Shown here: positions 1-64,000 of the stretch, piece after piece | Numbering within the stretch: position 1 is the first letter of the stretch | Layout: each line of letters starts with the position of its first letter | Assembly (NCBI RefSeq): GCF_000203815.1 | Contig: NW_004457735.1 | Location: 806,001-870,000, forward strand | Reading direction: 5' to 3' | Length of the DNA: 64,000 nt | Source of the DNA: Cavenderia fasciculata | Taxonomy: Eukaryota > Evosea > Eumycetozoa > Acytosteliales > Cavenderiaceae | The notes under the pieces: generated by a model | Database searches by the model: none | Seen by the model: the letters and a program-made list of their open reading frames with translations, nothing else | Told to the model about the DNA's origin: nothing | Program-made: the position numbers and the translations under genes

Positions 1-1
1 T

Positions 2-100
2 AAATGGAATCTTTACAAAGTTTGGATGGATATCTGTTCTTTTGGGGAGCCACAGACATATATACATTCGGATAAAATATGGCGTGGCTATATAGCGTAA
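2..100 (+). CDS. possible C-terminal end of a gene cut by the window edge
   Basis: One plus-strand frame is open from the left edge to a TAA at 98-100. It reads as a mixed-composition tail of 32 residues with three tryptophans, unlike the surrounding A/T-rich noncoding DNA. No family can be recognised from so short a piece. It could be the last exon of a gene lying mostly outside the window, or chance. Confidence 0.22.
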   Translation, partial: KWNLYKVWMDICSFGEPQTYIHSDKIWRGYIA

Positions 101-605
101 ATCACACTGTTAACTTGTAAATATTCATATACACTTACTTTTTAAAACAATAATAAACAACTCCAATATATTTATAAAACCAATACATATTTATGACAGG
201 TCCAGGTTCTTGGCGCCAACAAACAACCTGAAAGTACATAATCTTTCCAAGTTTAAGATATTTGCCTCATATTTAATAGATAACACCTTGTTATTCCTCA
301 TTCCGAAATTTTATACGATGCAAATCAATTTTTTGAAAAATCAATACCTTTTGAACGAGGTGGGTTAAAAAAAAAAAAAAAAAACAAAGTTAGATGAAGA
401 TCACCAATTCATCTTATGAAAATATGAATATATTAAGAATAATAAAGAAACATAGAGTATTAAACAAAACATGTAATGATATCTTTGTAGAGATTACATA
501 CAACAATTGATTAACACTGTAATTTCTTTCCGTTTTATAATCAAGTCGTAGTGGGAGGTCTTCCATTAGAGGATGAAGATGTTATTTTTTTGTTAATTAT
601 TTTAT
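101..605. other. gene-free spacer
   Basis: AT-rich DNA with a run of about 18 A at 367-384. I see no coding frame, RNA gene or repeat of note. It separates the putative gene tail at the left edge from the 3' end of the minus-strand gene that stops at 606. Confidence 0.5.
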
Positions 606-3460
606 TTATTTTAATTTATTTTCTTTTAATAGTTTTAATTTCTTGATGATATCTTTATGATAACTATGATCATAACTCTTTTTAAATACCAATATCAATC
701 TATCAATCCATTCAAAATATGATATCTTTTCTGTTGTTGGTGATATTGTAATGATTGGTGGTACAATAGGATTGGCTAGATTATAGAAATCTACTACCAA
801 CTCGACTCCAGACTTGGAAAGGTGCTCTGATTCCATATTTTGATTGATACAATCGACGACCCTATCAATCACACGTGATGATATCATTTCAATAGTATTC
901 CATTGATCGTCCATTGAAACTAGTATCTTTATCAAATCACCAACCTCTGTATGTCCATCCCCATAACCACCAGATTGTAGTTGTGTTTGTACAATCAAAT
1001 CGATGATTTGTAATATTTGATCGGTTGTAATGTTTCCTCCTGTAACTATTATTTGTCGGATCATTTCAGTAATCGCCCCCAAGATCGCTAGTAAATAGTA
1101 GTAGAGATGATAGGGGGAGGAGGAGGGAGGTGGTGCATTAAAAATATCGAGTATTTGTTGAAATAGTAGAGCGCATTCTTGGTGGTGTATACCTTTGTAT
1201 TCCACTGTTCTTGTGAATAGAATACTCAATAGCTCGGCAATCTTTGTTTTTTCAATGACATCTGATGTGTTCAGTTGGATGGCAATTGTGATTAAATGTT
1301 GAATGTATTGATTTGTTGCTTGATGTGGTTGTTTGTACATGATCAAAAAACTGTCTATACAAAAATACTCGATTTGTTGATCAATTATTCTTTTCATGAT
1401 TGTTGGTAAATAGATTGACAAGTTATTTGCCGAATCACCTATCCATTTAATCAGAGATCGTTCCACAAAGTGATTGATTTGAATTGGTTCATATTGTTGT
1501 GAAAATAATATTCGTTGAATTAATTGATTGGTCTCTTTGAATCCAAGTTGGTGAGTATGATTAAAAAAGCGAATCACCCCAGATAAAATGTCATCGTCAA
1601 TTTGAAAACGATCCAATAATGCAATGACTGTTGTTGATAATGCTTTTAAATTCTAAAAAAAATAAAGAATAGAATATTGATGATTAATAAATGAATTAAT
1701 ATTTGTGAGGGATTGATGTTGTTGTTGTTGAGGTTGATTGTTAACTGATCACTTGTCAACACCTACTGTTGTAAATTGAGGAACGGGATATCTTGTAATC
1801 AAGGCTAGAGCACGACTGATCACAACCTTTTGATTTGATTGAACCGACTTTAAAACGAGGTTGACAATATATTCTTGCCAAAATGGTTCAGTGGAAAAGA
1901 TTTGTTTAATCTGGATTCCAGGACTATCAGAACTATCATCACAAGCATTGATGAGAGAGTATAATAAACGAGGATGTGGTGGTGAAGCTTGATTGATAAT
2001 GATGTGATTAAAAGCTTCTTTGATGATATCTCGAAACTCTATACTTTTGATAATCATCTTACGTTTCCAATAGTAAGGGACAATACCGAATTGTTTAATA
2101 AATTCCAATAATTCACATTGAACAAGTATATTATCTTCTTTTAATGTTTCTGATATAACTCTATTTTTTTAAAATAATAATAATAACAGTGGTTTGTTAG
2201 AAATATGATATATATATATTGATTGATTTACAATGTGTATTCATACGTTTTAAGAAAATCAATACTAAAATATTTAATCCATTTCTTTGCTCTATGATCA
2301 GGCAACGACCAAGTTTCAAGCATATTTAATAAATTGAGAACTATTAATTTATCTTTCCATGTTTGTGTTAGACATTGCTTGAAATGTTGGAATAGAATAG
2401 ATAATATTTTTGGGTGGTGGTATGCTGAAAATACTCGCAATTGATCGGCAATTAATTCTCTTTCTTCCTTTTTCCACCCATTCCAGTATTGCACATTAAT
2501 TAAGTCATTGGGTTGTTCTGGAGGTATGAAATAATCGTAGTTGTGAGCATCCATGAATATTGTTGTAATGTATTCCTTGAAGAAGTCACAACTAACCTGA
2601 CTATCCCATTGATCGTTTGATTCATCAACCCAAAGTTCCTTGCGTATAGTCTGTGAAATCACCTTTTTTAATTCTTTACCTCTTTGATCTTGAAAACTAT
2701 ATTGTTTGAACACCAATACAAACATATAAACATAATTGTCTTTACAAATACCTTTGAATATTTTTTGATGTTTATAGACACGAAATATAGTATCCAAAGT
2801 ATCGTATATAACATCCAAATATTTGTCTCTAATGTTTGTGTAGTTATTCATTTTTAATATACCATCGATCATGATTAGAATCATTGGGCCATATTGATCT
2901 TTGTCCCAATCATCGACCATCTTTTCATCAAACAAAGTATTAACCCAATTAAATGTTTGAATAATAAATAAATAAATATCTTCATCATTATTATCTGTTG
3001 TTGTTATGATAAGAGATAAGAGGTTAGTCAATCTATTAGTCTAATTAATGATACATCATCATATTTATTTAAACATACATTGGTTTGATATAATTAATTG
3101 AATTAATTCCATTTCGTGGTGAACAAACTCCTTTAATTGTTTGATATGCTCGAGTATGATTTCATGCATATGTTTCTTTGTTTCATATGATAGATGATGA
3201 AACAGACACTTGTCATTATCAGTACCATCGGGTGATTTGGTAAAAAGTAATTGAATCAATGCTGTTGAAGGATGGATATTATCTTTATCGTATATCTGTA
3301 AATAAGCAACAAAGAGTATAAGTAAATCAACTATCAACTATTTATATCCAACTACGATACATACGATATCATCATCTGAAGTAGTATTACACTCCAAATT
3401 ACAGAGTTTATAAGTAATGTCTAGTATGACTTGATCGGCTCGTCGTCGTATACATTCCAT
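606..3460 (-). CDS. unidentified alpha-helical protein, five exons
   Basis: Five minus-strand exons joined by short AT-rich introns: an ATG at 3460 opens a 32-codon first exon ending in a GTATGT donor near 3362. The next exon resumes at an acceptor near 3301, then come exons of about 270, 140 and 350 codons, stopping at 606. The total is about 870 residues. The sequence is rich in Leu, Ile, Asp and Gln in amphipathic helical runs, like a HEAT/ARM-type solenoid, but I recognise no family and assign no function. Three of the four splice joins keep phase. The join between exons 2 and 3 (about 3082 to 3041) does not resolve in frame with the obvious GTATGT donor and ATTAG acceptor, so that boundary may differ or the copy may be damaged. 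It is divergent from the LYR gene at 3607. Confidence 0.6.
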
Positions 3461-3606
3461 CGATGAATCCTCTTGGGTTGATATTCTCGTGTCTCTATTT
3501 GATCGAAGTGTGAAGCTTAATGGGTGGAATTAAAAAAATTATAATAAAAAAATATTATAATTAATTATATTATATTGCAATTATAATAATATATAATTAT
3601 ATTGCA
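3461..3606. promoter_or_regulatory. shared divergent promoter region
   Basis: Only 146 bases separate the ATGs of two divergent genes. The half next to 3607 is almost pure A/T, as is usual for dictyostelid promoters. No specific operator is visible; the inference rests on gene arrangement. Confidence 0.4.
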
Positions 3607-4097
3607 ATGGCAACATCAGTTCAAGAAGCAAGATATATAGTAAAGAATTTATATAAACAGGTATCATCGCAGACACACTGATTGATCAACGACACTCAAT
3701 GGATTAGGAGTCTTATATATACATCTTTTATCAATCTATCTAATCTGATAGTTATTATATTTAGGTAGGATATCATTCCTTGGTGTTGACTATGTCAGAG
3801 ATAGAGCTAAACCTCAATTCTTGGCTAATAAAGATCTAACTGTATGCACCCATCCATTCTATTGTCCCAATAAGGATATCTTTGACTAATCATATTATAT
3901 AGGATTTAGAAGAAATCAACAAATGTATAAATAGAACGAAATACGTAGTTGGAGAGGTAGAGGCTATGCACAAGTTTCACAAATACAGAACACTAAAGAA
4001 GGCATATGATCGAGAATTTCAATTGGTCAATGATCAATTCAATGTAGAGACATTTAATTTAAAAGACAATAATGATAATATGAATCAAAAGTCTTGA
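3607..4097 (+). CDS. LYR-motif protein, ETFRF1/LYRM5-like
   Basis: A small three-exon gene coding for about 110 residues. The product has the Complex1_LYR layout: an N-terminal basic helix ending in NLYKQ, then FLGVDY, then a helix with EVEAMHKFHKYRTLKK. This fits human ETFRF1 (LYRM5), which has FLRKYRAMK in the same place. ETFRF1 is a mitochondrial matrix protein that binds electron-transfer flavoprotein and displaces its FAD, and LYR proteins in general bind acyl carrier protein. The second intron (GTATGC to TATATAG, ending at 3902) keeps frame. The first does not: the protein frame needs CAG joined directly to ATATCATTCC, which gives either a GG acceptor or a GG donor. Family assignment is by motif only. 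Confidence 0.72.
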
Positions 4098-4513
4098 TCT
4101 CATCGTCAGATTAGATCAGATCTGATAATAGTCAGATAGTCTCTTAGTAAATAAATCTCTCTATTTACTAGTAGGAAAATAACAATAATAAATCAGAGTA
4201 CGTAGGAGAAAGGCGGAGCAAAAGTAACATAATAATATAATTTAAAAGAGGCAATTTTCCTTTTTTGGTAATCAAATATATTAATGAATGAAATATTTAA
4301 ACAACTTTAAACTCTCGAGTTGCAACATCAATATTATAATATAATGAATTTTAATAAATTGTTGTTAATAAAGTTTATTCCCATGCAATATTAAAAAGAC
4401 AATGAAACAACAAGTTGTTTGTGGATATCTATCTAGAACACACATCGCCATTTTCTCAGATTTCATTTACACATGTGACGATTTAATTAAGTCGTAATAA
4501 ACTTTAAATAGCA
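4098..4513. other. intergenic spacer
   Basis: AT-rich DNA holding the 3' flank of the LYR gene and the promoter of the mitochondrial carrier. No gene or repeat is evident. Confidence 0.5.
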
Positions 4514-5745
4514 ATGTCAAACAATAATCACAATAACAATAACAATAAGAGTAACGATAACAACGATAGTAATAGCAGTAGGAGTATACTCACGAGTATA
4601 CAAAATACGATGAATAATAATAATAATACGGTTCAAGAGATAAAACCAGATGACCCAGACCCAGTAGCTGGCTTTGCCGCTGGAGTAGCTAGATTCTTAG
4701 CAAAGTATATACATACCCAGAAACGATCTATCATGATTCAAGAGTAACTAACTCTTTACTTTTTGCCTCTCTCTTTTAGTATATCTAGAAAAGGAATTGC
4801 AGGAACTTTATCAGGAAGTAAGATTCATATATGATTGTCAAGAGGATCAAGATCTTGTTGTAAAATTTGTTTATTAATATATATGTCTTTTAGTTGTTGA
4901 AGAAACAGCAATTTATCCAATTGATTTGGTTAAAACTAGAGTTCAAGTACATCCAAACCCAAATGTTGGGTTCATGTCAATGATGAAAGAGGTTTACAAG
5001 GCTGAAGGTTTCAAAGGAATGTTTAGAGGATTAAGTTCACCTTTGGTAGCATCGGCAATGGTCAGCGCCATTCAATTTAGTACATTTGAAAAGTCGAATC
5101 AAGAGCTAGAAGAGCATAGATTGTTTAAAGATTCACCAGAAACACTACGATATTTTGTTGCTGGTGGGTCGGCTGGTATACTACAATCATTTATAATCTG
5201 TCCGGTCGATGTGATCAAGAGTAGAATGCAAATTAGCGGACATGGACATAGTGGATCGACTGTTGATATGGCAAAGTCAATCTATCGAGCAAATGGACTC
5301 AAGGGGTTTTATACTGGATTCTCTGCAACTTTACTTCGCGATGTTCCAGGTCTAGGCATATATTTTTCAACATACGAATCATTGAAACATGTATTCAACG
5401 TTCATGGTCACCATGATCTCAGTGGAGGAGGATTTATCAAAGTATTACTTGCTGGAGGGTTAGCAGGTAGCGTTTATAATGCTAGTACTCATTGTTTTGA
5501 TATTGTAAGTAGACTCTAGGTTTAACCATACCAAAAATAGATTACTAATATCTTTTCAGGCAAAAACATTAATACAAACACAAACTACGGAACCAAAATA
5601 CAAAGGAACATTTGATTGTTTGAATCAAGTTGTCCAAAAGCAAGGAGTAAAAGGATTATTTAAAGGATTTGTCCCTACCGTCATTAGGGCAATCCCTTCA
5701 CATGGAATAGCTCTTTTTGTATACGAATTAACTCAAGCCATCTAA
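4514..5745 (+). CDS. mitochondrial carrier family (SLC25) transporter
   Basis: Four exons (4514-4704, about 4780-4821, about 4894-5503, about 5561-5745) give about 340 residues. A low-complexity Asn-rich head of about 50 residues precedes three tandem carrier repeats of about 100 residues each. The first repeat carries PIDLVKTR and the second PVDVIKSRMQ, both matching the family signature Px[DE]xx[KR]. The third has CFDIAKTLIQ, with Cys where Pro is expected. The even-numbered helix glycines and a KGLFKGFVPTVIR-type end of repeat 3 are also typical. Such carriers move metabolites across the inner mitochondrial membrane. The repeat-2 pattern recalls carnitine/acylcarnitine and basic amino acid carriers, but substrate cannot be assigned by eye. 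All joins keep frame. Confidence 0.88.
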
Positions 5746-5968
5746 TTATAATAATAATTAGTACTTTTCTTCAAGACAAGCAGGAAAACATTCACAAACC
5801 ATAATTATCTAATCAAGATATTGTAAATATATGGAATATACACTAATCAAATCGAATTGCAATAATGTAAAGGGATTGCAAATCAAAATAAACGACCGAA
5901 TTAAATTATTAATATCATAATGATATTTTATTATAAATTATTATGGATTCATATTCTTTATCGTATGC

Positions 5969-6009
<41 letters not shown>

Positions 6010-6037
6010 TGTTTGGAAAGTAATAACCATATCACCT
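5746..6037. repeat. convergent 3' spacer with ATT microsatellite
   Basis: Between the convergent carrier and karyopherin genes. It contains an ATT triplet run at about 5970-6009. A plus-strand frame through it would be mostly poly-Ile and is not considered coding. Confidence 0.6.
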
Positions 6038-9000
6038 TTAAATTTCAAAAGATAAAAATACATCCCAAGTTTGGAATCTATTACAAGCATCAATTAAATC
6101 GCTGACTAGTACCTTGAATCTATGAGGATTTGAAATACCAATAATTAATCTTGCAATTCTATCTCTTTCTTCCTTTGAAACTTCTGTCGGTATCCAATTG
6201 GCATTTGAAAATATTTCTCTTATAATTGATGGCGTTGGTTCTTCTTTATATTTATCGACTATAGAATATAAAATATAATTAGAATAGGTATTTTTTGTTT
6301 GATTATTATTTTTTTGTTTCCTTACTCCACTGTCTTAATAAATTTGCAAAATAGGCAGTCATATGTTTAAAACGATCTTGAACGATGGCTTGTAGGATAT
6401 TTTTTAGAATGTGTGAAGCGTATTGTTTGGAAAGGGTTTCTTGAACACTATTGGATTGGATGAAAAGTAGATTTAAAAATTCCATTACCCTCATGACTGA
6501 ATCCTTTTCAGTGTTTGTGATTGCCACAATTGCCAATTCGACAATATTAACAACCTGGGGTATATTATAAAATATCTGTGGATTATATTGTAAAACATTT
6601 GCCATTATACTATAAAATCTTGATATTACTGTCATACTATCATTATTTTCTAGAAACAAATTAGAATTTGTTAGCATATACTTTTAATATTGACAATATA
6701 TATTTTCTATACATACGAAGTGAAATAAGTGGAAGTGATTTTAAAGATAATTGATTGACAAGACTGGTAAAATGATTTTGGTACTTTTGATTGGACGAGA
6801 AATTTTTTGTTAAAAGATTAATCGTTTCTACACAAGAATGACTAATGGTTGAAAGGGTAGAGATGTCTTGTAGAATAAATCCAAATATTTGTTCAAGGTT
6901 AAATTCTTCATTGCCCATCTCTTTCATTATCTTCCATAAAACCTTCCACAATGCCTCTGAAACATTGGAATCATGGTGTTCTTTTGAATATTGGTGTGCA
7001 CCAACACACAATGGCCATATATTATTTACATAATCTTTAAATATTGACATATAATCATCTGGGATCCTAAAAAAGAAATTAAATTATTAATACATGTGTA
7101 TTCAAATTATTATATTATATTCTCCATTTTACATACTTTAGAGATGATTGTAATAATGATAATCTTTCAATAATTAATACACTTTTTTGAAGTGGTGGAG
7201 CATTAAAAGCAAGTGCATTTTTGAGTTGAACGATAACAGGTGTAAGAGTCTTTTGGAGAATAGTTGGTATTTTATCTTCGGTAGTGTATGAAGATAGGAA
7301 TAGAATCGATTCAATGAAATCTTTTTGTTCGTCAATTGAAAAAGAGGTAAGATTATTCTCCCATATTGTCATTGAATTGTCAATATTTTGGTAAAGTCTA
7401 TCACCATAAGCTTGACTATAAATACGTAATGTTTTTACTATAGTAATAAATAAATTTTAATAAATATATAGGTATAATTATAAATATATATATATATATT
7501 TTGTTTTATACATACAAGCAACAACTCTAACATCATTATTTGGAATTAAAGATAATATGTAGGAAAATGCAGGATTTAAAAGATCTTCACTCTTGTAAAT
7601 ATAATCGCCATATTCTTGGATCATTAACAAAATAGAGATACTGAGAGTTGGATGAGCTGGTAAAGTCAAGATATGAGATATAATATTTGCTGCACCTTGA
7701 TCATCTTCATAAACCTCTGAATGAACACATCTAAATAAATAAATTACCTAGGAAAATAAAATAAAATAATTATTTTGTTAGATCTTTTTCAAACAGTTTT
7801 ACTTTTCTTTTTTTTTAAAACTTACAACTTCAAATGATTGCCAATTATTACAATTATTTTTTAAAATGTTTTCAATGTAAATGAAAAATACTTGAGGTTG
7901 AATGATTTCGAAACAACTAAGGACAATGTCACCTGCATTGGCACGATATGCTGAGATATCGGTAGCAAGTTCACTGTTAAAGTCAACCTTTTCAACATTT
8001 GTGGGGAATGATGATTTTTGGAGAATCTTTGTCAACAAGTGAGCATAAAGATTCTGGTAGGAATCTGAAATTGCATCTGGATCCATCGAAACAATATGCT
8101 CGCCCATATAGATCCAGGCATCAAATGTAAGCTCAGAAAGTTCCTTTTCCTTGTGAGAACAAATTTCCATTAAAAATTCAATCACCATCTGTACCTCTTT
8201 TCTATCTACTTGTAACATTATAGGTGTATAACACTCTACAATTTGTGAAAATATTTCTGCAAATGATCTACATATAACTATATTATCATCTAACCAAAAA
8301 AAAAAAAAAAAAAGAAAATCATAATTAACAACTAAAATGATCATTTCCTAAAATACGGTTTGATTACTTACTTTTTTCAGATCTAACATATAAATCTTTT
8401 TTAGAGACTAATTTGTTGATGATTGGTATGATTAATTTTCTAAAATTAAGTTCATCACTTGAATGAATGTTGGTGGCATTGGCAGGTTCCTTTTCGGAAA
8501 ATGGTGAACGATAGGTATGGAAATTGATCATATCATTAAGCAAACTAATTCCTTCTGGGAATAACTCATCATCTTCAATTGCTTGAAATATATTATTTAA
8601 TACATTTCCTGTTTCAACAACCCTAAAAAAAAACAAACATAATGAGTTATGAGTTATGAGTTATTACTCTGATGATGTTGTTTGATTTACATACTTTGAA
8701 TTTGTATAATCGATCCAATAAGAAATACACTTTAGAATTAATAGTTTGGTTGGTCTATCTGAATGTTCAAGTGAACTTGATAATAGATAGATGACAGGTT
8801 CAGATCGTTGTATAAAGTATTCCTTGACAGCCAGACATCTGGCATTGGACAATACAACATTGCCAAACTCTTGTGGCAACACGGTTAGAATGTCAATAGC
8901 TCCCTTTTTAACACGTTCACTCGTTTGGTTTGATCCCAATAATGCAACCAAATCACCTATTGGATGTTCCCATAGTTTTGGTATACTATGAATCACTATT

Positions 9001-9456
9001 GATTTGTAAAAGTGTAAAGGGAGTGAGAGTTAGTTGAAAGTCCATCCAATCTTATCTATCTCTTGTCTATCTCTTATCTCTCTACATACTAATTGCAGCA
9101 ATACATAAACAAATCTTGGAATAGATCAATTGATTAAGGTTATTGTCATCAGTCAAAAACTTGGAGAATAGGATGGTTCTAACCTGTGACCTAAACTCTT
9201 CATTCCATCTAGACTCCCAATCCTGATGTATCTTTGAGTGTAGTGTCTGAATACCATAGATCTGTGAATAGTATGATCTATCGTTCTTTATCAAATCAAG
9301 ACACACCATGGCTATGTGTGGGTGTGACTGTAATTCCAACAACCATCGATTCGCTTCATTCTGCAAGTTGGCATCTCCACTCGTAAACAATGTATCTAAA
9401 ACATGTTGGATTTGTTCTAATGGTGGTAATGGTTGATCTTGTATTGTTTGACTCAT
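6038..9456 (-). CDS. karyopherin-beta of the transportin-3/importin-13 group
   Basis: About ten minus-strand exons from ATG 9456 to TAA 6038 code for roughly 930-1000 residues. The N terminus has the TNPO3/IPO13 pattern: an LDTLFTSGD helix, NRWLLELQ (compare human LWLGELQ), then SQIYGIQTLHSKIHQDW, the importin-N HEAT repeats that contact Ran. Further exons encode helical repeats with motifs such as KLWEHPIGDLVALLG and VLPQEFGN, and the last exon ends in a helical tail. This group imports SR splicing factors (TNPO3) or has mixed cargo and export roles (IPO13); I cannot say which this gene does. Introns are 50-100 bases. The neighbouring PHF5A splicing gene is probably a coincidence. The length agrees with the family. 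Confidence 0.82.
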
Positions 9457-9510
9457 CTCTCTTCTACTCTTCTCTCCTCTCCTCTCTAACTCAAGGATAT
9501 GTATGTATGT

Positions 9511-9741
9511 TTATAAAGATAAATAAATAAATAAATAAATAAAATAAATAAGGTTGTACTCTATCTTGTCAACCTGTCTATCTACTTTTGATAAAAGATG
9601 ATAGAGGGATAGTTGTATGTATCTCGAGAATGACTGCTCTCTTTGTTGTAAGAGTTTGATTGCTGGTTTGTGATCATCAGAGGGGGTGTTGGTTTTCAAA
9701 AGTTTAATTATTTTTAGTGTGTCTGACCAATTTTCGACAAA
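9511..9741 (-). CDS. orphan coding-like frame
   Basis: A minus-strand frame from a possible acceptor at 9742 (CTTAG) runs about 60 residues of normal, non-repetitive composition (for example KLLQQREQSFSRYIQLSLY) before falling into a TAAA-type tract. It has no good ATG and lies just upstream of the karyopherin start. It may be an upstream exon, a decayed gene or chance. No family is recognised. Confidence 0.2.
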   Translation of the reverse strand, partial: FVENWSDTLKIIKLLKTNTPSDDHKPAIKLLQQREQSFSRYIQLSLYHLLSKVDRQVDKIEYNLIYFIYLFIYLSL

Positions 9742-9812
9742 CTAAGACAAGTTCATTCATAGTAGTTTTAATATTACAGATATTAATATACATATATCAT
9801 TATATAATAATC

Positions 9813-10395
9813 ATGTCCAAACATCGTATGTACACAATATTTGATCCCTATAGGGTAAAGAAAATGACATTGATACTAACAATCCTAATCACTCTTTTGA
9901 TCAAACTTTGTAGACCCCGATCTTATTATGTGCAAGAAGCAACCAGGCATTGCTATTGGTCGTGTATGTGAAAAATGTTTGTATACAATAGAGAATATAT
10001 TAGAGTATAATAGAATAGAATAGAATAGTAGATACTAACTTGTAAGATTCTTCTTCTAGGTGATGGAAAATGTGTTATATGCGATTCATACGTTAAACCT
10101 CAAACATTGGTAAGAGTATGTGATGAATGTAATTATGGTTCATATCAAGGTCGTTGTGTCATTTGTGGTGGTGTTGGTATCTCTGATGCATACTATTGTA
10201 AAGAATGTACTATACAAGAAAAAGATGTATGTATTGAATGAATAGATCAGGTGACACACCTATGATGATCATAACTAATCACACTCATTTTTCATTACTT
10301 TGTAGAGAGATGGATGTCCTAAAATTGTTAATCTTGGTAGTTCAAAGACTGATCTATTCTATGAAAGAAAGAAATATGGATTTAAAAAGAGATAG
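9813..10395 (+). CDS. phf5a: PHF5A/Rds3 homologue, small SF3b subunit
   Basis: Four exons (ATG 9813; introns at about 9826-9916, 9969-10059 and 10229-10305) give 110 residues nearly identical to human PHF5A. The start is MSKHHPDLI, followed by the zinc-knot cysteines in [28 protein letters not shown] and [15 protein letters not shown], and the C terminus is [14 protein letters not shown]5A belongs to the SF3b complex of the U2 snRNP and helps form the branch-point adenosine pocket with SF3B1. All zinc cysteines are present and the length equals the human protein. Identity is by direct recognition of a very conserved protein. It is divergent from the karyopherin gene, with about 350 bases between the two starts. 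Confidence 0.97.
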
Positions 10396-10942
10396 ATAGT
10401 CTACCTACCTACCTACCTACAACAAAAAAGAAAAGAATATATTATAGACTATATATTGTTATTTATTTTACACAATCAAAAAATCGACGCGAATCATCTT
10501 TATCATATCATCATAGACCGACCAAATATATACTATATATAATATGTATATTGACCAATTAATCGATCTACAACAACAAAAAATATTACATTTAAATTCC
10601 AACTATCATTATTTTCAAAAAGTTGGTACAACATCCCCTCTGTTCACATCCAATAATAATTATCATGCAAAGACGTGATAAAAACTCCCTCTTAATAAAA
10701 TTGTACATAAAATTAATCAAATACAATATTAAACAACTACTATACAAAGTTGTTGTTGATTATTTGTTTTGTATTACAAAAAAAAAAAACTGTAAAATAA
10801 ATAATTTATTTTATATATGGGTCCAGGAAACAGGGTCTTGGTTATATTTTAAATTAAAAAATATATGGGAATTATTATGATTATATTATTATTATTATTA
10901 TTATTGGTTATTAAAATTGATTGATTTGATTGATTGATTGAT
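10396..10942. other. convergent intergenic spacer
   Basis: Very AT-rich DNA between the PHF5A stop and the 3' end of the PB1-ZZ-FW gene, with ATT and GATT short repeats near 10,880-10,945. A plus-strand frame at 10,623-10,880 is Lys/Ile/Tyr-rich with no recognisable content, and I do not call it. Confidence 0.55.
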
Positions 10943-13900
10943 TTAAGATTGACCATCACAAACCATTGATACATCACTCATTTCCTTGTCGTTAAAATTT
11001 TCGGTATTTTTCGTGTTGTTATTACTATTATTGTTATTATTATTGTGTTGGGTATTTTTGATGACTAGACTTATCCAAAATTGATCACCAAAATAGAAAC
11101 CGTCACCTGTACATAGACGCCAATATTCACCGACAATCAATTCGCTATAGGATGAAGGGATAATGGGGATGGCGATGGGAACCGACACTGTAAATGTTTG
11201 GCCGGCTGGTGCTGCTGGAACTGGGACGGATATCTTTTGGGCGAGCTTGGTGTTTCCACAAACACGCACCAATAGACAGTCCTTGGGGAGTTGCGAGCCA
11301 ACGTTGTGTAGTCGCCATGTCTTGATGAGTTGTTGTCCGGGTTCGGTCGCCAATCCAAATGGCAACGTGACATCGGCCACAAACTTTACATTAAATGTGC
11401 ATTTAAACTTTTTACGGTTGTATGGACAACCACGTTTTGGTGAGTTATTTACAAGTGAAAGAGAGGATGAGGATGAAGTGGAATGTTGTTGTTGAAGTTG
11501 TGTTTGTTGTTGTGGTAATTGTTGTTGTTGTTGAGAAGAGGTAAGATTGCATGATTTCATTGCTTTGGTAACTGCAATGATTCGGTGGAGTGGGTGGTGA
11601 ATATTGTTGGATTGGTCGATAGTGGATTGATTTGCCTTTGGACATTCGTGGATAGATTGTTGGGCACGACAAGAATCACAAAATGTGAATCCCGTGCACA
11701 CAGAGCAATAGTAGAATGTGCCAATAATAGGTGATTGTGTGCATACTGTACAGGTGGTGCCTCTGTGGACGGTTGGACCTTCAAACTTTAAATTCTTCAT
11801 CATACACTTTGATGAATCCATTTGCATCTTGTGTGTCGTTACGCCATTACTATTATTATTATTATTGTGATGATTATTATTGTTGTCTTGCATTTCACTT
11901 TGGTGTTGTTTAAATGTGTTGATTTGTTGTTGGTACTTTTCACCACCACAAACCATCGACTCGAGCTTGGACTGTAACTGCAAATGTGAATGAAGTTGTG
12001 CGAGGGGGACTTCAGCCGACACACGGTAGATACAGGCCTGTTGCTCAGCAATCTTGGCACGATCGACCAGTGGAGACTGGGCAGTTGGAGAGGGAGGTGG
12101 TGTGTTGGGTGGCACGGGCACATCCGACACTTGACATGTATCCGAGGCAAACTGAGACAACTGTGGGAAGATGTTGAGGATCCATGGCATTGTGACTCGG
12201 GCAGTTTGGATCATCTCACAGATTCGTCCCTTGATCTCACGCTTCTCACGGAAATCGTTGGTTAGACGCAACCCTTCGAAATTCTTTTTGATCTGCATGA
12301 TAAACTCCATCACCTCTTTGGACTGTGCGGGGTTAGCGTCGGCACTAGAAGTCAACTTTTGCATGAGTGGACACATTGCGTTTGGCAACTTTGGAATGGC
12401 TGGTTCTGATGATGCGACGACATCAACGACACTCTTGACCGAATCAGTTGACTTGTCAAGTGAAGGCGAATACGACGAGACGGACGAAGTCGACTCGTTG
12501 TCCTCGTCTGCCAAAAACTCAAATGATTGGTTTCTATTGATTTGAGTTTTATCTTGGTCTTTAATCGACTGGATCGTTGGAGATACTGGTGTGGTGGTAG
12601 CGGTAGTGTTTGGAGCCACTACAGTTTGTGAAGAAATGACAGTTGATGAAAGAGTTGGCTGTGTTGGTTGTGATGGAGACACCAATGAACCATAACCACC
12701 CAAATGATTATTATGTTGGTTTTGCTTTAAAAGTTCCTTCAACTTGACTCCCGAACTGATGGGTGAAGACATTAGATTGTTTGGCGAGTTTCTCTTTTGT
12801 GGAGTTGGAATATTGGTTGGTATTGACATTGATGGTGATGTTGCAATGGTTTGTTGTGGTTGTGACTTTGTTGTTGGTTGTTGATTTTGATTTTGTTGTT
12901 GTTGTTGAAGTGAAAGTGAAGAAAAAGTGGATGATAAACCAGACATTGATTTTTGTTGTTGTAAAAGAGGAGTATGTGAAATGGATGACCCTCTAAACAT
13001 TGGTGAAACATGTGTCAAACTATTATGGTGAACACCAAGATGATAACCACCACTATTATGATGATGGAAATGGTTCAAGTGACCATGATTGTTATGTTGT
13101 ATATGATGGCTATTATTATGATTATTATGATTGTTATTGTGATGATTATTGTTGTGAAGTGGTTGTAGATGAGAATCAAGCATTACAGACGATTGATCAT
13201 TACTATTGGATTTAAAAAAATTGGGTGCATCTTGGACGATGGTTGGTGCAGCCAGATTCGATTGCATCGAAACAAAACTGGATCCAACCTCTACCGCCGT
13301 TGAATGATGATGGTTATTGGTATGATGATGATTGTTGTAGCCTAAAAGTGCACCGGTTAATAAACTGGCTCCACCACCACCACCGCCGATATGTGAAGGT
13401 GTTGTTGTTGGTGCGATGGATATCGGTGTTGAATTATTATTATTATTAATATTACTAGTACTGGTTGAAGGAGTATTAGCAGTGGTGGTAGTGGTTATGT
13501 TAGTATTATTATTATTATTATTATTATGTATAGTAGGTATAGTATTATTATTATGATTATTATTATTATTATTATTGGTATCAGGACAATTGAATCCAAA
13601 GAATGAAAATAATGAATTCTTGCATGCTTGGTGTGGTGTAATCTCTGTGTAATAGAAAATAATAAGTTAATATATCAAAGAATAATAATAATCATTTCAT
13701 TCATTCATTCATTTATGTTTAACATACCTTTTACAACTAATCTAAGTTCTTCTTGATTCTTTCTATATGCTTTTTTGAGATGACAATCAGATGCTACGTT
13801 AAACATGTCACCTTCTTGATTCTCACATTTGATGTTTAGAACCGATTTGGAGTTTAATCCAAATGTCTCTTTGATGCAATTTGACAACTCTTTGTAACAA

Positions 13901-14259
13901 GTCGACTTTGGTACATTGAGAGTCTTGCATTCGGTTCCCATATTGATTTGCAATGTTGTTGTTTCTGGTAATATTTGTTGCTGTTGTTCATTTGTAGTAG
14001 TGCTGTTGCTGATGTTGCTTGACGACATGGTCGTCATTTGATGATTTACATTGCCATTTGCTGTATTACCTTGGAAAAATTGTCTACAATGGATAGATAG
14101 ATGAGGAAGAGTAGGAATAAAAGGGATCTTTCAATATCTCATGATGAAGGAACTTTTCACTGTGTTGTATAATGTATCGTCGTCACAGGTTCTTATTGAC
14201 CCGAGTCGACAGTGGTGTAATACATACCTAATTTTACATGCGTATGGATTGTCTCCCAT
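10943..14259 (-). CDS. PB1-ZZ-FW protein of NBR1 type (putative selective autophagy receptor)
   Basis: Three minus-strand exons: a short first exon from ATG 14259 (MGDNPYACKIR), a PB1 exon (about 14085-13729) and a long exon (about 13643-10943). The total is about 1,030 residues. PB1 (about 13731-13960) has the basic-side lysines and an acidic NQEGDMFNVASD loop. After a long His/Asn/Gln/Ser-rich region and a helical block near 12,130-12,390 comes a ZZ zinc finger (about 11640-11790, CTVC...CSVC...CDSC). An FW (four-tryptophan, Nbr1) domain follows (about 11050-11420, with KTWRLHNVGS and GEYWRL). PB1, ZZ and FW in that order define NBR1-type receptors, which link cargo to the autophagosome. 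I see no UBA domain: the protein ends in an Asn-rich stretch and a short acidic tail. No LIR motif could be picked with certainty. Confidence 0.87.
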
Positions 14260-16281
14260 TTTTTTTATCTTTCTCTCTCTCTTTAAGAGGAATATCTCCT
14301 CCTCTTTTTAATACAAAAGAAAGAGGAGATTGTAGTATTGTCTATATTGGTATTGGTAGTTAAGTTGTTGTTGTTTGCTCTTTCTTTTTACAAAGTAGTA
14401 TATTGTCTGTCGTCTGATACTGTTACTGTGTTGTTTTTGTTGTATTTTAATGATTCTACTCTTTTTATGTTTACAATAGCATTCTCAATAACTCTCTCCT
14501 TTTCTCTATATTATATTATATAATATACAATATTGAATATATCTTATTATTATTATTACTATCTTTCAATATATTATGACTTGTGTATGTTCAACTGTGA
14601 TTTATTATTCTACTATTACTATTTATTGAATTTTATTATTGTCTTGTTTGTTGTTGTTGTTGTTTTTGTAGTTGCTGCTGCTGTTGTATGTGTATGTTGA
14701 ATGTTGTATCTATTTAATTATTATTTATTATTATTTGATATTTGAGAGAGACAGTAGGAAAGGAAGAAGAGGAAGGAGAAAAAGTTTAATGTAAAAACTA
14801 TGTGTCATATAAAAACAAAAGTGCACCACCTAAAAATTTCGAGTTGGTGGATGATGACCAAAACATTTGTCACTTTTTATTTCATTCCGGCGGTCAGCTC
14901 TATGAAGACAGCTTGATTGCGCAACCACCTCACCATGCAAAGTTTCATTTACTTTCCTTTTTTTTTTTTTTGAAGACGAATCTATTACCATCATCTGTAG
15001 GGATCCTCTTCCACCAATTGATGATCTAGACTAGACCACCTCTATCTCTCGTCAGTCAAATCAAGAAACCCCCCAAACCCAACTCAACCAATATATTTTA
15101 TATTATTATTATTATTTTTTAAAAATAGATTTCCCAAACCTCAAACATGTCATTATTACATATACTATAATTTATTTTATTATCCTTGCTTGACCAACAA
15201 ATTGTTTGTTGTTGCTGCTCTGACATATTTTCGCAGAGTATGGATTTTCCGCCACCCAAATTGAGTATTGCGCGTTTTCGTCTCTTTGACACGAATCGAT
15301 TCCGAATCTTTTTCGAAAAAAAAAGTGAAAGGAAGATCTTCCAGCTCCTCCACAATACAATTGCAAAACGGAATAAATCCGTTGTAGTAGTGTTTCCTTT
15401 TCTCATCAAAGATGGCCGCCGACCTGACTATATCAGGACGAGTGACGATAGCAACACCATTATATTATAGAATGAACATGGAAAGGAAAGGAAGGGAAGC
15501 GCACTTCAGATGTGCATTCGATCGAATGCGAAAAGTGCAACTTTATCTCTCTCTCTCTCTATCTCTCTCTTTGTCTACTACTGTCCATGTAAATCCTTCG
15601 GCACATAACATTGTAATCTTGCAATATTGTACATACATACATCATACATACCCTTCTTCCTCTTATCTATTTATATTATTATAATTATAATTGTGTTAAT
15701 TGAGCAATGTACAACTTAAACATTAAGAGAGAGAGATAGAGGTGAAGAGAAGTCGAGAGAAATCTCGAAAAGTCGTTTCATGATAAAATAAGGAGAGGAT
15801 AGTTATTGATATAAACCTTAATGTTCTCTCCTCCTCCTTGCTACACATAACTAACTATCTAACTGATAGTACTATAGTAAATTATCTTAAAGGTTTTTGT
15901 TGCACGAGAATTGACTCATGTGATAGGAAAATTACATCTTTTCTGAGTGAATCAATGAAAGCAAGGTCGTTCATTCATTATGAGACAACGACTTTTGTGC
16001 CAAAAAACCATTATCAGAATTTGGCTTGACCCTTTTTTGTTTTTGTTTTTTTTTATGAAAAGTTTAAACTCCACACCCCCCAACAACAACAAAGAAAGAA
16101 AAGCAGGACAGCAGGTAGACAGAAGAAGAGTAAGAGTGCAAGAGAGAAAGAGAGAGAAGTAACAACAACAACAACAACAACAACAATAACAAAAGAGAAT
16201 AGAATAACATAGACTACTACTACTACTTGGACTGACCTGATTAAAGTAAGAGAGTGAAGAAGAAGAACTACATTAAATATC

Positions 16282-16282
<1 letters not shown>

Positions 16283-16314
<32 letters not shown>
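16283..16314. repeat. CAAT tetranucleotide microsatellite
   Basis: An uninterrupted run of CAAT units, about eight copies, followed within 120 bases by its complement-type GATT run at about 16,430-16,485. The two could pair as a hairpin in RNA or single-stranded DNA. Confidence 0.8.
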
Positions 16315-16429
16315 GTAAACATATATCAGATATATATATAAACAACAAGCCCACACTTACAAAGCAAAGAAGAGGAATGTGATTGATCATATGATAATGA
16401 AGAGTAAACAGAAAGAGAGAGAAAGATGG

Positions 16430-16486
16430 ATTGATTGATTGATTGATTGATTGGTGATCAGTGATTGATTGGTTGATTGATTGATC
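16430..16486. repeat. GATT tetranucleotide microsatellite
   Basis: GATT units, slightly interrupted in the second half. It is the inverted counterpart of the CAAT run upstream. Confidence 0.75.
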
Positions 16487-16664
16487 TCAAGATGGAAAAC
16501 AGTTTTGTGTGATACCAACCATCATCATCATCATAAACAACAACAATAATATAGTATTCTGTGATTATTAAATACTGACTTGTTATTCATCATTGTTATT
16601 TATTACAATTATCTAGTTATTATTTATTTTTAGATACTTTGTATTATATATAATTTGTAATAGC

Positions 16665-16667
16665 ATC

Positions 16668-16703
<36 letters not shown>
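16665..16703. repeat. CAA trinucleotide microsatellite
   Basis: About thirteen CAA units in noncoding DNA upstream of the RhoGAP-RasGEF start. The unit is the same as in poly-Gln tracts of dictyostelid coding DNA, but here no frame surrounds it. Confidence 0.85.
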
Positions 16704-16706
<3 letters not shown>

Positions 16707-17507
16707 AATAATATCCATCTTATTACGAGCAATTAGACAGACAGAAATTGATTGATCGATTGATTGATAGAGGATATATAATTTAAAACCCACCGATTAA
16801 TTTGTATTGTAAGTGTCAAAAGAGAGATAACAAAACAAAGCAAAGCAAGGCAAAGCAATCAATTGAGTATTTGATGACTGATACCTTTCTATTATATCAT
16901 ACTATACCATAGTTATATAGTGTTTTACCATATTTTGAAAAGACAGAGAATCATTACCTCCCCAACCCCACTCTTTTAAAGATCAATTCTACTCAAACTT
17001 TAGTGAGTATCTACCCATTCATTACACCCCAAACAACAATATTATTATTATATAGTACATACATACACACACATTTATATATTTATATACTCGCGATGAA
17101 TGAATGATGTATAAAAAAAGCAATAGCAATAGCAACAATAGGTGGGGATTTAAAAATAGATAGATTTTATTTGTTGCATTGTGGTTTGGACAAACAAAAT
17201 ATCTCCATTTTCTCCACAAAAAATATATAAGGAGAGCGAACGAGTAATAATAATAATATAATACTACTATTGAAGAGAAAAGAGAATTTACAATTGATAG
17301 AATGAATCATTCATTCATTCTATCTATCATATCATATCATATGAAATGAAAATGAACCATCCATTCCATTCCATTTATTATTTCTTTATTTATTTATTTA
17401 TTTATTTATTATCCATATATAATTATATTATTATTATAATTTTAATTTCATATATATATATGGATATTATAGTATTAACATATTTTCTATTTAATCCAAT
17501 AAAGATC

Positions 17508-20500
17508 ATGGCAGAGGTAACAGAGGGATTTTCCGCGTTATCTTTTTGGAAGAATGTAGAAAAGAAAAATATATCGACGAGCTTTAAGGAGTCGCCTGGA
17601 CGGTCGGCGCCCAAGAAGCTCAATTTCCCGCTTCTCAAACCACCCGCACCCGAAGACGAGGCATCGACATCGGTGCTTGTCAAGAGCGAGTGGGACGACC
17701 AAAACGTCACGGGCGCATTTGATTTCTGGAAGAAAAAGGCCATCGAGGTCAAAGAGGAGACGGAACGCTACAACACACGTCGCAGCTACAGAAACACTGT
17801 CGACTTGACCAACATCTTGGCCAAATCTTCGAGCGATCAGAATCTGTCCGAGAAGGGTGGTGACTCGCCCAAATCATTGGACAGTTTGTCCAGTGGTGGT
17901 GGTGGTAGTGGCAGCAGCAGCGGTAGCAGCTTGTCACCTCTGATCACAGTGTCACCCACGTCAAATATCAATATCAATGCGTCACCCGAGACGTCGCCTA
18001 TTGGCGATGCCGAGCAACGCACGGGTGCAGTGAGTGACCAACTGGTCGTCGACGACACCAACATGGTACGTAGTTTTAGACGGTCGAGATCGATCAGTTG
18101 TGAAGCTATCCCACAGGTGGCAACCAGCACTACTAGCACTAGCACTACTAGTACTGTTGTTCAACCAACCGCATCGACCGACAAACAAGAACAAGATGTT
18201 GAAGAGTCATCGTCATCGGATGAAGAGTCTGATCTCAGCAGCGAAGAGTCGTATGACGAGTCGAGTGACGATGAGATGGACAAGTTGCATGAACATGAGC
18301 CAGCCACACCACCCAATGCCGATAGTTCTTCGTCGCCAGTACTAACGTCTACGCCAGCCGACCATCACGACCATCTCTCGTCGATCCAATCGATTTCACA
18401 AGTCCAAGAGGAATCGACGTACAAGTTGGACGTGCAGTCTGCAGCTGTCAGCCATCCCCACCATGACACTGCCACCCCCAGTCAACCATCATCGACTGTC
18501 CACACAACTACGACCGCCACGACACCAATGAATATTCCCGATCAAGCCACCCAACAAAAGCAACAGACCTCATCATCATCAGCAGCCTATCTCACACCAC
18601 ACTCGGGTAGTGGAAACAACAGTCTGTCATCATCACCACTCTCATCGTCGCCACTTGGCAAGGATGGAAGACCTAAAAAGGATGCTGGCAAACGTTCAAT
18701 CGGTGCCACTCTAACGAGAACCATGACCAAAACCTTTGGCAAGGATGCCAATGGCAAACCAACCACATCGTCAGGATCAGGATCGTCACCCAACAGCAGT
18801 TTAAACAATGTACAACAGGTTTTACAACAACAACAACAACAACCATCCAACACACCCAAAAAGGAAAAGGTCAAGTTGGACAAACAAGAAAAAGAACGTC
18901 GTAAACAAGAAAAGAGAGAATTAAAGAAAAAGGAACGTGAACAAAAGAAACAATCAAAGAAAAAGAATTTAACAAAATCACTTTCTCTAACTGATATGTC
19001 AAAGAAAGCAATTACTGTTCCAGAATCTTCAAGTAAATAGAACAAATAGAAAAAGAAAAAAAAAGGATAATAATATTAATTAATTAATTTCTATATTTTA
19101 GGTGTATTTAAAGTAAGATTAACCAAATTGGTAGCAAATAATAATGGTAATTTACCACCATTTATTACTTCTGCTATTACATTCTTGAGTAATTCAGAGA
19201 ATGTAGATGTATCATATATATTTATGGATGCTCATAATGATCCAACCGTTAAATCTCTTAGAGTTAAAGCTGAAAAAGGTATGAAACAAATGAAAATGAA
19301 AATGGAAATATATACAAATATTAATATTTATTTACTTTTTAAAGAGGAAATTGATTTTTCAACTATACCAAATCCAAGAATTGTTGGAGGTTTATTAAGA
19401 ACATTTTTCGGAGATTTACCACAACCATTGTTCAACACCAAGTTTTATGATGACTTGATGGAGATTCAAGACATTACCAAACCAGAGGTCAAGTTGCACG
19501 ATCTTCGTTCACTTATCTGGACCCTTTCACATCTTCGTCGCAATTTGTTGTTGCTCTTGGTCACCTTTTTGATGCAAAAGTATGTCAACTCGTCGCCCAC
19601 CAAGCAGGCCACCGTTGGCATTTTGGCATCGACATTTGGCCCCGTGCTCTTTAGATCGGCCGACCCCAAGACTGCGTCGATCAACCAGATCCAGCGTGAA
19701 GAGACAATGCGTCTCATCCTCGAAAACAACGAGTTCCTCTTTGACCAGGTGGAAAAGAGCGATTTGGTCTATGCCAACCACGAGGGCAAGATGATTGTGG
19801 CCGAGGCATCTGTGGACTCTTTGGTCGACCGTGCCACCGACGTCTACTACCATTTTGCCGACAAGTACTTTATGTTGACGTTCTTTATGACACACCACTA
19901 CTTTATCCAGCCAAATGACCTCGCCGACAAATTGATCCAGTTGCACCGCGAGAGTAACCGCGCCGAAAGCAAAAAGAAATGGAAAAAGAACCGTGGAGGC
20001 AAGCGTGCCGAAAAGATCAACGAGGCGGTCAAGCTGTGGGTCGACTACTGCTATCGTGAGTTGCGCGAGGACAAGAAGCTAGCTCAAAAGATTTTAAAGG
20101 GGTTCCCACATTTAGAGGCTCAACTCAGCTCGCGTCTGACGCAGTCTAGATTCGCATTTTCCGATATTCTCAAGGTACCCAAGTTCCACACCCGTACACG
20201 TAGTGCGTCCGTGTCGGATTCGCTGTTGTTTAGCGGTGCCATGAGCAAGGATCCATCGCTTGTGGCTATGGAGATTGCCGAGCAGGCGACCGTCGCAGAC
20301 TATGACCTCTTTGTCAATGTGCGTTTGTCGGACTGGGTGCGTCTGTTGCAGGGGTCAGTTGACCCCACTCAATGCCCATACTTGGCCAATGCACTCAAAA
20401 AGTCGACTACTTGGTGTCAATGGGCCATGGGTGAGATCATGCAGGTCGAAGACAAAGGTCAACGTGTGCAAGTCATCTGTTTGCTCGTTGAGATTGCCGT

Positions 20501-21854
20501 CTACTGCCGCGAACTGTCCAACTACAACACATGCATCTCAATCTTGAACGCGTTTAATAACCACCACATCAAACGTCTCACTCAGACATGGGAGGCTGTG
20601 CCCGCCGAGACACGTGCCAAGATTACAAGGTTGTCGCAGGCTTTGGCCGTGTGGACTGCCAACACCACGAGCGCGAGTGGCGGTGCCACCCAATTTGCAC
20701 AGATTTGCGCACAAATCTCGTCTGCGTGTGTGCCACACTTTGGCACGTTGCGTGCTGTGCTCCAGAGCTTTGATCAGTCGATGCCAACAAAGTCATCCGA
20801 CGGACTACGTGTCAACGTCGACAAGTTGCGTCATGTCTTTAGTGCCGTCGTCGACTTGCAGCGTCTGCAACAACGTCAGTACACACTCAAGCCATCCAAG
20901 TTGTCGATCCATTTGCAAGACTTGCAAGCACCGACTATGGAGGAGTTGGCCGAGATGTCACTCGTATGTGAACCACCCACCACCACGAAAAAGTACACTG
21001 CACCCGTGGATGCGAGCGTTGCTGTGCCAGACTGGCGTGAGCAAATTGCCAAGTCGTACGCCAAGCCTGTCGCACAGACTGCCGTCGGCATTGATTTGCC
21101 ACGTCTCGCCTGTTTCTTTACTATTGGCGGACGTCCAACCGTCACTGGTGCCGGCAAGGTCGCCGACATCCAAGCCAACATTGCCGCTCTATCGCGTCTT
21201 GTCTTGGGTGACGCTGCTGCCGCCGAAGCCAACTTTGAGAGTAAAATGTCCGACACGCTACCTCTGACCACTCCACCCGACTCGGACATTAAGCGCGAGC
21301 TTGTCAAGTATCTCGATGAGACTGTCGGTGCCGACCACCCCATCGTCAGCCTACTCAAGTGCTGCAACCAAGCCATCATTGCACCCGCCGTCATCGAGCT
21401 CACTCTCAACATTGCCAAGGGTATCCAATTTATGGATGCTGCAGGTTCATGGAGAATTGAAATTAATAGTAATATTATTAAAAAGGAAAACAATTCATCA
21501 TCAGATGAAACCAACAACAATGAAAATAATAACGAAAATAGTAGTAATAGTAATAATGACCAAACAACAACATATATAGTTCGTCATATTAAGCGTCAAA
21601 AATCACGTTCGACAGAAGCAAAGGATCATTTTGAATTTGAATGGTCTCTTACCCTTACACTCGATTCATCCTGTAAAACCATCCAATCCTTTTCAATCAA
21701 TATCATTTCCATCAACTTCTACTCTGACACTAATCCGCAACTTAAAGAACAAATCACTCAAACCCTTACCCCTTATTTATTAACTACTGATTGTATTAAA
21801 GAAATTAGTCAAGCTGTCCCAGCTGCTGCACCACCTTCCTCCTCAGATGTTTAA
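17508..21854 (+). CDS. RhoGAP-RasGEFN-RasGEF protein, GflB-like
   Basis: ATG 17508 opens an exon of about 510 codons (Ser/Thr/Asp-rich, ending in a Lys-rich segment), which joins at 19035/19103 to the RhoGAP domain. A 66-base intron follows at 19279-19344. The rest runs to TAA 21854, for about 1,390 residues. RhoGAP lies at about 19,100-19,780, RasGEF-N at about 19,800-20,110 and the CDC25-type RasGEF at about 20,260-20,960 (VQVICLLVEIAVYCRELSNY is diagnostic). RasGEFs load GTP on Ras or Rap. In Dictyostelium the G-alpha-2-binding GflB is reported with RhoGAP plus RasGEF domains and acts at the leading edge in chemotaxis; this gene fits that type. The GAP arginine finger is Met (YIFMDAH for GIFRVSG) and the conserved GPN is GPV, so GAP activity is doubtful. 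The tail (21,440-21,800) resembles capping protein alpha. I chose MAEV as the start because upstream in-frame codons are low-complexity Ile/Tyr. Confidence 0.87.
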
Positions 21855-22486
21855 ACATCCATCCATCCATCGTCATCATCATTCATAATAATAATCATGT
21901 CGATCATCCCTCCTATCTATATATTAATAATATTAATTAAATAGAAGAGTATTATACTTACGTAATAATCGACCGACAAATCAAAACACAACATTTATTA
22001 TTAAAAAATAAAACCATTACCTATAATATTATTTATAAATGTGCAAAGTTCAAGGTTATATCATCTGCGACGACGGAGGGGAGTGGGATGGGATGTACAG
22101 ATAAGGTGATCGATTTCTTTGGGAAAATTTCATCAAAGACATGCCATCATAAAAGCCCTCATTTGATTGGTAGGCGAGCCCCAATCACTTGATATTTAGA
22201 TGAATCTACTAATGAATCCAGTGTGAATTGCGTAATAGTTAGCAAGATTTTTCAAAAGTAGATTCCAAGTTCAATGTAAAATAAGCATGTTCCGAAAAAG
22301 ATATATCGCTGGAATTCGGAGATATTTTTTAGGGATGAAAATACATAGGCCATCCCACTGCCAGTTCTCCGTCGGTGATGAGAAATCTTCTATTTTTCTT
22401 TTTTACATACCAGTAAAAAATATTAAGATTAAGATTATTATTATTGTACAGTATATATATTTATTATAGAACACATCGATACATAG
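21855..22486. other. intergenic spacer before the ComC-like array
   Basis: AT-rich, with a stretch of more balanced composition at 22,030-22,200. No gene is recognised. The last 60 bases before 22,487 form the promoter and leader of the first array gene. Confidence 0.5.
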
Positions 22487-25400
22487 ATGAAAATGAAAGC
22501 TTATTCCCACACCTGTCTATTCATCATAGTGTTGGTGTTGTTCATTTCCAACACACTCTCTCAAAATCTCAGTCCCCAAGAGTGTATGTATTATTTTTAA
22601 ATATTTTTTATGTACCAACCAACAAACCATTCATTTGGTTTTACATTTGTACATATATTTATACTTATAATTATTTTATATATATATATACATATGTAGT
22701 GAATTCAGCAATATGGATCATCAAACAGTACAAAGTGGATGCTCCGATGGATCAAAGTCTATGTAATGGCCCGGTGTTTACTTGTGTTTCAGATCATGTA
22801 ACTCAAATGTATGTAGTAGTACTATAGAACAACAACATGTTGTTGTTATATTGTTGCGGACATTTCTTTTAATTAAATCATTATTAATAATTCCTATCTT
22901 TCATATTCAATTCAATTATTGATTAATCTAGAATTTTACCAATTTCAAATACACAAGACAACGGAATGCCAGATGCAAACTTACAACTCTCATTCCCAGA
23001 GTTGGTAGAAGTATATATAAAAGATTCAACTGGTATATCAAGTGTAGCAGACCCACTATTATCTCTTTATGATCAAATGCCAACATGTTGTCCAAAGATA
23101 GAGGAGCTTCAGTATGTTTACTTAAAGACCAATATTTACTTCAAAGCTAATATATATATTTATTTTTTATTTTACTTTTTTCTAAAAATAGGTTTGGAGG
23201 AGACCCAACTTTAACCAATTTCCCAAATAATTTTTCATCCATCTCTACAACTCTGAAAAGATTTGTAGCTTCCCTTATTGGAAAACAAACAGTTAAATTC
23301 CCGAGTCATCCATCACTTGCTCAATTGGAACTTTTTGGAGATGAAACTACTACCGAGATTGTTATCGATGACAATGTTTTGCTACCCAATCTCAATGAGA
23401 CTGTCTTTGGTGTTGTTGTCAATGAAAACCATCTTCAAACTATTAGCAATTTTACTGCAAAGTCATTCCCAGCTCTCAGATTATTGTATGTATCCTACTC
23501 TATAGTACCTTTTCCAAAATACTAATTTATTTAATTAATTAACTTTTGTGTATCTTAAATATATATATATATATAGATATCTACTACTTCCATTTTCTAT
23601 TCCTCCAATCCACCTAAATTTAGATCTTCCAAGTCTCTATTCATTGTTTGTTCCACAAACTGACCTCACCACTCAAAACACCATTATTCACTTTAATGAT
23701 ACAAAGGGTCCTGTCGTGTTGTAAGTGTATAATAATAATATCATATTATATTATTTCAAATATATTCTAATATTTTTCGATCTTTGAATGTGAAATAGGT
23801 ACTATTTAGGAAGTAGGGTTACATTTGATCCTAGTCTTGACAAACTAACAAGTCTAAAAAATGTGTATGTAAATTATAATATAATTAGATTATACTTTAT
23901 CTTACTCTTTCATTCTTCTCTCCCTTCTATCGATATTTATTTAGTACTGGTGTAGAATATGATTCAACTGTCTATCCATTCTTGAATGGGTATCCACCCA
24001 ATGTTGAATATATTGATTTCAGAATGACATCGATCAATAATATTCCTCCAGTTGTCATTCCTTCATCTGCCACCTCTATGTATGTAGTAATAATCTGCAC
24101 GTCTATTTGTTAATCGTTCTTATATTTATTTTTGTTTAAAAGTAATTTAACAGGTTGTCCAATTACATTACCAATTGATTTCAATACAGTATTACAAAAC
24201 ACTACTGGAAATTTGGAATTAATATTTTTTGGAAATGGAAGCAATCCTTCACTTGTTGGACCACTGTCCCAAGAAACTGCATTGTGTAGGTTAAAAGGAT
24301 TACAGTTGGAGGGTACTGGCGTCACTTCGATTCCAGATTGTTTTTGGTGTTATCAAAATGAACCAACTGTTAGATTTGCTGTTCCTGCCTCTGTTGTCTT
24401 CCCAGTTGGATTTACATGTCCAATAACATTTACCTCAACCAATCTAGTCACTGTATTCAAAAAGGCTATTATCAAGGGTAAAAACCTGGGTTGGGGTGCA
24501 AATGTCGGTGGAAATACTCTGGTTCCAATTGTTCCAAATGAGCAATTACAGGCTACCATCAATGGAGTTGCAACCGACGGACCACCTCAAAATATTAGTA
24601 TTCAGTTTAGTAATGACTATCCAGCTTATACCTATCCATTTAAAGTGATGGAGGCTGGATTCAATGTAACAACTACTACTGCTACTCAAGAACCAAACCA
24701 TATTACCATCACAATTACATTCTCTACTGTAAATACCAATATCCTTCATTTCGTATCGATTAATGGAAAATTTGCAACGATCGCCGTCATTAATAATGTT
24801 CCCGGTGCCTCTCAATTTGGATTCACTCCTACCCTTTCAACTGGTACTTATAATGTTACTATTTTCAATGCCTATTATTCAGTCACTGTTCCAAATGTTC
24901 AATATATACAATGTATGTTGCTAAAAATATGAATCAATTTAAATTTAAAGATTTTGACCAACACAAATAATTTCTAATTTTTAGCATACCCAATTGTCAA
25001 TAATATCATATCTGATTCAATTATTTTAAATGGTTCAATCATTCAATTGGAGGGTAATTTTGGAACATATCTTGTCAGTTCATCAATCACCATTCAAAAT
25101 AGTAAACAGTCAATACAACTACTCGGTATGTTCAATTACCGAGTTTACAACAACTAGAATATCGTGTAAGGTAGAGTCACCAATTTCAAGTGGTCTTGCT
25201 ACTTTTAATATCACTGTCGATGGATACTCTATTCTCAAACAATACACTATTCAATCAGCTCAACAACAATGTGAGAGTGAAACTAATCATTGTGCCAATA
25301 ATGGTGTTTGTACTCCAGATGGTATTTGTGATTGTAATGCCAATCAAGGTGGCTATTATAATAATTGTTCAAAACGTATGCACATTATTGTATTAATTAC

Positions 25401-26735
25401 TATTTTTAAATTATGTATTTATTAATTATTTATTTTATTAAATTCCCAGCCTACCCATTTGCAACGAGTGGACAAGTGAACGATCAAAATACAACACAAC
25501 GATCGATTAGTTTATTTGGTGACTTTGGACCCAATGCACTGACCAACTCATCGGTTAGAATCAACAACACAATGAATTGTATTATCAATCAATTAGAATC
25601 AACTCAATTCACCATTCAATGTCAACTTGAATCATCACCAACCATCTATGGTCCTGCTTCTGTTCAATTGAATGTTGATGGATTGTTGTTTGACAGTAAA
25701 ACATATCTTATAAGATTCATTAAACCTTCGACTGGTGGAAAAATGGATAAAGAAATATGTGAAGAATCCACTCAATATTGTTTTGGACATGGAACATGTG
25801 ATGACAATGGAATATGTCAATGTCAAAGTGGCTTTAATCCTGTTGATAATTGTTTGACTAAATTTGTCGATAATTCATCATACATCCCCAACCCAGAATC
25901 ACCATCAACAAATATCAGCGTGGATGGAGTTGAATTTGGATTTGATATACTTGCCATTCAAGAAATAGGATTGGACAATGAAATTGTCAAGGAACTATTG
26001 ACCAATAGTTGGATATCAAATATCACAACCAACAGTACATTTACAGATGCAGTCTATCAACTAGTAATCTCCAACACAAGTATCTTAGCAGACACACAAG
26101 TAACAGTCAACATAACATTCTCAACACAATCTCGAAGCATCACATTTGGCAACCAACAACTATTGATCAATCCCAATTCAATCAAATTGGCAGTATCTAT
26201 CAATGGTTGGGAGTACTCATCGAATGTAGCAACACTCAGAGTAGTATTAAAGACAACAACCAACAACCAACAATCAATCGAATACGATTGCAAAGAGACC
26301 AACGTAGATTCATTCTCATACGATGATTATGGAACACTTCAATACCTCAGAGTACTCAAAGACAATGTTCAATTCAATGGTAGATTCATTGATTTTGCAT
26401 TAGCAGATGGTCGAACAACCTACTCACAAACACTACTCATCAATCAAACATCAATCAACGATGAAGAGTTGGTTGCAATGATAGGTATCACACTACCACA
26501 ATGTCAATCATGTGTACTCGATCCAGATTTCACACCATTGCTTGTTGTCAACGATAAAGATGGTGACTGTTCATCAACCGATAACAACAAATGGAAGATT
26601 ATTGTTGGCAGTGTAGTTGGGGGTATTATTCTAGTATCGATAATCACAACAACTACAGTTTACATTAAAAAGAAGATAGTCTTTAAGAAACACAACAAAA
26701 AGTTGGAGATGAAATTAAACCTCCAAAGACTTTAG
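22487..26735 (+). CDS. ComC-like adhesion protein, array copy A (frameshifted)
   Basis: First of six tandem paralogs. ATG 22487 starts a signal peptide ending near SNTLSQ (exon 1 to 22583). LRR exons follow (from 22700 on), then an exon ending the LRR with PDCFWCYQNEP, an IPT-like domain and an EGF (CANNGVCTPDGICDC). The last exon holds a second IPT-like domain, an EGF (CFGHGTCDDNGICQC), the ComC supersandwich domain, a membrane helix (about 26,595-26,655) and a basic tail. ComC is a Dictyostelium cell-surface EGF-domain protein family. This copy has no Ser/Thr-rich linker before the second EGF. In the first IPT-EGF exon it has one extra A at 25,104-25,106 compared with all paralogs, which shifts the frame and leads to a stop before the first EGF. 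It is either a recent pseudogene or a sequence error; the downstream frame is otherwise well preserved. Confidence 0.8.
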
Positions 26736-27196
26736 CCCCTTAATCAGTGGGTCGATCATCAAACAAAACTCAACCAAGCAAGTTTCGCTAGCCCTACTTT
26801 TCCTACAATAAATATAAAAGATCTCGATCTATTTTTCAACCACAAACACTCGATTCTCACAGATCCTCATTGGAACTCATCGAGTTGATTTTTTTGATTG
26901 CAGGAGTCGCGACTCTATTATTGGAAATTTGGGCTCACCATTGAAATAATTATTTATAATATCATCTAACTTAGTAAATGTCAGAATCGAAATTTAAGTC
27001 ACTCACTTGCCTGGGACAACTCAATGATGCTCGCAAATCTCACTGAAAATATCTGGTTTCAGATCGCTATTCAATTTCGGTTTTTCGTTTCCAACGGGTG
27101 TTTCTGGTAAAAGGACCTGAAGCCAATCATTCGTTTTTATTGATAAAAAAGGTTACTTATAATCATCATTTGCATATTACACAGATAGATAAAAGA
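26736..27196. other. spacer between array copies A and B
   Basis: Holds the 3' flank of copy A, with an AATAAA-type polyadenylation signal near 26,808, and the promoter of copy B. No additional gene is seen. Confidence 0.55.
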
Positions 27197-30100
27197 ATGA
27201 ACAACCACAGATATTCGTTTGTTCAAGCGATACGAATCATCGTAGTGTTTGTGTTATTTATTTCAAACACACTCTCACAAGATTTAAATCAAGCAGAGTG
27301 TATGTCATATGAAACAGTTGGTGTGGCGCAATTTTACAAAAGACAATGACTAATTTAAAATATCTTTTGTTTGACTCAATTTGTTTTCTTATTTTTTTAT
27401 TTATGTATCTATCAATCTATCTACAATAGTGGATTCAGCAATATGGATTATCCAACAGTACAAATTACCATTACCGATGGATCAAACTCTATGTAATTCC
27501 AACCCCTATATTCAATGCTCTGGTGGTCACATCACTACTATGTAAATATATTTATATATTCTACTCTTTCTTAATCATTAATTAATTCATTTTTGTTTTT
27601 GTTTTTTTTGATACTTTAGATTTGTTTCAAACGAGCAATCGCAGACCAATGGTATGCCTGATAAGAATCTACAACTGACATTCCCACAATTGGATAGAAT
27701 TAAGATAAGCGGGTCTGCTAGTTATTCAGTTGTAGCCGATCTGACCTTATCTTTATTTGACCAACTTCCTACATGTTGTCCACTGATCTATGATATTGAG
27801 TATGTTTTCATATCTTCGATCACTATCATATGATATGATAGTTTTTAACTTTGTTTTTGTTATTTAGGTTTGAAGGTGACCCTACTTTAAAGAATTTCCC
27901 AAATGGTTTTGGGTCGATCTCAACGACACTGCAAAGGTGTGCAATCTACTTTGTTGGTAAACAATCGATTAAATTTCCAAGTCATCCGACAGTAAGCGAA
28001 TTGCAATTGTTAGGCGATGAAACCACGACAGAGTTTATTATTGAAGACACTGTTTTACTACCTGATTTAATGACGCTAGGATTTGGTCTGTCAAGTGGAA
28101 ACGCTCTCCAATCAATTGGCAACATTACCGAAAAGTCATTCCCAGTTCTCACAATCATGTAGGTATCTCTGTTGCCGAAAATTAATTTCTAAATGATTGA
28201 CCTTTTCCTTATTAATAATATACAATCCCCTAGATATACATACCTCCCATTTACTACACAACAGATTCATCTCAATATCAATCTCACAGGTCTCAGTCAT
28301 TTGTATTGTGCACAAGTTGACGGACAAACATATCCAAACACCAATATTCATTTCAGAAATAGCCAAGGGTCAACGGCATTGTATGTATTTATGTTTTATA
28401 TTTTAAAAACCCCATTTATAAAAATGACTAACTTCCTATATCTGTGTTTCTTTGAAAAGGGTTATGATAGGTAGTACTATATCCTTTGATCCAAGTCTTG
28501 ATAAACTCACACGTCTAAAAACTATGTATGTATAAAATAACTATAGTTCTAGTGTTCTTAATTTATTGACTCTAATTTGATTCTTTATATAGAACAGGAA
28601 ATGATTACGCCTCCACTCAATACCCATTCTCGCAAGCGTATCCACCAAACATTGTAAATGTGAATTACAGAACTGCATTATTCACTACGATTCCTCCTGT
28701 TACCCTTCCTTCAACTGCTGCCAACTTGTATGTATAAAATATTTCCTAGTTTTAAAATAACCAATCATTATTTTATTAACCTCTACTTCTACTGCTTCTA
28801 CTATCTTTTACAGAGATATAAGTGATAATCTAATTGAATTGCCAATTGATTTTAATACAATATTGAAAAACTCTACTGGCAATTTGATTTTAAATCTTCA
28901 AAATAATGATAAACTTGTTGGACCACTCGATCAAGAAACTGCATTATGTAGATTGAAGACATTGAATTTGGCAGGTACTGGTGTCACTTCGCTGCCAGAT
29001 TGTTTTTGGTGTTATCAAAATGAACCGATTTTTAGATTAGGTGCTCCCATTCCAATCCCTATTCCATTCACTTGTTCGATCACTTTTGATGATACCAATC
29101 TAGCCACTGTATTCGGAAAGACCATTATCAAGGGTAAAAATCTGGGTTGGGGTGCAAATGTCGGTGGTAATACTCTTGTTGCAATCGTTCCAAATGAACA
29201 ATTACAGGCTACCCTCTCTGGACTTGTCACCGATTCACCACCACAACCAATCGATATTCAGTTTAGTAATGACTATCCAGAATACAAATACCAATTCAAA
29301 GTGGTAGAGGCTGGATTCACTGTATCAACTACTACATCTAGTCAACAACCAAATCATTTGACAATCGTCACAGTTACATTCTTGACAGTAAATACCTACC
29401 TCAGTCATACTGCATCGATAAATGGAGTATTGGCAACAACAATATCAAATGTTGGTATTACCTATCAATTTGGTTTCACAAATCAGCTTTCAACTGGTAC
29501 TTATAATGTTAATATTTCAAATGACTATTATTCGTTCATTGTTCCTAATGTTCAATATACACAATGTATGTTATAGATTGAATTATTAAAATGTATTTAA
29601 TTAATTATCAGACTAACCATCATTCTATTTTTTAATTTCTAATATTTAGCATACCCAATTGTCGATAATTTTATATCCGATGCAATTGTTAAATCTGGAT
29701 CGACCATTCAATTGGAGGGTAATTTTGGAACATATCTTGTCAGCTCATCAGTCACCATTCAAAATAGTAACAGTCAATACAACTACTCGGTATGTTCAAT
29801 TACCGAGTTTACAACAACTAGAATATCGTGTAAGGTAGAGTCACCAATTTCAAGTGGTCTTGCTACTTTTAATATCACTGTCGATGGATACTCTATTCTC
29901 AAACAATATACTATTCAATCAGCTCAACAACAATGTGAGAGTGAAACTAATCATTGTGCCAATAATGGTGCTTGTACTCCAGATGGTATTTGTGTTTGTA
30001 ATATCAATCAAGGCGGCTATTATAATAATTGTTCAAAACGTATGTATAATAATGATAATTAATTTAAAAATATTTTATCAATTAATTAATATTAATTTTA

Positions 30101-31458
30101 ATCCACCATTAGCATACCCATTTGCAACGAGTGGACAAGTGAACGATCAAAATACAACACAACGGTCGATTAGTTTATTTGGTGACTTTGGACCCAACGC
30201 ACTGACCAACTCATCGGTTAGAATCAACAACACAATGAATTGTATTATCAATCAATTAGAATCAACTCAATTCACCATTCAATGTCAACTTGAATCATCA
30301 CCAACCATCTATGGTCCTGCTTCTGTTCAATTGAATGTTGATGGATTGTTGTTTGATAGTAAAACATATCTTATCAGATTCATTAAACCATCGACTGGTG
30401 GTTCAACTACTTCATCAACAACTTCAGTTCCAACTACCTCTACAAGTACAACAGGAGGAGAAACACCCAAAACACCCAAAGAAATATGTTCAGATACCAC
30501 ACAATATTGTTTTGGACATGGAACATGTGATGACAATGGAATATGTCAATGTCAAAGTGGCTTTAATCCTGTTGATAATTGTTTGACTAAATTTGCAGAC
30601 AATACAACCTATATTCCCAATCCAGAATCACCATCAACAAATATCAGTGTAGATGGAGTTGAATTTGGATTTGATATAGTTGCCATTCAAGAAATAGGAT
30701 TGGACAATGAAATTGTCAAGGAACTATTGACCAATAGTTGGTTGTCAAATATCACCACCAACAGTACATTTACAGATGCAGTCTACCAACTAGTAATCTC
30801 CAACACAAGTATCTTAGCAGACACACAAGTAACAGTCAACATAACATTCTCAACACAATCTCGAAGCATCACATTTGGCAACCAACAACTATTGATCAAT
30901 CCCAATTCAATCAAATTGGCAGTATCTATCAATGGTTGGGAGTATTCATCGAATGTAGCAACACTCAGAGTAGTATTAAAGACAACAACCAACAACCAAC
31001 AATCAATCGAATACGATTGCAAAGAGACAGACATCTCATCATTTTCATACGATGACTATGGAACACTTCAATACCTCAGAGTACTCAAAGACAATGTTCA
31101 ATTCAATGGTAGATTCATTGACTTTGCATTAGCAGATGGTCGAAAAACCTACTCACAAACACTACTCATCAATCAAACATCGATCAGTGATGAAGAGTCA
31201 GTTTCAATGATAGGTATCACACTACCACAATGTCAATCATGTGTACTCGATCCAGATTTCACACCATTACTTGTTGTCAACGATAAAGATGGTCACTGTT
31301 CATCAACCGACCAAAAGTGGAAGATTATCGTTGGATGTGTCGTTGGTGGTATTGGTTTGGTTGCCATCGCTGTTGGATCAGTCATCTATTATCGAAAGAA
31401 TATGCGTACAAAGAGATATGACGCAAAGATGGCGGCTAAATTAAAGTCATTCAGTTAG
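27197..31458 (+). CDS. ComC-like adhesion protein, array copy B
   Basis: ATG 27197 begins a signal peptide (hydrophobic core VVFVLFISN, exon 1 to about 27300). The LRR exons have the same introns as copy A, then come LRR end PDCFWCYQNEP, IPT-like domain, EGF 1, second IPT-like domain, a Ser/Thr linker of about 20 residues, EGF 2, supersandwich domain, QCQSC segment, membrane helix (about 31,320-31,390) and tail ending KLKSFS. The base run that is shifted in copy A is intact here (near 29,765). I see no frame break, so this is probably a functional type I surface protein. The last intron before the second IPT-like domain is stop-free in one frame, which is coincidental. Confidence 0.88.
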
Positions 31459-31715
31459 ATACATCAATGAATCAATCGATCGATCAAGTGTCTTCAAAAA
31501 CAAAGCAAGGCGGCTTTCGGTTCAAATAAAATATCGGCATTGCAACAATAAAAGATAAAATTGATTTTTGACACGCCGGATTTCTCACAAACCCAACGAG
31601 AAACTTCAACAACACCCACATTGTCTTTGTGATTGAAAGGATAGATAGACTCAATTGTGGAGGAGTAGAGAAAGAGAGAAAGAGAAATGAGTATCTCTTA
31701 TTATCTATTTTTAAT

Positions 31716-34700
31716 TTTATGGAATAGTCTTCAAACTTGTATTTTCCAAAATCTAACACTTAAAACATTGTAAGTTAAAATGAATTCATAAATATAATAT
31801 AATAATTTATTAACATTAATTTTAAATTATCATTTTATATAGATTCTTATTTGGAGATGGTAATGTTTTTATCCCATCACTTGATAATTTCCCTGTTTTG
31901 AATGGAATGTATGTTATTTATTTAATATTCTTTTTAATTGATCATTTATGACTAATATCTCTCTCTCTCTTTATTTATTTATTTATTATTCCTAGTCAAT
32001 CTGAAAACGCAACAAGTTATCCTTTAACAAAGTTCCCGCCTAAACTAAACTATTTGAGAAATGTTAATTCATTTTTGAATACCATTACAAATATACCTGT
32101 ATCACCATTCCTATCTGAATTGTATGTATAAAAGAGAGAAGAGAAAGAGAAAGAAACCTTGTAGGATATTCTCTCTAACAATTATATTTTTTTTTTTAAT
32201 TATTTTTTACAAATTTTTAAAGGAGAATAGATTCTAATAATATAATGAATCAAGGTATTGATTATAATAATATTTTAAAAGATTCAGTTGGAAATTTAAA
32301 ATTGGTGGTTGTGAATAATCCCCTTGTATTTGGAGGACCTCTTGCTCAAGAGACCTCACTCTGTTCACTCAGTACATTGACAATGACGACAACTGCTATT
32401 ACGTCGATTCCCGATTGCTACTGGTGCTATTTAACACCTAAAAAGTATTCTGTTCCAACAGCGGTCACTATACCAGCCAATTTTATATGTGACTATGCAA
32501 TCGATCAGACGGGGTTGATCTTGGTGTTTGGATCGACCATTATGACTGGCCGAAATTTGGGTTGGACGGTTGCCTCGAGCAACAACACTGTAGTGACAAC
32601 ATTGGTGCCAAATAGAAAGATGCAGGTGACTGTCAACCAGGTTATTACAGGTGCACCACAACCATTCTCGATCACTCTCAACGCTGCCTTGGGCTATGTC
32701 CTCGATACCACCGTTGCAGAGGCGGGCTTCAATGTCACCAATATCAAAATTCAACAGTATAATGGAGCACGTGCATTGTTGGTCGTTACCTTTTCCAACC
32801 TAAACGATTATTTCTCACCTACTGCCCATTTGGACAATTTCACACCAGATACACAAATGATCAATACTGCCGACAAAACTATTAGTTATATTTTTAGTGG
32901 CATTCCACTGTACCAATTATACAATGTCACCGTTCTAAATCAATATCATCTGCTCAATCAAATATTTATTTTGATCAAGGTATGCCTAATCAAATCAAAT
33001 CAAATTAATTTAATTTAATATTCTTGTTAATTAATATTGTTTTTTTTATTATTATTTAGTTTACCCTTTGATTACTAATTTATCATCGGAAGATGAGTAT
33101 CTTGGAACAGGATCGATTGTTAAGGTTTCTGGTCAGTTTGGAGTTGGATACACAACTCTGACTGTTGTATTTCAAGAGGGAGATTTACCCTATACCAATT
33201 GCGTACCAATTGTAAACAACTTAACATCGACAGAGTTTTATTGTGTATTAGATTCAGTTCCAGGGACTCTTGATGGTGCCACTACTACTGTTAATGTTAC
33301 AGAGGATGGTTTTTGGCAAACGTTTACAACACAAATCAAAACACTCCAAACTCAATGTAATGAACAAACTAATTTCTGTCATGGGCATGGTGAATGCAAC
33401 AGAAGTTCAGTTTGTATTTGTAATATCAATCAAGGTTCTTATTATAATAATTGTTCCAAACGTATGTATATTTTTTTTTTAATTAAATCAAAAAAGAAAA
33501 AAATTAAATTATTAATTAATTCACTTTTTATTAGCATATCCATTTGCAACGAGTGGACAAGTGAACGATCAAAATACAACGATCGATTAGTTTATTTGGT
33601 GATTTTGGACGCAATGCACTGACCAACTCATCGGTTAGAATCAACAACACAATGAATTGTATTATCGATCAATTAGAATCAACTCAATTCACCATTCAAT
33701 GTCAACTTGAATCATCACCAACCATCTATGGTCCTGCTTCTGTTCAATTGAATGTCGATGGGTTGTTGTTTGATAGTAAAACATATCTCATTAGATTCAT
33801 TAAACCATCGACTGGTGGTTCAACTACAACCACCACTACTGCAACCTCCTCCACGACCACAACTACAACTACCTCTACAACAACAGGAGGTATCACACCC
33901 AAGTCACCCAAAGAAATATGTTCAGAGACCACTCAATATTGTTTTGGACATGGAACATGTGATGACAATGGAATATGTCAATGTCAAAGTGGATTTAATC
34001 CTGTTGATAATTGTTTGACTAAATTTGTCGATAATTCATCATACATCCCCAACCCAGAATCACCATCAACAAATATCAGTGTAGATGGAGTTGAATTTGG
34101 GTTCGATATAGTTGCCATTCAAGAAATAGGATTGGACAACGAAATTGTCAAGGAACTGCTGACCAATAGTTGGATATCAAATATCACAACCAACAATACA
34201 TTTACAGATGCAGTCTACCAACTAGTAATCTCCAACACAAGTATCTTGGCAGACACACAAGTAACAGTCAACATAACATTCTCAACACAATCTCGAAGCA
34301 TCACATTTGGCAACCAACAACTATTGATCAATCCCAATTCAATCAAATTGGCAGTATCTATCAATGGTTGGGAGTACTCATCGAATGTAGCAACACTCAG
34401 AGTAGTATTAAAGACAACAACCAACAACCAACAATCAATCGAATACGACTGCAAAGAGACCAACGTAGATTCATTCTCATACGATGACTATGGAACACTT
34501 CAATACCTCAGAGTACTCAAAGACAATGTTCAATTCAACGGTAGATTCATTGACTTTGCATTGGCAGATGGTCGAACAACCTATTCACAAACACTACTCA
34601 TCAATCAAACATCGATCAGTGATGAAGAGTCAGTTTCAATGATAGGTATCACACTACCACAATGTCAATCATGCGTACTCGATCCCGATTTCACACCATT

Positions 34701-34899
34701 ACTAGTTGTCAACGATAAAGATGGCGTATGTTCGCCATCAGATGACAACAAATGGAAGATTATTGTTGGATGTGTTGTTGGTGGTATTGGTATAGTAGCT
34801 ATCGTCACTGCAAGTGTAATCTATGGAAAAAAGAAAATGCGTATAAAGAAATTCAACAAACGGATGGAAATGAAATTTCGAAATTCCAATGCTTTTTAA
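31716..34899 (+). pseudogene. ComC-like array copy C, 5'-truncated pseudogene
   Basis: It begins in the middle of the LRR region: the first recognisable piece (about 31,716-31,782) reads as an LRR segment with no ATG, signal peptide or early LRR exons upstream. LRR exons at about 31,842-31,907, 31,996-32,121 and 32,222-32,980 follow, then IPT-like/EGF (33,060-33,462) and the last exon (from about 33,535). Compared with the other copies, five bases are missing near 33,580 in the second IPT-like domain, which shifts the frame. The end of the long LRR/IPT exon (about 32,940-32,978) also appears out of phase with its splice site. The LRR/IPT half is the most diverged of the family, while the supersandwich domain, membrane helix and tail are nearly identical to the others. 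It is host gene decay combined with sequence exchange at the 3' end. Confidence 0.82.
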
Positions 34900-35118
34900 T
34901 GGTTGGAATAAAATATCTTGCCCGCTGATCGGGGCCGACTATTTAATTTTTTTTCTGCATAATATCCCCATTCCTATTAGATATTTTCGATCATCGACGG
35001 GCGATCGTTTAAAAAGAGAGGCTTACTTGGTTTCAAATCTCTTTTGATCATTTATTATAACAAAGAAAGACACTATTATTATTATAATTATATGATATAG
35101 TACTATAGATAAACGAAA

Positions 35119-38100
35119 ATGAAATATTCACACAATAATCCATTCTTTCATCAAACCCTTTTCATAGTGATGCTTGTGGGTGTGTTGTTTATTTCGAGCA
35201 CGGCCACAGTCGCACAAGATTTAAGTCAAGCAGAGTGTATGTGTCTTGCAATCTTCCCATTTTTTCTTGTCATCAAACTAATTTTTTCTTCTTTCGAACA
35301 CAAACTCTATCTCTTTATTTTGTAAATATATATATATATATATATGCAGTGAATTCAGCAATATGGATCATTCAACAATACAAAATGAATGTTCCGATGG
35401 ACCAAACTCTATGCGCAGCTAACTTTGTGTTTTTATGTGTTGGAGGTCATGTCAATCAATTGTAAATAGAATACTAGTTGTCACCTCTATATCTAATCTA
35501 TCCAATCTATCTATCTATCTATTTATTGAATGAAATGATTTACTTTTTTTCCTCTTCATTACTTTTGTAGCAGGATAGAATATCAAGGAACCCAGGTGAA
35601 TAATGGGATGCCAGATGCAAACCTACAACTCACATTCCCACAACTGACCAAAATAGAGATAAATGGTACCTCTTCGGCGGGTGAAATACTTGTTGTAGCC
35701 AATCCCGCTCTATCACTTTACGACCAACTGCCAACATGTTGTCCAAGGATACAGGGAATTCAGTATGTATTAAAGACCTTTATTTATTTCTTATCTATAG
35801 AGACACACAGCAACTAACTCTTATCAAATTGTTTATTAATTAATTTAGGGTCGTAAAAGACTCTACTTTTGGTAATTTCCCAAATAATTTTGAGCTCATC
35901 TCGACAACGCTCAATTCTTTTGGCATGATCCTTTTTGGCCACAGTCAATCTATGAAATTCCCGAGTCACCCGACACTTAATAAGTTGGAACTGTATGGTG
36001 ACGGAACGACGACAGAGGTCATTATCGATGAAACTGTTTTACTACCCAATCTCACAGAGCTTGGCTTTGGTATAACCTATGGAAATGCAATTCAATCAAT
36101 TGGTAACTTTACTGCAAAGACCTTTCCATTCCTATCAGAATTGTATGTATCTCTACTACTCTGATAAGTACGCGTATGTTTGTTTACTCATTACATTAAC
36201 TTTTTCTCATTCCTAGAACTCTCTACCTTCCATATACCACACCGCCTGTACGGCTCAATCTCGATCTTCCCAGTCTCAATGAATTGATTTGTGGCAGATC
36301 TTACGAAATATTTGGACCTGCAAACACCATTATTCACTTTAATAATACTCGAGTACCTACCGTATTGTAAGTGTACTTAATAGAGATGATTCTAAGATTT
36401 AATTCTCTTCTAAAGGGCACCAACTAATTATTATTATTTTTTATTAACTTTTATTAAAAAGGTCGCTTTCGGAGAGTGGTTTAACATTTGATCCAAGTCT
36501 TGATAAATTCACAAATCTAAAAACTGTGTATGTAAAAAAGAAAGAGTCAACACGAAAATATACTCATTCATTCTTCTATTATTTAGTACCGGAGATAGGT
36601 ACAATTCCAGTCAATATCCATTACAAGCTTATCCACCAAACATCAACCAAATCACTTTCCCTTCTTCACCAATCAATACTATCCCAGCTATTCCCATACC
36701 TTCAAGTGCCACACTTTTGTATGTATTCTTCTTCGAGAAACTTGTATCTAAATTAGCCGATAATGCATTATACTCATCACGATATATTTATATCAATATT
36801 TTTTAAAAAGAGATCTGTCTGGAACTCTGATTCCCATGCCAATTGATTTTAATACAATATTGAAAAATATGACTGGGAATTTGGTTTTGAATCTTCAAAA
36901 TAATGCTGCACTCATTGGACACCTTGCACAAGAAACTGCATTATGCAGATTAAAAGCTTTACAGTTGGGAGGTACTGGTGTAGCATCTATTCCAGATTGT
37001 TTTTGGTGTTATCAAAATGAACCGACTGCTAGAATTGCTCTTCCAGCTTCGGTTGTCATACCAGGTGGTTTTACATGTCCAATCACATTTGATAGTACCA
37101 ATATAGCCACGATATTCGGGCAAGTTATCATCAAGGGTAAAAATCTGGGTTGGGGTGCAAATGTCGGTGGAAATATTCTGGTTCCCATCGTTCCAAATGA
37201 ACAATTACTGGCTACTATCTCTGGAATTGCAAACACTGGACCATCACAACCAATCAATATTCAGTTTAGTAATAATTATCTAGAATATACCTATACATTC
37301 AATATAATAGAGGCTGGATTCAATGTATCAGCTACTACTGCCGATCAACGACCAAATCATTTGACAACTGTCATTGTAACATTCTCGGCGATAAATACCT
37401 ACCTCAATCATTATGCATCGATTAATGGAGTATTGGCAACAACAAAATTAAACACTTCCAATACCTATCAATTTGCATTCACAGGACTTTCATTTGGATT
37501 AAATAATGTTTTAATTTCCAATGACTATTTTTCGATATTTGTTCCAGTTCAATATACACAATGTATGTTTATAGATTTTGGCTAAATGTTTTTTTATTAA
37601 AGACTAACACCCTATTATTTTTTAATTCGATTTAGCATACCCAATTGTCAATAATTTCATATCCGATGCAATTGTTAAATCTGGATCGACCATTCAATTG
37701 GAGGGTAATTTTGGAACATATCTTGTCAGTTCATCAGTCACCATTCAAAATAGTAACAGTCAATACAACTACTCTGTTTGTTTAATTTCCGAGTTTACAA
37801 CAACTAGAATATCGTGTAAGGTAGAGTCACCAATTTCAAGTGGTCTTGCTACTTTTAATATCACTGTCGATGGATACTCTATTCTCAAACAATATACTAT
37901 TCAATCAGCTCAACAACAATGTGAGAGTGAAACTAATCATTGTGCCAATAATGGTGTTTGTACTCCAAATGGTATTTGTATTTGTAATGTCAATCAAGGT
38001 GCTTATTATAATAATTGTTCAAAACGTATGTATTCTATTTTTAAATTAATTAATCTCAAATAATTAATTAATATTTTTATTTGTTCCTCCTTTAGCATAC

Positions 38101-39456
38101 CCATTTGCAACGAGTGGACAAGTGAACGATCAAAATACAACACAACGATCGATTAGTTTATTTGGTGATTTTGGACCCAATGCACTGACCAACTCATCGG
38201 TTAGAATCAACAACACAATGAATTGTATTATCAATCAATCACAATCAACTCAATTCACGATTCAATGTCAACTTGAATCATCACCAACCATCTATGGTCC
38301 TGCTTCTGTTCAATTGAATGTCGATGGATATTTATTTGATAGTAAAACATATCTTATCAGATTCATTAAACCATCTTCATCTGGTTCTACAACTACAACC
38401 ACTACGACTACTACCTCAACTACTACAACCACCTCTACAACATCAGGAGGAGAAACACCCAAAACACTCAAAGAAATATGTTCAGAGACCACTCAATATT
38501 GTTTTGGACATGGAACATGTGATGACAATGGAATATGTCAATGTCAAAGTGGCTTTAATCCTGTTGATAATTGTTTGACTAAATTTGCAGACAATACAAC
38601 ATTTACACCAAACGCAACAGCACCGTCAACCAATATTAGTGTAGATGGAGTTGAATTTGGATTTGATATAGTTGCCATCCAAGAAATAGGATTAGACAAT
38701 GAAATTGTCAAGGAACTATTGACCAATAGTTGGATATCAAATATCACAATCAACAGTACATTTACAGATGCAGTCTACCAACTAGTAATCTCCAACACAA
38801 GTATCTTAGCAGACACACAAGTAACAGTCAACATAACATTCTCAACACAATCACGAAGCATCACATTTGGCAACCAACAACTATTGATCAATCCCAATTC
38901 AATCAAATTGGCAGTATCTATCAATGGTTGGGAGTATTCATCGAATGTAGCAACACTCAGAGTAGTATTAAAGACAACAACCAACAACCAACAATCAATC
39001 GAATACGATTGCAAAGAGACAGACATCTCATCATTCTCATACGATGATTATGGAACACTTCAATACCTCAGAGTACTCAAAGACAATGTTCAATTCAATG
39101 GTAGATTCATTGATTTTGCATTGGCAGATGGTCGAACAACCTATTCACAAACACTACTCATCAACCAAACATCGATCAGTTCCAATCAATCAACAGCAAT
39201 GATAGGTATCACACTACCACAATGTCAATCATGTGTACTCGATCCCGATTTCACACCATTACTTGTTGTCAACGATAAAGATGGTGACTGTTCATCGACC
39301 GACCAAAAGTGGAAGATTATTGTTGGATGTGTTGTTGGTGGTATTGGTTTTGTTGCTATCGCCGTTGGATCAACTATTTACATTAAAAAGACACTGATAA
39401 CAAAGAAACGCAACAAAAAGATGGAGATGAAATTACGAAATTCGAGAACTCTATAG
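35119..39456 (+). CDS. ComC-like adhesion protein, array copy D
   Basis: ATG 35119 starts a signal peptide (core LFIVMLVGVLFISS). LRR exons at about 35,350, 35,575, 35,850, 36,217, 36,462 and 36,587 follow, then the long LRR/IPT exon (about 36,812-37,562). Next are IPT-like plus EGF 1 (from about 37,636) and the last exon (from about 38,096) with second IPT-like domain, a Thr-rich linker, EGF 2, supersandwich domain, membrane helix (about 39,310-39,380) and a basic tail. No frame break was seen. The tail resembles that of copy A (MEMKL). Like its neighbours it should be a type I plasma-membrane protein with an LRR-bearing outer end, for adhesion or recognition; the ligand is unknown. Confidence 0.87.
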
Positions 39457-39764
39457 CGAGTCATATACGTGATACCTAATATTGTTTGCAAGAAATAAAG
39501 AGGCCAACTACCAAATTGAGTTGTTACTACATTTATCAATCATCCTATTACATGTTATGTAAAAAAAATAAATTAATAAAATATTAAAACAAATCAAAAG
39601 ATCTTAATAGAACGAAGGTTTTTTTTTTAAAAAGTTGATGGTTGGTGTTTGAATCTAGAGCTAAAAAGATCACTTTATAAATACTATAGTTACAGTATTA
39701 TACAACAGATAAAAAGAGAGAGAGAGAGAAAAGAGAGATAATTGAATCAATTGATCTGCAAAGA
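39457..39764. promoter_or_regulatory. spacer and promoter of copy E
   Basis: The last 90 bases (an ACAGATAAAAAGAGAGAG block at about 39,704) are closely matched before copy F (about 58,880), so this leader is shared by the E and F pair. No other feature was seen. Confidence 0.5.
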
Positions 39765-42453
39765 ATGATAGGGCTGAACATATGCAACCACAGCAATTCA
39801 TTTTTTCAACGAGCTCTTCTATTCATCGTAGTAGTGTTTGTGTTGTTCATTTCAAACACACTCTCGCAACCTTTAAGTCAAGCAGAGTGTATGTAATAAT
39901 AATAATTATTAGAAGTCGTAATGAGTAGTTATAATTTGACTACTCTTTTTTTTAAAAAGATTTTATTCTTCAGAATTTAACACTTTGAATAGAGGGTGTG
40001 TCAAGTCGATGGCAGTGCGTAGTGGGTGCTAGGTGCGTCGTTCAGCAGCTATCCCAATTGGGTCGTAAAAAAATAAAAAAAAAATGAATTTCCATTTTAG
40101 GAATTGTCGGTTGGCAGACTTTAGAGCACCAACCAAGCCACAGTAAGTTTATTATGAGTCAATAAAAGAGATAAAGTATAAGATAAATGAAGAGATAGAA
40201 CATAGTATAGTTAGAACATATAGTATATAGTTATATATATAGATATATCATTGTATTTTGTGGCTCGTTAGTGCCAAATGCACAAGAAAGGATAAGGAAT
40301 AAGAGTTCACAATATTGTCAAGTACTGAATCAACACCAAGTCTATTGCTGTTATAACATTCACGAGTTACTTGTACTTATTTGCTCCTCCAATCCACTCT
40401 TGATGCAGAGAGATACAGAGCTGCTCAAGTAAATTATCATTGTTTAAAGATATTGCCGCAGTTGCGTCTTTGTATGTTTAAATCTGCCACGATTATCGAT
40501 CATAGCATTGGTCCATTTACACTCAACTACCTGACCTGTGTCTCTTATCGCACTAGCTAGTTGCATGTTACTATAGTATAGAACTACCTACCTTTTTTTT
40601 ATCTTCTTTTTTGGTTTTATTTATAACTATTTATTGGTGAATGGATGAATGGATGGATGGATGGAATGAACGGAGTTATCCTTGTCGTTGTTGTTGATGT
40701 TGATGTACTATTGCCGATAGAAGCAGTTTGTTTTCTGGGAGATGTGCTATAAGATAGCATTCATCGTGAAAGTTAACTTTACATTGGCAACAAGTCTTGG
40801 TGGTTCTTGTTCTACGCTTTACATCAAGGACTTTGCAATACTGACAAGGATTTAGATCACCTTGAACCAATGCGTGGACTACAGTTTGAGGAGCAGCAGC
40901 AGAAGTGGGAGCATATTGGCCTCCATTTCCACTGGTTACGTATGTGGATTGTGTAGCCAATTCTTGTTCCAGTTGTTTAATCCTATCTCTTTGATCCTGG
41001 AATACTTTTGATGTAATTGGATTCAAGTGTTCCAATTGTTTTTGAATAGGCTCCTGCAAGCCAAGCTTATCTCTTACCACGTTTTGAGTGAAATCACAAA
41101 ATCGGTATGTGCTATTGCCTTCAAGGGATTTGAAGATGCAATATGCATTCACTATTGCACGATCCAACTGCGCAAATATGTTAACATGTGTGTATTTGCT
41201 TTTTCGATGGGGATATGACCGACAATTTGATGATAGTTGTCCTGACAGATCGACTCCGTGGGTAGTTGCATTGTATTGAGTCTGCACATCGAGCTTTGTG
41301 AGTTTTCCTTCTTTTAATGTATATGGATTACAGGCATTTGATAAAAAATATGTTACTTTGCTGTCATTGATGGCGGTGGCACAAATGTCCTGGGGAATAC
41401 CAGAGTCTTCTTTTGGAAATGCTATAGCAGCCAACTTTTTCTTGTTGTCCTTTTGTACCATGCGTCCTAAACCATCTTTGAAAAGGTACGTTGGTCTAAT
41501 GGACCTTACAGTCATTACATAATGAATCTTATTGTTGGGATTGTTATCGTCGTTGTTGGAATTGATGTTTTGACTAAAGTTTGATAATACAGTGGCAACT
41601 TGTAATGATGTGTAATAGTTATCCATTGCAAACAAATAGTGACTCAATGGTCTATCATCTGTAGCTACTTTTTGTCTGACCCACTCTGCAAATTCGATTG
41701 GGATTTTAAGAGGACTATTTGGTGGAAAAGAACTAACCACAGATGGATCTAAATAAGACAATAATAATGATTAGACATATGATGATAATGATGATATTTG
41801 TAAATTGTTATAAAACAACATACCTATTGTTACAGATTTTGTTGTAGATTCATCACTACCTCTGTAAAGCCATTGGGTCAATATAAAACCATTTGAGTCA
41901 GATAAAACGAAATACTTTAATCCAAATTTGTGTGGTTTATCTGGTTCATACTGCTTGAACCTTACCAAGCCTTTATAAGGGGCCATATATTCATCGATTG
42001 ATAAACGTAATGATGGGATATAGTGGTTGTTTGAATTTTTTTCAATCATTTGAATGACGGAATCTTCGTCATAGTGAAGGAATTTGAGGATGGACTTAAA
42101 TCTTTTTCTTGACATTAATGGGCGGATAACAGATGGAGGATGGAAAGGGCTCTTTCTATTCCAATGGTCTTCCGCCCGTGGGAGTTTGACAAGACCCATA
42201 AAAAAGGCAATATAAAAGAAATTCTCCAATTGTTTATAGGTAAACAACTTGGTGTTGTCAACCAACTGTATTTCCTCTTGTTCTAACTGTTCTTGAATAA
42301 AGCTAAGCCTATCTTGTGGAGATAATCCTTGTGGCATTGTTGATAGAAACCCACGCTTCCAAGTCTCAAAATCAACCATTCTTCCAACAATTTGATTGGT
42401 ACTCAGTTTCTACTGCATTGGTTTGATTTGAGGTAGATGTGGTAGATGTTGTC

Positions 42454-42547
<94 letters not shown>

Positions 42548-45500
42548 TGGTCGATGTTTGCGAGTGGGAGGGTGTGAACAAACGAAGCAGACTGGATCCA
42601 AAGCTTGAAGAGGAAGTGGTGGCGGTGGTGGGAGTTGTTGATGAAGATGTATTAGAAAGAATAGCTGTAGACAATAAAACAACAACAACAACAACATTGT
42701 CTCAACCCTGTCTCAATGTTACTTCAGAACCAACAACGATCATGATGATACCAACCAAGGTGGCAGATTCACAGGTCACGCCACCAGCAGCAGCATCAGC
42801 AGCAACAGAAGCAGCACCTGAACCAGATCTTAAAACAAAACAATCATTGGATCTTCTTCAAAGCGTTAGATCGAGGTTCGGAGATCAAAGTCCTATATTC
42901 TACGAGTTTATTAGACTCTTGCAAGGTTTTCACTCTAATTCGTAAGTATATAGTATTGTATAATATTACTCTTTTAACGATTGTTATATTAATTGATTAT
43001 TTCATCTCATCTAGTCATACACCTGAATTCATTGTAAACAATATAAGAACTTTATTTAAAGATCATCAAGATTTATTAATTGGATTTGATCTTGTTGTTG
43101 GTGCTCCAATTACTACTTCTATTTCTACTCCACCAACTATTGTACAACATTCAACTGCTACCACCGCCACTACAACTATAACTAAACCACCTCCATCTCT
43201 TCCAATCCCTGCGTCACTTGAAACTAAACCTCTGGTTCCTGTTGTGGCGACACCATCTAAATCACCAACCTCCTTCTTCCCAAAGACTGACGAGCTGCTA
43301 TCAAACAGCGTCATTGAAACAAGCTGTACAGAGATACCAGATATAACAAATGAAACTGGATTAAAACGACATACAACCGATGAGACATTGCATAGATTAC
43401 TCAACAAACTAGAGATTCAACCAATTGATGAATCGACTGGTATCATCAACAACAACAGTCACTTGCCACTCACAACTGATGATCTTCTCACACCCGAACC
43501 CAGATCACCACGTGGTGGACCACAACAACAAGTAGCAGCAGAGGAAGAATCAACAGACGACGATGAAGAATCAGAGTCAGATGACGAGGAGGAAGAAGAA
43601 GAAGAAGAGCCAGCAACAACAAACAAGGCTGGATACCAACAAGACGAGGTCGCATTATCAGATGAAGGTGAACAAATAGAGGATCCAGATCCAGTCGACT
43701 TTAACCCCGACGATTTAAACGATCAAAAGAGAATGACAGAGATTCACGAGCTCATAAGACAAAGAAACACAAGACAACGATACCAAAGAGAACAAAAACT
43801 CAACGATATGTTTGATCGAATCACCAAGGGTGCTCCTCCACCATACATCACACCAACAAAGTTTGAAAAACGTAGAAAGAAAAAGTATCCAGAGGACCAA
43901 GACGAGGAAGAGGAGGTGGAAGTGTCAGAATCAGATACAAGCCTTTCATCAAGTCTAAATGATTCAGTCAACCTTTTATCTTTAAATCCTTTGGCTCCAA
44001 TTTTAGAAGGTCAAATTTTAAATCCATCAACAACAACAACAACAACATCATCATCATTTGTAACACCAAGAAAATCAGAAAAGAGAAAAGATCCACCACC
44101 ACAATCTCCATTTGCACTACCACCACCATCTTTAACCAAATCCTCTTTAGAATCTCTTTCCATTTCAAATGGCAGTATTGGAGAAACAGTTCTTTTCAAA
44201 AAATTGTTTTCAAACTCTAGCTCAATTCACAAGAAAATGAGAGAGAAAATGACGGCTGTCGCCATTTTAAATGCAAAGGAATTATTAAAACATGACAAAG
44301 AATCAAACATTAATATCATTCTCATTTCATTAATGAGATTATCTTTATTTGCATCGTCCATTGAATCTAATGCTCCCAAAGGTAATGAAACAAAAAATTG
44401 AAACAATTATAAATATAGTGGATATAAACTAATAATATTATTTATTTAATTATAGGTACTGAAAAAGATAAATTTCAACAATTATTAAATTCAGAAAATG
44501 GATTATCAAATCAATTTTTAAAGTGGAAAGCTACAGATGTCATTAAATCCTATCAATCAGTTAGCACTGATCAATGGTTGTCGGCGACTTCACATACCAA
44601 GAAAAAATTGGTTCATGTACATTTGATGAATCAAATCATTGTACCATTGTTTGGAGTGCCAACTAAAATTCTTGCTGCATTGGCTGATATTCCTAGCAGT
44701 TTCACCAGTCAAGCTACTGGAATAGATACTTTGGAAAAGATTATCACCTACATGACAGAGCAAAAGAAACTGTCAACGCCAGAAGAAACCCAACTCTTCA
44801 AGTCTACACTTGTCAAAGTGTACAGTATCCTTTCAGCTCCTCCTCCACCAAATCATCTACTTGCTCGATTCACTTCATCAGAAATCCAATCAATTATTAA
44901 TAATCGTTCAGAAATCTCTGGTAAACTTAAAACAATTGTCAAAAATCATGATCCTCCAAAACAACCTCAACCTCAGCCTCAACAAACACAGCAATCTCAA
45001 CCACCTCAACTTCAACAACCAGTCATTGTTCAACCTATTGTCAATTCCCAACCACAACCTATTGTTCTTCCTCAAAAAACAGCTACTGCTACCACTACTG
45101 TAGCACAGCCCGTTGAACAACCTCAACAAAAGGCAATGACTAGACCAGACACAGCAGCTTTCCAACAACCAGCTACAAACACAACACAACAACCAGTCGT
45201 TATTCCTCAAAGTCAACCTCCTCCCCCTGCTCCTATTCAACCCCAAGTTCAACCTATTATTCCACCCCAAACAACCACTACTACAGGACAACAACAACAA
45301 CCAAATAACAAAAAATCAACTACCAGTTCTATAAATACAAATGAATTTATGCAATCAACAGAAAAATCACTTCAAGAATTGACGACTGATCAAGCAAAGA
45401 TTCAATATCTTTTGCAACTAGTCTCAAAACAACAAGCACAAATCCAATTGACACAAAACGAAAATCAAAAGCTTTCAACCCAAAACCAAATGCTCTATGA

Positions 45501-46430
45501 CAATATCGATAGATTTGCAGTGTGGCAAAGAAATGTTAAAACCCAATATGAACAATATGCATCATTCATGTCCCATTCTATGATGTTTTCTCTCAACAAC
45601 CCAAAAAAATAATTATAATTCATTTAATTAACGGCCTCGCAAAGGACATACTTATCAAAATTAAAAATTTGAAAGGATCAATGGCCTCAAATCCAAACAA
45701 CCATTATTTTGATTTACCAACTGTCACCAACAGATTGGCTATTATTTTTATTTGTTTCTATTGTTAAAAGAATTCCTCAAAAGTTTGGTTGGAGGAATTT
45801 ATTAAGGATAAGAAATTATTATTTATTTTTTAAAGACAACAATCATACTATTTATTTTTTTTTATGTTTGTGGAGTGTAAAGTGGCATGTTTTCATATCT
45901 GGAATATTGACCAGTGAAATCGTTGAATGATACGATGGTGTTGGGTGCTGCTGATAGGACATTGTCAACTGGCTTGCAACCGTGGCAGAGTACATCAAAA
46001 TAACCATCTGGCTTAAGGCCCTTGGTGAATCCAAAGTTGCATTGGCCTGGCAAATTATTCTTGTTGTAATAATAACCCAACATTTGTACAGTAGGATCAT
46101 TATCACTTTCGAAAACATTAAAGGCACAGATAGCAGCACCTGCATAGAAACTATTTAAAAGAAAAACAAATCGTCAGTCCACAATCAACATGTTAATTCC
46201 ACCATATCAAAAAAAAATACATAGTATTAACTTACTCGGCAGTGACTTGTGAATCAGTGGCAAGGACAGCACCGTGGTTATTGTTGCAGAGATCCACAGG
46301 TACGGTAGTATCACCATTGGCCTTGACACTGAAAGTTTCATTTAACATATGACCATTGGCAATATAGTGGATGTTCCAATAACATCTGTTTCTTTCTAAA
46401 AAAGTGAATTAAAATATTCAGAGTTAGTAG

Positions 46431-46469
<39 letters not shown>

Positions 46470-49400
46470 TGTAAACAATAATAAAACATACTTGGGATAC
46501 CGAGGAATCCTTGGGGTGGCTTGTATCCAAAGCAAAGGAATCCTACTGATTGAGCAGGGGTTGAGAAACTAACAGTTTGGAGATCATTGTCCATTGGTCT
46601 GGCAAGAAGATAGTTACCAGTTGAGGAACTATCATCATACAAATAACCATAATATTCTAGAAAGTAAGATGGTAAGTATCATGCAGGCTGGCAATTGAAA
46701 AATTTTAAACTACATACTCCATTCGTAGAGGTTTGGAAACTGATCGCCAACTTGAGCCGCAAATTCATTGAAATTTGCCCTTCTGGCACCAACTTGGGAA
46801 CATACCTCTTGAGCATAGGCACCATTATCATTGGCAATTGGAGCATTGGACAAGAACTTGGCATTTGGCATATACAAGAAAAATTCGGCACCTAGGTATT
46901 TGAAAAAAAAAGAATATAGTTGATTAATATTGTTGAGTTTATTATTCATGTAATATCCAACGTACCTAGTTGAGCATAAGCTGATTGGAAAGCCAAACAG
47001 ACAAATACAATAAGAGCAAGTAAAAATCTCATTGTTGTGAATTGTGAAAATAACAATTAATTTGTTGTTGTGTTGAGTTGGAAAGGTAAAGGAAGGTAGG
47101 GTGTATTGGTTGATTGAAATAATAATACTGAAATCAACAAACAAAAACATACCACTTTAAATAGGTAACTGATGAGTTTGAAATTATGATTTATTTTAAT
47201 TTCTAAAATCATCGTTCACAAGACGTGGTTCAGGTTCCCTCCTCTTGCCAAACGAGAGAGGAGTGGAAGTAGTTGGGGAGATTAAAAGATAGATATTGCA
47301 TACGTAGACTATTGCAAAGATTATGGTTGATGGATTTATTTTAATTTCTTTTGCTGGTGGTCTCAATAGATACATATGCAAGTCAAAAGGGGGTCTAGAT
47401 TGAAAAAAAATCAAAAGGGTCCACAAGACGAGAAATGACAGAGGCCATTGGCTGGTTGTTCATCAAGTAAATTTAGAACTTCAAGGATAGCTTTGAATTA
47501 GGTGTAAACAGCAAAGCATTTACCACGTCTGTCAGACTACTCTGTCATCGATTGACAAATCAAAAAAAAAGGTAACTTCCGATGATGTTCCCAAAAGAGC
47601 TCAGACGATCAGATTTTAATTGAAACAAAAAAAAAGAAAGTTATTATCTTCTCATGGTAGTCTTTCATTGGTCAGATTTTTCGATACTACGTCAGCACCC
47701 CCTTTTGCTCACTGTTCTTCTTAAAATCAATCGACCAACACCACCATTGGTTCCTTATCTTTTTATGGGGATAGTGAGGTCGACCGACAGAAATGTCAGC
47801 ACGCTAATCTCCCCAAAAATAATAATCCCTACAACCTGAACCACGTCTTTTGAACGATGATTTTAGAAAATTAAAATAAATCATAATTTCAAACTCATCA
47901 GTTACCTATTTAAAGTGGTATGTTTTTGTTTGTTGATTTCAGTATTATTATTTCGAATCAACCAATACACCCTACCTTCCTTTACCTTTCCAACTCAACA
48001 CAACAACAATTAATTGTTATTTTCACAATTCACAACAATGAGATTTTTAACTGCTCTTATTGTATTTGTCTGTTTGACTTTCCAATCAGCTTATGCTCAA
48101 GGTAAAGTTTAATTTCATTTTCTTCATCATCAAAATGTAATTTATTTTATTCTAATTCTTTTTTCTTTTCTTTTTTTTCTATACCAGAATACTTTTACTA
48201 CCAACCAAATGGTAATTTCACATCTCCATATCCACCAAACAACATTGCCGATATTCATTTGAAGGTTTGTACTCTTGTAGGAGCAGCTCCAGCTATATTG
48301 GCTGCCTTTTCTGCTGCAGTTTCTGCTGCTGGAACCTCGGCTTCCAACAAGTATGAATGGTCTCTCTATGGTTGGATCAATGATGAAAGCACCTCCACCT
48401 ACAAGTTGGTCAGACCAATGACCCAAGCCGTCCAAACTTTCCCAAACACTAATATTGTCAAGGTTGGTTTCATCTGTCTTGGTACCAAGCCAATTTTGGG
48501 ATACCAAGGTGTATTAAAGTATGTTGATATATTTTCTAAAAAAAACCTACACTTTGTATTTATTGACAAAATTTATTGTTATTTCATTATGATTTAGGCG
48601 TAATGCAGGATATTGGACCCCAAGTGGTGTCGTCCTCAAGGAAGCTTACGCCATTTCTGCACCAGGTGGTTATGCTAATCTCAACGATCTCCAAGCCGAT
48701 TGTGCCAATGCTCTTACTGGTTCGAGTGTTGCCGTGGTCAACCAAATCTATGAAACCTTTTACCAAAACTCGTCCATCTGTGTCAATGCCTTGTTCAAGG
48801 ATAACGTTGATAATGCTCCAAGAAAAGGTTATTACTATGGTATTCCAGGCCAAGCCGGATGTACCTTTGGTTTCAATTACGGTGCCTATACTCCTGGATC
48901 CCCTGCTCTTGCTGGTATGTAATCATCATTGAATGTATTGTGATTTTCTTTTATTTGTTAATCTAATATTTTTTGTTTCTTTCAAGCCGGTATCTGTTTT
49001 GGTCCAAAGCCAGTTACCAGTTCTTACTACACCAGTGCCACTAGAGTCGTCAGTGTGTACAACTTCAACATAATTGGTAAATACTCTAGATTCGAGTCCA
49101 TTGCAAACTACCCTATCCAAAGCTTGTAATTAAATTGATAAATAAACATTACACTAAAGTTTAAAATTATGTTTGGGATGATAAAAATAGATATATAAAT
49201 ATCTGTCAAAATTATTAAATTAATTGTTTTTTTTTTTATCTTCACAAGAAATATGTTCAATCATGTGCAATTGTATCGAGGAGATACTGCTAGAATTCTC
49301 CCTTATATTGATTATTTTAAACCGAAATAATAATGACATCATAGCAGTATCTCTGAAAGTCATTTAGAAAACCTTGGTATGCACAGATATTTTGGCTTAA

Positions 49401-52400
49401 CAAACCATCGAGAAAATATTTTTCCATTACGGGTACTGTACCAAAGAGTATTAATATTTTCATCGATTGATCGGCAGATCTTGTTCCTTTTACTTTCTAA
49501 TTTATAATATAACTAAATACTTTACAACTAATCGATTAATAGATTTTTGTACTTTCTCACCCGATGAGTTACAATAATACTTGATTTTCAAATCATGATT
49601 CTTTTCAATTTAAAAATCTTGGGGCAACTATCAACAAATATCACTATAAAAATCTTTAAATATTAGATAACGATCATTCAAATTCAAAAACCAATGTTGT
49701 TCTTTACGAAGAGGACTTGCCCTTACTCTGGGGTTGGACCTTTATATCAAACCAATCATTCGTCATCTTTACTTTTATTTATTTATGTGTATTTATTATC
49801 TATCTAAAAAGTAAAGAGATAGAATTAATTTATTATTTATTAAATTGTTATAAAAAATGAATAAAAGATATAGACAGCAGCAATACTTTATTACAACAAC
49901 AGTATTATTACAGATATTATATTTATTATGTTGTAACTATGGCCATCAAGGAGGAGTGACGGTTTCAAATGCACAAACACAAAGTCCAAGTCAGGGTTTA
50001 ATGAAATACACCACCATTGTGACATATGACCAAGGAGAATGTAGCTCTGGCCAAATACCAACCAATCCCCCCGAAAAGATAGTATCGTTTACGCCAGAAG
50101 AATGTTACAGGTATCCAACTCGTAGTATATTGACTCGATGGAATTCACCAACCTCTGTTCAGCTCCAAATTTTCAACACGATGACCTGCCAAGGAATGAT
50201 TCTGACCGACATGACTATCGACACTTCCATTGCAGGTTGCCAGAATCCATTCGGTCTTCCCAAATGGTTTATCATTCTATTTGGAAAACCACAAGCTCCA
50301 ATCATCGGATCGTTACCATATTTATACTATGAAAAAACTTCACTCAGTTTGTATGATTGCGATCATCCAAATTTATCATTTATTTATTTGCTAACATATA
50401 TGTAATCAATCTTATATAATGTAAAGCTTTTGTTATCCAGGTGTAGACAGATATTACAGTGCTAGAACCTACTTGATGCCTGGTAGATGCACATTTAGTG
50501 ATTATATGGGTATTGCTGAAAGAGGTGTTGATGGTACAGACACATCGATACAGACTATCAACGATGCTGTCAATTGTGCAGGTGCAACTACCACCTATGA
50601 CTATGATTGTCCTGCAGTCATCAATCCCTACAGAATAGGCTTGGCATTCAAAACAAAACCATACACTCGAGTCACAGGCACTGTCACTGTTCTATCGTAC
50701 ACTGCCATCAGAGTACTCGGGCTAGACCTTGGTTTCGATCAAAAAGCAAATGCCTTTACAACGGTGATGCTCAACCAATTATCAACAAGCACACCTTACA
50801 AAGATGGCTATTCATTCCAAGCTTCTACAAATATGACCTTTACAAGTTTAACTGCTGGCTTTTCAGGTACCATATCATTTTACGTTGATGGTTTTGATTA
50901 TGTTAATAATATTGAAGTTGCTCCCTTAACAACTCAACCTTTTACAATTCCTTCTTGTATGTATAATCAATCTAGAATGATAATATCATTGATTATTTAT
51001 TCATACAATTTTCTTTTTAAAGACCCAACGATGACAACTATTACACCAGTAACTGTTACTACCAATTCTATTACTATTACGTATGGATCTACTGGTGGAT
51101 TTGTAACCAATGGAAATACGTATGCTGTAAGTGCTACCATTTTACCATCGACTACACTTTTGTTCCCACAATGCTCGGCTATTACAACATGTCAATTGGT
51201 CGGACTGCCACCAGGCGCTCTCGTCAACGTCTCTGTCACCGTCTCCAACAGTGGTTCATCAAGCACCCAATTTATAATGCAACAACTTGTAAAACCGATA
51301 AGCAACCTTGATTTTGCATTCCAAACGGCCTATTCGACCGGCAACATCACCTTTTCGTATAGTGACACAGGATACGGAGAGACAAACTTTATTACAAGTG
51401 TAATGGATCAAACTACATTGGCCAATACTACGTACAACACCAAAAATATGTTTCAACTATTTGCAGTAGCACCAAGTATACCAACCAATTACAGAGTCAA
51501 CGTTACTGCCCTCAACGATGGAAACATGTTACAAGTTATAAAAACATTTAATTGGTTAGGAAGTAGGTAAAAAAAAAACAAATCAAATAGTTAATAATGT
51601 ACTAATAATTATTTACATTATTTTAAAAGATATTCTACTTAGTAATATAACTATAACAGATATTACATCAATTTCAGCAAATTTTTGGTGTAATATTGAT
51701 AATTTGGCTACTGGAAATTACCAGATCCCCATTACTTCAGCAACTGGTTCTTTAGTGTCAATTGGAATCAGTTCAAAAGGACCTATAAAACTATCCCTTA
51801 CTCCAAACACTCAATACACCTTTTCAGCCACTGTTATTGAAGCAACGACATTCCGTAAATCCCAAACACTCCCATTCGTCTTTAGTTCCGTTTCAACCAT
51901 TCAAATCACTGCTGTTGAAACGATCCAAAAAATGAACGCTTTAAACCAAACCTATTTACAAATAAGACCAACGATACAAGGTGGATCTCCCACTATTCCT
52001 ACTATTTTCCAATCAGTCTCTACCAATTTCACAAATGGAGTCACATTTAATACCTCTACAAACTCATTTACAGCTCCAAACCTTGCAGTTCCAAGTGGTC
52101 CATTTAATTTAAATATTAGAGCATCTCAACTTGATGATCAAGTAACAAGTATTTTTACTTTTAGAATTTATAAATGTAAGTAAAAAAAAATATTAATTTA
52201 TTATTACAAAAATTAATTGACCATTATTTTATTATAGTCCCATCAGTTGATCAAATCAATGTAACAAGTGGATATGAATCTGCAAACGTTTCATGGACAA
52301 GTAGTGGTGGAGTACCTGGAACCATTAGTTACGAAGTGACCATTTATAATCCGAGTAGTACACATCCAACCCCTGTTTCTGTATGCTCTGGTGTTGCCAC

Positions 52401-55400
52401 TAGTTGTTTGATTACCAAACTAACTTCCAATACTCCCTATGCCGTAGATATCATTGTCTCTTCTTCTCAATTTGATGATTATGTTAAAACATCTTCAATT
52501 CAAACTTTAAGATGTATGTTACTAGATATTATAAATAGTTTGATCTTTTTTTTTTAATTCTTTTTCTTTTTTTTTTTTATAGATCCAAATAATTTAACTT
52601 GTTTTGATAATAATGGAAATAATACAATTGATTGTAATGGATTTGGACAATGTTTAAATGGAACTTGTTTATGTGACACTAATAGGATGTTGGAATTGTT
52701 CGTTATCTTCATCAATTATTGTAACTGGCTGGCTCTTTCTTTGATTTTTCTTTTGTTTCTTTTTTCTCCTTGGTGTATCAGCCTCTTTTTCTTCATCATT
52801 ATCATCATCTTCTTCTTCATTGTATCTTCTTCTAGAAGTTGAATATGTAGTTGTTGTTGTTGATGATGATGATGGAGGCGGCTGTGATTCCTTTGACTTA
52901 TTCGTGAGAAAAAGTCTTATTTGTTGGTAATGTTGCTTGATGTATTTATAATCCCTTGCATATTTGCTTCGATGGATGAGATACAAATTCGATTCCTCGA
53001 GTATGTGGTTGATGACTGATTCGTCGATTATCAAGCTTATTACTTGACTAGGAGTTAATGGTTGATCGATGTTTTTGCTACGTGCTGATGCATTGCTGCT
53101 ATCCATTTCATAGGTTATTCGATTCGACAATTCTTCTGAGTTTGTATTATTTAAAATAGTCCATTTCTCTTTGAATAGATCCCCTATAAATGTGATAATT
53201 GTTCTAATTTGTTAGCAAGTTGTTGGTGAATCATCTATCTATCTATTTATATACATACGACATGGGCATTTACATTGAGAAGTACAACCATTATTATATA
53301 ACTTGCATTTGCAAGCAGTACAATTCCCCTTGTTAGCGCATTTACATTCAAAAATGGTTGTGTCTTGAACAAAATAGTAAGACTTGGATGCACGTTTGTC
53401 CAAGTCCGTTAGGTTATTGAATAATGGGATACGACCGACACTTTCTGGTTGTTTTTTCTTCTTGTTATTCAACTTGTGGACATAAATCAATCTTGTTTGA
53501 AGAAATCTATTGAACTTCTGGTGGATTTCCAACTCTTCAGGTGATTCAATGGCTTCAATAGATTCTTTTGCTTCAAACTTCTTGAATAACTCCATGTGGG
53601 CATCGAAAGTCTCTTTGAACCATTCAAATTCCTCTTGTAAATCATCTTCTTTGTAGTTGGTACGTGGTTTTAGTGGTGGTTGTTGTTGTTGTTGTGAATA
53701 CTCTACTTCTTTTTCTGGTACAGGTGTATGTGATCTTTGATATTCTGGTTCAACAAATGCATCATCTTCTAGATCTTCATCGTCAAGTATAGCATTACCA
53801 TCAAGTAAAGGATTATCATCAAGTAGATGATTGTCATCAAGTTGATTATTATCATCATACTCGGCTTCGATCCCTCCTTTGTATATGCTTCGAAACAATG
53901 CTACACCTTTCTTCAAACTTTCAAACATAGTTGTTGCTGCTGCTGATGCTGCTGATGCTGTTGATGATTTATCTGTAAATACTCGTATTTTTGCAATAAA
54001 GAAACATATAATAGATAAATAATGTTGAGCGTACACATATTATATGAAGATATGTTAAAATATAAATAGATAAAAAAAATTAAAATATTATGTTATTTCT
54101 ACCACCCGCTACTATAGATCGCTGAGCTATTACCAAATGCGGAATTGTTTTTTATTTTTTTTTGACTTTGATCTGAAACTGATTTTGGCATTCAAAGTGT
54201 TAATACTAATTTTTTTTGATTGATTTAATCAATTCAAATATTTATATTATTATTATTATTTTTGTTATAGTGGATTCAGCAATATGGATCATCCAACAAA
54301 ACAAAGTGAATGTTCCGATGGATCAGACTCTATGTAATATGCCAAGTCCGAATGATTATTTTGTTTGCTCTGCAGGTCATATAACCGACATGTAAATAGA
54401 ATGATAGTAGCTGTAGTAGTAGTTGTATTATTATTATTATTTGATCACTATTTTAACATTCTTTTCTTTTGATTAGACGAAATATAGCAATCACACAAAT
54501 CCAAACCAATGGAATGCCAAACGCTAACCTACCACTCGTATTCCCAGAATTGAAGACTTTTCTCATCAATCAAATTAATTTTACAGTAGCCGATCCCGCC
54601 CAATCTTTCTACGACCAACTGCCAACATGTTGTCCAAAAATCGAGAGGTTGCAGTATGTTATGTTATATGAAATGGTTTTCCATTCAAAACTAAACTATA
54701 TTAATCATGTTTATTTTATTTTATTTTATTTTATAGGATAATGGGAGACCCAAGTATGACCAATTTCCCAAACAACTTTGATTTAATAGCGCCTACCACT
54801 CTTCAAACTGTGACGGTTTCCTTGCCCTATCATCAATCGATCAAGTTACCTAGTCACCCATTAGTTTCAATTTTGGAAGTATATGGCAGCGACACTGCAA
54901 CAGAATTTGTGATCGATGATACAGTATTACTACCCAAACTCACGTTGCTTGGTTTTGGTATACCAAATGGCGGCAATAATCTTCAATCAATTGGTAACTT
55001 TACTGCCAAGTCATTCCCAGCCCTCACATCATTGTAAGTACTATCATTATCCATCCACACAAACCCAAGTCCACGTATCTAACATATGTTGAGGGAGGAA
55101 TCTAATTGATTGATTTACTTTTTTAACATGTTTTTTTTTTATTTATTTTAAAGATACCCATCCCTTTTATTTTCTACGCCTCCCATTCAATTAAATATCG
55201 ATGTTCCCTCCCTCGCCACTCTAGTATTTCAAGATGGCGGTCAAGTACCACCCAATACCATTGTTCATTTCAACAGTACTCAATGGTTGACTGATTTAAC
55301 TTATTTTGGAACTGATATAACATTTAACCCAGGTCTTACTACTTTTCAGAATTTAAAAGCAGTGTATGTACTATAATATAGGTCTATAGATTTATAACTT

Positions 55401-58356
55401 ATATAGATACACAGTTTATCCCCTCTAATCACCCCCTCTCTTCTTATTTATTTATTTTTACATACAGTACCGTTGCTAAATACACTTCCCCTCTCTACCC
55501 ATTCTCACAAGGGTATCCCCCAAACATTGGAATTATGAACCTACCAGGGTCATCCATCAGTACTATAACACCTACTCCCATTCCTTCATCTGCTACTATT
55601 TTGTATGTATCAATCACATAAATCAAAAACCAATTGATTAATTTTAATTTCATTAATTATTATTTTTATTATTATTATTTATTATATTATTATTTATTAA
55701 TATATATTAAATATAGAGATTTAACTGGATGCCAAGTTTCAATGCCAATTGATTTCAATAGAGTATTACAAAACACAACTGGAAATTTAGTTTTAAATCT
55801 TCAAAATAATGTTCCATTTTTAGGACCACTCGATCAAGAAAAAGCATTGTGCAAGTTAAAGTATTTGAACTTGGGTGGAACCGGTGTCACTTCGATTCCA
55901 GATTGTTTTTGGTGTTATAAAAATGAACCAACTACAAGATTTATAGTTCCTGCTTTAGTTGTCATTCCAGCTGGTTTCTCATGCCAAATCACACTTGACA
56001 GTTTGAATCTCGTCACTATTTTCAAACAGACTATTATCAAGGGTAGAAACCTAGGTTGGGGCTCAAGTGTAGGTGGAAATATTCTTGTTCCAATCGTTCC
56101 AAATGAAAAATTACAGGCTAATATCTCTGGAATTGCAATGAATGGACCACCACAACCAATCAGTATTCAGTTTAGTAATAATCATCCAGAAAATACCTAT
56201 CAATTCAATGTTGTAGAAGCTGGTTTTATTGTATCAACTACAACCGCCGATCAATTGCCAAACCGTGTAATGAAGGCCACAGTTACATTCTCTACAGTAA
56301 ACACCTTTATTAATCATTATGCATCGATTAATGGAGTATTGTCAACAACATCAAATGTTCCTGGTACCTATCAATTTCGGTTCTTGGGTCTTCCATTTGG
56401 TACTTATAATGTTAATATTTCAAATGACTATTATTCAATCATTGTTCCAAATGTTCAATATACTCAATGTATGTAAAAGATTCTGGCACAACCATATGGT
56501 TTTTTATTAAAGACTTACTCCCTATTATTTTTCTATTTTAGCATACCCAATTGTCAATAATATTGTACCCGATGCAATTGTTGTATCTGGTTCAATCATT
56601 CAATTGGAGGGTAATTTTGGAACATATCTTGTCAGTTCATCAGTCACCATTCAAAATAGTAACAGTCAATACAACTACTCGGTGTGTTTAATTACCGAGT
56701 TTACAACAACCAGAATATCGTGTAAGGTAGAGTCACCAATTTCAAGTGGTCTTGCTACTTTTAATATCACTGTCGATGGATACTCTATTCTCGAGCAATT
56801 CACTATTCAATCAGCTCAACAACAATGTGAGAGTGAAACTAATCATTGTGCCAATAATGGTGTTTGTACTCCAGATGGTGTTTGTGTTTGTAATATCAAT
56901 CAAGGTGCATATTATAATAATTGTTCAAAACGTATGTATAATTATCGAAAAATTAATAATAATTATTCAAAGACAATTAATAAATTAACATATTATTTAT
57001 TTTTAATCCTTCTTTTGTATTTCTCTAGCATACCCATTTGCAACGAGTGGACAAGTGAATGATCAAAATACAACACAACGATTGATTAGTTTATTTGGTG
57101 ATTTTGGACCCAACGCACTGACCAACTCATCGGTTAGAATCAACAACACAATGAATTGTATTATCGATCAATTAGAATCAACTCAATTCACCATTCAATG
57201 TCAACTTGAATCATCACCAACCATCTATGGTCCTGCTTCTGTTCAATTGAATGTCGATGGATATTTATTTGACAGTAAAACATATCTTATCAGATTCATT
57301 AAACCTTCGACTGGTGGTTCAACCACTACCTCTACAGCCACGTCAGGAGGTGTCACACCCAAAACACCCAAAGAAATATGTTCAGAGACCACTCAATATT
57401 GTTTTGGACATGGAACATGTGATGACAATGGAATATGTCAATGTCAAAGTGGCTTTAATCCTGTTGATAATTGTTTGACTAAATTTGTTGATCATACAAC
57501 ATTTACATCAAACGCAACAGCACCATCAACGTCCATTCAAGTGGATGGAGCTGAATTTGGGTTCGATATAGTTGCCATTCAAGAAATAGGATTGGACAAT
57601 GAAATTGTCAAGGAACTGCTGACCAATAGTTGGATATCAAATATCACAATCAACAATACATTTACAGATGCAGTCTATCAACTAGTAATCTCCAACACAA
57701 GTATCTTAGCAGACACACAAGTAACAGTCAACATAACATTCTCAACACAATCTCGAAGCATCACATTTGGCAACCAACAACTATTGATCAATCCCAACTC
57801 AATCAAATTGGCAGTATCTATCAATGGTTGGGAGTACTCATCGAATGTAGCAACACTCAGAGTAGTATTAAAGACAACAACCAACAACCAACAATCAATC
57901 GAATATGATTGCAAAGAGACAGACATCTCATCATTCTCATACGATGATTATGGAACACTTCAATACCTCAGAGTACTCAAAGACAATGTTCAATTCAACG
58001 GGAGATTCATTGATTTTGCATTAGTAGATGGTCGAACAACCTATTCACAAACACTACTCATCAATCAAACATCAATCAGTTCCAATCAATCAACAGCAAT
58101 GATAGGTATCACACTACCACAATGTCAATCATGTGTACTCGATCCAGACTTTACACCATTACTAGTTGTCAACGATAAAGATTCTGATTGTTCATCAAAG
58201 TCAGAAGACCAAAAGTGGAAGATAATCGTTGGATGTGTTGTTGGTGGTATTGGCTTTGTTGCTATTGCTGTTGGATCAACCATCTATTATAGAAAGACTA
58301 TGCGTACAAAGAAATACAACCAACAAATGGAGGCGAAATTACGATCGCTAAGTTAA
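39765..58356 (+). CDS. ComC-like adhesion protein, array copy E, with a 14.2 kb insertion in intron 1
   Basis: Exons: 39765-39888, 54271-54391, 54477-54653, 54737-55033, 55154-55363, 55468-55602, 55717-56468, 56542-56931, 57029-58356. Their lengths sum to 3,534 bases, a multiple of three, and every join keeps frame, giving 1,177 residues. Exon 1 carries the signal peptide (LLFIVVVFVLFISN, ending in SQPLSQAE). LRRs lie in exons 2-7, the IPT-like domain spans exons 7-8, EGF 1 is in exon 8, and the second IPT-like domain, short Thr linker, EGF 2, supersandwich domain, membrane helix and tail are in exon 9. Intron 1 (39889-54270) is 14,382 bases; without the inserted element it would be 159, like the roughly 147-base intron 1 of copy F. 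Splicing across it is possible in principle but unusual, since dictyostelid introns are mostly near 100 bases. If it fails, the 3' part has no signal peptide. Confidence 0.8.
39977..39980. repeat. TTAA target-site duplication, left
   Basis: TTAA directly abuts the left terminal repeat. Together with the TTAA at 54200-54203 it is the expected footprint of piggyBac integration. Confidence 0.75.
39981..39990 (+). repeat. left terminal inverted repeat
   Basis: CACTTTGAAT, a perfect inverted match to 54190-54199. Outside these ten bases the two ends diverge. Confidence 0.75.
40019..40032 (+). repeat. possible subterminal repeat, left
   Basis: GTAGTGGGTGCTAG lies 38 bases inside the left end. It matches 12 of 14 bases of the inverted sequence at 54099-54112 near the right end. 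piggyBac ends are known to carry asymmetrically placed internal inverted repeats. Confidence 0.35.
40101..40560 (+). CDS. orphan exon-like segments at the left end of the element
   Basis: Three coding-like blocks on the plus strand: 40101-40142, 40272-40428 and about 40450-40560. Good acceptors (TTTTAG, CGTTAG, TTTAAAG) and GTAAGT/GTAAAT donors bound them. The first two join in frame and read as a normal protein (for example YCQVLNQHQVYCCYNIHELL). The frame after the second intron is ambiguous. There is no ATG or signal and the family is not recognised. It may be the remaining 3' part of a gene captured or cut by the element, or a small passenger gene. Confidence 0.28.
40676..42379 (-). CDS. 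piggyBac (DDE_Tnp_1_7) transposase
   Basis: Two exons (42379-41824 and 41748-40676; the intron has GTATGT and TTTAG) give about 542 residues. The catalytic acids of the piggyBac fold are all visible: SIDEYMAPYKG (first Asp), FAMDNYYTS (second) and THGVDLSGQL (third). The N-terminal part has FTYKQLENFFYIAFFMGLVKLP and DHWN, as in other piggyBac proteins. The C terminus has the cysteine-rich zinc domain (CQYCK, then CCQCKVNFHDEC), which binds terminal DNA in the family. Only about 45 residues precede FTYKQLE, fewer than usual, and the motif ending in TNxYA that should come first is absent. So either the true N terminus lies elsewhere or this copy is shortened. The reading frame itself is unbroken. 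Confidence 0.9.
42454..42546. repeat. GAT trinucleotide microsatellite, 31 units
   Basis: A perfect run of 31 GAT triplets between the transposase start (minus) and the PAH gene (plus). It reads as poly-Asp, poly-Met or stops on one strand and as poly-Ser, poly-His or poly-Ile on the other. Neither reading has an ATG linking it convincingly to a gene. Confidence 0.95.
42742..45612 (+). CDS. PAH (Sin3-like) domain protein
   Basis: Three exons (about 42742-42941, 43015-44382, about 44456-45612) give about 905 residues. A single paired amphipathic helix domain spans the first intron: LLQSVRSRFGDQSPIFYEFIRLLQ, then HTPEFIVNNIRTLFKDHQDLLIGF. It matches Sin3 PAH domains, which bind short hydrophobic helices of transcription factors in histone deacetylase complexes. 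The rest has Thr/Pro-rich and acidic stretches, a conserved-looking helical block (about 44,520-44,940), a Gln/Pro tract and a C-terminal coiled coil. Full Sin3 has three or more PAH domains and an HDAC-interacting region; those are not seen, so this is a PAH-only protein of unknown role. I prefer ATG 42742 because the upstream frame is poly-Asp without an ATG. It lies inside the element and looks intact. Confidence 0.78.
45862..47032 (-). CDS. secreted cysteine-containing protein, member 1 of an inverted pair
   Basis: Five minus-strand exons from ATG 47032 to TAA 45862. Exon 1 is a signal peptide (MRFLLALIVFVCLAFQSAYA). The mature part of about 270 residues has YEWKYYGYLYDD, LLARPM, VGFLCFGYKPP and, near the end, scattered cysteines (CAFNVFES, GQCNFGF, CHGCKP). 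The protein is homologous to the divergent gene at 48038 (YEWSLYGWINDE, LVRPM, VGFICLGTKP). I recognise no characterised family; it is presumably an extracellular or vesicle-lumen protein. Its promoter and signal exon are nearly the same in sequence as the partner's, although the mature proteins are well diverged. The intron at about 46,665 joins in phase. It lies inside the piggyBac-bounded segment. Confidence 0.82.
46970..47236 (+). repeat. inverted repeat, left arm (promoter plus signal exon)
   Basis: Near-identical inverted match to 47833-48100, covering the first exon, leader and about 200 bases of promoter of the divergent secreted genes. The spacer between the arms (47237-47832) is only partly similar and holds no gene. 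Confidence 0.88.
47833..48100 (-). repeat. inverted repeat, right arm (promoter plus signal exon)
   Basis: Partner of the arm at 46970-47236. The match ends at about the exon 1/intron 1 border of both genes and differs by only scattered bases. Confidence 0.88.
48038..49129 (+). CDS. secreted cysteine-containing protein, member 2 of an inverted pair
   Basis: ATG 48038; signal peptide MRFLTALIVFVCLTFQSAYA in exon 1 (to about 48101). Further exons start at about 48,188, 48,598 and 48,987, ending at TAA 49129, for about 270 residues. The mature protein has an Ala-rich helix (AAPAILAAFSAAVSAAG), YEWSLYGWINDE, VGFICLGTKP, CVNALFKDN and GCTFGFNYG, and lacks a membrane anchor. It is homologous to the gene at 45862-47032. 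Function is unknown. The two share an almost identical promoter, so they are probably co-expressed, or alternate through a common control element. Confidence 0.82.
49281..49353 (+). ncRNA. possible hairpin with 12-base perfect arms
   Basis: GAGATACTGCTA (49281-49292) is repeated in inverted form at 49342-49353. A second inverted pair, ATTATTT/AAATAAT (49311-49317 and 49325-49331), is nested inside. It could fold as a small RNA precursor, or be the remains of a small inverted-repeat element. There is no evidence of transcription. Confidence 0.25.
49857..52680 (+). CDS. fibronectin-III-like/EGF surface protein, 3' end lost
   Basis: ATG 49857 with a signal peptide (hydrophobic TTTVLLQILYLLCC). 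Exons continue at about 50,451, 51,022, 51,630, 52,238 and 52,583, all joining in frame. After a Cys-containing N-terminal domain come three or more beta-sandwich repeats of fibronectin III/IPT character (ITYGSTGG, PGTISYEVTIYNP, TPYAVDIIVSSS), then the start of an EGF (CNGFGQCLNGTCLCD). The EGF is cut at about 52,680, where the sequence becomes the antisense of the next gene's 3' end. Related dictyostelid proteins continue after the EGF with a membrane-proximal domain and helix, which are missing. The junction looks like a rearrangement breakpoint rather than an intron. The remaining protein would end in unrelated hydrophobic residues. Confidence 0.75.
52669..53928 (-). CDS. element-associated protein with a cysteine-rich motif and a piggyBac-like N-terminal helix
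   Basis: Two exons (53928 to about 53260 and about 53186 to 52669; the intron joins in frame as CR-DLFKEKW) give about 395 residues. From the start: MFESLKKG, an acidic Asp-Leu repeat, a helical region, then a cysteine cluster (CKCANKGNCTACKC, NGCTSQCKCPC) like the CXC motifs found in tesmin/TSO1 and many transposon proteins. A helix with PSQVISLIIDESVINHILEE then SNLY recalls the FxxxFxxexxxxIxeeTNxYA motif at the front of piggyBac transposases. The C terminus is acidic, then basic like a nuclear signal. It ends within a few bases of the truncated EGF gene. It could be the N-terminal half of the transposase, a partner protein, or unrelated. Confidence 0.6.
54099..54112 (-). repeat. possible subterminal repeat, right
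   Basis: Inverted 12-of-14 match to 40019-40032. It lies 87 bases from the right end, so spacing is asymmetric. Confidence 0.35.
54190..54199 (-). repeat. right terminal inverted repeat
   Basis: ATTCAAAGTG, a perfect inverted match to the left terminus. Confidence 0.75.
54200..54203. repeat. TTAA target-site duplication, right
   Basis: TTAA abutting the right terminus. Intron 1 of copy E continues normally after it to the acceptor at 54270. Confidence 0.75.
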
Positions 58357-58942
58357 AAGAACAAACTCGATCGCTGACCTGCAACTAACAGGTCAAACAT
58401 ATTCATATGCACCATGGTATAGGGATCTTGTCCGAAAAATAAAATAAAATCAAAGGTCAAGGTGACTTTTTGTTCAAGTCATTCCGACCATCTTCATTGA
58501 TCATTTAATTTTTCAACATAAACATAATTGTACAGGTCATCAGATATCTGTACATTTTTTTTAACAATCTTTTAAATAAAGAATCAACGCTTACGTGGTG
58601 TTGATGAACCTCAAACGATCCCAAGTAGGGTCGACAATTCCGTCCCAATCGAATATTGACGCACAACTATAAAACGAATAAAAAAATAGTTGCTTTTTTT
58701 ACATACTCTGCAACTAACAACATACTCCGATTCGTTTTGCAAATTGGGTCCTTTCCGACCATCTTAGGACGATATTTTGATCGACTGGTCGTTAAAAATA
58801 TCATAGCTCACAACGAGTTGTTTAGGTAGGTGTTTTAATCAAGAGCTTTAAAAAATAACACTCTTTTAGTATTGTAACAACAGATAAAAAGAGAGAGAGA
58901 AAAAAAGAGATAAATTTGAATCATCAGTGATTAAAAAAAAGA
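58357..58942. promoter_or_regulatory. spacer between copies E and F with promoter of F
   Basis: AT-rich. The segment at about 58,845-58,942 matches the leader of copy E, including an ACAGATAAAAAGAGAG block. A more balanced stretch at 58,590-58,680 holds no recognisable gene. Confidence 0.5.
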
Positions 58943-61900
58943 ATGATGAGCACATTTTTTCAACGAGCTATTCTATTCATCGTAGTAGTGTTTGCACTGT
59001 TTATTTCAAACACACAATCACAACCTTTAAGTCAAGCAGAGTGTAAGTATTAATAGTGGTAGTGGTAGTGAGTGGCAATGAGTAGTTTTATATTTTATAA
59101 TATGACTTGACCTTGACTACTATTATCTTTTTTCACTGTATAATTAATTATTTATGTATTTTAAATTAATTTTATTATTATCAAATAGTGGATTCGGTGA
59201 TATGGATCATCCAACAGTACAAAGTGAATGCTCCGATGGATCAAACCCTATGTAATATGCCAAGTTGGAAAGATTATTTTGTTTGCTCTGGAGGTCATTT
59301 AACCGATTTGTAAGTACAATAGAACTACGACAAGCAGTAGTGTAGTGCATGGTACTAATAATAATAATTTAATTTGATCACTATTTTAACATTCTTTTTT
59401 TGATTCAAGACGAAATTTACCGGGCACACAAATCGAAACCAATGGAATGCCAAATGCAAACCTTGTACAACTCACATTGCCAGAATTGAAGACTATACTC
59501 ATCAATCAAGTTAATTTTACAGTAGCCGATCCCGCCCAATCTTTATACGACAAACTACCAACTAGTTGTCCAAAACTAGAGATGATTCAGTATGTTATAT
59601 TATGTTTGTAACACATTTGAAAGAGGGATCCTGGATCTTCGATTCAAAACTAAACTATATTAATCATTTTTTTTTTGTTTTTTTTATAGGTTAATGGGAG
59701 ACCCAAGTATGACCAATTTCCCAAACAACTTTGATTTAATAGCGCCTACCACTCTTCAAACTGTGACGATTTCCTTGCCCTATCATCAATCGATCAAATT
59801 GCCTAGTCATCCATTAGTTTCAATTTTGGAAGTATATGGCAGCGACAATGCAACAGAATTTGTGATCGATGATACAGTATTACTACCCAAAGCCACGCTG
59901 CTTGGTTTTGGTATACCAAATGGCGGCATTAATAATAATAATCTTCAATCAATTGGTAACTTTACCGCCAAGTCATTCCCAGCTCTCACAGCATTGTAAG
60001 TATCTCTACTGTCCATATATCCTTGCCAAAGGATCGATCTAATTATTAACACATATTTTATTTCAAAAGATATCCATCCCTTTTATTTTCCACACCTCCC
60101 GTTCAATTAAATATTGATGTGCCTACCCTCACCACTCTAGTATTTCAAGATGGTGGTCAAGTACCACCCAATACCATTGTCCATTTCAACAGTACTCAAT
60201 GGTTGACTGATTTAACTTATTTTGGAACTGATACTACATTTAACCCAGGTCTTACTACTTTTCAGAATCTAAAATCAGTGTATGTATTCTATATATATAT
60301 ATATATATATATTTATATACATACAAAGATTATCCACTCCCCTCTCTAATTTCTTCTTATTTATTTATTTTTACAATCACAGTACTGTTGGCAAATACAC
60401 TTCCCCTCTCTACCCATTCTCACAAGGGTATCCCCCAAACATTGTAAGTGTGAATTTGCCACTGTCATCCATCAGTACCATAACACCTACTCCCATTCCT
60501 TCATCTGCTACTAGTTTGTATGTATCAATATATCATATCATATCATATCAATCAAAGATTAATTATTAATTTAAATTGATATTTTTTTTTTAAAAAATAG
60601 AGATTTAACTGGAAGTCAAGTTGCAATGCCAATTGATTTCAATACAATATTACAAAACACTACTGGAAACTTAGTTTTAAATCTTCAAAATAATGTTCCA
60701 TTGTCAGGACCACTCGATCTAGAGACTTCATTGTGCAAGTTGAAACTATTGAATTTGGGTGGGACTGGTGTCACAAAGATTCCAGATTGTTTTTGGTGTT
60801 ATAAAAATGAACCAACTACAAGATTTGTAGTACCAGCTTTAGTTGTCATCCCAGGTGGATTTAACTGTCCAATCACATTTGAAAGTACCAATATAGCAAC
60901 TATATTCAAAAAGGCTATTATCAAGGGTAAAAATCTTGGTTGGGGTGCAAGTGTTGGTGGAAATACTCTGGTTGCAATCGTTCCAAATGAACAAATAGAG
61001 GCTACCCTCCCTGGAGTTGTAACTGATGGTATACCTCAAACAATCGATATTCAGTTTAGTAATGATTATCCAACATATAAATTCCCATTTAATGTTGTAG
61101 AGGCTGGTTTCATTATTTCAACCACAACTGCCAATCAATCACCAGACCGTGTAATGATGATCACAGTTACATTCTCTACAGTCAACACCTTTATTAATCA
61201 TTATGCATCTATAAATGGTGTATTGTCAACAACAAATTCAAATGTTGGCAGTACTTATCAATTTGGTTTCTTGGATCTTCCATTTGGTACTTACAATGTT
61301 AATATTTCAAATGATTATTATTCAATCATTGCTCCAAATGTTGAATGTACACAATGTATGTAAACTAGTTAGCAATCTTAAATAATTTAAATTGAGAAAA
61401 AAAAATAATAATAATAATATTTCTATTTAATATGCAGCATACCCAATTGTCAATACTATTGTACCCGATCCTGTTATTAAATCTGGATCGAACATTCAAT
61501 TCAATGGTATATTTGGAACATATCTCACCAGCTCATCAGTCACCATTCAAAATAGTAACAGTCAATACAACTACTCGGTGTGTTCAATTACCGAGTTTAC
61601 AACAACCAGAATATCGTGTAAGGTAGAGTCACCAATTTCAAGTGGTCTTGCTACTTTTAATATCACTGTCGATGGATACTCTATTCTCGAGCAATTCACT
61701 ATTCAATCAGCTCAACAACAATGTGAGAGTATCACTAATCATTGTGCCAATAATGGTGTTTGTACTCCAGATGGTGTTTGTGTTTGTAATGTCAATCAAG
61801 GTGGCTATTATAATAATTGTTCAAAACGTATGTACAATATTTTGTTGTCAAAATATTAAAAGATAATTAATATTAATTATTTTTTTATTTCAATAGCATA

Positions 61901-63233
61901 CCCATTTGCAACGAGTGGACAAGTGAACGATCAAAATACAACACAACGATCGATTAGTTTATTTGGTGATTTTGGACCCAATGCACTGACCAACTCATCG
62001 GTTAGAATCAACAACACAATGAATTGTATTATCGATCAATTAGAATCAACTCAATTCACCATTCAATGTCAACTTGAATCATCACCAACCATCTATGGTC
62101 CTGCTTCTGTTCAATTGAATGTTGATGGATATTTATTTGATAGCAAAACATATCTTATTAGATTCATTAAACCTTCGACTGGTGGTTCAACTACTTCATT
62201 AACAACTTCAGTTCCAACAACATCTGGAGGAGAAACACCCAAGTCACCCAAAGAAATATGTTCAGAGACCACTCAATATTGTTTTGGACATGGAACATGT
62301 GATGACAATGGAATATGTCAATGTCAAAGTGGCTTTAATCCTGTTGATAATTGTTTGACTAAATTTGCAGACAATACAACCTATGTTCCCAATCCAGAAT
62401 CACCATCAACAAATATCAGTGTAGATGGAGTTGAATTTGGATTCGATATAGTTGCCATTCAAGAAATAGGATTAGACAATGAAATTGTCAAGGAACTATT
62501 GACCAATAGTTGGATATCAAATATCACCACCAACAATACATTTACAGATGCAGTCTACCAACTAGTAATCTCCAACACAAGTATCTTGGCAGACACACAA
62601 GTAACAGTCAACATAACATTCTCAACACAATCTCGAAGCATCACATTTGGCAACCAACAACTATTGATCAATCCCAATTCAATCAAATTGGCAGTATCTA
62701 TCAACGGTTGGGAGTACTCATCGAATGTAGCAACACTCAGAGTAGTATTAAAGACAACAACCAACAACCAACAATCAATCGAATATGATTGCAAAGAGAC
62801 AGACATCTCATCATTCTCATACGATGACTATGGAACACTTCAATACCTCAGAGTACTCAAAGACAATGTTCAATTCAACGGGAGATTCATTGATTTTGCA
62901 TTAGCAGATGGTCGAACAACCTATTCACAAACACTACTCATCAACCAAACCCAAATCAATTCCAATCAATCGTCAACAATGATAGGTATCACACTACCAC
63001 AATGTCAATCATGTGTACTCGATCCCGATTTCACACCATTATTAGTTGTCAACGATAAAGATGGTGGTGATTGTTCATCATCGGATGACCAAAAGTGGAA
63101 GATAATCGTTGGATGTGTTGTTGGTGGTATTGGGTGCGTTGCCATCGCCGTTGGATCAACAATCTATTATAAAAAGGCAATGCGTACAAAGAAATACAAC
63201 AAACAGATGGAGGCTAAATTACGATCACTTTAA
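58943..63233 (+). CDS. ComC-like adhesion protein, array copy F
   Basis: ATG 58943 (a second ATG follows at 58946) starts a signal peptide (LFIVVVFALFISN, ending SQPLSQAE). Intron 1 is about 147 bases. LRR exons follow from 59190, 59411, 59690, 60070 and 60382, the long LRR/IPT exon (about 60,600-61,356), IPT-like plus EGF 1 (from 61,438) and the last exon (from about 61,897) with the second IPT-like domain, short Ser/Thr linker, EGF 2, supersandwich domain, membrane helix (about 63,095-63,165) and a tail ending KLRSL. It is closest to copy E, sharing promoter, signal peptide and LRR exons such as GDPSMTNFPNNFDL. No frame break is seen, so it is probably functional. Confidence 0.87.
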
Positions 63234-63568
63234 AGTCCGACAATAGCCGATTGGTCCAATCGGTTTAGTTGCCATCACAAGTGTATGGTTATACCAGAAA
63301 GATAATCAGTAAAGAGACAAAACAAGAAAATGGAATCAAAATTAAGACAATTCAATTAAAATAATAACATTAATATACGATTGAATATTTATAATTTTGG
63401 TATGTACTTTTTTTTATTCATTAATAGTACTTTACAAATATCTCAATGTAGTATTTTATTTAAATGTGTATAGATTTTTATTTCGGTTTTTTTGTTTTGT
63501 GGTGTACATATTAATATTAATATTGTTTTGGTAGTATTTTTTACTTATATAAATAGAAATGTTTTTTT

Positions 63569-64000
63569 TTATAGCTTGGCAATAATAGATGGTTGGTCAT
63601 GTTTTAATCTTTCTTGTAATTCTTTAGAGCATCTGAAACCACTTTCCAAGGCACCTTCCATGTATCCAATCCATTGGGTGGCTGTCTCAGTACCGGCAAA
63701 ATGCATTCTTCCAACTGGCTCACGTAGAGCCTTGCCGCAGGCGGTGAGGGTTCCGGGTGGAGCAAATGCTAGGTAGGCACCTCTGGCAAACTCGTCGTTC
63801 TTCCAGTCCTTTTCGAGGTAGTTCTTGGGGCTGAGAGCTTGTGGGCCAAACCAACGACCGTAGCATTCGATGACGTCTTTTTTGCCGGCTTCTAGTGACT
63901 TTTCGCCCCACTCGCGAGCGTCTTGACCAGCGATGAAACCGACAATAGCATTGGATTTGCCGTCATTGGACGAGTAGTCAAAGCATGATACGATGGGACC
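63569..64000 (-). CDS. flavin monoamine oxidase, C-terminal part (5' end outside the window)
   Basis: The minus-strand frame runs from the right edge to TAA at 63569 and gives 143 residues. Motifs of the MAO family C terminus are clear: REWGEKSLE, GAYLAFAPPG (compare human GCYTTYFPPG) and GRMHFAGTETATQWIGYMEGALESG, which forms the FAD-binding end. The enzymes oxidise primary amines to aldehydes with release of hydrogen peroxide. The cysteine that holds FAD covalently in animal MAO-A/B is Ala here, so FAD would be bound noncovalently. The last three residues are AKL, a variant of the peroxisomal PTS1 signal, in place of the mitochondrial outer-membrane anchor of animal MAOs. Codon use is GC-richer than in the ComC-like array. 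Copy F is convergent, 335 bases away. Confidence 0.9.
   Translation of the reverse strand, partial: GPIVSCFDYSSNDGKSNAIVGFIAGQDAREWGEKSLEAGKKDVIECYGRWFGPQALSPKNYLEKDWKNDEFARGAYLAFAPPGTLTACGKALREPVGRMHFAGTETATQWIGYMEGALESGFRCSKELQERLKHDQPSIIAKL

Follow-up and report, generated by a model that had tools for sequence, protein, structure and literature searches.

The locus described here raises the question of whether a 14.2-kb segment of Cavenderia fasciculata DNA, bounded like a piggyBac transposon and holding several host-type genes, was inserted as a single gene-carrying unit or came about through separate events. The segment lies in the window, which is the whole stretch of 64,000 nucleotides that was analyzed (C3:806001-870000). 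The assembly to which it belongs comprises 31.0 Mb in 21 contigs, and copies of the element found elsewhere are named by their contig (C1, C7, C8, C11, C14, and C18). The outer boundaries of the segment are as follows:

39977..39990, plus strand: left TTAA target duplication and left 10-bp terminal inverted repeat
54190..54203, minus strand: right terminal inverted repeat and TTAA

The TTAA is exact at both outer ends of the 14.2-kb unit (39977-39980 and 54200-54203), and immediately inside it is a perfect 10-bp inverted repeat, CACTTTGAAT at 39981-39990 and ATTCAAAGTG at 54190-54199, just as an earlier note on this DNA had described. By itself such a pair is weak evidence, because the window has 4 perfect pairs of TTAA plus 10 bp at spacings of 0.1-20 kb, a count that includes the unit's own pair and does not go beyond chance. 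It is the recurrence of the termini across the genome that establishes the boundaries as genuine. The exact 14-mer TTAACACTTTGAAT was found 11 times in the 31-Mb assembly, compared with 2 times for its reversed control. Ten of the 11 occurrences are ends of copies of one element, two of them belonging to the window copy, and the eleventh (C3:677528) is isolated, as chance predicts. Searching the assembly with the termini, as the earlier note had suggested, was performed with a 201-base query for each end, and each query matched six places, with the window counted.

Comparison of these places revealed the organization of the window copy, in which two parts of an element are separated by other DNA:

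39981..42664: left part of the element, about the 3' three-fifths of a transposase gene on the minus strand, with the DDE_Tnp_1_7 match at 41771-42409
52681..54199: right part of the element, with the remaining 5' portion (about two-fifths) of the minus-strand transposase gene
42398..42399, minus strand: one-base insertion that shifts the transposase frame, in the window and C14 copies only (2/6 near-identical copies compared)

The lengths between TTAAs, and the ungapped differences between the window and each sister copy, were:

Window copy: 14,219 bp
C1 copy, complete: 4145 bp; differences 2/2644 in the left part and 0/1514 in the right part (total 2/4158)
C8 copy, complete: 4162 bp; differences 4/2651 left and 2/1523 right
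C14 copy, complete: 4122 bp; differences 3/2615 left and 0/1520 right
C18 copy, last 34 bp (right end) missing: differences 11/2632 left and 4/1480 right
C7 copy, left 2.6 kb only, stopping short of the insertion point: differences 2/2598 left
C11 copy, diverged and in pieces: about 79-93% identity

The window, C1, C8, and C14 copies have a TTAA at both ends. The match to PF13843 (DDE_Tnp_1_7) in the window has an E-value of 1.2e-25, and this profile has 19 matches in the genome and matches in 0/14 control genomes. The TTAA ends, the sister copies, and the transposase domain thus bear out the assignment of a piggyBac-type element at a TTAA in an intron, and the segment is indeed several times the usual size (14,219 bp vs 4122-4162 bp in the three complete sister copies). 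The unit is, however, not a new large type of piggyBac; it is one near-identical copy with an insert in its transposase gene. This is because the same termini recur, and the three other complete copies are 4122-4162 bp long. The near-identity of the window copy to its sisters indicates that the copies of the element are young. The exact split of the unit into a complete element of ~4.1-4.2 kb and an insert of 10,016 bp had been overlooked earlier.

Long open frames were observed in the transposase region of the C1 and C18 copies, and the C8 copy has an additional stop in the long second frame. The frame-shifting base of the window and C14 copies is missing from the C8, C1, C18, and C7 copies (C11 is not comparable at this position). 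That two copies at different sites have the same frame-shift suggests that they moved in trans.

The unit occupies an intron of a gene within a gene array:

39765..39888, plus strand: exon 1 of the host gene, with exon 2 restarting at 54271 (splice sites judged by eye)

Intron 1 extends from about 39889 to 54270, with splice sites again placed by eye, and contains the whole unit. An insert-free paralogous gene in the same array, ~4.7 kb past the right end of the unit, provides the empty site for comparison, so that this evidence comes from a paralog rather than from another strain. The left flank aligns to 58868-59095 and the right flank to 59118-59962; between the aligned flanks there are 22 bases in the paralog, compared with 39 unaligned bases plus the TTAA in the window. 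The joined flanks follow the intron of the paralog, with poor alignment in the AT-rich middle around the TTAA. Removal of the segment therefore does leave a paralog-like intron, as had been proposed, but not with the exactness that had been claimed, as the alignment places the empty site to within about 40 bases and not base by base.

The point at which the element was opened could be located precisely. In alignments with the sister copies, window positions 39977-42664 and 52681-54203 adjoin each other at the sequence AATAG, with no loss of the element. AATAG is present once in the C8, C1, C18, and C14 copies and at both edges of the insert in the window:

42660..42664: AATAG, left junction copy of the repeat
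42665..52680: insert of 10,016 bp, host-type chromosomal DNA inside the transposase gene
52681..52685: AATAG, right junction copy of the repeat, in register in 9/12 relatives of the cut gene

The C8, C1, and C14 copies, which are complete, and the C18 copy, which has no right end, continue through the insertion point free of cargo; the C7 copy ends before this point and is uninformative on cargo. Within the family of the gene at the right-hand edge, AATAG was found by eye to be in register at the cut in 9/12 members, C1 among them, counted over the 12 fetched members that cover the site (L051, which does not, was excluded); L043, L045, and L046 have different bases there. Because of this, the right AATAG probably belonged to the cut gene originally and would represent a 5-base microhomology with the element. 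We had also considered AATAG as proof of a duplication made by a transposase, an argument weakened by the same 9/12 relatives. At the left edge C1 reads GTAGC vs ATAGC in the window, and a 3-base TAG match is a possible left junction.

The insert was found to contain two apparently whole genes and two cut-off genes, in agreement with the earlier description of host-type genes within the unit:

42665..45612, plus strand: PAH-domain gene (PF02671, E=4.9e-6); paralog at C1:1482445-1485470
45862..47032, minus strand: left partner of a divergent pair, with a signal-peptide-like start; about 69% DNA identity to C14:1363594-1364622
46970..48100: inverted arms (46970-47236 and 47833-48100), 97% identical
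48038..49129, plus strand: right partner of the divergent pair, with a signal-peptide-like start; about 71% DNA identity to C14:1365593-1366855
49857..52680, plus strand: surface-protein-like gene cut near its 3' part, with fn3 and, by eye, EGF-like sequence; paralog at C1:1478887-1482183

The inverted arms flank the common upstream region and the first exons of the divergent pair. The right partner is open along its entire model, and the model of the left partner is approximate, with its last exon out of frame; the signal-peptide-like starts of both were judged by eye. The fn3 domain in the surface-protein-like gene was above the cut-off in one exon, and the spliced protein scored 23.7 bits vs a cut-off of 25. 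The end of this gene, EGF-like by eye, matched Pfam EGF_integrin below the cut-off (E=0.059).

The nearest relatives of the PAH-domain and surface-protein-like genes lie together at C1:1478887-1485470 (83-86% and 79% DNA identity), and those of the divergent pair at C14:1363594-1366855 (69-71%). When compared with C1, the PAH-domain gene had a dN of 0.060 and a dS of 0.350 over 893 codons, and the surface-protein-like gene a dN of 0.114 and a dS of 0.389 over 800 codons. The window stretches in this comparison had zero stops, and the sequence taken from C1 to represent PAH exon 1 had one. Both genes look to have been constrained over their divergence from C1, and the composite joins old cargo genes to a very young element. 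No second near-identical copy of the insert was detected in the assembly when it was searched as three overlapping pieces covering the insert.

The edges of the insert were compared with the C1 paralogs. There, the surface-protein gene has roughly 320 further codons after the position that matches the right end of the insert, reaching a membrane-anchor-like stretch, and the gene in the insert is without this C-terminal stretch and membrane-anchor-like end. The right edge hence falls within the coding sequence of the surface-protein-like gene as aligned to its paralog. The left edge probably cuts the PAH-domain gene, as the C1 protein has about 60 extra N-terminal residues, and the window frame is open up to the junction and has, by eye, a VD-K-LSQP-like stretch in common with C1. 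This edge is the less certain one, with automatic alignments placing the repetitive N-terminal part of the PAH protein differently. Measured against its C1 paralog, the PAH-domain gene probably lacks its promoter, its original start, and some 60 residues of the N terminus; the ATG at 42742 could act as a start. With coding sequence interrupted at the right edge and probably also at the left, neither edge looks like the end of a transposon.

The source locus of the fragment was not found in the 21-contig assembly with the 3' part of the C1 surface gene and the 5' region of the C1 PAH gene as queries. The former gave 37 matches, including C1 itself and the window, where the portion still kept matched at 85% over the first 214 bases. 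Long alignments to family members had 64-73% identity, one alignment of 147 bp had 79%, and at many loci the membrane-anchor-like stretch alone gave short matches of up to 94%; C1 and the window aside, no match >150 bp exceeded 73% identity. The latter query gave 18 matches, namely C1, the window exon, and 16 simple-repeat stretches of at most about 50 bp. Repeat counts in these assembly searches are lower bounds, and low complexity could mask a short PAH 5' end. The source may have been deleted, lie outside the assembly sequence, have been collapsed, or be foreign.

The C1 surface-protein gene, which is the paralog of the cargo's cut gene, has the C1 copy of the element at its last codons. 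We calculated the chance of this coincidence as roughly 0.15% (five other near-identical copies, a target of about 9 kb, and 31 Mb), rising to nearer 1% when every relative of the cargo is counted as a target. The adjacency may hint at capture near C1 with a later move of the composite. No further cargo pieces beyond simple repeats were found in the 10 kb either side of the C1 region (L061 and L063). Recent copying of the C1 locus was ruled out, as the cargo has a dS of 0.35-0.39 to C1 while the elements differ at 2/4158 positions. A preference of the element for inserting into surface-protein-like genes was likewise rejected as the cause of this adjacency: by eye, no such genes were recognized among the open frames within 1 kb on either side of the C8, C14, and C18 copies or among those around the C7 copy.

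We consider it likely that a break in a piggyBac element was sealed by a chromosomal fragment of ~10 kb. A recently active element of ~4.1 kb would have transposed at a TTAA into intron 1 of a surface-protein-like gene, and, in a separate event, a double-strand break would have arisen at AATAG within its transposase gene. The break may then have been closed by end-joining of a 10-kb piece of chromosome, presumably at the present site rather than elsewhere, with the element losing nothing and short matches being used at the break, AATAG on the right and perhaps TAG on the left. Several observations sit less well with capture at a break: 10 kb is large for a captured fragment, its source locus was not found in the assembly, AATAG is missing at the cut in 3/12 relatives, and a perfect 5-bp duplication made without deletion also fits an insertion of the transposase type. 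Random capture also leaves the sister element beside the cargo's C1 paralog unexplained.

That last point may hint that the composite was built elsewhere and carried here as a 14.2-kb unit by the transposase of another copy, which would make it a gene-carrying piggyBac. We regard this as unlikely, even though both ends with their TTAAs are intact, the C1 and C18 copies have long open transposase frames, and the frame-shifting base common to the window and C14 suggests that a defective lineage was mobilized in trans. Nothing places the capture before the insertion in time, the unit was found only once in the assembly (as would also be expected after a cut-and-paste move), and DNA transposition is reported to fall markedly above 6 kb of cargo (PMC6431247). 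A combined history, with the 10-kb block gained by break repair, perhaps beside the C1 sister copy, and the 14.2-kb composite then moved in trans, seems to us a little less likely again. The earlier claim that 14.2 kb had been inserted as one unit finds no support in the cargo-free C8, C1, C14, and C18 copies and the single 14.2-kb copy.

Near-identical repeats are a known assembly hazard, and the element is repeated with near identity, so that the 10 kb might belong elsewhere, or an identical source copy might have been merged here. Consistent with such an error, the sequences that would continue the cut genes were not found among the 21 contigs, yet we think an error improbable: both junctions coincide at a single position of the element and complement each other to the base, with a 5-bp repeat, the window and the loci checked (L001-L018) contain zero N, and, by our reasoning, five shared bases would not drive an assembler to make a join. 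An origin of the fragment in another strain or species seems very improbable. It would account for the absence of a second copy and of the flanks and for the dS of 0.35-0.39 to the nearest relatives, but the genome itself has many similarly diverged families. Least probable is that the insert represents a mobile element in its own right; Ginger/Tdd, LTR, and Maverick types duplicate 5 bp, and a perfect AATAG stands at both sides. The right edge, however, lies among codons from the interior of a host gene, inspection by eye showed no terminal repeats linking the two edges, and no second copy was detected in the assembly. No transposase, integrase, or polymerase domain was detected in the cargo stretches scanned (six stretches and three proteins, covering part of the exons and one exon of the left partner of the gene pair).

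The proposal that the segment is a vehicle spreading genes is not supported by its structure: the cargo lies within the transposase gene and is bounded by a cut in coding sequence on the right and probably also on the left, and both junctions resemble those of end-joining into a break. The segment resembles a gene-carrying transposon and shows no sign of movement as one unit. As both ends are intact in sequence, movement by the transposase of another copy is conceivable. The locus captures clearly the first step needed by gene-carrying transposons, in which a cut-and-paste element acquires host genes and keeps both of its ends intact; were such composites to prove mobile, piggyBac would offer genes for surface and secreted proteins a way to move. 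It also calls for caution, since TTAA ends enclosing host genes are no proof of carriage, and here it was the comparison of sister copies that revealed the cargo as a separate insertion. Titles and abstract openings in the open-licence literature yielded no description of a gene-carrying piggyBac in dictyostelids.

The element shares with the piggyBac superfamily the TTAA duplication and a DDE_Tnp_1_7 (PF13843) transposase, and differs in the 10 kb of host-type DNA that separates the two parts of the window copy. It also has terminal inverted repeats, but these are 10 bp long and start with CAC, whereas repeats of 12-19 bp with a CC[C/T]T motif are reported for the superfamily (PMC2872659). 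Pack-TYPE transposons of plants also have host gene DNA between intact transposon ends (PMC8903248), as does the present unit at 42665-52680, with the intactness judged by sequence. They are described as non-autonomous, have been studied in clusters of related copies, and fusion of neighboring insertions is favored for their acquisition of genes (PMC8903248); here there is one copy, with one complete element's worth of sequence and a multi-gene block of 10 kb. Fusion of two neighboring elements was rejected for this locus, as together the parts make up a single complete element and only 5 bases occur twice. Teratorn, a fish piggyBac-herpesvirus fusion, similarly has piggyBac-type ends around a large cargo and is reported as an active giant element of 41-182 kb (PMC6431247), whereas the cargo here is host-type DNA with cut genes and shows no sign of movement. 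Numts and other DNA captured at double-strand breaks are alike in having microhomology or a short flanking duplication without loss; at natural breaks, numts are reported to show microhomology, to lack a deletion in 54% of events, and to have flanking duplications of 1-11 nt in 17/71 insertion events (PMC2567098). In comparison with numts, the DNA captured here is 10 kb long, genic, and situated inside a transposon.

The GAT microsatellite within the transposase gene of the piggyBac element occurs in five lengths among the six copies compared, the window copy having the same length as the copy on contig C7. The features concerned are:

Window 42454-42548: GAT microsatellite, within the transposase gene
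G000:C7:1026081-1028678 (locus L017): truncated element copy, comprising just the left-hand 2.6 kb
G000:C1:1473786-1477938 (loci L014 and L060): element copy whose insertion point falls within the final codons of a surface-protein-like gene

The tract shared by the window and C7 copies is a long one. The C7 copy was observed to break off ~28 bp past its own GAT repeat, with unrelated sequence thereafter.

The C1 element copy adjoins paralogs of the window cargo, and the surface-protein-like gene that it interrupts takes its new stop codon from the inserted element. A cluster of the same family as the gene cut at the cargo edge, also surface-protein-like, lies at G000:C13:584308-620196. Genome-wide, the piggyBac-type transposase domain (PF13843) had 19 matches; among these are other piggyBac-type copies, in which the profile was matched nearly full-length, at C14:816487, C14:326357, C17:399126, and C20:359795.

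The divergent gene pair in the cargo is flanked by inverted arms (window 46970-47236 and 47833-48100, 97% identity). These arms take in the signal-peptide-like first exons of both genes, and segments around 1365211-1365826 in the C14 cluster match them at 80-81%.
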